From assembly GCF_051622035.1 (NCBI RefSeq), contig NC_135360.1, positions 5,270,001 through 5,334,000 on the forward strand: a stretch of DNA of 64,000 nt, read 5' to 3'. This document shows positions 1 through 64,000 of the stretch, piece after piece. Below the pieces are notes generated by a model. That model was not told the origin of the DNA and made no database searches. It was given only the letters and a program-made list of their open reading frames with translations. The position numbers and the translations under genes were made by a program. Source of the stretch: Arctopsyche grandis (taxonomy: Eukaryota > Arthropoda > Insecta > Trichoptera > Hydropsychidae). Numbering within the stretch: the stretch's first letter is position 1; each line of letters begins with the position of its first letter.

Positions 1-4810
<4,810 letters not shown>

Positions 4811-5240
4811 AGCTAAACGATAAATGAATACATTTTCTTTTTACATTGTGTAAATATTTTTTTATATGCATAATTTTAATTTATTGTTTATAGGTTATGA
4901 ATCTTATTTATTCGTTTAATGTGAATGCTTTTTTTAAGTAGCAATTGATTATTTAGTTATAAACCTTGGCCAAAAGGCTGCATCAATTGTACTGGATTAT
5001 GATATTGTATGTATGTACATAACCTCAAAGTGCAGTTGGCCAGGTTTTCTCTATTATTCTTTCTGATGTACTAAATATACTTGCATATGATTATAGTGTG
5101 ATGAAATGTGACAATACGTACCCTTTCATACAAATTATGGAAACAGTGTCTCGATGAATGTTATTCGGGTACTTGTCTGATAATATGCCAGCACCAATCT
5201 ATGAAAACGCTGTAACAAGAAACCTCGTACAGTGCACATA
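4811..5240. other. CMIP 3' flank, no further gene seen
   Basis: AT-rich sequence after the CMIP stop codon, presumably its 3' UTR and spacer. I see no ORF with codon structure and no clear repeat here. Confidence 0.5.
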
Positions 5241-5243
5241 TTA

Positions 5244-5422
5244 AGGTCTGACCGCACTATACGGCCGTCGACTGCTGCAGCACGACACATCACGGCAAAG
5301 TTGATACAAAAGGCAACTCTGTCGCGTGACGCGTAGTGCGTTATATCTCATACAATTTCATACAAACAATATTTGGCCGCACGCTGCCGTTCGTGTCGCA
5401 GACGCATAGTGCGGTCAGACCT
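5244..5422. mobile_element. PIF/Harbinger-type MITE (179 bp)
   Basis: Ends AGGTCTGACCGCACTAT and its complement, flanked by a TTA target duplication (5241-5243 and 5423-5425). The AGGTCTG tip is shared with the MITE at 8874-9070 and the larger element at 62555-63379, which holds a Harbinger-like coding piece. TWA duplications are typical of PIF/Harbinger. Confidence 0.75.
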
Positions 5423-5735
5423 TTATATACACAAATAATGATCTGAACTTTTTAACTGTTTATAAAGTAATCTCAATTGAATCGCTAAATATACAGTCTT
5501 TTTATCTCACGAAATCGTATTTTACTAACTCTTTTGGCCAGGTTTTAAATGTACAGCTGTAAGGATCGTAATTATGAAGATGTTTTCTGCCTGATGGGCT
5601 GTTTCTATTTGTTCCTGGATTCGGCCACATTGAGGATTTCCACTATAGAAGAGCCCGTCGTATTTGATCAGTCCAGCGCAGAGAAATGTAATAATAAAAG
5701 AGATGGCTTAAGGCGCCATAGTTTTATAAGATTGC

Positions 5736-5897
5736 GGTATGGCAATAGCCATACTTGATTAGTTTCCGCAACAGTCGTGTGTGGAAATATTTTTTCATAT
5801 TGCTCGCAAGATGGAGAAGTGCATTGCTAAAAGTTGCACAATGCACACCAAACATGACTTTAGCGGAAACTAATTAAGTATGGCGACAGCCATACCG
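5736..5897. mobile_element. MITE with GGTATGGC ends
   Basis: Inverted ends GGTATGGCAATAGCCATACT and AGTATGGCGACAGCCATACC, each tip itself palindromic, with an inner inverted block TTAGTTTCCGC. No coding content. The short ORF before it (5549-5758) runs into this element and is probably chance. Confidence 0.65.
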
Positions 5898-5949
5898 ACA
5901 TCTTACAACACTTTGACGTCTTTAACCACTTCTTTTATTATTAAATTTC

Positions 5950-6320
5950 TTTGGTCCAGCGTGTCGGGGATCTACCTCTTTCTCAGAATTCTTTCCTCCA
6001 CATCACTGATCCCAATCAACTTTTTCATACTCTCCTCTCTTCTTCGTGCTATGTGACCGAATAACTGTAGAATGCGTTTCAGGCAGGTCGTAAACAATCT
6101 GTCCTTAATCTTAATTTCCTCAAAAATGGACACATTTGTGCCTGTGTCGGTCCATGAGATTCTTAACATCTCAAAAGCGTCAATTTTTCTTCTGTCTGCT
6201 GCCTTCAAGCTCCACGTCTCAGCTCCATATAGACATAAAAAATATAAGACTCCTTATGAGATGGATTTTGGTGACTCTACTTCAGAGCATCGCAACCTCT
6301 GGATATTCGCGGCACACATT
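5950..6320 (-). pseudogene. RTE-clade LINE remnant (ORF2 C-terminal part)
   Basis: The minus strand reads 'AADRRKIDAFEML..SWTDTGTNVSIFEEIKIKDRL..CLKRILQLFGHIARR', the conserved tail of RTE/BovB-type ORF2, close to the better copy at 11286-12182. It is truncated at both ends and has diverged. Confidence 0.8.
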
Positions 6321-7220
6321 GTTTACAACTCGTAGAATTTGTCAGCTACGTTCATACATATGTACTTCATCGTCAGTCGCTAGTTATTCCGTATATGCAT
6401 AGGGACAAAACACTAACTAACATCGGTTTTCTCCCTCACACGCGATCTCACTCGCACGCATTAGGCCGAAGTGCTGTTCAGAGAACACATATTACCGCGG
6501 TGCACAGGTTACGATGCTCTGCTCTCTACTTGATGAAGCCTTTTTTTTCTAAGAGGGTATATCTTTTACTAGTAATAACCATAATATAAAATCGCCTTTG
6601 TTAGATAAAAATGCTGTTCATATTTACATAAATGCAATGAACGAAATTTCTTATTACAGCGTTGTCGAAGAGAGCAGAAAGGCAGTTGTATATCAGACAA
6701 GTACCGCTATTTGTTTTGGGCTCTCGAATGATGCTTAATTTTGCTTTTTCTATCGACACTGAAAAGTAATACCGATTACAATTTTTAGAAACAACTTTTA
6801 TACCTATATAATGAAAGGCCTTTCAATACAAGAAAGGCTTACAGTGAGCACTGAATTGGCCTTATTAATGTGGGTAATATATTTACAACTAATATGCAAC
6901 ACCAGGCCCAATAGTAAACGACCAACACCTGGTAAATCGGACTCAAACCCTCGGCTGCTCCGTGACATGCTGTATCTCAGCGTCGAACGGCATTTCTTAT
7001 ATGACTTGCAACTAGCTGAAGGTTTTAGTCACGGTCTTGTCATTGATTGTTAGGCCTTGGCGTATAAAAGGTGTTGATCAATAGACAAAGTATTCAGCAG
7101 ATATATACATATAATAGCCGTACGAATTATAAATTAATGAATAAGTGTAAGCAAAACTTTTATATTAAAAGAAGTGTATTATCCATTTGAGATGTAATAA
7201 AAATAGAGCACATTAATGTT
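6321..7220. other. Spacer with no recognisable feature
   Basis: AT-rich non-coding sequence. Small ORFs (for example 6811-7053) show no family resemblance, no splice support and no bounded repeat. Confidence 0.4.
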
Positions 7221-7319
7221 TAACCGCTTAGACGCCCAGCCGACGCGCTGAGCGTATAATACAGCCGACGCGCTGAGGCTGTTTGCGCCTTAAGGCGCTT
7301 TGGGCAGCTAAGCGGTTAA
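7221..7319. mobile_element. Short piggyBac-like MITE (TTAA ends)
   Basis: A near-palindrome of about 100 bp: TTAACCGCTTAGACGCCCAG at the left and GGGCAGCTAAGCGGTTAA at the right, with an internal repeated 'AGCCGACGCGCTGAG'. The TTAA at each end is the piggyBac target motif. It is GC-rich against AT-rich flanks. Confidence 0.6.
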
Positions 7320-8354
7320 AGAAAAAAAACACACACACACACATGCAACTATCACATTTAATACAATGGGCCGAAATACTTAATTGCTTACATGATTTTG
7401 TGTTTCGTTTTTGATTTCATCATAGCGACGGTCAATTGGTTTCGTTAAATTTGAAATTTAGCCAAAAAATAATTGAGATATATTGTAGTAGCCTTGGCGA
7501 TTGACATTCGCTTTTAAATATGTTTATTATTAGTTGTTTTTTTAACATTTGTATGTATATTTTTAGGCCTAATTCAAAGTGATTTACTCTAGTCTACGAA
7601 ACTGGTAACATCAGACTATTTTTTGTTGTATATATATGATAAATTTGCCACACTTTATACGTATAAACGTGAAATGGTCCAAAATCGTCACTTACATATA
7701 TATATAAATAAATATTATTAAGGATGTATCTACATATATTATACTTTCAGAATTCAGAATTTATCATTTTTTTTTTAAGTTATCATCACATTCCGTTACA
7801 TATTATATTAAAAAAAATACAAGAATATTGTCAATTAATACTAAAAATTACGATTTACATACATATATGAAAATCTAATATTCCGTTTTTTTTTATTGTA
7901 ATGTGTTTATTTTATTTATTATAATTATTACTATATTATTAATTAGCCGCCATTGTCGGTGTACGCTTTATTGATTCATTAAAAATTTCAGCGGTTCGCC
8001 CGATCGAATAATTCGCACAATTCCGTGTTTTCAATGTGTGTCTGTACTTATGTGAGAGTTTTATTTAATATAATTTGATTAGCGTGTATAAATTAAGCAA
8101 AAAATCTTATTTATAATATATTTAGTAGTGTATGAATAATATGTTGCCAAAAAAAATGGGCACAAACAGAATCTGGTTAGAATTATCATCGTTTGAATCA
8201 CATTAGCTATGTATGTACCTCACTATTACGAGTGTATTTTTATTTTATTTATAAACTTTGTATTATTATTATTTAATTATAACTATATGTATGTATATGT
8301 ATATACATTACATATGTGTGTATTATATGATGTGTATATGTAATACCACGATGC
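7320..8354. other. AT-rich spacer with short (CA)n
   Basis: A short (CA)n run at about 7329-7343, then AT-rich sequence without convincing ORFs or paired repeats. Confidence 0.4.
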
Positions 8355-8700
8355 GGTGCAAACGATCGACAAGCGCCAGACAGACTGAAGCACAGATTAA
8401 CGACACGTGTACCTTATGCGTGCGCACTGCTCGCACTTACACCAAGCGAAATCTACCCGAAGTCCCGACATACCTACCCTGGATACGTTCTGTGCTTCTG
8501 ATACTTTAGTTCCGAATTTTGCCTTATTAAACTCGCCAGAAAGATCCAACTCAATTTTAATAATTGTATCTGTGCACATCGAAAGGTTACTCGTCATCTG
8601 ATGTGCAATCTATCATTCGTGAAGTCGAGAATTGCGTTTAAAGCAGCCATCCAGTTAATCTGTGGTTCAGTTTGTCTGGCGCTTGTCGATCGTTTGCACC
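8355..8700. mobile_element. MITE with GGTGCAAACGATCG ends (346 bp), copy 1
   Basis: Long inverted ends: GGTGCAAACGATCGACAAGC at the left and its complement at the right. The inner arms continue with 'GCCAGACAGACTG' and 'CAGATTAA'. A second copy with the same arms lies at 34502-34866. Short ORFs inside are by-products of the arms. Confidence 0.8.
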
Positions 8701-8873
8701 AAACCCGTAATACCAACAATGTATTTGATTGAGATTATGGTGGCCGTCAAAATGGCGCGTATTATGTAATTTGGTCAAAATGGTCAGTATCGAAGCGCTT
8801 TGTAAAAATTTAACGGGACTTTGTGTATGTTGTGAAACTGGCTATATTTTAACGACGGGTCTCCAACACTTAA

Positions 8874-9070
8874 AGGTCTGTTCATACCTATCCAGCACAA
8901 CCCGAATCCTGCAAGTACGGACAGTATTCTTTAGTACATTCTATATGGACGCGCATGAATGCGTAAATGCGCATGCGCGAATGGAGTATGAATACGTCCA
9001 TATAATGTACCAAAGAATACTATCCGCACTTGCAGGATACGGGTCGTGCTGGATAGGTATGAACAGACGT
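8874..9070. mobile_element. PIF/Harbinger-type MITE (197 bp)
   Basis: Ends AGGTCTGTTCATACCTATCC and the complement GGATAGGTATGAACAGACGT, flanked by TAA on both sides. Its ends and the inner 'GTACCAAAGAATAC' block match the larger Harbinger-like element at 62555-63379, so it looks like a deletion derivative of that family. Confidence 0.8.
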
Positions 9071-9495
9071 TAAACCGCCATCACATTTGACGGCTGCCAT
9101 ATAATGGGTGTTTTATTTTTGATATGATGTTCATCGCAATTTATGTCTATTGTTATTAATTATGAAAGATGGCGTTGCATTGAGACAACAAATCAGGTTA
9201 TTATTATATTATTTTTATTATTGTTAACTAAAATACAATATTTTAATCTACTTTACGACTGAATTTACCAAAGTGCAAACAAGTTCTGCATTTTCTACTG
9301 ATAAAATTATTAATTAAAGCACAATAAACGTATGAATATTATATCGATGTTGTTTTATTAATTTTTTACGGCCCGGTTATATCTTTAGAATCACGTTGTC
9401 GTGAATAGCATCCAAATTCCAAAGGTATGTCCTTTGAAAATCGGATGCAAACTTAGAATAAAGATTTTAAATGTACAATATACATATGTATGTAT

Positions 9496-9875
9496 GGGTC
9501 TACGTGACGAGCCAGAATGTTAAATTACAGAAAACACAAATATCGGAAGGCAAAGATCGAAAATCGAAAGATCTTAAGTCGAAAGATCAAAAAAAAATGG
9601 TGCATGGTAAACGGTACATACTCACTTAATTTGCGCGAGCAGGGTACAACAGGAACAAGAGGAACAGGCTTTTCCTCCCGTATCCTGCGCGCGCACATTA
9701 AACAAGGCTGTATGACAATAAAAAGAGATAATTTCACCCCATGGCACGTATATATATTATATATACATAGTATCGTTTACCATGCACCCTTTTTTTTGAT
9801 CTTTCGATTTTCGATCTTTGCCTTCCGATATTTGCTTTTTCGACCTTTTCACTTTCGGTCCCGTGAGGTAGACCC
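9496..9875. mobile_element. Fold-back element, asymmetric copy
   Basis: Starts GGGTCTACGTGACGAG and ends CGTGAGGTAGACCC. The inner arms 'AAATATCGGAAGGCAAAGATC' and 'GGTGCATGGTAAACGGTA' recur inverted on the right. The two tips belong to two versions (GTGACGAG..CAGAATG and CACGGGACCGAAAGTG). Related copies are at 10016-10137, 14121-14419, 25772-26045, 48119-48505, 53505-53795 and 61608-61986. Confidence 0.75.
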
Positions 9876-10015
9876 GATTATCATGACACGAAAGTCTTAA
9901 TAATAAGTTAACTGATTTTTATCTCTATGGGGGATGAACGAATGAGACGACTGGCATGTTAATGCACGTGTTTTATTTATGACAGCCGAAGGCAGAGTGA
10001 GGTGGCTAAAAAAAC
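9876..10015. repeat. Dispersed repeat, LTR-like fragment
   Basis: The block 'CACGAAAGTCTTAATAATAAG...ACAGCCGAAGGCAGAGTGAGG' recurs at about 53796-54005, and inverted at about 26198-26360. It follows a fold-back element both here and at 53.8 kb, so the two were copied together. On the reverse strand it has an AATAAA, so an LTR end is possible. Confidence 0.5.
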
Positions 10016-10137
10016 GGTGCATGGTAAACGGTACATACTCACTTAATTTGCGCGAGCAGGGTACAACAGGAACAAGAGGAACAGGCTTTTCCTCCCGTAT
10101 TCTGCGCGCGCACATTAATTCTGGCTCGTCACGGAGA
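10016..10137. mobile_element. Half fold-back element
   Basis: One arm of the fold-back family (GGTGCATGGTAAACGGTACA ... TGCGCGCGCACATTAA), without the partner arm, ending at GGCTCGTCACG. Confidence 0.6.
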
Positions 10138-10400
10138 CAGATGTATGTAAATGTCACAGTGAAATCATAACCAGTTACATTTTCAGGGTTGGTTTTATTC
10201 ATTTAAGACGAGATTGTTAGGGTTGGTATTATTTAAGGGTTAGGATTGGTTAGGTTAAGTAAGGGTTGGCCTTATTCATTTAAGATTGGGTTGTTAGGGT
10301 TAAATTTATAGAGTTAAACGTTGTAAATTCATTGTTTGATACATTTTCACTGCTTGAATTGGTGAAAATATATTTTCACTTGAAATATGCTTTCACTGTA

Positions 10401-10405
10401 ATATA

Positions 10406-10492
<87 letters not shown>
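10401..10492. repeat. (TA)n microsatellite
   Basis: About 90 bp of nearly pure TA repeat. The ORFs read across it (poly Tyr-Ile) are not genes. It is followed to 10840 by sequence in which I see nothing definite. Confidence 0.95.
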
Positions 10493-10497
<5 letters not shown>

Positions 10498-10839
10498 CGG
10501 ACGTGATGTTTGTGGGTATGTGCCAGACTGTGGACATACAACCAATCAGAGTCAAGTGGTCGACGAAGCGTGGTTGCGGGGAAGCGGGGGGGTGGAGCGA
10601 GGGGTCACACATACACACAGAGAAATGTAATAATAATCTAAGGGCCCTTACGAATAAATAATTGTTGTCAATATTACGCGGTACGTCTCTATAAATACGC
10701 TACAACGCACGGAATTCAATCGGATAAATTAACTTATAAAAATGTATCCCATGTTGTTTATTGTGTGTTTTTGAATGCATCGTGCAATTTTAACGATGCA
10801 CTTGCCCATTTCCCTTGCCCAGAGAAGTTTTTATCGGAA

Positions 10840-11285
10840 ATACATATGTACGTCAACCACCAAGCATCAAATACGACTGATGCTAAAATTATTTAGGAAT
10901 GTCTGTGGACAATCGTCACTTGACAACAATATAACGCCTAAAGCCGCTTATTTATTTATTTATTTTACATATATACCAAGAGGGCCTTACAGGTAAACCC
11001 CAATACGCCTTCCTGGCCAATTACAATGCAGCATTTTTATATCACTGTCACTGTCATTTTAAGTCACTGAATTACGAGACACTGAAAAACTCGCAAATCA
11101 ATGAGACATCTATCAATTTGTATACAAATATTTTATTTTATTTTACATATATACCAGGAAGGCCTTACAGGTAAATCCCAATGCAATGTAATTAATTAAT
11201 GTACAATATATTTATTGTACATTAATTAATTACAAATTATAGGTGACATATTGTATAGGAGGGATTTTTAGCCAATTTTTTCAAT
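10840..11285 (-). mobile_element. SINE (minus) with duplicated flank
   Basis: The SINE tail starts near 10949 and reads out to a body fragment that stops where the RTE LINE begins. An extra tail copy at about 11130-11180 shows a second SINE piece. The 100 bp outside the tail (10845-10945: GTCAACCACCAAGCATCAAA ...) matches 51830-51940 inverted, down to the unusual 'CCAAGAGGGCC' tail variant, so both loci carry the same duplicated insertion. Confidence 0.65.
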
Positions 11286-12179
11286 CTCCAGACCTATTTA
11301 ATATATATGGAGAGTATATAATGCGTAGAGCACTGGATGGTTGGAAGGGTGGAGTGTCCATTGGTGGAAAAAAACTATCCAATCTTCGGTATGCGGATGA
11401 CACAACGCTCATAGCTAATAATCATGAAGAAATGGCCGAACTGATCCGTCGTGTTGATACAGAGAGTAATGTGCTTGGCCTCCAGATAAACCGCCCCAAA
11501 ACAAAAATTATGATAATTGACCGTCACCAACAGCTGCAAAACAACAACTCAGCTTTAAACGGTATAGAGGTGGTCGATAATTTTGTCTATCTGGGGTCAC
11601 TCATATCTAACAACGGCGGCAGCGAATTGGAAATACGGCGCCGGATTACATTAGCAAAATCGGCAATGTCACAACTAACGAAGATTTGGAAGAATAGAAC
11701 CATTACAACTGCTGTCAAAATTCGTCTCGTGAAGAGTCTCGTTTTTTCTGTCTGCCTTTATGGTGTCGAGACTTGGACCATGAAGGCGGCGGATAGACGG
11801 AGAATCGATGCCTTCGAGATGTGGTCCTGGAGACGGCTACTGCGCGTGCCTTGGACCGACAAACGCACGAATGTGTCTATTATTGAAGAATTAAAAATCA
11901 AGGATAGACTGTCAACAATATGCCTGAAACGTATATTGCAGTTCTTCGGCCACATTGCACGAAGAGGTGAGGAGAGCCTAGAGCGGTTGGTTGTGGTTGG
12001 TAGCGTCGAAGGCAGAAGAGCCAGAGGCAGATCCCCCGCACGCTGGACTGACCAAGTATCTGCAGCGACGGGCGCTTCCACGGTAGTAAGTCTTCGCCTG
12101 GCTGAATTTAGAACTGAATGGAGGCAGCTGGTTGACCGGACATCATAGTCACGATCCTCAGTGATGAGGGAACTGACAG

Positions 12180-12182
<3 letters not shown>
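11286..12182 (+). pseudogene. RTE-clade LINE, 5'-truncated reverse transcriptase
   Basis: An open frame of about 290 codons from 'SPDLFNIYGEYIMRRAL' through the polymerase motif 'LRYADDTTLIA', then 'NFVYLGSLIS', 'LYGVETWTMKAADRRRIDAFEMW', 'FGHIARR' and 'RRARGRSPARWTDQV', ending TS-stop. This order is diagnostic of RTE/BovB-type ORF2. The upstream half of the RT and the endonuclease are missing. The 3' end runs straight into (TA)n, as RTE elements often end in short tandem repeats. The frame has no stops, so the copy is young, yet it cannot be active. Confidence 0.9.
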
Positions 12183-12214
<32 letters not shown>

Positions 12215-12306
12215 CGCATTCACTCAATATATATATACACTCAATATATATATCGAAGAAAGGAAAGGTAACAAAATTAAGGTTTCGGGTGTACAGCCCT
12301 CTTAAG
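12183..12306. repeat. (TA)n tail and partial TTAA-type MITE
   Basis: The TA repeat closes the RTE LINE. From about 12212 the sequence matches, inverted, the left end of the element at 35089-35599, finishing GGTGTACAGCCCTCTTAA. Confidence 0.65.
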
Positions 12307-12487
12307 TACAAATTTTTGACACAGCCTTGGGCAAGCTGCAGTGGCTCCTATGGTTAGGAACTGCCACTAAAGACATTTAATAGAAATAAAAAACCAAACG
12401 TATGCAATTAATTATAAATTAAAATAAATTTATTCATTTAAATTATTTTGAACAAAATCCATAGAACAATAATGAGAGGAAAATATT

Positions 12488-14677
12488 TTAAACGTCGGCT
12501 TGGTAGTGTGCTTCTTCTATCTCCTGACTCAAACTTTTGTCAGCATCTGTTGACTTTCCGGCATGCAGAAGTGTATCCATGTTATACCGTCTAGATCTGT
12601 GCGATAGGTTTTTGTCAGATTCTTCGCTACCATAGCCTGGATAATTTCTTGCTGCGACTAAATTATACAGGATTTCATCAGTAAGTGGAGTCATCACAGT
12701 GTCTGCGTATTTCCAGTCATCTGCACATACATTAATACGTAAATGTTTATTACTCGACCTCAATAACTACATACATACATACAACTATATACCCGTTGTC
12801 CCCCAAATCAAAATTAGTTATTATCATTCAAAGTATATGTACATATGTACATATCAACAGTTTAGTTTCATCTCCCAGGAAAATTGAAAACATATACTCA
12901 ACGTCGCTTATTTATTTATTTTTACATATATACCAGGAAGGCCTTACAGGTAAATCCCAATGCGCCTTCCTGGCCAATTACAAATTACGAGACACTGAAA
13001 AACTTGCAAATTAACGAGACATCTATGAACTGTTCATAAATTTTATTGTACATCAATCATACTTCAAATAGTGGTGACATAGTAGGCAGGAAGGATTTTT
13101 AGCCAATTTTTTTTCCGGGAACCGTTTCAACAATGAAATCAGAGAAAATTGGCAAACTCTGATAGGAAACGATCAACCTGGAGTCACAAATCCAGGTCTG
13201 ACCAACAGCATACTCTGAAAAATTGATTTTTCATTCGAAGCCCGGGCCCAGGAATCGAACCCGGCACCTCTCGACGCTAAGCAGAAGCTGAACGATCGAG
13301 CTATGCTGCTGGCTTATGATAAAAGTATTTTATATCGGACATAATTGTATAACCGGGCAATATACTTGTTATTTAAAAATGTATGCATTACCGTTGCCTT
13401 CCTGATTATCTTTCTGCCATTGCTGATAGTTTTCTCCAAGGGTATTCAACTGAAAGTCAAAACAATCATATATGTAATAACATCACTATTCTGTGTGTAA
13501 GATAACGCTCGCCATACTATAGTAGTCGTTTCGATTCGACATACATATGTACGTCACAGCTAAAACAATGCCAACAAAACGTACGAATATAATAAGTAAT
13601 AACAATAGAATAAACTTCTATATATACTGTTTGCTACCAATGTTTCCTGTAGGATATGGGTTCCCAACTCGTGGTACGCGTACCACTTGGTGTTTTAAAA
13701 AAAAGTTTTTTTAAAAACAAACCTCTTTTTAGTTTTGTATTTAATATTAAGATATATAAATTATTATTTTGAATGAAAATACCAATAATTTTATTTTACT
13801 ACCGCCATCTATGTATAAAACTAAAGACCACAATGACGTCACCCAGATTTTAAATTTGCAAACTTCAAACCGCATGCCACTGATATATATTATATATACG
13901 GTTCGGTGATTACTGGTCACAAATTACTCGTCACAAAGTCACTAAAATCTCTATAACGGAACATCTGGCAGCCGAAAAGTCCATCATACTAACGATAACT
14001 ATCATAGTAACGAGAACTTGAGTGCTAAATATTGTGTATTCGCGATTTTCATGGCAAAAATTGTCTTTGTGACCACCCCAATGTGACGAATAGTCCAATT
14101 ACCTATATATACATAGTACTGTTTACCATGCACCTTTTTTTTTTGATCTTTCGACTTAAGATAGTGGTTCTTAACCTGGGTTCGGTGAGTCAGTCTCAGG
14201 GGTTCGGTGGAAGTCAAGACACACACCCGACTCATATGATTCGGGTGCCAATTAAGAAGGATTCCATTAAGAAGGGTTCGGTAAATGCGCATATGAAACT
14301 GGTGGGGGTCAGTACCTCCAACAAGGTTAAGACCTTTCGATTTTCGATCTTTGCCTTCCGATATTTGCGTTTTCGGGCGTTTCACTTTCGGTCCCAGGAG
14401 GAAGACCGAGTTATAGTATATTTTTATTTACATAAATAACTATGGAAACCAAAAAAGAGATAAAATTGTAATAAAAAAATACCCCATTTCCATCCCGTCT
14501 CCCAACTCTAGGCACCGACTTGGAAGCTTTCAAGAAGAATCCATCATACTGTCCAGGAGCTGATCTTCCAGCACGCGGAACTGACTTGGGAGCTTTCAAA
14601 AAGAAGCCACTGTCTCCATCAGGTCTGCCGGCCTGTACTCCCATCACCACCAAAATGCACACAGCAACCCTCAACAT
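12488..14677 (-). CDS. ETH: Ecdysis-triggering hormone (ETH) precursor
   Basis: Three coding exons on the minus strand: 14677-14483, 13449-13392 and 12720-12488 (phases 0 and 1, GT-AG), giving 161 codons. Residues 1-16 are a signal peptide (MLRVAVCILVVMGVQA). Two peptides follow: one ending GFFLKAPKSVPRA before Gly-Arg, and SAPGQYDGFFLKASKSVPRV before Gly-Arg-Arg. In both, the Gly is the amide donor and Arg or Arg-Arg the processing site. FFxKxxKxVPRx-amide is the ETH/PRXamide signature of Inka-cell hormones that start the moulting behaviour sequence. Exons 2-3 encode an ETH-associated tail with an RSRR furin-like site and the acidic end 'EEAHYQADV'. The first peptide ends in Ala where Ile, Leu, Val or Met is usual. 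The tail exons are joined by phase and splice signals only. Confidence 0.88.
12910..13314 (-). mobile_element. tRNA-derived SINE, near full length, in ETH intron 2
   Basis: On the minus strand the head AGCCAGCAGCATAGCTCGAT has an A-box-like TAGCTCGATCGTT, and a B box GGGTTCGATTCC follows. The body has 'GATCGTTTCCTATCAGAGTT' and 'AAACGGTTCCCGG', and the tail 'AGGAAGGCCTTACAGG' ends in a TTTATTTATTT run. About 405 bp. Lacks flanking genes of its own. Confidence 0.85.
13690..13860 (+). repeat. Dispersed repeat, 5' part of the captured-exon repeat
   Basis: The block 'AAAGTTTTTTTAAAAACA..CCTCTT' to 'CTACCGCCATCTATG' recurs at 17480-17790 and 22225-22520. Here it stops before the coding-like part found in those copies. 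Confidence 0.6.
13900..14103 (-). mobile_element. 204-bp MITE (GGTTCGGTGATT / GGTAATTGGACT ends), in ETH intron 1
   Basis: A full copy in reverse orientation. The ends GGTTCGGTGATTACTGGTCAC and CCAATTACC are weakly inverted. The flanks carry an 8-9 bp (T)ATATATAC duplication. The family recurs at 26097-26465, 46579-46782, 48835-49039 and 58920-59123. Confidence 0.8.
14121..14419. mobile_element. Fold-back element half with inner insertion
   Basis: Fold-back arm (ATGCACC..TTTGATCTTTCGACTTAAG, then TTTCGATTTTCGATCTTTGC) split by about 180 bp from 'ATAGTGGTTCTTAACC' to 'AAGGTTAAGACC', a small inverted-end insert. It lies in ETH intron 1. Confidence 0.55.
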
Positions 14678-14846
14678 CTCTCACAGGGTGCCAAAGTGCC
14701 TGAAAATCAACTACAACTCGTTTAAAGTCATCGTCAAACACACATATTGTATGGTAACATATTGAAACTGATATTTACTCTAGTTGTCCTTCTTCCGAGA
14801 CTATTGAACTCCGGCGATCGTTGAACGAATGAATTTCCGCCATCGA

Positions 14847-14863
14847 TGACCTGAACTTTTATA
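14847..14863 (-). promoter_or_regulatory. ETH TATA box with AGGTCA half-site
   Basis: On the minus strand TATAAAAG (14863-14856) lies about 180 bp upstream of the ETH start codon. It is followed at once by TTCAGGTCA, an AGGTCA nuclear-receptor half-site (14852-14847). ETH genes elsewhere are ecdysone-responsive, so the half-site is suggestive, but a single half-site occurs often by chance. Confidence 0.45.
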
Positions 14864-15189
14864 CTACACTCCTAACCTTACCCGCATTTTTGGTTATTCA
14901 TTCGAATCGATTCGACGACGTGAACATGTGCCGACAAAATTGTAACGTAGTAAATACAATGGTCGTTTCAATAGCGCTTCCCAAACTTGGCATACATTGT
15001 CTTCCGAACGATTGTTTCACTTCAAATCATCATCATGCGCAGGGATTCATCTGTATATCCGTATGTGTATGTAAATACAAGCATACTTTGAATTTCATTC
15101 AATCTTCATAATATGTACATTTCTTCAAACTTCCAACGTTTTTCAATAATCACTAGCCAAATAAAAGCAAACTTCATAGAACTAACTAA

Positions 15190-15576
15190 CCCCAATGCGC
15201 CTTCCTGGCCAATTACAATGCAGCATTTTTATATAAATCACTGAATTACGAGACACTGAAAAACTCGCAAGTCAATGAGACATTTATCAATTTGTACACA
15301 AACTTATTTATTGCACATTAATTAATAACAAATCATAGGTGACATATCGTATAGGAGGGATTTTTAGCCAATTTTTTCCGGGAACCGTTTCAACAATGAA
15401 ATCAGAGAAAATTGGCAAACTCCGATAGGAAACGATCAACCTGAAGTCACAAATCCAGGTCTAACCAACAGCATACTCTGAAAAAATTCATTTTCATTCG
15501 AGGCCCGTCCCTGGAATCGAACCCGGCGCCTCTCGACGCTAAGCAGAAGCTTAACAATCGAGCTTTGCTGCTGGCT
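15190..15576 (-). mobile_element. tRNA-derived SINE
   Basis: Same family as 12910-13314 (head AGCCAGCAGCAAAGCTCGAT, B box GGGTTCGATTCC, body GATCGTTTCCTATCGG), with the tail clipped at CCCCAATGCGCC. Confidence 0.85.
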
Positions 15577-15617
15577 ATTATGTATATTATTATAACATTT
15601 CTCTGCATTTGGTACTC

Positions 15618-15819
15618 AAGAGGGCTGGACAGCAGCGCCTTGTCCATACAAACGTACTATACTTCTCCCTTCCTCAATTATGGCACTAGAGAAATTATTT
15701 TTTAATATGCTATGGATATCCACCATTGGGGTGCATCTATCGTTTTATTTTTTTGATTATTTTTTATATGAGCTAGGAGCCGCCAAACATCTATAAAATC
15801 GCCTCTTTTTTACACCCAC
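15618..15819 (-). mobile_element. Partial TTAA-type MITE
   Basis: Matches, inverted, the right half of the element at 35089-35599 ('AGAGGGCTG', 'CCATACAAACGTACTATACT', 'GCCGCCAAACATCTATAAAA'). Broken at both ends by SINE sequence. Confidence 0.7.
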
Positions 15820-16208
15820 GGATCGAACCCGGCGCCTCTCGACGCTAAGCAGAAGCTTAACGACCGAGATATGCTGCTGGCTGAACTTATATTATAGGAT
15901 AACCTTCGGAGTGAGTGACTTTGAACAAATGCCTCATTTGAACTGTATCTCCTTGGTGTGAGTTTTTATATGTTTAATTAAGGTATACTTACGAGTAAAT
16001 GAAACCAAACAAACTTCACATCGGTATGATTTTATTCCTTTGTGGGAATTTATATGACCTATTAGGTTATACTTCTGAGTGAACGCCTTTGAACAAATAT
16101 CGCATTCGAACTTTTTTCGAAATTTTCATTCGAGACCCGGCCCTGGGATCGAACTCGGCGCCTCTCGACGCTAAGCAGAAGCTTATCGACCGAGCTGTGC
16201 TGCTTGGC
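15820..16208 (-). pseudogene. Displaced zinc-finger gene 3' fragment between two SINE heads
   Basis: The minus strand of about 16112-15883 reads two C2H2 fingers ('CSKAFTQKYNLIGHINSH', 'YRCEVCLVSFTRKYTLIKHI') and then the 3' end and flank of the middle zinc-finger gene of the cluster at 42-61 kb, up to the same SINE insertion point (ATAATATAAGTTCAGCCAGC). SINE heads flank it on both sides: 15820-15882 and 16113-16208. It is a broken, inverted copy about 35 kb from its source. Confidence 0.8.
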
Positions 16209-16209
16209 T

Positions 16210-16740
16210 ATTTACAGCTTTATAAAGATTAACAGCGAAAACACACAGCAAGGAACGCGGCACATGGTTTTTTTTAGATTCTTTTAAATATGCGAAAAAA
16301 TGTGGCATGCCCAGTACATATTCAAGGCACGCCCAGCACACACCGTCACAAAATCACCCCCTGGAGTGTTTCCGGTAAAATTGTATCCTTGCTTGACAGT
16401 GATCGATAACGGTGTATCGTGTATCCCATATTTGAAGAAATGTAGGAGAACCCCCACAACGGGGAGCCAAGCACACGACGTGCCGTTTTTCCTGTGTGAT
16501 TTCGCCCCAAGTCACTTGGGTGAGATCTACTGAACATCGAGCAAACTTTTCAACCCATTGTTGGACTTAATCAATTATTTTCTTTGACATAGTCTCTCAC
16601 TTATTTGAAATTTCTGAAATAAATTGGTCCCAACAAAATGGGGCACACTACACAAAATTTCTTGCGAACTTTTAGAAATATATTATATATTCGTTTTAGA
16701 GACATTACATTTTACTGAAAACGTGTTAAATGCCTTCTAA
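16210..16740. other. Unassigned spacer
   Basis: No recognisable gene. An ORF-like stretch near 16300-16537 is open on both strands but matches no family I know; a transposon remnant is possible. Confidence 0.3.
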
Positions 16741-16744
16741 ATGT

Positions 16745-17480
16745 GGTGCTGAAGGCAGATGCTGCGCTTTCCATGCATCGCAAGACGTACGAACATCTCC
16801 ATCCTCAAAGATCTGGCAGTTTCAGAAAATCTCTCCACAATTCTAGAGAGATTCTTTCCTACTTTGGCCATATGTATGCAGCCAGCAGTATGGCTCGGTG
16901 GTTGCGTTTATGTTTAGCACCGAGAGGTTACCGGGTTCAATTCCGTGAGCTAGCCTCGATTGAAAAGAATTTATTCTGAGTATAATCTTAAATTCTCCTG
17001 ACATGACTTGAATATTTGTGACTCGTTTCCTATCAGAGTTTGACAATTTATCTGATTTCATTGTTGAAACGGTTCCTCCATCAAATTGGCAAAAACCATC
17101 TTACCCGCTATGTCACGAATATCTGAATTTGATTTATGTACAAGTCTAAATTCATAGATGTCTCTATCGATTGATTCATCGTTAATTTCGCGTTCTTCAG
17201 CCTCTCTAAATACAGTGATTTATGTAGTAAAAATGCTGCATGAATCTATGAAGGCGCATTGGGGTCTTCCTGTCAAGCCTTCCTGGTATATATCTATTTA
17301 AAATAAAATAAAATATAGCCAGGAAGAATGTGGAGTCTAGAGAAGCCGGAATAGTCACCAGAACACTAGAAGAAAGACGAGCAAGAGGAGTCTCCCATTA
17401 GATGGTCAGATCAAATTAAAGAACTTGCGGGATCGTCCCTAAACGCTGCTTTCAAGAACGGAAGGAGTGGAGGTGTATAA
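16745..17480 (+). pseudogene. RTE-like LINE remnant split by a SINE
   Basis: Before the SINE, frames give 'YEHLHPQ' / 'SILKDLAVSENLSTI' and 'ILSYFGHM'. After it (about 17316-17480) come 'RKNVES' and a 'RRARG' motif followed by 'W.DQIKELAGSSLNAAFKNG'. This is the RTE ORF2 tail in order, with frameshifts, and a SINE (16880-17315) sits in the middle. Confidence 0.7.
16880..17315 (+). mobile_element. tRNA-derived SINE
   Basis: Head AGCCAGCAGTATGGCTCGGT, B-box-like GGGTTCAATTCC, body 'CGTTTCCTATCAGAGTTTG' and tail 'TCAAGCCTTCCTGGTATATA' ending in AAATAAAATAAAA. Inserted into RTE debris. Confidence 0.85.
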
Positions 17481-17790
17481 AAAGTTTTTTTAAAAACATA
17501 CCTCTTCTATAATTTGGATATAAAATTATTATTTTGAATAAAAACAATAATTTTATTTTACTACCGCCATCTATGTTTAAAACTAATAAACGAACGATGG
17601 ATAAACGTCAACGACTATCTCGCCGGGCAGATATCAAACGTGTCTTTCACGATATTTTTGCACCATCGTAATGGCGGAGGATCAATTTACTTATATTGAT
17701 GACCAAAATGAGCAATATGGTAAAGTATGAAAACGATCGGATACGAGCAAACTTTTTCCTGAATTGTAATGGTAAGTGAAACGTAAAGGA
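17480..17790 (+). repeat. Dispersed repeat with captured-exon-like coding start, copy 1
   Basis: Carries 'CTACCGCCATCTATG', then ATGGCGGAGGATCAATTTAC, reading MAEDQFTYIDDQNEQYG before GTAAAGTATG, a good splice donor. Copy 2 at 22225-22520 reads MAEVPFTYIDDQNEQYG before the same donor. The parent gene is unknown to me. Confidence 0.55.
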
Positions 17791-19338
17791 GGTATGTAAT
17801 AATAAATGATCACGACTTTCAGCATTGCTCAGCAAACGAGAAAGAAGACATTACTCTAACTTATCGGCTTGAGATTTCTTCCTGTGAGGCTTTTTGTAAT
17901 GTAAAGTATACAAATGTTCATTGACCTCAAACTGTCCAGAAGTTGAAGATAACCTTCAATCGGAAATTCAACCAAGAATTTCAAAGATTATGCTTAGGTA
18001 TGTATTTGATGAACAATGTGTCCAGCTCAAAACATATCTTATGCTGAGCATATTTTTAAAAATAAACTGTTCATTTACAGGCTTCCTATCCTTCAGTTGT
18101 TTCCATAGTTGGAAAGGGCAAAAATATTTAATTTTGATTTTCTTCATTCATTTTGTTACAATTTGAATATTTTTGTCTCCACGGTTTAATGTGATTAATG
18201 CAAGTCGTGTTCCGATAGCGATCAGGAAGCCCTCATGCGTACTTGATCGCACCGATACAGCTGACAAATTGAATGTCGATTTGTACCTGAGCTGAATTCT
18301 AATTAATAACAGCTCCATCATCGAGGTGATACATTTTTTTCGGCTATGTACGCAGAACGGCGAAATAAAAAGTCTTAAAAAAGTTATAAATCATTTTATT
18401 TATCGATACTTTTCATCTTCGATTTATGATTTCAATAAAAAAAAAAAAACAATCTTAAAAATACACACACAATTTGTGTATACGTTATTATTTGCCATTA
18501 AGTTGTCATAAACAAATGAAATGTTACAAAAAAAAAAAAAAAACAAAAGAGTTTTCATTTAAAACAATTTATGCAATAAAATTCAAATGAATATGTTTCA
18601 AGTATGTGTTAAAATATTAATAAAAAAGAAATGTCAAAAACAGCAAATCTATATAGAAATATATATATAATGTATATTAATTAAATACAATAAAACAAAG
18701 CCATAATTTTATAAATTTTATGCGCAATAACATATTATTCATTAAAAATAAATATAATCAGTATCTGATTTCAGGACAATACTTGATTATTGTCAAAATT
18801 TCACACACGAAATTCCAATCACACAAATTTTCGCACACAGCATCAGCAATCGTTTACGGCATTTGGCAGATTTGTAGCCGATATCTGACACACGACCGGA
18901 CGGAGCTGATAAATGACCGATTACCGGTGACAGACACCGATTAGATATCCACCAAATGCCTTGAACCGGCAGTATGTATACACTTCCGGAGAAGAGTTGC
19001 CATAAATTCATCGATTAACAAAATACAACATACTTTTGAGATTGCCAACATATTCGAGCAATCCAAGAAATGAATAAAAACATGATATTTTACACCATCG
19101 TAACTCAGATGAGCCACTTTCGTTTTTACGTTTTTAAGACCTATTGATTTTGACCCTTTGGATCTTTTGAACAATCAAGCTTCCGAAAGTGGCTCAAACG
19201 AGCCACTAAATTTTACACAATCCGGAATCATCGCAGGACTGCAATATATATGTACATACATATACAAAAAATTATTTAATGCTATGTCTAAATTACACCT
19301 ACATATATCATACATGCTTTTTACAAGCTGCAACACAC
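17791..19338. other. AT-rich spacer / UIF-like 3' flank
   Basis: Several poly-A and poly-T runs; no coding frame that I can support. The right part is presumably 3' UTR of the minus-strand UIF-like gene. Confidence 0.4.
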
Positions 19339-22300
19339 TCAGTTCTGAAGAGAGATAAACCTATCACTGAGTTTCGTAGTCGTCAAGTGTGGTGTCGGGA
19401 TGAAGTTAATTCCTAGTGGGTCCGAATGGGACTGATCGAGGACTTTGCCGTCCTGATAGCTCTTGCCTTGGAGTGCGGCGATCTCCATCTGCAGCTGCGG
19501 ATTTAAAATTTGCCTATTGACATAGTTGATCCCACCGCGGCCCCGACCGCGACCTCGTCCACGGCCACGTCCGCGACCCCTGCCGACGGAGCCGTTCGAC
19601 GATATGCTCCCTGATCTCCCTCGGATCTTCACGCCACCGATCGCCGCGTTCAGTTGCGCCAAGCTCTGACTGTCTAAATATCCTACTCTATTGTTCAAAT
19701 TTGAGAAACTGTTCCTGCGTGGCCTGCGCAATGGACGGTGATCGTTTGCAACGCTTACTGTATACGTTTCCGGTTGAAACTTTGGTTTAGATCCGGACCT
19801 GGTGAATACTCTGGATTGAATCTGTCTGTTTTGCCGCTCTCTCAGTATCATGTCCGATCGTAGTCCGCCTCCGTTGAAGTTGAACTGTGGATTGTGACCG
19901 AGTCGTGCCGCGATGCCGACTTTGGGCATTCCGGACGGCGTGCGACTTCTAGATCGTCTGAAGTTCTGTTGGTTGTTGGGGCGGGTCAGCGATCTAGATC
20001 TCGATTGGGAACGTAGAATCGGTTGGTTGATGCGGGAGCGGGAGCGCGATCTGGACCGGCCGCGGATCATTTGAGGCACGTTGTTGGTTTGGAATCGAGT
20101 GCGAGAGCGGGATCTAGAACGGGACCGAGACAATCCTTGGTTATTGTTCGGTGGGAATCTCGTCCGAGACAGTGATCGCCGGCCTCCATTTTGATTCTGA
20201 CGACCTGAAAAAAGAAACAAAACAAATATTTTATTTTCATTCATCATTTTACTTTTATAAATTTTTGACTTCAGAAATTATATTCCATTATACAATACAC
20301 AAAATGACCCTCGTAGTGTCTCTAAAAAAGAATTATATTCTTCTCATAGAACGTACTAATACCGAATTACCAAAATGAGACTACATATTTGTAACATTTT
20401 CTTAACCCTTTGAGTGCTGAAGTCATTTCTGTTGAAAGCCCGCCACGTTAAAAATTTCGCCCACATTTCCAATTAGAATTATTTGGACATCCAATAGAAA
20501 TTGTTGCTAATCCAAACAATTGTTGCTAACACAAAGGCATTTCGAGTTTTGTGAAGGTGTGTTTAGACTGTCTAATAAAATATAATATACAAAAGATGTC
20601 TATTAATGAATGTATTTTTCCAAAACTAGTTCCATATTCTTCATCGTTGTTAAAATGTAATGCTCACAATCTAAATGCCAAGCCACAATCTAAAATATTC
20701 AAGAGTTAGGTATTTCTATCGTGAAATTCTGCTATGGTTATAAATTCAGAATTTCCGGTATAAAGCAGTCGTTATAAACATTGACACGGATTACACGACC
20801 CATGTTCAATGCATTTTTTTTCAATGCTACCTGGAAAGGCTTAGTGGGTAGTATTCTTGTTTACTTTGTACATGCTCCAAATACAACGCCTATCAGCGTT
20901 TTTCAGGCCCATGGACTTGTTTCCAAATCGCCGATCGGCGTTGGCCAGCATTCAAAGTATTGCAAACGAATGTTGCAAAACCACATTGAATGTTTTATTA
21001 AAAAAATTTAAATAAAATGGGCGAGGGGCGCCTTCGGCACCCCTTGGCACTCACCCATTTACCATGGCCTCGCTACGGCACTGTCTCTGATTTAATAAAG
21101 ACAGGCTTCAAAAATATATCGATCACCGCAATCCAATGTTGTCTAACGGAACCGTTTTCTAAACAGCTCGAACCATAACACTGTTCGACAAATGACGACT
21201 TTTTTTTGGTTCAGAGACGAAATATGACATTTCTTATAGATCTATGCCCAGTGAACACGAATCTGGTAATAAAAAATGTTGATTGGCTCGAGATTCGGAG
21301 ATATACGTGTTTTTTAAATCGCGCGATTTTTCTATATCTTGGTGTTGTTCAGTCGATGTCTCAAAATCTGTCAATTTCCATTTCAAAATAAATATTGGAA
21401 TCTATAGTCAGGTATTTTATCTTTCATTTGTTATACTTTTCAGCTTTCAAATCTCTCTAAGCAGTCGTTCAGTTCAAATCAAAAGTCAAAAGTACGTATT
21501 TTCACTTGGGATTTTTTCCCACTGTTAATACTATTTTATATTGAGTATTTTCTATTGAAACATGTTTATTAGGATAGTGTTCTGGCCACACTATTTTTTG
21601 TTTTCGTTTAAAAGGGTTAATTGGAAGTGTGCTGAATTTTAAATTGGTAAAATTGCGAGCTAAAATCTCGTACTATTATCTACTCGTATTTACACGAATC
21701 TGAATTGAATTAATAGGGATAATATATTAAATTGTCTTTATATGAGAATTAAATAAAATTCCACTTAGAAAAATCATATTTCGACTATTCTTCAAAAATT
21801 GTATTGATAATTGGCTTTCCTCGATAAAATAAATGAATTTTTGTTATTAATCCACAAGAATAGTCGAAATATGTTTTTTCAAAGTGGAATTTTATTTAAT
21901 ACTCATATTAAGACAATTTAAAAAACACATATATCTCCGAATCTCGAGCCAATCAACATTTTTTTATTACCAGATTCGTGTTTACTGGGCATAGATCTAT
22001 AGGAAAATTCATATCTCGTCTCTGAACCATTTTTCGTGTCGAACAGTGTAATTAAAAAAAGAGGTTACAAACAGAAATTGATAGCTCTGGTTCTTTATCA
22101 TCGAAATTGGTCAATTCGAATTCGAATTTCGAGATTTGAACTAAAATTAAGCATGGTGGTGGATCCATAATAGTATGGGGATGTTTATCGAGTGCTGGAG
22201 TTAGAAATTTGGTCAAAAACATTTAATTAAATAAAAGTTTTTTAAAAACATACCTCTTGTATAATTTGTATATAAAATTATTATTTTGAATAAAAGCACC

Positions 22301-25300
22301 AATATTTTTTTTTTACTACTGCCATCTATGTATAAAATTAATGACTACCAACTGTCACCGAGATTAAAAATCTTCGGACCTGAAATGCTTCTTATACGAT
22401 ATTTTATCTCTATCGTAATGGCGGAGGTTCCATTTACTTACATCGATGACCAAAATGAGCAATATGGCAAAGTATGAAAACGATCGGATAAGCGGCAAAC
22501 TTTTTCCTGAATTGTTATCGTAAGTGAAACGTATGTAAAAACGACGGTATTTTATAAAAAGGTTTCAAAAAAATCAAATTTTGCTGTGCAACCTGAAGCT
22601 ATATAGTCCCAGCTTCATCTTTCAACAAGATAATAACTCGAAACACACGTCCAAAACTTTGTAAGGACTTCTTACAACAACAAAAATCATACATCGTTGT
22701 TTTCATAAACCATACCTGTATTTATGTACATTCAAATAAAAATATTTTACAGTCAACTGTATGGAGTCCTTGAAACATTTAATCTAATCTTTTTGAATCT
22801 AAATGTCGCAATGTAAAATACACATTGCAATAAACACCGAATCGACCGACCACGCCATTATATTTAAACAAGTGCCGATAAATTCGACACATATCAGAAC
22901 GATCGAGTAAACATTAACCTGAAACATTCAAATACACATATAATATTTGCATAGGTGCTTGCGAACAGTTCCAATACCTAATCTAGCAGGTGTACGGGAT
23001 CTCGACTGTCTCTGGACTGGACCACCGCGACCGCCTCTCCCGCCGCCCCTGCCTCTCGGAACCGAGCCTCCTCTGCCCCTCGGTCCGGTCACGTTACCCC
23101 TGCCTCGACCGGCCCCCCGTTTATTGACACCCCCGCCTCTGGTCAAAGTCACTTTGGCACCGCGACCTCTGCCGCGGCTCATCCTGCCGCCTCGACCTCT
23201 TCCCCTTCCGCCACCACGACCGACCGAAGAGTCCCTCTTCCTCGCCTTATTTTCCTTGATTATCTGATCTGAAACGGGTATTCAAAGCAATGATTTAGTA
23301 TTCAATCGAGAGTGGGATACAAATGAATGATGCGTACACTGAATACGTCGAAATAGATATAGAATAACCTAGATATGCCTTTACATACAAATTTCGTTGG
23401 AGATCTTGTCGCCACTATCTGAGGGATTCGGGGGGGTTTAACTAGCGGGGAAGTGGTGAAAAAAAAGGAAGGAACGCAAAAAACGCAGTGGTCAGCAACC
23501 AGTTTATGTACATATGTATCGAAGTGATGGCAGCTGGAAACATACAGATTTTTATGTTTAAAAATTGTACTAATCATCGGCTTCAAACATGAAAGGACAT
23601 AATAAGTTTTGGGATGAATTGCTTTCCAGATAACTGAATTGCAATCATAGATGTAGAATAACCTAGATATGCCTTTACATACAAATTTCGTTGGAGATCT
23701 TGTCGCCACTGTCTGAGGGGTGCGGGAGGTTTAACTAGCGGGGAAGTGGTGAAAAAAAAAGGAAGGAACGCAAAATACGCAGTGGTCAGCAACCAGTTTA
23801 TGTACATATGTATCGAAGTGATGGCAGCTGGAAACATACAGATTTTTATGTTTAAAAGTTGTACTAATCATCAGCTTCAAACATGAAAGGACATAATAAG
23901 TTTTGGGATGAATTGCTTTCCAGATAACTGAATTGCAATCATAGATGTAGAATAACCTAGATATGCCTTTACATACAAATTTCGTTGGAGATCTTGTCGC
24001 CACTGTCTGAGGGGTGCGGGAGGTTTAACTAGCGGGGAAGTGGTGAAAAAAAAGGAAGGAACGCAAAAAACGCAGTGGTCAGCAACCAGTTTATGTACAT
24101 ATGTATCGAAGTGATGGCAGCTGGAAACATACAGATTTTTATGTTTAAAAGTTGTACTAATCATCGGCTTCAAACATGAAAGGACATAATAAGTTTTGGG
24201 ATGAATTGCTTTCCAGATAACTGAATTGCAATCATAGATGTAGAATAACCTAGATTTGCCTTTACATACAAATTTCGTTGGAGATCTTGTCGCCACTATC
24301 TGAGGGATGCGAGGGGTTGAACTAGCGGGGAAGTGGTGAAAAAAAAGGAAGGAACGCAAAAAACGCAATGTGGTCAGCAACCAGTTTATGTACATATACT
24401 GAAGTTTTATTTTATTTATAACTTTATTTTATTGGACACTCCGCGTGACAGAGTAAACCAAACTAATAAAGCCATATTAAGAAAAAAATATTTAGCTATA
24501 CACACTATATTAAACTACAAATGTATGTTACTATAATAAAACCATCATTAACTATTACAATATTTAAACATTAGTACCTTCCACAAGGATCAATTTTAAA
24601 ACTGACACTTTAATATTTAGTTAATTGTTTGTAGTTTAAAACTTAATGTCGATTTCTGAATTTCCTACAGTGCCAACAAGATATACGCGTGCATTTAGAG
24701 ACATCTGTGGCAGAGGTTGTCGACCACTGCATGTAACACTACATACATCGTGCCGATATTTCATCATATGTTAAAATACTACTATAATTGAAGACATTAT
24801 ATATTAATTCTTACATATGATATGTGATGCCATCCGCCTTTTTATGTTTTCTTGAGAAATTGTAACACAATTTCACTGAATACGTTGGCATTTTCGAAAA
24901 ATGTCAATCGACCTTCCGACTTAGAAGCTAACTAGCTACTGAGAGAGTAGGCTTAGAGCGTCAGGGCGTATCTATGTATTCTATATCTATGGTCGAAACA
25001 AACATACATAAAAGGAAAGGGGAAACAATTTAGACAATCAGTAACACTTTAGTTGATAAGTAAATATATATGAAAACAAACAAAATGGAATAACATTAAA
25101 CTGTAGTCTATCAGACTTCAACACATTGAACGTAATCTATATATAACCTCTGGACTGTTTTGGAAATTCCGAAATGATTTCAACGAGAAGTTGATCCTCC
25201 ACGCTTGACCTCAAACTCTCAAAGATGGTAAATGTAATAAAGTTTCCATACAAAAACTACAATACTTTTATACGAATTGCATACACTTTGATCAACTTTC

Positions 25301-25561
25301 ACAAATAATGACTCAAACACATAAAACGCGAATTAGAGGTTTGCCTGCATATTTGGGTCACAGCTTATTCGTGGAGAATAAATAATAGTGCAAACGATTC
25401 GAGTAGAGTCGAAAGATGTGTATGGAGTGAGAAGTGAGAAGTGAGCAAGTGAGCAAGTGGGGCAAGTGAGTAATGTGTATAAATAGTCTGTGTGTAGGTT
25501 ATGTGTTCGAGCGGGGGCGTAGCGTCTTACCGAGGGACAGGTCGAGCCCCGATTGAGACAT
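19339..25561 (-). CDS. UAP56-interacting mRNA-export adaptor (UIF/FYTTD1-like), RGG/SR-rich
   Basis: Three coding exons on the minus strand: 25561-25531, 23268-22978 and 20204-19339, with phases 1 and 1 and GT-AG ends, for 395 aa plus TGA. The joined N-terminus reads MSQSGLDLSLDQIIKENKAR, a UAP56-binding motif (LDxIIK) as in ALY/REF and UIF/FYTTD1. Residues about 30-85 are an RGG/GRG-rich domain, then an RS-rich stretch (about 105-165), a second RG run (about 315), and a C-terminal 'TTTKLSDRFISLQ' like the second UAP56-contact motif (TLNERF) of UIF and CHTOP. Such proteins hand spliced mRNA to the export receptor NXF1 through the DEAD-box helicase UAP56/DDX39B in the nucleus. CHTOP-like is the alternative. 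Intron 1 holds transposon B with captured CMIP DNA, and intron 2 a CACTG-end element. Confidence 0.78.
21179..22048. mobile_element. CACTG-end element 1 (870 bp), in UIF-like intron 2
   Basis: Starts CACTGTTCGACA and ends TGTCGAACAGTG, flanked by TAA on both sides. Inverted arms of over 100 bp include 'GGTTCAGAGACGA', 'TCTATGCCCAGTGAACACGA' and 'GATTGGCTCGAGATTCGGAG'. No transposase. The 3-bp TWA duplication with CACTG tips fits a CACTA/Chapaev or Harbinger-related DNA transposon. A distant relative is at 46807-48033. Confidence 0.75.
22225..22520 (+). repeat. Dispersed repeat with captured-exon-like coding start, copy 2
   Basis: As at 17480-17790: ATGGCGGAGGTTCCATTTAC, then 'TYIDDQNEQYG' and the GTAAAGTATG donor, with a shared tail 'AAACTTTTTCCTGAATTGT'. 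The coding part is better kept than the rest. Confidence 0.55.
23352..24991 (-). mobile_element. TIR transposon 'B' with tandem captured CMIP DNA, in UIF-like intron 1
   Basis: Inverted ends AATAGATATAGAATA (23352-23366) and TATTCTATATCTATG (24977-24991), with GTCGA on both sides (23347-23351 and 24992-24996). The part 24400-24991 matches transposon A of the CMIP intron in reverse. The part 23352-24400 is a tandem array of about 294-bp units (start points 23360, 23654, 23948 and 24241). Each unit combines about 170 bp of the element's right end with about 125 bp of CMIP flanking DNA: intron, TTTCCAG acceptor and CTGCCATCACTTCGATAC of the next exon. ORFs across the array (for example 23877-24395) are repeat products, not genes. 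Confidence 0.82.
25000..25530. other. UIF-like intron 1, 5' part
   Basis: Non-coding sequence between transposon B and the first coding exon. Includes a short tandem AGTGAGAAGTGAGCAAGTG block near 25430-25470. The promoter of the UIF-like gene must lie right of 25561, but I see no TATA box. Confidence 0.4.
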
Positions 25562-25771
25562 GCCGACGACTGGGCCGTTCGATGATTGGTCCGTTCGATC
25601 TGCGACACTTCCAGACCTTCAAATCCTCACGCTTCGGAGACGAAGTGCAGCGTCCACACACCGCACATCAGACAACGCTATACTATGTACTGAACTGCCG
25701 ACTCCGAGTGGTTTTAACACTAGCATATATGACCACGTACGATTTTGACATTTTCCAAATATGTATTCAAG

Positions 25772-26045
25772 GGGTCTACCTCACGGGACCGAAAGTGAAA
25801 AGCCCGAAAAAGCAAATATCGGAAGGCAAAGATCGAAAATCGAAAGATCTTAAGTCGAAAGACCAAAAAAAAGGGTGCATGGTAAACGGTACTATGTGTA
25901 TATAATATATATGAGTGGCATGCGGTGAAACTAACTCTCTTTTTGTCATAAAGCCTTGTTTAATGTGCGCGCGCAGGATATGGGAGGAAAAGCCTGTTCC
26001 TCTTGTTCCTGTTGTATCCTGCTCGTTAATAAATAAATTAAGTGA
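25772..26045. mobile_element. Fold-back element, partial copy
   Basis: Starts GGGTCTACCTCACGGGACCG, holds 'AAATATCGGAAGGCAAAGATC' and 'GGTGCATGGTAAACGGTA', then an incomplete opposite arm ('TGTGCGCGCGCAGGATA', 'TTGTATCCTGCTCG'). Confidence 0.65.
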
Positions 26046-26096
26046 GGATGTACGACGGGGGGAGAGAAACTTTTACCGCACGCCACTGATAAATAT

Positions 26097-26465
26097 GGTT
26101 CGGTGATTACTGGTCACAAATTACTCGTCACAAAGTCACTAAAATCTCTATAACGGAACATCTGGCAGCCGAAAAGTCCATCATACTAACGATAACTGAT
26201 GTGGCGGCTCGCTTATACGACATGGTCGAGTTTGGTTGCCTTCCTGCGAGTGGGAACCAACTCGGCTGGGTTCGGAGAGCCACTACTCACTCTGCCTTTA
26301 GCTGTCATATAATAAACACGTGCATTAACATGCCAGTCGTCTCATTCGTTCATCCCCATACTATCATAGTAACGAGAACTTGAGTGCCAAATATTGTGTA
26401 TTTGCGATTTTCGTGGCAAAAATTGTCATTGTGACCACCCCAATGTGACGAATAGTCCAATTACC
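26097..26465 (-). mobile_element. 204-bp MITE copy interrupted by about 165 bp
   Basis: Ends as in the family, with a 9-bp GATAAATAT duplication on both sides. It is split near 26197-26362 by sequence matching, inverted, the LTR-like repeat of 9876-10015 and 53796-54005. Confidence 0.75.
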
Positions 26466-26539
26466 GATAAATATACTAATCGTTTTTCATATGTATGCAT
26501 GGTAAACGAACATTTTCGACTTTTTAACATTCGGTGCGG

Positions 26540-27180
26540 TGACGGTCACCCGTATTCAAGGTCATTGGACTATTAGTCACATTACGGTGGTCACAAAGAC
26601 AATTTTTGCCATTAAAATCTCGAATACGCAATATTTGGCACTCAAGTTCTCGTTAGTATGATAGTTATCGTTAGTATGATGGACTTTTCGTTATAGAGAT
26701 GTTAGCGACTTTGTGACCAGTTATCACCGAACCGTACTCAATTAGGTAAACGAATTATTCCGAGAAAAGCGATGTCGCGCGCGTCACTAAAATCTTGATC
26801 ACGGAACATCTAGCACTCGAATTCTCGTTAGTACTATATTTCACGTGAACATCTGGCAGCCGAAAAGCCCATCATACTAACAATAACTATCATACTACCG
26901 AGAGCTCAAGTGCTAAATATTCCGTATTCGCGATTTTCATGGCAAACATTGTCGTTTGGGCGATCGCAACGTGCGTAATAATCCAATTACCAGAATTATT
27001 GGCCACACTATTTTTTGTTTTCGTTTAAAAGGGTTAATTGGAAGTGTGCTGAATTTTAAATCGATAAAATTGCGAGCTTTTTACCGATCATAGTACCGAG
27101 AACTCAAGTGCCAAATATTCCGTATTCGCGATTTTCATGGCAAACATTGTCTTTTGGGCGATCGCAACTACCAGAATTTA
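26540..27180. repeat. Mosaic of broken MITE copies
   Basis: Several divergent pieces of the 204-bp MITE (for example 'TCATACTAACGATAACTATC', 'CGCGATTTTCATGGCAAA') and a block (about 26998-27078) shared with the CACTG-end element near 21585-21660. No gene. Confidence 0.6.
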
Positions 27181-27643
27181 GGTCAACCAGTCATGCTGAG
27201 TTCATTTGATGCGTTTACAAAACTTATAATTATACTTTTCAAAAATAAATAGCTTCATTAAAACTCATCTGAGCTTTTTATAGGGGCTTCCAACAAATAG
27301 CAACCTGATGTATGTAATCGCAAACTGATTATATTTCACAATACCTGGTTATATCTTACTAATGTCAAAATTAAGACCTTTTTTTTTAAACTGGTAAAAC
27401 CAGAAATTATGAGCACTTTGATTTGAATAATGTATGCTTTTCTCTCATAGCAAATCATTTCAACATTATGGACTTCAAAATATGATCATGAATCAAAAAG
27501 TAAATTATTTTTTTAACGTTATTTTAGTGAGGGCAGCTCATACGTCGCAGTGTGGCAACTTCGGTGTAGCTGTCACCCTTGATTTGGGACTGTCAGTGTC
27601 ATTGTCAGTGTAAAACTACCGTTCCAGCGGTTTCTTCGTCGAG

Positions 27644-29337
<1,694 letters not shown>

Positions 29338-31400
29338 GTGTTTTTTTTTTTTATTATTTTTTAATAGCAAATTACGAACAACGTTACACGAAACAGACTG
29401 AATATTTGAATAGGAAAATTCACGTTCATCCGAATATGTGTGCAACTTTTCTACCTGTAAATGTTATCTTAAATTAATAATAATAGTGATAAATATTTAT
29501 TTTTAGCATTATTCGACTGTGATGTACAAAATAAATTTTCACTCTTTATCGTTAGCAATAAATTTAAAATAGTTTTCAATGTCTCTGTACATAGTATTGT
29601 CTACATACTAGCACAGCACAGCCCGGCAATGGCACGTAAAAGTATTCTTTGGTACATTCTACATTCCATAATATGGACGTAACAGCAGTAGCCGACAAAA
29701 TCTATTCATACTATACAGCAGTACATGTATCAAGCCAACCCGGTTTTCTTTAGCCAATGAGGAAATATTCACGCACGACGTGACGTCATAGTAGCGAGTG
29801 CATGCGCTGCTGTATACTATGAATAGAAATAGTCTTGTCCGTACTGTGCTGTTGTCTTAAGTCGTGTGTTTGCGTTTTAATGTAAATCAAACGATACTCT
29901 CGTCGTTTTTTTTTGTTGTTTTTACACGGTGGCCTAACGAAGACAGAAGTGCATATCAGATCCTTCTAAGAATATATATATTTATAAGATCCAATTATTC
30001 AAATCATAATTTTAAAGAAATCATGTGTATTGAATATGAAAGTCATAATTCTACATATGTTCAAAATTGTATAATGAATTGATTTAATTTGAAAAATTAT
30101 ATAAAACAAAATATTATGTTAACATTTGCCTTTCTGTTCTAAAAAATTCCGGTAACCACTGTGCTGGACGCCAAGCGTCCAATTATAAATATGAGATTTA
30201 AGTTGAAATAATGCAAAATCTGTGAGGTTAATTATTCTTATTAACTATAAATATCATTTTATCATGTATTAAATGTCGAATAATACAAAATAAGTGCAAT
30301 AAATGAATAAAATAGCTGTTGAAACAGTCATTCAAAGGCAGATGTCATTCTCACACTGGCCGTTGAGTGAATTTTTATTTCGTTATGACATAATTCGAAT
30401 CATAGAGGTTTTGATGAGGAATACATAAAATATGAAGACCCTGCATTCAATATATTTGGAGATATTAAATAAAATATAAGTCCTGGTCACTCGCTATCCA
30501 TCACAGTGCTAAAGATGAATAAAGGAATTTCTTGGCGCAAAAATGGTACAAATACTTTGAGTGTAAACTTATTTGGGGGCGATTCAACATATAGTATTCT
30601 GTCTTCGTTATCCCACTCTGTATATATATGCATATTTATATGTACAATATATTGTAAATAGATTGTTTCCAAGAACATTTCAAGTTTGTAATTAGGATAA
30701 GTGAATTTAATTTATTATTATAATATGAACTATGTCTTCATATGCAACATCTTCATTAGCTTGAATGAAAACCTAGTAATTTGTACTTATTATATGTGTA
30801 TATTTATGTACATAAAAGTCCCAGTGAATCCTCGTGCAAACTAACAGACATGGCGGCTTCCTATTATTTTTTACCTCAAGATACAATGCTTTCGCTGATT
30901 GTTGACGGCATTTGACAGTGTTATGATCAATATCTTGAACTTTATAAAAGCTGCGTCGAGCTTACAATATCGGTAGTGGTCTTTAACGATTCACTCACTC
31001 CATATTTGAGCTCCGCTGGCATTTCAAAAACTTTGTATCACTCACAAGCTCAATGTTGAATGCCAAAACCGCTCAGATAACATTCAAGTGCGAATTTGGT
31101 AAGGGTTAAACTTCTGCTATAAGTTTTTTTTTCTATATCAGTAAGTTCCTCCACTTTTGATTATTAAATCCGTCTGATGAATTTCAAACATATGTACTCA
31201 ATTGTATCCCAAATGTCAATCTTCCTGTGTGTGAAATATTATTATATTAAATTTAACAAGAAAGCCATAATTGTAACACTATTTCCGACGTGAAATAAAA
31301 GAATGATCAATTTTTAAAGAAATGTTTTTTATTTATACACGTCTCAAAATGAATCGAGCATTTTATATGAGCTTAATTTAAGGTCATAAATGGTCAATGT
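29338..31400. other. Spacer between TEX261 and the aldo-keto reductases
   Basis: A 3' flank of TEX261, then at about 29600-29860 a diverged inverted-repeat piece ('TATTCATACTATACAGCAG' facing 'CTGCTGTATACTATGAATA') that also carries the 'TATTCTTTGGTACATTCTA' word of the Harbinger family. The rest is AT-rich without a gene I can support. Confidence 0.45.
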
Positions 31401-33932
31401 TTAAAATGGATAATGTTTGTGGTCCTTCCAGAGCTCTTCGTGTTCCTTATGAACTCTAAAGCCAGTGTTGAACTCGTCGATCTTCTTCACTTCTTCGGGA
31501 GTCAGAGCAAAATCGAAAACGTCAATGTTCTGAGCTATCCTGGTGGGTGTGATCGACTTTGGAAGTGGAGCCATTCCGCAATCAATCTATATACAATAAA
31601 AATATATCATAAAAATATATTAATTGTCTAATTAAAAATTAATTAATTTACTACAGGAATCCCCAATGCATATTCCTAAATATCAATTAACAGAATACAT
31701 AGTAGGGAATGTCTTGCATCCACAGCCAACACCAATATACATACATATGTAAATGCAAGAATCAGCCGTAAATATCATAATTTCACTCATTGAGATCATA
31801 ATTTCACTCATTCATCGCATACAATTATAAAATAATGATGAGCGCAGGCTACCAGATATATAGGTTAAAATAATCTCTGATAACCTACGCTGACTGAGGT
31901 GGAAAATATCACATTTAGGCACAGCAGCAACGATTTCATTGAGAAATAAGATAGCTCTTGGAATAGAAGCCATCTGATAAATAACTGTGCGAGCAAGAGG
32001 TACAGCCATCAAATGATGATGTTGTAGGAATCTAGCACAACTTATGCTATTACGAATCAAAACCAGTGATCTCATCATCGATCCTGTACAAACATGCATA
32101 GCCCCATGGCAACGTCCCCTTCGACCATTCCAGAAGAAAGAGTTCATCGCTCGATCGTAAAACGAACGAAACTCAACAGTGATGTCATCAGGATACCGTA
32201 ACACGTATCTTAAAAAGACATTTACAACAAGAATTAATGAGAAGTTCAAGGGAACTATACCCAAGCATGCCCAAAAGGAAATGAGTAGGTTAGAGATATG
32301 GGTAATACCCATACTCTTTCCAATACAGGAAACGATGAAATGATTTTTGCACTTTCTCAATCATTAAAGAGTAATTTGCTTCATGCTATTAATATGAATT
32401 ATATTATAACATATGTGAGTATCTGATTATAATGTGACGGCTAAACTAGACTTGCTCTTAGAGTTGTTAATTGACAAAACATATACATAGTATCTGGAAT
32501 CAAGTGTAGTATGTGAAATGTAAATATATATGTATATATATACAAGCTGATCGGTTTACCAGATAGCGCAACACAATTTGAGTTGTGGTTTTGTTGTACT
32601 TCTTCGCCATCACAGTCAGAATTGGATCATCTATCTTCGGAGCTGGTGGTGCACGCGTCCTATCCCTAATTTCAGGCATAGCTCCGAATGGCGACCAAGC
32701 GGTCAAGACTATATTTTTACTCTTACAGTACTCGATGATCTTCTTCTGCGTCAAATTTGGATGGGCCTAGTGAGAAAATACGTCATAATAATATACCCAG
32801 TGTATCACATATTACTAGTTTAATTGTATCCTTATATACCTCGACTTGATTAACAGCCGGGATGACTTTGCAGTTGTTCAACAGCCTCTCCAACTGTTGC
32901 GGGTTGAAATTGGACACGCCGATCGACTTGGCCAAGCCCAATTCTTTGCACTTTTCCATACCTCTCCATGTTTCCAAATAGTCTACGTCGCTGTGTGATC
33001 CATCAGCCTACAGAGAAATTTTGTATAAACTAAATAAAAAGTACTTCACTTCAAAAATTGAGTAGTTTACAATGTTTACATGCATATGTACCAGAAGATG
33101 ACATTTTATAACTCGAAGAATAATAGTATGCCCATAATAGTGTTCTTTTAGCATTAAAAACGTTAATTTTAAATATAATAACCAGTGGTTAGAATTCAAA
33201 CTTTGTAATATTTTAATATTTAAAAATGTGCATCTGGTACATTAAAAAAAAGGTTGTGGCTTTGTGCCTGTCGCAGATATAGTACCTGCAAATAGCCACA
33301 ACCTAAAAAAATCCGACGATGACAATTTTAACTTACATTGATAGCGAGTGGAAAATGGACGAGATATAAATCGACATAGGAAAGACCCAATCTCTTCAGA
33401 GATGCTTTCAAAGCTGGTACTACCTTTTGTTCTTCATGTTGATCATTCCACAACTACACATGTATATAAAATCTGAATTAAAATATATTTCACATATAAA
33501 AGCAAACGAATCATGATAATACTGCATACCTTTGTAGCTAAAAAGATTTCACCTCTAGTAACGACACCTTTTTTGATCATATTATTGATCCCTTGTCCAA
33601 CTTCATCCTCGTTCTTATAAATTGCGGCTGCATCAATGTGTCTATACCCACAGGAAATAGCCGTTTCCACAGACAGTCTACACTCATCGGTCTTCCCTTG
33701 ACTCTGTACATGAACATAAATAATAATTACATGAAGCAAACCAGTTTTGAACTCATATAAATTGGTTGAGAATTGTTGACCGACTGTCTGCAGACGAATC
33801 TCTAAGTCAATCAGCGCACAAATTTAGTAAAAACTTGAATATAGAAGATATTAATCTCACCGTATATGTTCCGAGTCCTATGACAGGTATTTCACGTCCG
33901 TCGTTCATCTTCAATGTCATAGATTTAACCAT
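31401..33932 (-). CDS. Aldo-keto reductase, copy 1
   Basis: Six exons on the minus strand: 33932-33861, 33703-33530, 33453-33337, 33007-32840, 32766-32560 and 31586-31401; 307 aa plus TAA, all introns phase 0. Family motifs in order: '[10 protein letters not shown]', '[18 protein letters not shown]' (catalytic Asp and Tyr), 'FLATK' (Lys), '[10 protein letters not shown]' (His, completing the Asp-Tyr-Lys-His tetrad), 'KSIGVSNFN', 'VNQVE', '[11 protein letters not shown]' (NADPH-binding Lys-Ser) and end 'HYPF'. It should reduce aldehydes or ketones with NADPH in the cytosol; the substrate cannot be told. Its neighbour at 36043-38749 is a tandem duplicate with identical exon lengths except exon 6. 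Confidence 0.93.
31812..32360 (-). other. Uncharacterised 182-codon frame in AKR intron
   Basis: Long open frame on the same strand as the reductase, within its last intron. It contains '[21 protein letters not shown]' and a hydrophobic stretch near its start. I recognise no family, and it has no splice or promoter support. It may be a remnant of a mobile element or chance. Confidence 0.2.
33251..33304. mobile_element. 54-bp core-less copy of the AGGTTGTGG MITE
   Basis: AGGTTGTGGC joined directly to the opposite arm ending TAGCCACAACCT, within AKR copy 1 intron 3. It has the tips of the 461-bp element at 959-1419 and almost none of its interior, with poly-A on both sides. Confidence 0.7.
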
Positions 33933-34501
33933 CTTGTATTAATAAATTGTAGTTAGATTGAATTGAATAAGGCAAACTGTTTAAGTTACGATCAATGAAT
34001 GACTAGAATTGATCGAACGTAACTATTTATACATCGATACCGAGGCTTTATCTCAGATAAGTATAACAATTTGTGATCAAGTACGATAACGACGAATGTA
34101 TAGTTTATACATGCTAACACAATAGAAAGATAATTAATGAATGAGATGCAAAATGTTGATTTATTTTTTGAAATTCTGCAATGCCATCGTGACATTTTAA
34201 ATGTGAACGTTTACTCAACTTTACATATATCGCTTGACTTTGTAGATTCTCATGGAATATTCTAATTACGTCATAATATCTGAAGTGTTTATTAACCAAA
34301 TGAGATAAGTATTTAATCAAAATTCTATGTACTTAGCTGAATGACTTGCATTTTGACGATTAAACTGTGATATAATTTTGTAAATCAGATTTGTCTACAT
34401 GATCTATTTCTATTTTCTACATTATTGATAAGTCGGCAATCTTTAATAAAATATCTTGACAAACAAGTGTATTGGTTATTTGAATAATTTAAAATCGATG
34501 C

Positions 34502-34866
34502 GGTGCAAACGATCGAAAAGCGCCAGACAGACTGGACCACAGATTAACGACACGTGTACCTTATGCGTGCGCACTGCTCGCACTTACACTAAGCGAAATC
34601 TACCCGAAGTCCCGACATACATACCTACCCTGTATACGTTCTGTGCTTCTGATACTTTAGTTCAGAATTTTGCCTTATTAAACTCGCCAGAAAGATCCAT
34701 CTCAATTTTAATAATTACCATTTTAATAATTGCATCTGTGCACATCGAAAGGTTACTCGTCATCTGATGTGCAATTTTTCATTCGTCAAGTCGAGAATTG
34801 CGTTTAAAGCAGCCATCCAGTTAATCTGTGGTTCAATCTGTCTGGCGCTTTTCGATCGTTTGCACC
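34502..34866. mobile_element. MITE with GGTGCAAACGATCG ends (365 bp), copy 2
   Basis: Same arms as 8355-8700 (GGTGCAAACGATCGAAAAGC ... GCTTTTCGATCGTTTGCACC), with a small internal duplication (TTTTAATAATT). A SINE body fragment follows at about 34890-35080. Confidence 0.8.
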
Positions 34867-34889
34867 AAGCCCTTTAAAATATACCTAAA

Positions 34890-35085
34890 GTAGGTAACTT
34901 TATATATATTTGTGACTCCAGGTCGATCGTTTCCTATCAGAGTTTGCCAAATTATCTGATTTTCATTGAAACGGTTCCAACAAATTGGCAGCCTTACCCA
35001 TTTTCTCGCAAAATCTCGAGTTTTCAGCAATCTCGAATTTTAAAATGCTGCAAATTTACAAATTTTACCATAAATATATCTGTGG
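34890..35085 (+). mobile_element. SINE body fragment
   Basis: Contains 'TGACTCCAGGTCGATCGTTT', 'CAGAGTTTGCCAAATTATCT' and 'TGCTGCAAATTTACAAATTT', the body of the second SINE type seen inverted at 37345-37640. The tRNA-like head is missing. Confidence 0.6.
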
Positions 35086-35088
35086 ATA

Positions 35089-35599
35089 TTAAGAGGGCTG
35101 TACACCCGAAACCTTAATTTTGTTGCCGTTCCTTTCTTCGGTATATATATTGAGTGAATGCGACAATATATATCAATATATATATTGAGTGAATGCGACA
35201 GTTTCGCTTCGACCCGATAATACGTATTTTAAATCGACAAAATCGAGGTTTCGTATTCTCCTATTTTCTCCTCCAAAACTGGACCAATTTTTAAAAAAAT
35301 TTCATCATCGGTATGAGAAAGATATTTTCTGTGCAACTATGCGCGTATTTATTTTAAATCGACCGTTAAATAAGCACGCTGTACTCTTTTCGTGGGTGTA
35401 AAAAAGAGGCGATTTTATAGATGTTTGGCGGCTCCTAGCTCCTATAAAAAATAACTAAACAAAAAAATAAAACGATAGATGCATCCCAATGGTGGATATC
35501 CATAGCATATTAAAAAATAATTTCTCTAGTGCCATAATTGAGGAAGGGAGAAGTATAATACGTTTGTATGGACAAGGCGCTGGTGTTCAGCCCTCTTAA
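35089..35599. mobile_element. TTAA-type MITE (511 bp), complete copy
   Basis: Starts TTAAGAGGGCTGTACACC and ends GGTGTTCAGCCCTCTTAA. TTAA at both ends suggests a piggyBac-type origin. It has a TATATA block near the left end and no transposase. Partial copies at 12212-12306 and 15618-15819 support these limits. Confidence 0.75.
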
Positions 35600-36042
35600 T
35601 TGATAAGTATTTATGTACTTTGTATAATATTAATAATATTTGTATCAAATGTACAATGTTTCTGACCAGAAAGGTGCATTGGGGTTAGCTGTTAGGCTTT
35701 TCGGTATAAATTAAATATAAAACATAGAAACTTGCAATACTGTATGTTTCTGTTTTTAATAAATAAATATCAACCTATGTATAAAATTGAACAAGTCCGT
35801 ATGTCTGTCAGAAATAAATTATAATATCAAACCCAACATATTCATCGTAAACCTGAAAAGTTACATATAAGACATATGTATGTGCTAAAATTTTTCAACT
35901 GATAATTTAATAAGAATAACTATGATAATTTGATAACTCGCGAAATAAAAATAATCAATTTTTAATAAAATATATTTTTTATTTTATAAAATTTAGGTAC
36001 ATATATATGTATCTTAAATTCAAACAAACATATTATCAACAT

Positions 36043-38749
36043 TTAAAACGGGAAATTTTTGTGGTCCTTCCAGACGGCAACTGCAACGACCCTAAAGTCG
36101 GCATTGAACTCGTCGATCTTCTTCACTTCTTCGGGAGTCAGAGCGAAATCGAAAATGTCAATATTCTGAGCAATCCTGGCAGGTGTAACGGACTTGGGAA
36201 TTGCAACCATTCCACAATCAATCTATAATATAAAAGTTTTCATTTAGGATCACACCTGGTATTATATTATATGAAATTAAAGTGTGTCAATTAATCATTT
36301 TACCAAATAACGCAACACAATTTGAGTTGTGACTTTGTTGTACTTCTTCGCCATCGCAGTCAGAATTGGATCATCCATGGTTGGAGCCGGGGGTGCTTTT
36401 GTTCTATCCCTTATTTCGGGCATGGAACCGAGTGGTGTATAAGCAGTCAAGACTATCTTCTTACTCTTGCAGTATTCAAGCAACTTCTTCTGGGTCAAGT
36501 TTGGATTCGCCTATTTCAAAAATACATCATGATAAAACTCCAAATGTGTCACATAGTGAGAGTGCAATTGTAATTCGATATACCTCGACTTGATTGACAA
36601 CCGGGATAACCTTACAGTTGCTTAACAGCCTCTCCAACTGCTGCAGGTTGAAATTGGACACGCCGATCGACTTGGCCAAGCCCAATTCTTTGCACTTTTC
36701 CATACCTCTCCATGTTTCCAAATAGTCAATGTCGCTGCTTGATCCATCAGCCTAGAAATAAATTAACATAAACTGAATAAGAAATTCTTAAATGGTTCAA
36801 CAATTTTATTTATTTTCTATTAATCCCAGGAAGTCCTACCAGGTAACCCCAATGCGCCTCCCTGGCCAGAAACATTGCACATTTGATACAAGTATTATTA
36901 TACAAAGTAAATACATAGCCAGCAGCATAGCTCGGTCGTTAAGCTTCTGCCTAGCGTTGAGAGGCATCGGGTTCGATCCCAGGGCCGGGCCTCGAGTGAA
37001 AATAAATTTTTCAGAGTATGCTGTTGGTCAAACCTGGATTTGTGACTCCAGGTTGATCGTTTCCTGACAGAGTTTGCCAATTTTCTCTGATTTCAATGTT
37101 GAAACGGTTCCCGGAAAAAAAATTGGCTAAAAATCCTTCCTACCTACTATGTCACCACTATTTGAAGTATGATTGATGTACAATTCATAGATGTCTCGTT
37201 AATTTGCGAGTTTTTCAGTGTCTCGTAATTCAACGACTTGTAATAAAAACGCTGCATTGTAATTGTAATTGGCCAGGAAGGCTCATTGAGGTTTACCTGT
37301 AAGGCCTTCCTGGTATATATGTAAAAAAATAAATAAATATCTATTAACATCCATAGAGACATACGTATATGGTCAAATTTGTAAATTTGCAGCATTTTAT
37401 ACAATTCAGCGAAATACGAAATTGCTGAAAACTCAAAAATTGCGAGAAATGGGTAAAGGTTGCCAAGTTTTTGGAACCGTTTCTATGAAAATCAGATAAA
37501 TTGGCAAACTCTGATAGGAAACAATCAACCTGGAGTCACAAATCCAAGATCCGGCCAGCAAAAACCAGTGGGATTTGAACCCGTGACCACTTTGTTCAAA
37601 GCATTATATGCCAACTACTAGTCTATTCTGCTGCACGTACGTTTTTTTTTGGTTTGGATGAACAGGTTTCCTACTTGCTCCAACATTACATCGTCATCGT
37701 CATCGCCTAGCCTTGCAAATACTCCATTGATGATTTCAAATATCGCACTCAGCAGCCCTTTTACTATTACTTATTTTTAATACGACACTATTAAATTATT
37801 TAAAAATGAAAATGTATGTATATGTATACCAGTAGTATTAATGAGTATATAAAAATTGCTACCATGACAATGGATGATACAATTGAACTAGTATGAAAGA
37901 AGGTGATATTTCAACTTACATTAGTAGCCAGTGGCCAATGGATGAGATATAAATCAACATAAGACAGACCCAATTTCTTCAGAGACTCTTCAAGAGCTGG
38001 TACTACTTTGGCTTCCTCGTGTTGATCGTTCCACAACTGCATATGAACAATATGAATTAAAGTATATTTCACATGCGAAAACAAACAAATCGTATCACGT
38101 TTGCATACCTTTGTTGTTAAAAAGACTTCTTCTCTAGTGACGACACCTTCTTTGATCATGTTATTGATTCCGAGTCCAACTTCATCCTCGTTGTTATAAA
38201 ACGAGGCCGTATCAATGTGTCTATACCCGCAGGAAATAGCCGATTCTACAGACAGTCTACACTCATCAGATTTTCCCTGTCTCTATACGCAAACAAAAAT
38301 CATAGTTAACCTCAAATTGAAAACAACCTTTCACATACAAAGCTTTTTGTTAAATTTTTCTGATCGTCGTGCAGATTAATCGTGAATCATGCACTATATT
38401 TGAACATTTTATAATATTTCATGCAATTTTGCACACATTATGAGTTAATGTCAGCACATATATAGACGACTTTTATTATTTACAATAGACCCGGCCCCCT
38501 CTATTATGCCGTTACAATTTCTTACGTCGTCCGATGAAGTCGAATCAGGCCGTATTAAAAGTTCCGTAGCATCTTCGGATAAATCGAAGTTCAGCTTTGT
38601 GTAAGAATCATGTAATACATTATAGATTTGTTTAAGATTTAATCTTCAGTATAATTATAACAATACAAGAAACTCACCGCATACGTTCCCAGTCCTAGGA
38701 CGGGAATTTCCCTTCCGTCGTTTAACTTCACAGTTGTAGATTTTGCCAT
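36043..38749 (-). CDS. Aldo-keto reductase, copy 2
   Basis: Six minus-strand exons: 38749-38678, 38282-38109, 38036-37920, 36751-36584, 36510-36304 and 36222-36043; 305 aa plus TAA, all phase 0. The catalytic residues lie in '[15 protein letters not shown]' (Asp, Tyr), 'FLTTK' (Lys) and 'DLYLIHWP' (His). 'SIGVSNFN', 'VNQVE' and '[11 protein letters not shown]' follow. It is very close to copy 1; exon 6 differs most, where the end reads '[17 protein letters not shown]' and is two codons shorter. An NADPH-dependent reductase is expected. Intron 3 holds two SINEs. The C-terminal loops of this family shape substrate choice, so the two copies may differ in specificity (inference). Confidence 0.93.
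36917..37338 (+). mobile_element. tRNA-derived SINE in AKR copy 2 intron
   Basis: Complete: head AGCCAGCAGCATAGCTCGGT, B box GGGTTCGATCCC, body 'GATCGTTTCCTGACAGAGTT', tail 'TGTAAGGCCTTCCTGGTATA' and an AAATAAATA end. Confidence 0.88.
37345..37640 (-). mobile_element. Second tRNA-derived SINE type
   Basis: On the minus strand a head with B box GGTCACGGGTTCAAATCCC, then the shared body (GATTGTTTCCTATCAGAGTT) and a different 3' part ('TTGCAGCATTTTATACAATT' region on the plus strand). Shares the body but not the head or tail of the main family, so two SINE families share a core. Confidence 0.65.
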
Positions 38750-39954
38750 TGTAAGCTAAAAAAACAAACAAAATACAGCTTAATAATGTGAACTGATTAA
38801 TCAATGATGAGAATACAAGGTATTATATATCAAAAATATTAATACAAACAGAACGAGGTCATTGTTTATTTGTCTGTGAAATTATTTATTCGAGGTCACA
38901 TTTGTGATTGAATAGAATTACGTTGAAAGTATAAATCATGAATGCTAATGTGTGTGCAATTCTTCTATGGCATCATTAACGTACATATTCACTCAATGTT
39001 TTATCTTTAGTACTTATATTTTTCATATAAGATTATAGATATCGTAGAAGTAGTTTGTTTACAAAATTCGAGTATGTGATAGTCAAAAATTGCACTCGGT
39101 ATATACGCATAGATTTAAATGGTTTAATCGGTATATTAATAAGAGATATTAGAAGATTTTACTAATGAAAAGTGAATTTAAAATTTAAATCTATAGTTAC
39201 ATACATTCAAATTTAAGTATCTTCTCATAAATTAATAAAAAAAAAAGTAAAAATACAACGTAATGATTAGCGTTTACTGATAAGAAGTGTTAAATAATAC
39301 TGTAGGATTAACCTTGTTCAAATTATCTCTAAAATACACAGATATACGTAAGTACGTTTTATAAAAACACATAATTATAATATTTGATTACGAATCAGTA
39401 CTGAATATAATTCAATTAAAATCTATAAAAAAAGAAATATCTAATGAAAAAATACTGATATGTACATATTTCATATATAATATATACCTACATACATAAA
39501 CTAAATCAATATAACATGAAGAACGTATTCGAAATGATAATATCTTATCAAATTCAAGTGTCCCGTGACATTCACTTGAACATAATATGTACCAGCAATC
39601 GGAATTGGTCAGTAATTGTTAAGAAAAAAGTGCGATATAAATTTCCCGCCGCTTTAAAATCTCGACCAATCACAGATCGACCGGATCGTTTCGACCAATC
39701 AGAGACCAGTTCGATATTGTTACGTTTTTTAATTCAAAATATAGGCACATTTCAAATGATATCACAGCCATAAACGAAGTTCATGATTTTTTTTTTAATT
39801 GATATAATCTGCAATTTGAATGACATTACAATATTATAAATATATGAATAAATCATTGTGGGAAATGAATTTATTATTACGAAATCGAAATACTTAAGAA
39901 TTACAAAAATAGAAAAAAAATATATATATATTTATACATATTAACAGACCCATG
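38750..39954. other. AT-rich spacer
   Basis: Upstream region of AKR copy 2. No ORF or paired repeat that I can support; a GC-richer stretch at about 39640-39720 with repeated 'GACCAATCA' words is unassigned. Confidence 0.4.
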
Positions 39955-40714
39955 ACAGGATGTTCTTACCACTAGCGTAAAACTCGTTTTTTGATTTTTT
40001 ACGGGAGTTCGGCTCTTGACATTAACTTCGCGAAGTCTGCGTTGCAACGTTCTTGTGGAAATATCGATTCCCTCTTCGTTCAGAATAGCTTGAATGCCTT
40101 TATTAGGCACCTTACGGTTCTCCAAAGCTACGGTGATGATTTTTCGATCCGTTCGCGGTGTGGTTTTTCGTTTACCCCCACATTTGTGGTATAATGTAGC
40201 AGTTGGAGAAACCCCCGATTGCACCGATTGTGCAATATGGGCTACCGTAGGGTGAGAAACATGAAATTTTTTTGCAATTTGTCTGTAACTATACGTCTTT
40301 TCACAAATAAGCGTTGCAATGGCCACTTTCACATCTTCTGAAATGGTTTTTTTTTGGAGCCATTTCAAAAAAAAAGTTTTTAAATTAAAATTAAAAAATA
40401 TATTAAAGCGAACGTAAAAACACAATAATATTAATTTACAACTTATATTCAAAATATTCTATTTTTAAGTCAATAATTGTTAATTTACGCAGCGTTATTG
40501 TTAAGTTAACAGGGCGAAAACTGACCGTGAACTGATTCTTTGTTTCTTTCATCCCCTGTTTCAAAATTTTCGGTTTTTTTTTACCACCACATGTGGGTTG
40601 CTATTCAATCTATCTACCAGTGCTAAAATAAACACGTGTTTCCCACATGTTTGTCAAATTTGTCACAAGTTTCGCAAATTACGCTAGCGGTAAGAACATC
40701 CTGTCATGGGTCTG
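39955..40714 (-). pseudogene. Tc1-like transposon, internally deleted
   Basis: Inverted ends CAGACCCATGACAGGATGTT and complement. The minus-strand frame gives a Tc1-type transposase N-terminus: 'TYSYRQIAKKFHVSHPTVAHI' (first helix-turn-helix), a 'GGKRKTTPRTDRKI' link (GRPR-like) and 'NEEGIDISTRTLQRRL' (second helix-turn-helix). The DDE catalytic domain is gone: the frame runs straight into the end repeat. It could bind its ends but not cut. Confidence 0.85.
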
Positions 40715-40920
40715 TATATACATACATACATATATAAATAGAATGACAACACAAGCGACCGCAAATAACACTCACCGGCGACTACTGATCATAAATGGAA
40801 GCAGATATACTTATGTATATATAAGTATTGTGCAAACACCACTAGTTTGAACCAAACTCGGTTTTACACGACCATTTCCAAAACTTAAAGTTAAAAACTA
40901 AAAACCTTGTTATAATTAAA

Positions 40921-41152
40921 GCCCGGATAACCAAGGTGCCGTTCATTGTTCAAATGTTGTAAATGCATTGTTAAAGGTTTGCCGAACCTTTTTTACAAAG
41001 CATTTACAACAATTGAACAATAAGCGGCACCTTGGCTATCCTACCTCTAGTTATAATTAGAGGTAGGATAGTCACAGTGCTATCCATTGTTCGGCAAACC
41101 TTTAACAATGCATTTACAACCTTTGAACAATACACGGCCCCCTCAGGCTCCA
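40921..41152. repeat. Stacked hairpins (pogo-like MITE remains)
   Basis: 40921-41042 is a near-perfect hairpin: CCCGGATAACCAAGGTGCCG facing CGGCACCTTGGCTATCC, with inner arms 'CATTGTTCAAATGTTGTAAATG'. A second palindrome around 41041-41072 (CCTACCTCTAGTTATAATTA) joins it to a third partial arm ending near 41152. Confidence 0.65.
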
Positions 41153-42300
41153 GTTATAATATGTCCATAATTGAAAAACAAATCTAGATGTTCAAAATCT
41201 TTCTGAAGCAATCGTTGAATACGAGGAAAGTAGCAAGAAACGAGTATAACGATCGGTATAAAGAATATAGAAATTTCTACAGTATTTTATTTTTCTTAAA
41301 CAATGTTAGAAATATATATACATATGTATCTATAATTTCGATTTAAATTTAGAATTTTGTGATTTTAAAGATGATAACTACGAATACATACTTTACGTTT
41401 ATTATTCATACAAGTATTATTTAATGTTTCATAGCATCAACTTCAATTAAAACTGTAAAGAAATTTGGAGTATATACTCCAAATTTCAATTCTTAATTTG
41501 GTATGTTATACTTACATCTTTTCCCAAAATAATAGAGCAGTTTATAGCTATATAGCTATAAACTGCGTTAAATTTAGACTAAATCTCGACGAGTATTTTT
41601 CTAAAACTTGATTTACCAAAGAAGTTGTTTCTGCTTTGATCGAAGAATATTATGTGGCAATTTTGGAATCTTTAAACGTTGCTGCATAATATTGCTGCAG
41701 TGTGTACCAAACTGTCTTATCCAGTAATCGACTTTTTGTTTATATATACATATTTACATATTTCTTAATTCTGAGCTTCTGTAGGAATTTAAAAAGTAGT
41801 AAACCGGGACATTTGGGTGTCTCGAGAGGTTTGTTCGGAACACCGAGATACGATACTTAAAACTGGTGACAATCCCGATTAATCGGAACGTCTGACAATC
41901 CTATACACACCGTAATAAAGAAAATAATAAAACGAAGTCGGAGTCAGTTATTTCACGACTCCAACTTCGCTTTAAATGCTCCGACTGCACAGCCCTGATT
42001 AAAACGGACTGAAGCTAATTTTAGTTTTTATATTCTAAATCAGACAGATGAAATAACGATTCTTGAATGACGCACTAAAAAGTAAATAACAAAGAGGCTG
42101 AATTCAGGGGCAGATAAAAAAACATGACGTATAAATGAAAGCGAGGAAATGATGTTAAAAAAAGCAATGAAGAACTAATATATTTTTACATTTAGGGTAC
42201 ATAGCGGTAAACTGTTAAATTTAGACCAAATATCAACTACTATTTTCTGACAGTTGTGTTATCAATTGACGTTTGCATATAACTTGTTCCAACTAGCGAA
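41153..42300. other. Spacer and 5' flank of zinc-finger gene 1
   Basis: AT-rich and without genes. The last 120-200 bp (from 'ATATTTTTACATTTAGGGTA' near 42180) are conserved upstream of all three zinc-finger copies and probably hold the promoter. Confidence 0.5.
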
Positions 42301-42314
42301 TAATTATCTGAATT

Positions 42315-44338
42315 ATGGAATGTAGACTTTGTCTCTGTTCTGCTCCAGTCGAGTCCTCCGTCTCCATCCACGACTATCCTCATTCACAGGTTCAACGCAT
42401 TTTGGCCTGCTGTCAGCTACAAGTCGGTTACAAATACATACTTTTAACAACTGAATCGTTAACACAACACACTCATTACCATTTTTATTTTACAGGTTAA
42501 TAATGATGATCTGTTGCCAGATACGATATGTCTTTTATGTAAAAACAATCTTGGATTGTTAAGAAACTTTAGAAACATGTGTATTCAGAGTGAAGAAACA
42601 CAGAAACGACGGCTGGCCGAGATTTTAGATATCAAAAATGAAGAAATTTTGTTGGACGATTTAATTTGGGAAGATGATATCGGTATTAATTCAACAGCAA
42701 ATGTCTGTCAACCGGCCGTTGATGATGGAATCAATAAATCCGAATCAAGCAATTCGGGAAAAGAGTCTTTGCAAAGAGACCATTCAAAGCAAAACGCCTT
42801 ATTAATAGAAAATGATAATGTCAGGAAAAAATCGCAATTTAACGCTTAAGCGTAACAAATGTGAATATGCTTATAATTCATCGTATAATCGTAGTTATAT
42901 TTTGCAGATACTTGAAGGAAAATCCACACAGGAAAACCCACACAGATGTGAAATTTGTTCTATATTGTTCACTACTAAAACTAGCCTCATGGAGCATATG
43001 AATTCTCACACAGGGATAAAACCATACCGATGCAAATTTTGTTTGATTTCGTTTGCTCATAGATCTTCCTTAAGTAGACATGCTATAATTCACACCAAGG
43101 AGAAACACGCCATGTTAATAGAAAATGTCAGGAAAAAGCGCAATCTAACGCTTAAGCGTAAAAAATATGTACTCATAATTTATAATCGTCGTTTTATTTT
43201 GCAGATACCTGAAGGAAAATCCACGCAAGAAAACCCACACAAATGTGACATTTGCTCTAAATTGTTCACTACTAAAAATACCCTCGAGGAGCATATAAAT
43301 TCTCACAGAGGGATAAAACCGTACCAATGTGAAGTTTGTTTGATTTCGTTTTCTCATAGATCCACCTTAAGTAGACATGTTATAACTCACACCAAGGAGA
43401 AACGGTTCAAATGCGAATTGTGTCCTAAATTGTTTACTTCTAAAGCCATCCTTGTGGAGCATATGAATTCTCACACAGGGATAAAACCATACCAATGTGA
43501 AGTTTGTTCGAGTTCATTCACTTACAGGAAAAACCTTAAGCGACATGCTATGATTCACAATGTCGAGAAACTGTTCAAATGCCATATCTGTTTAATGTCG
43601 TTCACTTCGAAGCATAGCCTAAAGGTTCATATGAAATCTCACAAAGTTATAAAATCATACCATTGCGAAATTTGTTTGAATTCATTTAGCTATAAATCTA
43701 GCCTCAAGCAACATGTAAAATCTCACACCGGGGAGAGACCGTTCAAATGCAATATTTGTTCAAAGTCGTTCGCTCAGAAACATAACCTAGCGGCTCATAT
43801 GAACTCTCACACTGGTGTGAAATCGTACAAATGCATAGTGTGTTCTAAATTGTTCACTTCTAAAGCTAGCCATGTTGAGCACATACATTCTCACGACGGG
43901 ATAAAACCGTACCAATGTGAAGTTTGTCTTGTTTCATTTAGTCATAGGTCTTCTTTATATCAGCACTTAAAAACTCACTCCGAGGAGACAACGTTCAAAT
44001 GCAATATCTGTCCAAAGTATTTCATATTAAGGCAAAGCCTAGTGGTTCATTTGAAATCACACAATGACACGAAACCGTATCGTTGCGAAGTTTGTCTGAT
44101 GTCATTCACTCATAAGTTTAGCCTCAAACGGCATGTAAAATCTCACAGCGGGGAGAGACTGTTCGATTGCGATATTTGTTCAAAGACGTTCACTCAGAAG
44201 CATAACCTAATAGGTCATATAAATTCCCACAAAGGAATAAAATCATACCGATGTAAAGTTTGTTTGGTTTCATTTACTCGTAAGTCTACCTTAATTAGGC
44301 ATATAAAAACTCACACCAAGGAGATACAGTTGAAATGA
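42315..44338 (+). CDS. ZAD C2H2 zinc-finger protein, gene 1
   Basis: Proposed exons 42315-42422, 42496-42819 and 42908-44338, phase 0 throughout, about 620 aa. Exons 1-2 encode a ZAD (zf-AD) dimerisation domain: MECRLCLC and 'LLPDTICLLCKNN' supply the four zinc-binding Cys. An acidic linker follows (KNEEILLDDLIWEDD), then 15 C2H2 fingers of about 22 residues with TGEKP-like links. ZAD-ZNF proteins are nuclear DNA-binding regulators that expanded in insects. The intron 42820-42907 (GTCAGG...TTTTGCAG, 88 bp) is needed to keep frame. A second intron-like 78-bp copy (43127-43204) lies between fingers 2 and 3 and can be read through. Confidence 0.88.
43127..43204 (+). other. Duplicated intron-like segment, in frame
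   Basis: Starts GTCAGGAAAAAGCGC and ends TTTTATTTTGCAG, matching the intron 42820-42907 and the linker 'GKSTQENPHKC' after it. It is 78 bp, stop-free and in phase 0, so it may be spliced or translated as 26 residues ('VRKKRNLTLKRKKY...'). This shows that a finger unit was duplicated together with its upstream intron. Confidence 0.7.
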
Positions 44339-45338
44339 GGCTTTTGTTCAGTCATTCACTACACATTCAAGATTATCCCATAAGTTCATATGAAATCTCA
44401 CACTGAAGAAAAACTGCACAAATGTAATTTTTAATCAAAATCCTTTATTTCGAAATATATGTATGTACATTGCTTTGTGAATTTTTTTACATTTACTGAT
44501 CACGAAAAGTAATCTATGGCCCACCATTTTTAATGTGAATATCCTCGCATCTACTTTGGCGTTCTTTTTACATACATGTGCAGCTTTGAATGAAATTAAT
44601 AAAATAAAAATTTCAGAGCCACTGACATTAACATATTGATTATTTCTCATAAAAGTTGTCAATACTAGAAGATTTCACGATACAATAAAAACCGCTAAAA
44701 ACCATGATATAACAGAATAAAAATGTAAAAGCATTTGAGAAACCTTAAAAATCATTTGAAACCGTTGGAATGTAGCAAATTGCAAAAACATATATGTATG
44801 TTGGTTACTAATTCACGCTGTTTCTTTGAAATTCATCTTCATTTTTAAATAAAAGTTATAATTATGAAAAGTTTGAGAGTCGGTGATTAAAATTATTCAG
44901 TAAATATCACTTAATGAATAATGGAAAATAACGGAAAAGTTGAGAATTCGATGAAAAGTATTATTTAATCGACGAAACGTGTGAAAAATATTTGACAGCC
45001 ACTGATTTGATTTTTATGTGCTAAAATTTAAAGAAATATTCGAATTAATTTTAGAAATTTAAAGTCGTATTATTTAAACAAGAAAAATTATAAGAATTAA
45101 TTTCTATATAAAATATATGTACATATGTATATGTTTTTGTCTAGATAATATTATTTATTTATGTAAATAAACATTAAATAGTCACAGAAAAATAAAATAT
45201 ATTTCGAGAAGTTGTTGCATATTATGTATTTATTCAAACATTTGTATACATTAAAAATTTAAATATTACAAAAAAAGTACATTTAATGATTATTTCATGT
45301 TACATTTATTTACAAATAATACAAAAAACTGCAGTCGA
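44339..45338. other. 3' flank of zinc-finger gene 1
   Basis: AT-rich. The stretch 44400-44910 is kept downstream of genes 2 (52141-52410) and 3 (60820-60990), and in the split copy at 56040-58035, so it belongs to the duplicated block. No other gene seen. Confidence 0.5.
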
Positions 45339-45729
45339 TCAAATAATCGAATCATATGGAATGACATGTGTAACTGCATAAGATCTCGCTCCACTTAGAC
45401 TTGTTGAAGCTTTCCAAGATTTGTTCGTCTCATCGTATTCCCAAACATCGCTTAAATTACTTTTTCCATCGTATCCACCTGAAATCAAAACAATATATTA
45501 ATTCTACATTTAAGACCCATAAATTCAACTCAAGTTGTAAAAAATCTCACTCATGCTAAGCAGTGTGTTTTGAAAGCAGCAGAGACTGATTCCTTCTGCA
45601 GGTTTCGGTAGTTTGGTGAATGCTGTCCACACATTTGCATTCGGATCGTAATATTCGACTCTGTCTAAACCAGAAGAAGTATTATAGTCATTTCCACCAG
45701 CGACAAAAAGTTTATCTTTGAATGCGATG
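45339..45729 (-). pseudogene. Kelch-repeat protein, C-terminal two-exon fragment
   Basis: Exons 45729-45551 and 45478-45339 join in phase and read 'FKDKLFVAGG...LDRVEYYDPNANVWTAFTKLP' and 'GYDGKSNLSDVWEYDETNKSWKAS', ending 'HVIPYDSII' stop. Double-Gly and Tyr...Trp spacing mark kelch beta-propeller blades, as in KLHL-type adaptors of Cullin-3 ligases. No BTB, BACK or earlier blades are found upstream. From about 45780 the sequence becomes low-complexity and then zinc-finger gene 2 DNA. Either a fragment or the end of a gene whose other exons lie very far off. Confidence 0.7.
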
Positions 45730-45779
45730 CTATATAATGGTGAAATCAAAATTTAGTTAATTACAAATTACGTTTTGTG

Positions 45780-45885
45780 CACCTCCGACTCCCCGGGGCC
45801 TTCGCCCCCAGCGCTCCCAACGCCCCCGGAGCCTCCAGCGCCTCCAACGCCCCGGGGCCTTCGCCTCCAGCCCCGAAATGAAAAA
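45780..45885. repeat. GC-rich low-complexity block
   Basis: Imperfect repeats of GGGGCCTTCGCC and GCCTCCAGCGCC, far more GC-rich than its surroundings. The Gly/Ala/Leu-rich ORF read on the minus strand is a product of the repeat. Confidence 0.7.
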
Positions 45886-46578
45886 TAATAATAAATAATA
45901 CAAAAAAATGAATAAAACGAAAAGTAAGAAAAAAATTATGAAAATGAAATATATTCAGGGGCAGATACAAAAAACGTGACAAATATAAATGAAAGCGAGG
46001 AAATGATGTTAAAAAAAAGTAATGCAGAACCAATATATTTTTACATTTAGGGTACATAGCGGTAAACTGTTATATTTAGACCAAATATCGACCACTATTT
46101 TTTGTGCTATCAATTGACGTTCGCATATAACTTGTTCCAACCAGCGAATAATTATCTGAATTGTAGAATATAGACTTTGTCTCTGTTCTGCTCCAGTCGA
46201 GTCCTCCGTCTCCATCCACAATTATCCTCATTCACTAGTTCAACGCATTTTGGCCTGCTGTCAGCTACATATAAGTCGGTTACAAATACAGTGTACTCTC
46301 GATTATACGGGTGCGGATTGTCCGGTTTGCAGATTTTCCGTGCTTGAAAAATATTAATTAATTAAATTATCTTCTTATATGATAGTGAAACGCAACGATT
46401 GATTGCGAAAGGTAACCATATGCGTGTAATTTGAAACAAAGGATGTCACACAGAAATGTTTTTCGTCCCTTTTTAAATGTATTTTAATATTGCGTCAATT
46501 CTTTCAGTCGCTTTTGATCATCGAAGAAGTAACAAGTGCATGTATTCAGAGCAGATTTTTTCGAACATATGTACATAC

Positions 46579-46782
46579 GGTAATTGGACTATTCGTCACA
46601 TTGGGGTGGTCACAAAGACAATTTTTGCCATGAAAATCGCGAATACACAATATTTGGCACTCAAGTTCTCGTTACTATGATAGTTATCGTTAGTATGATG
46701 GACTTTTCGGCTGCCAGATGTTCCGTTATAGAGATTTTAGTGACTTTGTGACGAGTAATTTGTGACCAGTAATCACCGAACC
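46579..46782 (+). mobile_element. 204-bp MITE
   Basis: GGTAATTGGACTATTCGTCA ... AATCACCGAACC, with an exact 8-bp duplication GTACATAC on both sides. Within the pogo-like element. Confidence 0.85.
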
Positions 46783-46806
46783 GTACATACTACGTAGGTT
46801 TAATTA

Positions 46807-48033
46807 CACTGAGCAACAAAAAAAAATACCAGAGCGGAGACTAGCCAATCTTTACTAAGTTTGACCCACTGAATTCGAATATGATATTGATTTTTGTTGG
46901 TGGGTGATCGTTTACGAGATATGAGCGTTTAAAAAAATCCGCGATTTTTACAGTTTTTTGGCTTTTGCGGTCTTTAACTCAAAATTTAGGATTGTTACGC
47001 TCAAAGTGAGTATTGGAATCAATAGTCAGATATTTTTCCTATTCATTGTTATATTTCATTGCTTTAAAATACTTCTAATTAGTTGTCTAGCGAATTTTAA
47101 AAGTCAAAAATATTTTTTTTTTCCGTGCTATTTTTCATTTATTTGGCAAATTTTTTATTTCACCACGTTTATAAGGATTGGTTTTCTATCTCAATATATA
47201 TTTTTTTTATCTAAACGTACTAACTCAAGCGGTAATTGCAACCAGTAGCGTGGTCTAGTGGTGAAAGTTGAATGATCTCGTACTTGATGTTACGAGTTCG
47301 ATTCCCGCTAAGTCTCGCTATTGGCAAGACCTTGATTTGTCAAGGTCGATCGTTTCTTATCAGAATTTGCCAATTTTTCTGATTTTCATTGAAATGATTC
47401 CTGTAAAATTGGCGTTTCCTTCCCAATTTTCTGTTGCGAACCTTTAGTTATTGTTATATCTTAGGTCTCGCCATATTGCTCACCATAGATGTCTCTGTGG
47501 TTGTTTATCGAATATAAAATTCGTATTGTTACATGAAAGTTATTCATCGTTATTTATCGTATTAATACGATATTTGTAATATCTGACGATAGATGTCAGA
47601 TATTGTTTAGATTTACATGTATCTATGTAATAATTATGTGGACCAGAAAGGCGCATTTGGGGTATACCTATTAAGCCTTCCTGGTATATTTGTAAATATG
47701 TATGTAAAAATATGTATGTATGTAAAATAAATAAATAAATGTATAAATTTAAATGCTTTCGTTGTGTATATGGTTGTATCGCGTAATATTTTGGGTGCAA
47801 GCGAGACGGCATGTAATCCACCTCACAGAGTACAGCGGTCGGACTACAGTTAAAGACCGCAAAAGCCAAAAAACTGTAAAAATCGCGGATTTTTTTAAAC
47901 GCTCATATCTCGTAAACGATCACCCACCAACAAAAATCAATATCATATTCGAATCCAGTGGGTCAAACTTAGTAAAGTAATTGGTTAGTCTCCGCTCTGG
48001 TAACTCAAAAACGTGATTTTTTGTTTCTCAGTG
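46807..48033. mobile_element. CACTG-end element 2 (1227 bp) with SINE inside
   Basis: Starts CACTGAGCAACAAAAAA and ends TTTTTTGTTTCTCAGTG, flanked by TTA on both sides. The arms are over 150 bp ('CAGAGCGGAGACTAGCCAAT', 'GTGGGTGATCGTTTACGAGA', 'CAAAAGCC..AAAAAACTGTAA'). The core shares 'TTGGAATC.ATAGTCAG.TATT' with element 1 at 21179-22048. Confidence 0.8.
47245..47735 (+). mobile_element. tRNA-derived SINE with variant head
   Basis: Head GTAGCGTGGTCTAGTGGTGA (A box TAGCGTGGTCTAGTGG) and B box GAGTTCGATTCCC, then the shared body 'GTCGATCGTTTCTTATCAGA' and the 'AAGCCTTCCTGGTATA' tail. A different tRNA-like head on the same core. Confidence 0.8.
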
Positions 48034-48118
48034 TTATTATCAATTATAATACTTTGTGTGTGAAATAATTTTCTTTGCTCAATATTTCAGATTTACATAG
48101 CTGTTCGAAACCGGTCAC

Positions 48119-48505
48119 CGTGACGAGACAGAATGTTAAATTACAGAAAACGCAAATATCGGAAGGCAAAGATCGAAAATCGAAAGATCTTAAGTCGAAA
48201 TATCAAAAAAAAAAGGTGCATGGTAAACGGTACATACTCACTTAATTTGCGCGAGCAGGATACAACAGGAACAAGAGGAACAGGCTTTTCCTCCCGTATT
48301 AATGTGCGCGCGCAGAATACGGGAGGAAAAGCATGTTCCACTTGTTCCTGTTGTATCCTGCTCGCGCAAATTAAGTAAGTATGTACCGTTTACCATGCAC
48401 CATTTTTTTTTTGATCTTTCGACTTAAGATCTTTCGATTTTCGATCTTCGCCTTCCGATATTTGTGTTTTCTGTAATTTAACATTCTGTCTCGTCACGTA
48501 GACCC
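48119..48505. mobile_element. Fold-back element, full palindrome
   Basis: About 190-bp arms, nearly perfect: CGTGACGAGACAGAATGTTA ... TAACATTCTGTCTCGTCACG, with the centre near 48308 (TAATGTGCGCGCGCAG). It would form a long hairpin as DNA or RNA. No coding potential. Confidence 0.85.
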
Positions 48506-48652
48506 GTTCGAAACATATAAACAAAAAATAAGTTATAGGCGTTCGCGAGAGATTGTGATAGTTCTGCAGGTCCTTCAAAACGAAAAAGTATGAAAATGTC
48601 AAGATACGAAGATTTGGTTGCAACTATACCCATATAGTTAAATCAAAAATGA

Positions 48653-48802
<150 letters not shown>

Positions 48803-49720
48803 TAGGGTTGCCATTCGTGACGTATATACGGGACGGTAATTGGACTATTCGTCACATTGGGGTGGTCACAAAGACAATTTTTGCCATGAAAATCGCGAAT
48901 ACACAATATTTGGCACTCAAGTTCTCGTTACTATGATAGTTATCGTTAGTATGATGGACTTTTCGGCTGCCAGACGTTCCGTTATAGAGATTTTAGTGAC
49001 TTTGTGACTGAGTAATTTGTGACCAGTAATCACCGAACCATACGGGACATGTCCCTTATTTCACTACTCGGTCCCGTATTTGTCCCGTTTTCTCCAAAAA
49101 CAGACTGTCGATTTCATTAACACTGCTGTGGAATACATTGATATGTGACTCTCAAGCAAGTTCCTGAATTGGGGGGAAATAGAATGAACCGTTGAATATT
49201 TGCAAGTAAGGAACATCGATGTTGGAAACAATGAGCTTCTTTTCAACCAGTTCGTATATTTAAAAGATTATTTAAATAAAATAATACCAACGAAAAGTGG
49301 GACACAACGCTGAAATTGCGTATGGAAGAGAAATGGCTGAAGTTTTTTTAGACATACCAAGCATATTGAACAGAAGTCATGTTTAATAAAAATATGTGAG
49401 TATATATTTGCCATTCCAGCCCACAATGCCAATGTGGAGAGAATATTTTCCCTAATGTCAAAACAATGGTTGGATGAAAGAAATAAGCTGGCAGTTGAGA
49501 CAGTTGAGGCAATTTTGGTTTGCCAGTATAATTTTAAAATGACTTGCGCCTAATTTTATCATCATGTAAATGAGGAAAACGATTTAATTAAAAAAGTTAA
49601 ATCATCGTTAAAATACGATTGGGCTAAAAAGACATAATTTTTGAAAATAAACTATTACCTACTTTTCTATGTTTTATTTATGTAGCACTTAAATGTCCCG
49701 TATCAATTTTGGCAACCCTA
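48803..49720 (+). pseudogene. hAT transposon remnant
   Basis: Ends TAGGGTTGCCA and TGGCAACCCTA, with an exact 8-bp duplication ACTATAGG (48795-48802 and 49721-49728). Near 49400-49550 frames give 'AHNANVERIFSLMSKQW' and 'NKLAVETVEAILVC', the hAT C-terminal dimerisation region. Most of the transposase is deleted, and a 204-bp MITE sits at 48835-49039. Confidence 0.88.
48835..49039 (+). mobile_element. 204-bp MITE inside the hAT element
   Basis: Family copy with a 9-bp ATACGGGAC duplication on both sides. It lies in the left end of the hAT copy. Confidence 0.85.
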
Positions 49721-51384
49721 ACTATAGGTACTAACGGCCACACATCTGTTTAACTATAAGTGTTTTTCTCAATAAATAATGAGTATTAAAATTAAGAAAC
49801 AAAAATTTGTGTTGTTAATATAATATTATACTTGAAACCAATTCAAAATTTGATGATTCGGATTATCCGTGTTTTTTAATTATCCGTGCCCTACCTTTCC
49901 AGCATTAGCCCGGATAATCGAGAGTATACTGTACTTTTAACAACTCAATCGTTAACAAAACACACTCATTACCATTTTTATTTTACAGGTTAATAAAGAT
50001 ATCTGTTGCCAGATACTATATGTCTTTTATGTAAAAACAATCTTGAATTGTTAAGAAATTTTAGAAACATGTGTTTGGCCGATATAAGTGATGAAACACA
50101 GAAACTATGGCTGGCCGAGATTTTAGATATCGAAAATCAAACTTTGTTGGACGATTTCATTTGGGACGATGATTTCGATCTTGATTCAATAACAGATGTC
50201 TTTCAACCGGACGTTGACGATGAAATCAATAAATCCGAATCAAGCAATTCGGGAAAAGAGTCTTTGCAAAGAGAAAATGTCAGGAAAAATCGCAATCTAA
50301 CGCTTAAGCGTAAAAAATGTGTACTCATAATTTATAATCGTCGTTTTATTTTGCAGATACCTGAAGGAACATCCACGCAGGAAAACCCACACGAATGTGA
50401 AACTTGCTCTACATTTTTCACTACTAAAAATGCCCTCGAGGAGCATATGAATTCTCCTCACATACAGATAGACCCGTACCAATGTGAAGTTTGTTTGATT
50501 TCATGTTCTGATAGATCTGCCTTAAGTAGACATGTTACAACTCACACCAAGGAGAAACGGTTCAAATGCGAATTGTGTTCTAAATTGTTTCCTTGTAAAG
50601 CCAACTTTGAGGAGCATATGAATTCTCACGCAGGGATAAAACCATTCCGATGTGAAGTTTGTTCGAGTTCATTCACTTACAGGAAAAACCTTAAACGACA
50701 TGCTATGATTCACGTCGAGAGACCGTTCAAATGCCGTACCTGTTCAAAGTCGTACACTTCGAAGAATAGGCTAAAGGTTCATATGAACTCTCATACTGCT
50801 GTGAAATCGCACAAATGCATAGTGTGTTCTAAATTGATCACTCAAAAAGATAACTATATCGAGCACATGAATTCTCACAGAGGGATAAAACTGTACCATT
50901 GTGAAGTTTGTCTTGTTTCATTTAGTCATAGGTCTTATTTACATCAGCATCTAAAAACTCACTCCAAGGAGATAACGTTCAAATGCAATATCTGTCCAAG
51001 GTCTTTCGATTTAAGCCAAGACCTAGACGTTCATTTGAAATCACACACTGACATAAAACCGTATCATTGCCAAGTTTGTCTGATGTCATTCACTAATAAG
51101 TTTAGCCTTAAACGGCATGCAAAATCTCACAGCGGGGAGAGACTGTTCGAATGCGATATTTGTTCAAAGTCGTTCACTCAGAAGTATAACCTAATAGGTC
51201 ATATAAATTCTCACAAAGGAATAAAATCATACCGATGTGAAGTTTGTTTCGTTTCATTTACTCGTAAGTCTACCTTAATTAGGCATATAAAAACTCACAC
51301 CAAGGGGATACAGTTGGAATGAGGCATTTGTTCAAAGTCACTCACTCCGAAGGTTATCCTATAATATAAGTTAAATATAAGTTC

Positions 51385-51826
51385 AGCCAGCAGCATAGCT
51401 CGGTCGTTAAGCTTCTACTTAGCGTCGAGAGACGCCGGGTTCGATCCTTGAGGCCGGGCCTCGAATGAAAAATTAATTTTTCAGAGTATGCTGTTGGTTA
51501 GACCTGGATTTGTGACTTCAGGTTGATCGTTTCCTATCAGAGTTTGCCAATTTTCTCTGATTTCATTGTTGAGACGGTTCCCGGGAAAAAAAATTGGCTA
51601 AAAATCTCTCCTATACGATATGTCACCTATAATTTGTTGTTAATTAATGTACAATAAATAAGTTTGTGTACCAATTGTTAGATGTGTCATTGATTTACGA
51701 GCTTTACAGTGTCTCGTAATTCAGTGACTTATATAAAAATGCTGCATTGTATTTGTAATTGGCCAGGAAGGCGCATTGGGGTTTACATGTAAGGCCCTCT
51801 TGGTATATATGTAAAATTAATAAATA
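51385..51826 (+). mobile_element. tRNA-derived SINE after zinc-finger gene 2
   Basis: Head AGCCAGCAGCATAGCTCGGT, B box GGGTTCGATCC, and a tail with the variant 'GTAAGGCCCTCTTGGTATAT'. A further tail-only copy lies at about 51935-52065. The same head-flank junction is found at 15880-15884 and the same tail-flank junction at 10945-10960. Confidence 0.85.
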
Positions 51827-52430
51827 AATAAGCGGCTTTAGGTGTTATATTGTTGTCAAGTTACGATTGTCCACAGACATTCCTAAATAATTTTAGCATC
51901 AGTTGTATTTGATGCTTGGTGGTTGACGTACATATGTCTCGTAATTCAGTGATTTATATAAAAATGCTGAATTGTAATTTGTAAATTTGTAGTTGGCCAG
52001 GAAGGCGCATTGGGGTTTACCTGTAAAGCCTTCCTGGTATATATGTAAAATAAAATAAAAAAATATGAAATCACACAAATGTAATTTTTGCATTTGTGTG
52101 ATTTCAAAATATAATAGCAAAAAAAAAAATGTAATAACAAAACTACACAAATATAATTGTTGATCAAAATCCTTCATTTCGGAATATATGTATGTACATT
52201 GCTTTGTGTATCATGCAGTTAATTTTGTCTCGTTTATTGATCACGAAAAGTAATCTATGGCCAACCATTTTTAATGTAAATATCCTCGTATCTACTTTGG
52301 CGTTGTTTTTAGGTACATGTGCAGTGAATGAAATTAAAATAAATTTTACAACCCAAATGATTAGGAATTTACTTTCTCCTCTTTTATTGTATTAACCTAT
52401 CCAGAACACAGATTACATGATGTTACACCG

Positions 52431-53361
52431 AATCCGTGAAATTGTCTATTACACACATTCGGCAAGATAATTACCGAATGCGTGAAAAATGCAAGCACGT
52501 CGCCCAGTTCACGGATTCGGCAAATTCTTTGGCGAATGCGTGTAATCGGCAAGAATTTGTTTGCTCAAAGCGTGAAGTTGGCAAATAGACAACGGCGCTC
52601 CGGTGTTGTTTTTTAGAACTAATCAAATGTCATTAGATCAGCGATCGCCAACATTTCGGACCTCACGAACCACTTATGTCATAATTTTAAATCCTTTTAA
52701 CCACTAATATGATTATTATGGGTGACCGTGAAAAAGTCGAAAATATTCGTTTATCATGCATATGTTACACCGAATCCATGAAATTGTCTATTACAAGCAT
52801 TCGGCAAGAGAATTGCCGAATGCATGAAAAATGCAAGCACGTTGCCCAGTTCACGGATTCCGTAAATTCTTTGCCGAATGCGTGAACTGGACAGCGTGTT
52901 ATATTATAACCAAGTGTCAAAGTGACAGCTGAATAAGGATGTTTAATTTAGTTTAATTTACATATTATTATGTATAATATGATTACATACATATGTTTCA
53001 CTGTTAAAATATTGATCAAAATGTATAAAAATGACATTAATTTATGTATAAGTCATATGAGATGATCGAAACATATGTATGCAGTCATATTATACATAAT
53101 AATATGTAAATTAAACATCCTCATTCAGCTGTCACTTTGACACTTGTCCACGCTGTCCAGTTCTAAAAAACAACACCGGAGAGCTGCTGTCTATTTGCCG
53201 ACTCCATGCTTTGAGCAGACAAATTCTTGGCGAATACACGCATTCGCCAAAGAATTTACGGAATCCGTGAACTGGGCAACATGTTTGCATTTTTCACGCA
53301 TTCGGCAATTCTCTTGCCGAATGCGTGTAAAAGACAATTTCACGGATTCGGTGTAACACAT
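52431..53361. mobile_element. Long inverted-repeat element with ATTCGGCAA palindromes
   Basis: Arms begin GTTACACCGAATCC and end GGATTCGGTGTAAC. The right arm (53100-53361) pairs with an inner left arm (52757-53000), while an outer, partial left arm repeats at 52431-52640. Each arm holds small hairpins such as GCATTCGGCAAGAGAATTGC. The centre is AT-rich and palindromic (TATTATGTATAATATG). No coding sequence. Confidence 0.75.
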
Positions 53362-53374
53362 ATGAAAAACGGTT

Positions 53375-53501
<127 letters not shown>

Positions 53502-53504
53502 CAG

Positions 53505-54005
53505 TGGCGTGCGGTAAGACTCTCTCTCCCCTCCTCGTACATCCTCACTTAATTTTCGCGAGCAGGATACAACAGGAACAAGAGGAACAGGCTTTTCCTC
53601 TCGTATCCTGCGCGCGCACATTAAACAAGGCTGTATGACAATAAAAAGAGATAATTTCACCCCATGGCACGTATATATATTATATATACATAGTATCGTT
53701 TACCATGCACCCTTTTTTTTGATCTTTCGATTTTCGATCTTTGCCTTCCGATATTTGCTTTTTCGACCTTTTCACTTTCGGTCCCGTGAGGTAGACCCGA
53801 TTATCATGGCACGAAAGTCTTAATAATAAGTTAACTGATTTTTATCTCTATGGGGGATGAACGAATGAGACGACTGGCATGTTAATGCACGTGTTTTATT
53901 TATGACAGCCGAAGGCAGAGTGAGGTGGCTAACTCCGAACATAATCGAGTTGGTCCCCACTCGCAGGAAGGTGACCAAATTCGACCATGTCGTATAGCGA
54001 GCCGC
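53505..54005. mobile_element. Fold-back element plus LTR-like repeat, second copy
   Basis: 53505-53795 matches the fold-back at 9620-9875 in the same orientation and, with the following 53796-54005, the joint block 9620-10010. The two windows are therefore copies of one composite. Confidence 0.7.
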
Positions 54006-54119
54006 CAAATCTCCAATGACTTCAAGCCAAAATCTGTGTCGAGCTTTACTTCAAGCCAAATTCGGTTCGGTGATTACTAGTCATGTGTAACAGGATAACC
54101 GGTCGCTCTAGATCGGTCA

Positions 54120-54265
54120 CACGTCATCACCCGTCACACTAAAACTGGTCACACGCAAAAATTGGTCAGGAGAAAACTGGTCACACCTAAAAATTGGTTA
54201 CGATAAAACTGGTCACACCTAGAAATTGGTCACGAGATAACTGGTCACACCCAAAAATTAGTCGC
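54120..54265. repeat. About 30-bp minisatellite
   Basis: Four to five units of AAACTGGTCACACCTAAAAA followed by TTGGTCACGA, with drift. The word GGTCAC also occurs in the MITE end next to it (TTCGGTGATTACTAGTCA near 54064), so the array may have grown from a MITE tip. Confidence 0.75.
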
Positions 54266-54534
54266 AAATACTTTTTATTTACGAAATTTTTATTATTATC
54301 GACTAGACATATGAGCTTTGCACGTTGATACGGACATAAGAGTCATAATACTCACACACACTAAAAAACGTTTCTTTACGATTTCGTGTGTCTCGTTTGA
54401 CTTTTGCGGTTCGTCAAAGCCGAACACCATCTAATATCTCGTCTATCATATCCAACTTTCCTAAAGAACACACACACACACAACGTGGGTTCAATATCAG
54501 ATTACAGTTTATCCATAAAGCTTTTTGCCGGGAT

Positions 54535-54715
54535 GGATTTCATTGGCGCCGTCCACACACACACGATATCAACATACGATATTTCCATATCCAGTTCCCA
54601 TATTGCAACCTGTGGTTGCTATTTAGGAACTGGATATGGAAATATCGTATGTAGATATCGTGTGTATGGACGGCGCATTGTATGCTGGTCTACAATGAAA
54701 TCCAGCACATTGCTG
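54535..54715. repeat. Palindromic MITE
   Basis: GGATTTCATTG..GGCGCCGTCC at the left faces GGACGGCGC..CAATGAAATCC at the right, with inner arms 'CATATCCAGTTCC' and 'GGAACTGGATATG'. A related, worn copy lies at about 58800-58900. Confidence 0.7.
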
Positions 54716-55450
54716 AATATACTCTTTATCACCACCCATCATCATGGGAGAAGGAGTACTTTTAAAATGCTCGCAAATTGTATCGATATAATCTTGTAAA
54801 GCATGTCGCGAATTGTCAAATATGTCTTCAATGATACTTCCTACCTAAAAACAAATAATCTCTTGATAATTATAAGATATTTTCACAAAAAAATTACAAT
54901 TTGTATTCATATGTACATATACAATTTGTATTCAATACTTCCAATCCATTCTCTCGAGTTGACAAAAGATTTTGTCTTATCTTCCAATCGAACTAAAACC
55001 CTCTGTATTTATTGCAATGTGGGGATTTCTAAATTGTAACAAGTTTTAATGTTTTGTTTAATCCAAGAACATATTGACTGCAAAGTTCTGTAGCCGCAAC
55101 CCCAACCCTAATATAATGTAAAAATAACAAAAACCGTTGATTGATGGTTTTTTAACATTTTGAATATTTAAATTAGTGAAAACCATTTTCCTGTTGTTTT
55201 AAGTATCTTAAAGCCGAGACGAATAGAAGAGGCCTTCAGCAGTGGATGGCGAATGGCTGTAAATAATGATATACACATGTGTTTTAATTTTTTAGATTTA
55301 AATATAGAATATATTATTCATTATAGATACATGTTTTTGTAAATTTAAGTTCCTTCTATTTTAATTTAACATAATTACACGATTGTTTTTATTACAATCT
55401 GCTGCAGGAAACTGCAGGACATATGATATGTATGTACATACATTGTACAT
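54716..55450. other. Spacer without recognisable feature
   Basis: AT-rich. Small ORFs only, none with family resemblance. Confidence 0.4.
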
Positions 55451-55454
55451 ATGT

Positions 55455-55568
55455 ATCGGTTGCGTGCGGTGAAATTCTCTTTCTTTTTGCACGGGCAGGA
55501 TACAAGAGGAACAGGCTGTTCCTCTTGTATCCTGCCCGTGCACCTTAAATTTTACCGCACGCCACTGA
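55455..55568. repeat. Short fold-back palindrome
   Basis: GCACGGGCAGGATACAAGAG faces CTCTTGTATCCTGCCCGTGC around a GGCTGTT centre, with outer GTGCGGTGAAATT and TTTTACCGCACGCC. It is a compact relative of the fold-back family (shared 'AGGATACAA.AGGAACAGGC'). Confidence 0.75.
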
Positions 55569-56144
55569 TATGTATGTATGATAGTTTTAACACCTTGAGT
55601 CTAAGAAGCCACGAAGTGACAGCAGCGATCTTATCACAAAATTTAGCGTCGCAGCCATTTAAAAGCCCTTGTTAGAAGCTTCTCATCAAGGGGCATATCT
55701 ATATGCTAAGGAAATAGCCGAGGGATTGTTAAAACAATGTGTATAGTAATAATTGCTAAATTTCCATTAGGCTCTGAAGCACGAAAGGAAATTCAGCACA
55801 TTCCGTTATTGAACGATGTATGAAATAGCGCAATCAAGATCTCAGTGATAATATTTTACAGTAAGTATGTTAAAATATGTTAAAACCAGTCCTCTAAAAG
55901 AAAGTATTCGACTGGACGAGTCAACTGATGTTGATGATTGCAGTCGGCTGTTGGTATTAATGCAATACATCAAGGAAAAATATTTGAATTTAAATTTAAA
56001 AAGTTAATTCACTTGTTTGTTTTCATTCGATTTCAGTCGAAGAAAAATGGTCGAACCGATTAATAAAATAAAAATTTCAGAGCCACTGACATTAACATAT
56101 TGATTATTTCTAATAAAAGTTGACAATACAAGAAAATTTCACGA

Positions 56145-57800
56145 TACAACCTAGACCTAGGTATCATCACGACTTGCGACCTAAAATGGTCCGCACATAT
56201 AAATCATATTGTCAACAAAACTTACTCATTTTTGTATGTTATAAAGCGGGTATTCAATTTTCTAAATTTAACTATTTTAACAAAAATATATAAAACTTTC
56301 ATCAGACCTAGACTTGAATATGCTTTTAACATATGGAATCCTCATTTTAAAAAGGATATTACATGTATTGAAAGGGTTTGTAGGCGGGGTAGGATGTGTT
56401 GACCGTATCCCAGCCTAACGAAACACTGTTGTGCTTGTTTTAATAAAGTTTTATTGTTTGCCTAAATATTGTACAAAGGTATTAGAATATGTGGGCAAAA
56501 GTATGTCGTTCAGCGGTCTCTGGATATGGTAGAGTGTCGCTGGCTCGGCATTCGGCTATGTTCAGCAAGTCTCTGGATGCGGCAGTGTGTTGCTGGCTCG
56601 TTGTTCGGCTATGTTCGGCAAGTCGCTGGATATGGTAGAGTGTCGCTGGCTCGGCGTTCGGCTATGTTCAGCAAGTCTCTGGATGCGGCAGTGTGTTTCT
56701 GGCTCGTTCGTTCGGCTATGTTCAGAAGGTCTCTGGATGCGGCAGTGTGTTGCTGGCTCGGCGTTCGGCTATGTTCAGAAGGTCTCTGGTCTGCTGCTAT
56801 GTGTCGACGCTTGCTGCTGTGGGTCGACTGGCGTTGTTTGGGTTGTACCTCCTTTTATAGTGTTTCTGGGTATCACGTGACCCGTGGTGGCTGTTGTTGA
56901 TGCGTAAGCGAGGAATGTGCTTTTGTCGATGGGGTAGAATTTTCTGGAATGATTGGTACCGTTCCACTCGATGTAGTTATTGGCTGCGGTGTGCTTCGAC
57001 CAGTTTGGTTCCACTCGACTTGTAGGGGTAGAACTTACTAGAAGGTTTCGGCACCGTTCCGCTTGAATTTAGTTTAATGACTGCAGGTGTGCTTCGACCG
57101 GTTTGTTTCCGCTCGACTGGTAGGGGAGGAGCTTTCTAGAAGGTTTTGGGAATGTATTCTGCGTCGCAGTAAATGTCTTGATGGTGACGAGATTCCCACA
57201 GGTTCAAAGGAGAATTTCAAAGATTCCTTCTGAACTCAAATCACTTACTTATAATGAAAGATTGAAAATAATGAATCTCACTACATTGGAGACGAGAAGA
57301 ACTAGAGGTGACTTAATCGAAGTCTATAAAATTCTTAATAATCACTATAATTGTCATATGTCTAATGTTATTTCATTCAACACAAACACTCACCTCAGAG
57401 GTCACTCGCTTAGACTCCAAAAAGATAAATCTAATAAATTGATCAGAGATACTTTCTTTTCTAACAGAGTGGTTTCAGTTTGGAATAGTCTTCCCAACGA
57501 TTTAGTAACCTCTATTAATATTAATATTTTTAAGAATAAACTTGATACTTTTTTTAAAACCAAAGGATTTTTGTGATTCTTCTTTCCCATAATCATATTT
57601 CTGTATTTTTATCTTTTTTGTTTATATATTTTTTTTCTTCTCTTATTTTATTTTATTTTAACATTGTTTTTTTTAATGTATTTTAATTTTTCTCATTTTT
57701 TTATTGCATATATGTATAATTTGTAAAATATGTGTATTCAAACCCCTTGGGCCTATCGGCTTTGCCGCCTCCCCCAAGTATATCAAATAAATTAAATAAA
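56145..57800 (+). pseudogene. CR1/Jockey-group LINE, 3' part, split by an LTR
   Basis: 56145-56378 reads 'LGIITTCDLKWSAHINHIVNKTY' and 'IRPRLEYAFNIWNPHFKKDI'. After the insert it resumes 'VQRRISKIPSELKSLTYNERL' and 'LETRRTRGDLIEVYKILNNHY', ending KTKGFL stop at 57576. This is the C-terminal part of a CR1-like ORF2. The reading frame is intact across the insertion point when the LTR and one GGTT are removed. Confidence 0.85.
56379..57200 (+). mobile_element. LTR-like element (822 bp) with internal minisatellite
   Basis: TGTAGGCGGGGTAGG ... GATTCCCACA, flanked by GGTT on both sides (4-bp duplication). AATAAAG occurs near 56440. At 56510-56790 there are about five imperfect units of 50-60 bp holding 'TGCTGGCTCG..GTTCGGCTATGTTCAG'. 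No gag-pol region, so a solo LTR or a small non-autonomous LTR element. Confidence 0.75.
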
Positions 57801-58035
57801 AACAATAAAAACAATAAAAACCATGATATAACAGGATAAAATGTAAAAGTATTTGAGAAACCTTAAAAATCATTTGAAACCGTTGGAATGTAGCAAATTG
57901 CAAAAACATATATGTATGTTGGTTACTAATTCACGCTGTTTCTTTGAAATTCCTCTACATTTTTAAATAAAAGTTATAATCATGAAAAATTTGAGAGTCG
58001 GTGATTAAAATTATTCAGTAAATATCACGTAATGC

Positions 58036-58720
58036 AGCGGTTTCCAAACTTTATGCTACTATGCCTCCCTAAAAAAAATTTTTTTTTCCGCGCCTCCCTA
58101 CCTTTTATCTTTTAATAGATATAATAATATAGACACGTTTTAAATAATAAACCTTTATTTAAAAAAAAATACTGCACACTACAATAGACAATAATAAAAA
58201 GGTTTTGCTATAACATAAATTTATACGAACACGTATATTTATTTTTATATTTAATTACTAATTAAGCTACATCTAACACATCAAAATTTAATGCGAATGA
58301 TGTTGTTGTTTATTGGCACAAAGTTAACCTGGCTCGATATTTGGTTTTCATTGCAGCTAGTGTGGAAAAGCCCGTTTCGCATAAATAAGACGTTACAAAT
58401 GGTAGAAGCACTTGCATTGCTTTGCAATACAAAGATTCATACTCTCCACTAAGATTCATCCAAAATTTAATTATGGTTTCATTTTGAAACATTTGTTTTA
58501 GTGAGCTATCGCATGATAATTCTATCAATTTTTCTTTTTCGGTGGTTGTCAGCTCGAATTCGTCTTCTTCATTGTAGTTAAATGGATTCTGTATCCACAA
58601 AAACTTTGAGAAATCAAAGTGTTTGAAATAATTGGAAAAATGCAGCACTAAACCATCCAAGTGGTCAATAAAAAGATTTTTACTTGCTTCAATATTTTAA
58701 TGAAAGTTTTTAATGAAAGC
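58036..58720 (-). pseudogene. hAT transposase remnant (ZBED5/FAM200-like)
   Basis: The minus-strand frame 58660-58310 reads 'WIQNPF', 'EKLIELSCDSSLKQMF', 'FWMNLSGEYESL', 'QVLLPFVTSYLCETGFSTLA' and 'MKTKYRARL', the C-terminal region of Buster-type hAT transposases and their domesticated ZBED5/FAM200 relatives. A likely end 'CAGCGGTTTCCAAACTTTAT' lies at about 58035. The N-terminal part is missing. Confidence 0.85.
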
Positions 58721-58919
58721 TTTTACTTGTCTTTTTGAACAAGTGGGTGTATTTGTGATCCCTGCATTGATCCCTGCATTCGTAAACAAGTGATTACTAC
58801 CAGTTCCTAAATAGCAACTACAGGTTGCAATATGGGAACTGGATATGGAAAATTCAAGAATATCGGGTGTAGATATCGGTAGTGTGGACGTAGCCAATGA
58901 AGAACCAATATATTTTTAC

Positions 58920-59123
58920 GGTAATTGGACTATTCGTCACATTGGGGTGGTCACAAAGACAATTTTTGCCATGAAAATCGCGAATACACAATATTTGGCA
59001 CTCAAGTTCTCGTTACTATGATAGTTATCGTTAGTATGATGGACTTTTCGGCTGCCAGATGTTCCGTTATAGAGATGTTAGTGACTTTGTGACGAGTAAT
59101 TTGTGACCAGTAATCACCGAACC
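58920..59123 (+). mobile_element. 204-bp MITE in the zinc-finger gene 3 promoter region
   Basis: Exact 8-bp duplication ATTTTTAC on both sides. The empty site is seen upstream of genes 1 and 2 ('ATATTTTTACATTTAGGGTA'). The insertion lies about 135 bp upstream of the gene 3 start codon. Confidence 0.9.
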
Positions 59124-59256
59124 ATTTTTACATTTAGGGTACATAGCGGTAAACTGTTAAATTTAGACCAAATCTCGACGACTATTTTTTGACAGTTGTG
59201 TTATAAATTGACGTTTGCATTTAACTTGTTCCAACTAGCGAATAATTATCTGAATT

Positions 59257-60623
59257 ATGGAATGTAGACTTTGTCTCTGTTCTGCTCCAGTCGAGTCCTC
59301 CGTCTCCATCCACGACTATCCTCATCCACTAGTTCAACGCATTTTGGCCTGCTGTCAGCTACAAGTCGGTTACAAATATATACTTTTAACAATTCAATCG
59401 TTAACACAACAAACTCATTACCATTATTTATTTTATAGGTTAAAGATGATTTGTTGCCAGATACGATGTGCCTTTTATGTAAAAACAATTTAGGATTGTT
59501 AAGCAATTTTAGAAACATGTGTATTCAGAGTGAAGAAACACAGAAACTAAGGCTGGCCAAGATTTTAGATATCAAAAATGAAGAAATTATTTTGGATGAT
59601 TTAATCTGGGAAGATGATATTTGTATTAATTCAACATCAAATGTCTGTCAACCGGCCGTTGACAATGAAATCAATGAATCAGAGTCGAGCAATTCTGGAA
59701 AAGAATTTTTGCAACGAGATTATTCAAAGCAAAACGCCTTATTAATAGAAAATAAAAATGTCAGTGAAAATCGCAATTTAACACGTAAGTCGTAACAAAT
59801 GTATGCTTATAGTTTATTGTATAATCGTCGTTTTATTTTGCAGATATCTGAAGGAAAATTCACACGAGAAAACCCACACAAATGTGCAACTTGTTCTAAA
59901 TTGTTCACTACTAAAACTACCCTCGAGGAGCATGTGAATTGTCACAGGGGAGTAAAACCGTATCGATGTGAAGTTTGTTTGATTGCATTTACGCATAGAT
60001 CGACCTTAAGTAGACATGTTTTAACTCATACCAAGGAGAAACGATTCAAATGTGAATTGTGTCCTAATTTTTTTACCTCCAAAGCTATCCTTGTGGAGCA
60101 TATGAATTCTCACAAAGGGATAAAACCATACCGATGTAAAGTTTGTTTGTTTTCTACTACTCATAGGTCTACCTTAAGTAAACATGTACAAACTCACACT
60201 AAGGAGAAACCATTCAAATGCGACATCTGTCCAAAGTCGTTCACTTTGAAGAATAGCCTAGTGGTTCATTTGAAATCTCACAATGGTTTAAAACCGTACC
60301 ATTGCGAAGTTTGTCTGATTTCATTCACTTGTAAGTGTAGCCTCAAGCGACACTTAAAATCTCACACCGGGGAGAGACTGTTCAAATGCAATGTTTGTTC
60401 TAAATCGTTCGCTCAGAAACACAACCTAGTGGTTCATATGAACTCTCACACTGGGGAGAAACCGCACAAGTGCGAAATGTGTTCTAAATTGTTCACTAAA
60501 AAAGCTATCCTCATGGATCATATGAATTCTCACAAAGAGATAAAACCATATCGATGTGAAGTTTGTTTGATTTCATTCTCTTATAAGCATAACCTCAAGC
60601 GACATGTACAATCGGTACACTGA
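59257..60623 (+). CDS. ZAD C2H2 zinc-finger protein, gene 3
   Basis: Exons 59257-59364, 59439-59759 and 59844-60623, all phase 0, 402 aa plus TGA. ZAD domain from MECRLCLC and 'LLPDTMCLLCKNN'; acidic linker 'EEIILDDLIWEDDI'; nine C2H2 fingers, ending 'HNLKRHVQSVH'. Intron 2 (GTCAGT...TTTTGCAG, 84 bp) is required because the unspliced frame stops at TAA in 'CGTAAGTCGTAA'. The alternative GTAAGT donor inside it would break the frame. A likely sequence-specific nuclear regulator. It has fewer fingers than gene 1, as is common after unequal exchange. Confidence 0.9.
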
Positions 60624-61104
60624 GCAAAAATTGTGTTACATTGAAATATCAAATAGAAAGTATCACCACAAGTGTTTCTTCTCCAGAAAAATCTGAAATC
60701 GGGATTTTTCATCTCTCGAGAAATTCGCAGATGTACAAATTCACATGCATGTGAACACTTTTCAGTTCGTTTTTTTGGTCACTTTATACATGTAATTATT
60801 TTTATTTTTATTTTATTTCATTCAAAAATTAATCGCCATAAGTAATCAATGGTCCATCATTTATAATGTGAATTGTCTCACATAATTGGAGATTGTTTTA
60901 AGTTCATGTGCAACTTTGAATGAAATTAAAATAAATTTTACAACCCAAGTAATTGTGATTACTTTTTCCTATTTTATTTTATTAACCTATCCAGAGCACA
61001 CATGGTAAGAAAATGATAAGGAAAGGTGTGTATTAAATATATTTAGTCTCCCTGAACTTTTAGTCTTTTCGATTCTATAATACAGATTGCCAAATTTAGC
61101 TTTC
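60624..61104. other. 3' flank of zinc-finger gene 3
   Basis: Part of the duplicated block (60820-60990 matches 52220-52400). No other gene. Confidence 0.5.
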
Positions 61105-61121
61105 GTTTTTTAAGCGGGAGG

Positions 61122-61547
61122 TATGTTGACTAATGTCCCGACCTAAAGAAAGACATCTGTGTTTGGAAGAAGTTTATTTATTGTTCAGTGGATACAAGTA
61201 TTATTGTATATATACGGCGATGGGGATAGTTGCTCGACTTCGGAGGAGTAGGTAGGCTGTACTCCTGGAGCTCACTGGCGTCTGGGGCTGATGCGATAGT
61301 TTATATATTGGTTGAGTGATGTCCTCGTGCTTTCGGGAATTCCCAGGAGCTCCAGGCTATTCTTTGTGTAGCTGTGCCTCGTGGTTTCTTGATACGTAGC
61401 TGTATACCAGGATCATCCTCTCGGGGGTTCCTGTGGCCTCGAGGTTGTTTATCCGAAGCAAGTCAAATGTGTCTGCAATTTATGTGAATGGAAATATTTC
61501 GGGAAACAACCAAAAAAAATTATTTCTTACATCCTGTTCTTAACAGT
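61122..61547 (+). mobile_element. Possible LTR fragment
   Basis: Begins TGTTGACTAATGTCCCGACC, and holds 'GAAGAAGTTTATTTATTG' and GC-richer promoter-like sequence. It resembles the start of the LTR at 56379 in layout (TGTTGAC..TCCC..CC..). The right limit and target duplication are not clear. Confidence 0.35.
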
Positions 61548-61607
61548 GGCTCTCAACATTCTTAAAATTATTCGTAATCTGAAAAATATATCCTTAAAAT
61601 CAGTCTC

Positions 61608-61986
61608 CGTGACGCGACAGAATGTTAAATTACAGAAAACGCAAATATCGGAAGGCAAAGATCGAAAATCGAAAGATCTTAAGTCGAAAGATCAAAAAAA
61701 AATGGTGCATGGTAAACGGTACATACTCACTTAATTTGCGCGAGCAGGATACAAGAGGAACAGGCTTTTCCTCCCGTATTAATGTGCGCGCGCAGAATAC
61801 GGGAGGAAAAGCATGTTCCTCTTGTTTCTGTTGTATCCTGCTCGCGCAAATTAAGTGAGTATGTACCGTTTACCATGCACCATTTTTTTTTTTTGATTTT
61901 TCGACTTAAGATTTTTCGATTTACAATCTTTGCCTTCCGATATTTGTGTTTTCTGTAATTTAACATTCTGTCTCGTCACGTAGACC
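61608..61986. mobile_element. Fold-back element, full palindrome
   Basis: Same as 48119-48505: CGTGACGCGACAGAATGTTA ... TAACATTCTGTCTCGTCACG, arms of about 185 bp. Confidence 0.85.
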
Positions 61987-62269
61987 CCCTTAAAATATAT
62001 ATTTTGATTTAGATATTTTATTTTATGTCCGGACATTTCACTGTATTCGTTTTATTGTGCGACCTGTTTACTATGAGGATATTTTAGCTCGCGCCCTTTT
62101 CACCGTGGGAATCTTTGTCATATCGGAGCAGTCACTCTGAACGGTAGGGTTCTAAACTTTTATTTATACCAAGACAAAGTTCTCCTGTCGGCCACGATGT
62201 TCGTAACAGAAAAAATAATCGAGTTTCAAAACACAAAGATTTTTTTTGTATTTCTACTTCAACCGAAAG

Positions 62270-62505
62270 TGGTACAAGGAATGGACAAGGAAGATGCTTA
62301 AATGCTCACGCTGGTGCAACTTCGGGCATTCTATAAAATACTGCAAAGAGGAAAAACCAAATTGTTCTCACTGTGCTTCTTCTGGTCACCTAGTTACAAA
62401 TTGTCCATCAACGTTGAACCCGCCCAAGTGTTACAATTGTGCATTAATTAACAAACCTAGCAATTATATGACAAGAATCAACCAGTGCCCAGTGGTGTCA
62501 CCCTA
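62270..62505 (+). pseudogene. CCHC zinc-knuckle fragment of a LINE ORF1 (gag-like)
   Basis: Reads 'CSRWCNFGHSIKYC', 'CSHCASSGHLVTNC' and 'PPKCYNC', two full and one started zinc knuckle with the spacing of Jockey/I-type ORF1 proteins. Open only briefly; no RT beside it. Confidence 0.75.
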
Positions 62506-62554
62506 ATGGTTTCCATGGGTTTCCGGAAACTTTCGATTTTTAACAACCTGTTTA

Positions 62555-63379
62555 AGGTCTGTTCATACTTAACAGCACTGCACGGCTTCAGCACTGCACG
62601 ACTCCGTTTCAAATATGTCATTTTATTACATTTCTATTCATATCTACCTACACGTCGCGGTCACGTCACGTTTACAGCAATTTGGCCGAGTGCAAGGCAA
62701 AATCGGCTTACTTATACATTAGAGGCCATGACGATACGGCGCAATATTGCTTACGTCGTATTGTCGAGTACTTGCAATATGAATGCATACACGTGCATTC
62801 GTAGCTACGCGTCAGAATACAAGTCAGCAAAAACGTTTCGGCGTTTATCGAACGAAAAATGATGTATAATCGCATTGTTGTTGGAAGAAGAAGCTCAAGA
62901 AGGCAATAAAAAAGCACGGAGGCGTTTTGATGTGCATCCCATGTTAAAAAATAGAAAAACTGAAGGAGAGTTTTGGACACTGTATAAGGAGCTTGTGGAT
63001 GATGGACAAATTTTTTTTAAATATTTCCGTAAAAAATTTAATTATTTTTTTTAAATATTTGCGCCAAAACCATGTCGAAAGATTGAACAGCTGTCAACTG
63101 TCACTATCGATAATTATTGGTCCGAAACAGCAAAGCGGCAGACTCATGGCACGTAATTCGCTTGTATATTTCCACGATGGCCAAAAAAACGGATACGATA
63201 CGTTGACGGATGTTGCTGTAAGGTATGAACAGGAAATGTCGGGTACTGCTGTAAGCCTGCCGTGGCGTAAACGTGACGGTTGGTATGAATATACCCATAC
63301 AAAATGTACCAAAGAATACTTTTAGTACGGCCGGATACCTGCTGAAGTCGGTACGTGCTGACTAGGTATGAACAGACCT
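62555..63379 (+). mobile_element. PIF/Harbinger-like element with transposase remnant
   Basis: Ends AGGTCTGTTCATAC and GTATGAACAGACCT. Near 62885-63030 a frame reads 'KKARRRFDVHPMLKNR' and 'EFWTLYKELVDDGQIFFKYFR', matching the start of Harbinger transposases (RxxWVHP...EF..L...L..D...F..YFRM). Only the start remains. Shares tips and the 'GTACCAAAGAATAC' block with the MITE at 8874-9070. Confidence 0.8.
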
Positions 63380-63914
63380 TAAACCTGTCGTCAGAATTCT
63401 AAAAATTCATATATTTTTTGTCAAAAATTATTCAAATCTTGAAAATTGCTTTCGACGGTTACAACTTTGAAAAGGTCGCAGTCGATTACTTAGCAGATAA
63501 AGAGAAAATACTTTTTTCCGTTATGCACAAGCAAAATTAACTGTTAACAGTTAAATGTGTAGCGAAGAAAAATACTTACATACAAGGTCTCTTTCGAAAT
63601 TATATATGGATTCGCCGCTGTACATACTATGTACATGACTAAAAACAAAGCATGGATACAATAACGTGGAAAAATAAAATAAAACAAAGACATGTCAGGA
63701 AAACTGTGATTATTTAAAATAATTCAAGTTGGAAAAATATACATATGTACATATATTATATTTAATACAAAAACAAATATAAACAAGAATTTAATTTAAA
63801 AATGAAAACATTTAAAAAGCAAAAGAAAATTATTATTGCTTTAAGTCCCAAATACATATATCTAGCAAAGCTGTCTTTCCAATTTCCAAAGTAAAAAGCT
63901 TAAATTTAAATATA
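63380..63914. other. AT-rich spacer
   Basis: No gene or bounded repeat seen. Confidence 0.4.
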
Positions 63915-64000
63915 TACACTACCGTCCATATGTTTAAGACCAAACCTATAACTTGTTTTCTCATGTCCATAAAATTAATTTAGCGTGAAATAGTTCAAAT
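63915..64000 (+). mobile_element. Tc1/mariner-type terminal repeat, cut by window end
   Basis: TACACTACCGTCCATATGTT then 'TAAGACCA' resembles Tc1-family ends (CACTGCCGTCCAAAAGTTTG-like). The body lies beyond the window. Confidence 0.55.

Follow-up and report, generated by a model that had tools for sequence, protein, structure and literature searches.

A transposon insertion in Arctopsyche grandis carries a captured exon border in tandem with copies of its own right end

Introduction

Capture of host DNA by transposons with terminal inverted repeats (TIRs) is already known. In a survey of animal Pack-TIRs (PMC8277862), 370 elements are counted in 100 genomes, of which 208 are hAT, and the single-copy cases are mostly ascribed to gap filling with a cis bias; microhomology is reported for 67.6% (median 2 bp), and the donor lies <15 kb away in 56.9%. 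The same source (Tan et al. 2021) reports no Pack-TIRs in insect and bird reference genomes, and describes Ssk-FB4, from fly populations, as one insect Pack-TIR family, of which one locus is tandemly duplicated (PMC8277862). Among plant elements, capture through neighbouring insertions is described for hAT among other superfamilies (PMC8903248), and the plant mechanisms outlined in a further account (PMC13317346) also cover parts of the origin considered below.

A preliminary description of the locus analysed here held that capture of an exon border by a small TIR element, with subsequent tandem growth inside another gene, is not a stock pattern. In view of the single-copy animal Pack-TIRs (more than half of the animal Pack-TIRs being hAT, PMC8277862) and, in plants, of tandem TIR ends and the capture of neighbouring DNA (PMC3310237, PMC8903248), as these sources present them, that wording was too strong. 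What is unusual at this locus is a unit, made of a transposon terminus plus an exon border, that stands in tandem; among the listed titles and abstract openings of open-licence papers, we found no case in which the two were amplified together.

Results

The transposon family and the donor locus

The window (the whole stretch of DNA that was analysed) comprises 64,000 nucleotides of Arctopsyche grandis, contig NC_135360.1, positions 5,270,001 to 5,334,000, and statements about the genome refer to its own assembly (475.67 Mb, 189 contigs). Two elements in the window, A (2181-3789, plus strand) and B (23352-24991, minus strand), belong to one family of multi-copy TIR elements of ~0.8 kb, whose TIR of ~15 bp differs from the long TIRs expected of MULEs with tandem TIRs. 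The genome was searched with B, 40 of 1110 first-look candidates were scored, and from these 40 we fetched 29 copies besides B. The 8-bp target duplication was perfect in 14 of the 29 and had one mismatch in 4, while in the remaining 11 it was not recognised by a simple end scan. Together with the exact duplication at A, these 8-bp duplications (14/29 exact, 4/29 with one mismatch) suggest membership of the hAT superfamily; the terminal bases CATAG agree only partly with the hAT-type consensus. For family comparisons L010 and L025 were left out, so that 27 of the 29 copies were used. The family is star-like, with copies each 2-4.5% from the majority state; A stands 3.4% and B 2.5% from it, and A forms a long branch.

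Element A sits within an intron that precedes a leucine-rich-repeat exon and is bounded on either side by a perfect 8-bp duplication, ATTGCAAT. The donor exons encode a leucine-rich repeat (Pfam LRR_4, E 1e-8), and from its C-terminus we take the gene to be, putatively, CMIP. The features of the donor locus are as follows.

2173-2180, plus strand: 8-bp target duplication ATTGCAAT left of A
2181-3789, plus strand: element A, in the CMIP intron
3790-3852, plus strand: donor part 1, consisting of A's right target duplication ATTGCAAT (3790-3797) and CMIP intron
3853-4417, plus strand: insertion within CMIP, not present in B; direct repeats of 16 bp at 3837-3852 and 4402-4417
4418-4484, plus strand: donor part 2, consisting of the end of the CMIP intron, the acceptor TTTCCAG and the first 18 nt of the exon
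4467-4611, plus strand: CMIP leucine-rich-repeat exon, whose border was captured

Two inserts in A (about 2690-3080 and 3131-3492) are missing from B. The second of these starts with TG, ends with CA and lies beside a short ATAC repeat, and by eye it is solo-LTR-like. The insertion in CMIP at 3853-4417 measures 565 bp, has the 16-bp direct repeat GTCCTTTCATGTTTGA and is retroposon-like.

Layout of element B

Read along the minus strand, B consists of the left end, the body, and then R4, F3, R3, F2, R2, F1 and R1, followed by the flank. Four copies of the right end (R, the last ~163 bp of the element) thus alternate with three copies of CMIP DNA (F, 130 bp).

23347-23352, plus strand: GTCGAA direct repeat at the outer right end of B, probably the 8-bp GTCGAAAC minus 3 bp
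23352-23515, minus strand: R1, the right end furthest out in B; lacks the 2-bp AT insertion
23516-23645, minus strand: F1, captured CMIP copy 1, exon part 23516-23533
23646-23809, minus strand: R2, right-end copy, terminus then ATTGCAAT
23810-23939, minus strand: F2, captured CMIP copy 2, exon part 23810-23827
23940-24102, minus strand: R3, right-end copy, terminus then ATTGCAAT
24103-24232, minus strand: F3, captured CMIP copy 3, exon part 24103-24120
24233-24397, minus strand: R4, right end continuous with the B body, then ATTGCAAT; has the AT insertion
24398-24991, minus strand: B body and left end, with a substitution otherwise found only in A
24992-24997, plus strand: GTCGAA direct repeat at the left end of B

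The left end CATAGATATAGAATA (24991-24977) and the outer right end AATAGATATAGAATA (23352-23366) are alike at 14 of 15 bases, so that the 15-bp inverted ends of the preliminary description are present, with one mismatch, and the GTCGA that it placed on both sides extends to GTCGAA (23347-23352 and 24992-24997). As in a Pack-TIR, TIRs (14/15) and a target duplication (GTCGAA) enclose the composite. Since the family makes 8-bp target duplications, B probably started out with the duplication GTCGAAAC, of which 3 bp then disappeared where it meets the right end. Within B, a tandem array occupies 23353-24397 (period 294, 3.6 copies, 97% matches), its length being that of the assembly alone, which represents one haplotype. 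R1, R2 and R3 begin at the exon joint and have no left end at that point; a second complete copy with both ends beside the first, as in neighbouring-insertion Pack-TYPE elements, is not present in B.

Origin and uniqueness of the captured DNA

Each F copy joins CMIP 3790-3852 to 4418-4484 (130 bp) and includes the acceptor TTTCCAG and 18 nt of the exon (4467-4484), as had been proposed for each unit; the proposed source is correct in its first part, and its second part, given earlier as 4417-4485, is now 4418-4484. Likewise, three CMIP copies had been recognised, and their limits are now 23516-23645, 23810-23939 and 24103-24232, at 130 bp each. Comparison of the F copies with CMIP shows 96.9-97.7% identity (E 2e-59 or lower), which rules out chance similarity. 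All F copies share three differences from CMIP, to which two of them add one further difference each. F starts with A's target duplication ATTGCAAT, so the donated DNA is that which immediately follows A's right end, ~19 kb from B on one contig, and this duplication is kept at all three internal joints of B. Because F joins 3852 to 4418 with one 16-bp repeat (an empty site), B preserves the state of CMIP without the 565-bp insertion. The direction of capture, from CMIP into B, is borne out by the intact reading frame at CMIP, by ATTGCAAT kept inside B and by the empty site in B, and the multiplication of the captured unit by the three F copies and the period-294 array.

By the preliminary description, the capture claim would fail if the CMIP piece stood in many genome copies with no tie to CMIP. 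This is not the case: all five matches to F in the genome (475.67 Mb) lie in B (the three copies) or in CMIP (the two halves), which rules out a dispersed repeat. The joint between the ATTGCAAT flank and the right end (28 bp, ≤2 mismatches) occurs once at A and three times in B, accounting for 4 of 4 places in the genome. In the DNA fetched around each of the 29 other loci, no second full right-end segment was found (29/29), and at four of these loci the left TIR gives an additional match of 28-33 bp. A further 27 loci, 9 of which were already in the first set, include 26 with a single right-end segment; at L044 there is a second one, 77% alike, in opposite orientation and ~1.2 kb off, and no array. 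These single segments (29/29 and 26/27) rule out the array of B as the usual form of the family. Because F occurs only in B and CMIP, and the joint only at A and B, the capture is a one-off, and no other such array was seen in the subset of the family that was examined. Pattern scans of the viral_contigs and genome_contigs collections found nothing.

Relationship of A and B

A 2-bp AT insertion (CACATTGCG) is found genome-wide only in A and R4 (2 of 2 places, ≤1 mismatch). The corresponding form without AT occurs at 39 exact places, including R1, R2 and R3, with 36 outside B; 30 of these places were taken as loci, of which 3 are B itself, and of the 27 further loci 9 repeat the first set and 18 are new, giving 45 other aligned copies. 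The AT insertion is missing from all 45. The body substitution CACTG[T]AGG was found genome-wide only in A and B (2/2) with an exact 30-bp pattern, which misses copies with a further change nearby; it was found in 0 of the 27 other copies and in 0 of the 21 that were readable among the 27 further loci (9 repeats). A second change common to the bodies of A and B is also present in 1 of the 27 other copies. Because the AT insertion and the body substitution are found only there, the B body and R4 descend from A's lineage or were copied from A, at least from the middle rightwards. Both genome-unique markers sit in that part of the element, and so they may stem from conversion of an older copy over a long tract. 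A and the B body differ at 27 of 592 sites, and 23 of the 27 other copies are closer to the B body than A is. The divergence of the bodies (27/603) compared to that of F (3/130) gives p = 0.33.

The absence of the AT insertion from R1-R3 means that R1 did not arise by simply duplicating A's right end as it now stands. Sites in the right end also conflict: GAA is common to A and R1 (and occurs in 2 of 45 other copies), whereas the T two bases on is common to R1 and R4, A having C. This conflict requires either gene conversion or mutations that recurred. R1 has TATATC, in place of which TACATC stands in A and in the copies close to it, L057, L064 and L002; we dropped this difference as proof of a foreign origin of R1, the family being variable there (T in 8/45 and C in 34/45 other copies).

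GATAC closes the piece of CMIP exon, and ATATGTACAT follows it in the unit; the junction CTTCGATAC to ATATGTACAT occurs three times in B, and the identity of the junction in each unit, described earlier, is thereby confirmed. The usual family sequence at this position is GTGCATGTACATATGTACAT, and if that sequence stood in the end that was joined, the TAC at the joint would be a possible 3-bp microhomology. The stretch at the joint is palindromic, and its length varies in several of the 27 copies as well as in A and R4; R1-R3 start in the usual family form, unlike the present form of A or R4. R4 differs from R1 at 5 of 161 sites (6/162 with other boundaries) and R2 from R3 at 1 of 162, and the F copies differ among themselves at 1-2 of 131. 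Because R4 and R1 differ more than R2 and R3 or the F copies do, one F was probably captured first, and the expansion to three is probably younger. R2 and R3 combine an R1-like start without AT and an end that is partly R4-like, plus two changes of their own; one of the changes in R2/R3 also occurs in L066 (1 of 45 other copies), too little to choose between models. Such a mosaic would be expected from exchange between R4 and R1, and the part-conflicting sites imply some conversion or repeated mutation.

Recipient gene

B sits in the first intron (25530-23269, minus strand) of the recipient gene, with its outer end ~84 bp before exon 2.

25531-25561, minus strand: coding part of exon 1 of the recipient gene, protein start MSQSGLDLSLDQIIKEN
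22973-23268, minus strand: RGG-rich exon 2 of the recipient gene, 3' border provisional

The recipient protein starts with MSQSGLDLSLDQIIKEN, which we take to be a UAP56-binding-like motif, and continues with RGG repeats. Its designation as UIF-like in the preliminary description was not confirmed: no Pfam family matched the protein, its best PDB match was Sm D1 (E 0.0024, over the RG-rich part), and THO complex subunit 4 in the PDB gave E 0.14. The captured acceptors are in sense orientation within the intron. Their use from exon 1 is predicted to lead to a stop after 40 aa (F1, F3) or 91 aa (F2) in total, and would thus truncate the product; the explanation of the array preferred below requires no function. 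That the three acceptors act as poison splice sites in some transcripts, with the array tuning the amount of an mRNA-export-adaptor-like product, is in our judgement highly improbable.

Elsewhere in the window, an open frame at 11243-12148 has a reverse-transcriptase match (RVT_1, E 4e-9), and one at 39901-40458 has a weak match to a Tc3-type transposase helix-turn-helix (E 4e-6, below the curated cut-off). C2H2 zinc fingers are found at 42809-44335, and similar DNA at 49997-51322 and 59796-60623, probably forming a local zinc-finger cluster.

Explanations of the array

The first, third and fourth of the models that follow all agree that A's CMIP flank supplied the cargo. Our preferred explanation, whose correctness we judge to be evenly balanced, is that a second right end arose beside A, that the composite jumped, and that the unit then grew to three copies. 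At the palindromic ATGTACAT stretch the DNA would have broken or a fork stalled, and the template would have switched from the CMIP exon to a right-end segment, via the possible 3-bp TAC microhomology, setting a second right end (R1) 130 bp past A's own. The transposase would then have paired the left end with the outer right end and moved everything between them by ~19.6 kb, the landing site being intron 1 of the minus-strand gene, and later unequal exchange among the right ends would have taken F from one copy to three. The outer end of B, a terminus beside a direct repeat, and the genome-unique body substitution CACTG[T]AGG common to A and B argue for this sequence of events; against it stand the overall distances, in which A is not B's nearest copy, the R1-R3 copies without the AT insertion, the conflicting right-end sites, and a donor distance of ~19 kb, just beyond the <15-kb class of animal Pack-TIRs. 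The preliminary description had supposed that the transposase took a downstream point in the CMIP exon as its terminus and carried host DNA along, the unit being amplified afterwards. The presence in B of the CMIP DNA adjoining A agrees with this; however, the outer boundary of B, at R1, is the right terminus beside the direct repeat, and the exon joints are internal, each followed by a right end. Since B is closed on its outer side by a genuine terminus, the transposase did not use the CMIP point as its end, and we find this model barely credible.

A repair event in place is quite possible, and we entertain it tentatively. An ordinary copy (B0) would already have stood in the intron, and a break in its right part would have been repaired from the nearby A, with synthesis running through A's right end and 130 bp into CMIP and returning to B0's right end by TAC, before the unit expanded. 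Absence of AT from R1-R3 and its presence in R4 are what would be expected if R1 is the end of B0 and R4 was copied from A, and the 23 of 27 other copies that are nearer to the B body than A, as well as donor and recipient lying ~19 kb apart on one contig, also fit; gap filling with cis bias and microhomology is, moreover, the main origin to which single-copy animal Pack-TIRs are attributed in the survey (PMC8277862). Since the A-only body substitution is also in B, however, the copied tract would have to extend through more than half of the element, and a repair templated by A should have given back the 8 bp that R4 is missing beside the joint. We consider it unlikely that the right end and its flank were duplicated in tandem at CMIP (or that a circle integrated), with transposition and a later collapse at CMIP, a course in which every right end is a copy of A's. 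A single joint would then explain the order R-F-R and leave the CMIP exon intact, and GAA in A and R1 (2/45 others) is as expected of a collapsed hybrid; but AT in A and R4 and not in R1-R3 would make the duplication older than AT and A a later R4/R1 hybrid, one site would still conflict (T in R1 and R4, C in A), and R3 is closer to L057 (3/162) and L064 (3/157) than to A (5/161), L057 being near everything. Jump of a composite and repair in place are thus close rivals on the sequence comparisons: the body marker favours the jump, whereas R1 without AT and the overall distances slightly favour repair.

Discussion

Donor, recipient, joint, copy A and two genome-unique markers all lie within 23 kb, and intermediates in the capture of host DNA are seldom so readable; because of this proximity, the order of events is testable with alleles or relatives. 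A transposon terminus and an exon border that are multiplied together are also a way for an intron to gain several acceptors at once.

B is a Pack-TIR that occurs in a single copy and is unusual for its tandem right ends: it contains internal non-transposon DNA with a parental gene, CMIP. It resembles the animal Pack-TIRs, as the survey presents them, in being a TIR element with host-gene DNA inside, in its single copy, in a donor on the same chromosome piece and in a possible short microhomology, and differs from them in that it is filled with the flank of a sister copy, which brought a right end and a target duplication with it, and in that the unit is in tandem inside the element (PMC8277862). 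In the neighbouring insertions described for Pack-TYPE elements, the outer ends of two near copies move with the DNA between them, as in B, but the second copy in B is without a left end and starts inside the element, at the exon joint (PMC8903248). MULEs with multiple tandem TIRs are reported to have terminal repeats in tandem, as B does, and one MULE family has a gene fragment; in B, by contrast, the TIRs measure ~15 bp and the repeated ends are separated by host DNA (PMC3310237).

Expansion of tandem repeats inside a transposon end, for which unequal exchange has been proposed, is described for Tetris / TIR-220 of Drosophila virilis, whose repeat, according to the same account, is part of the TIR and without host-gene DNA and whose arrays reach kilobase satellite size, in all of which B differs (PMC4079207). 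In the maize composite insertions attributed to re-replication, element ends are reported to flank duplicated donor DNA, as in B, whereas the ends are those of two separate near elements and the segment lengths vary (PMC4270019).
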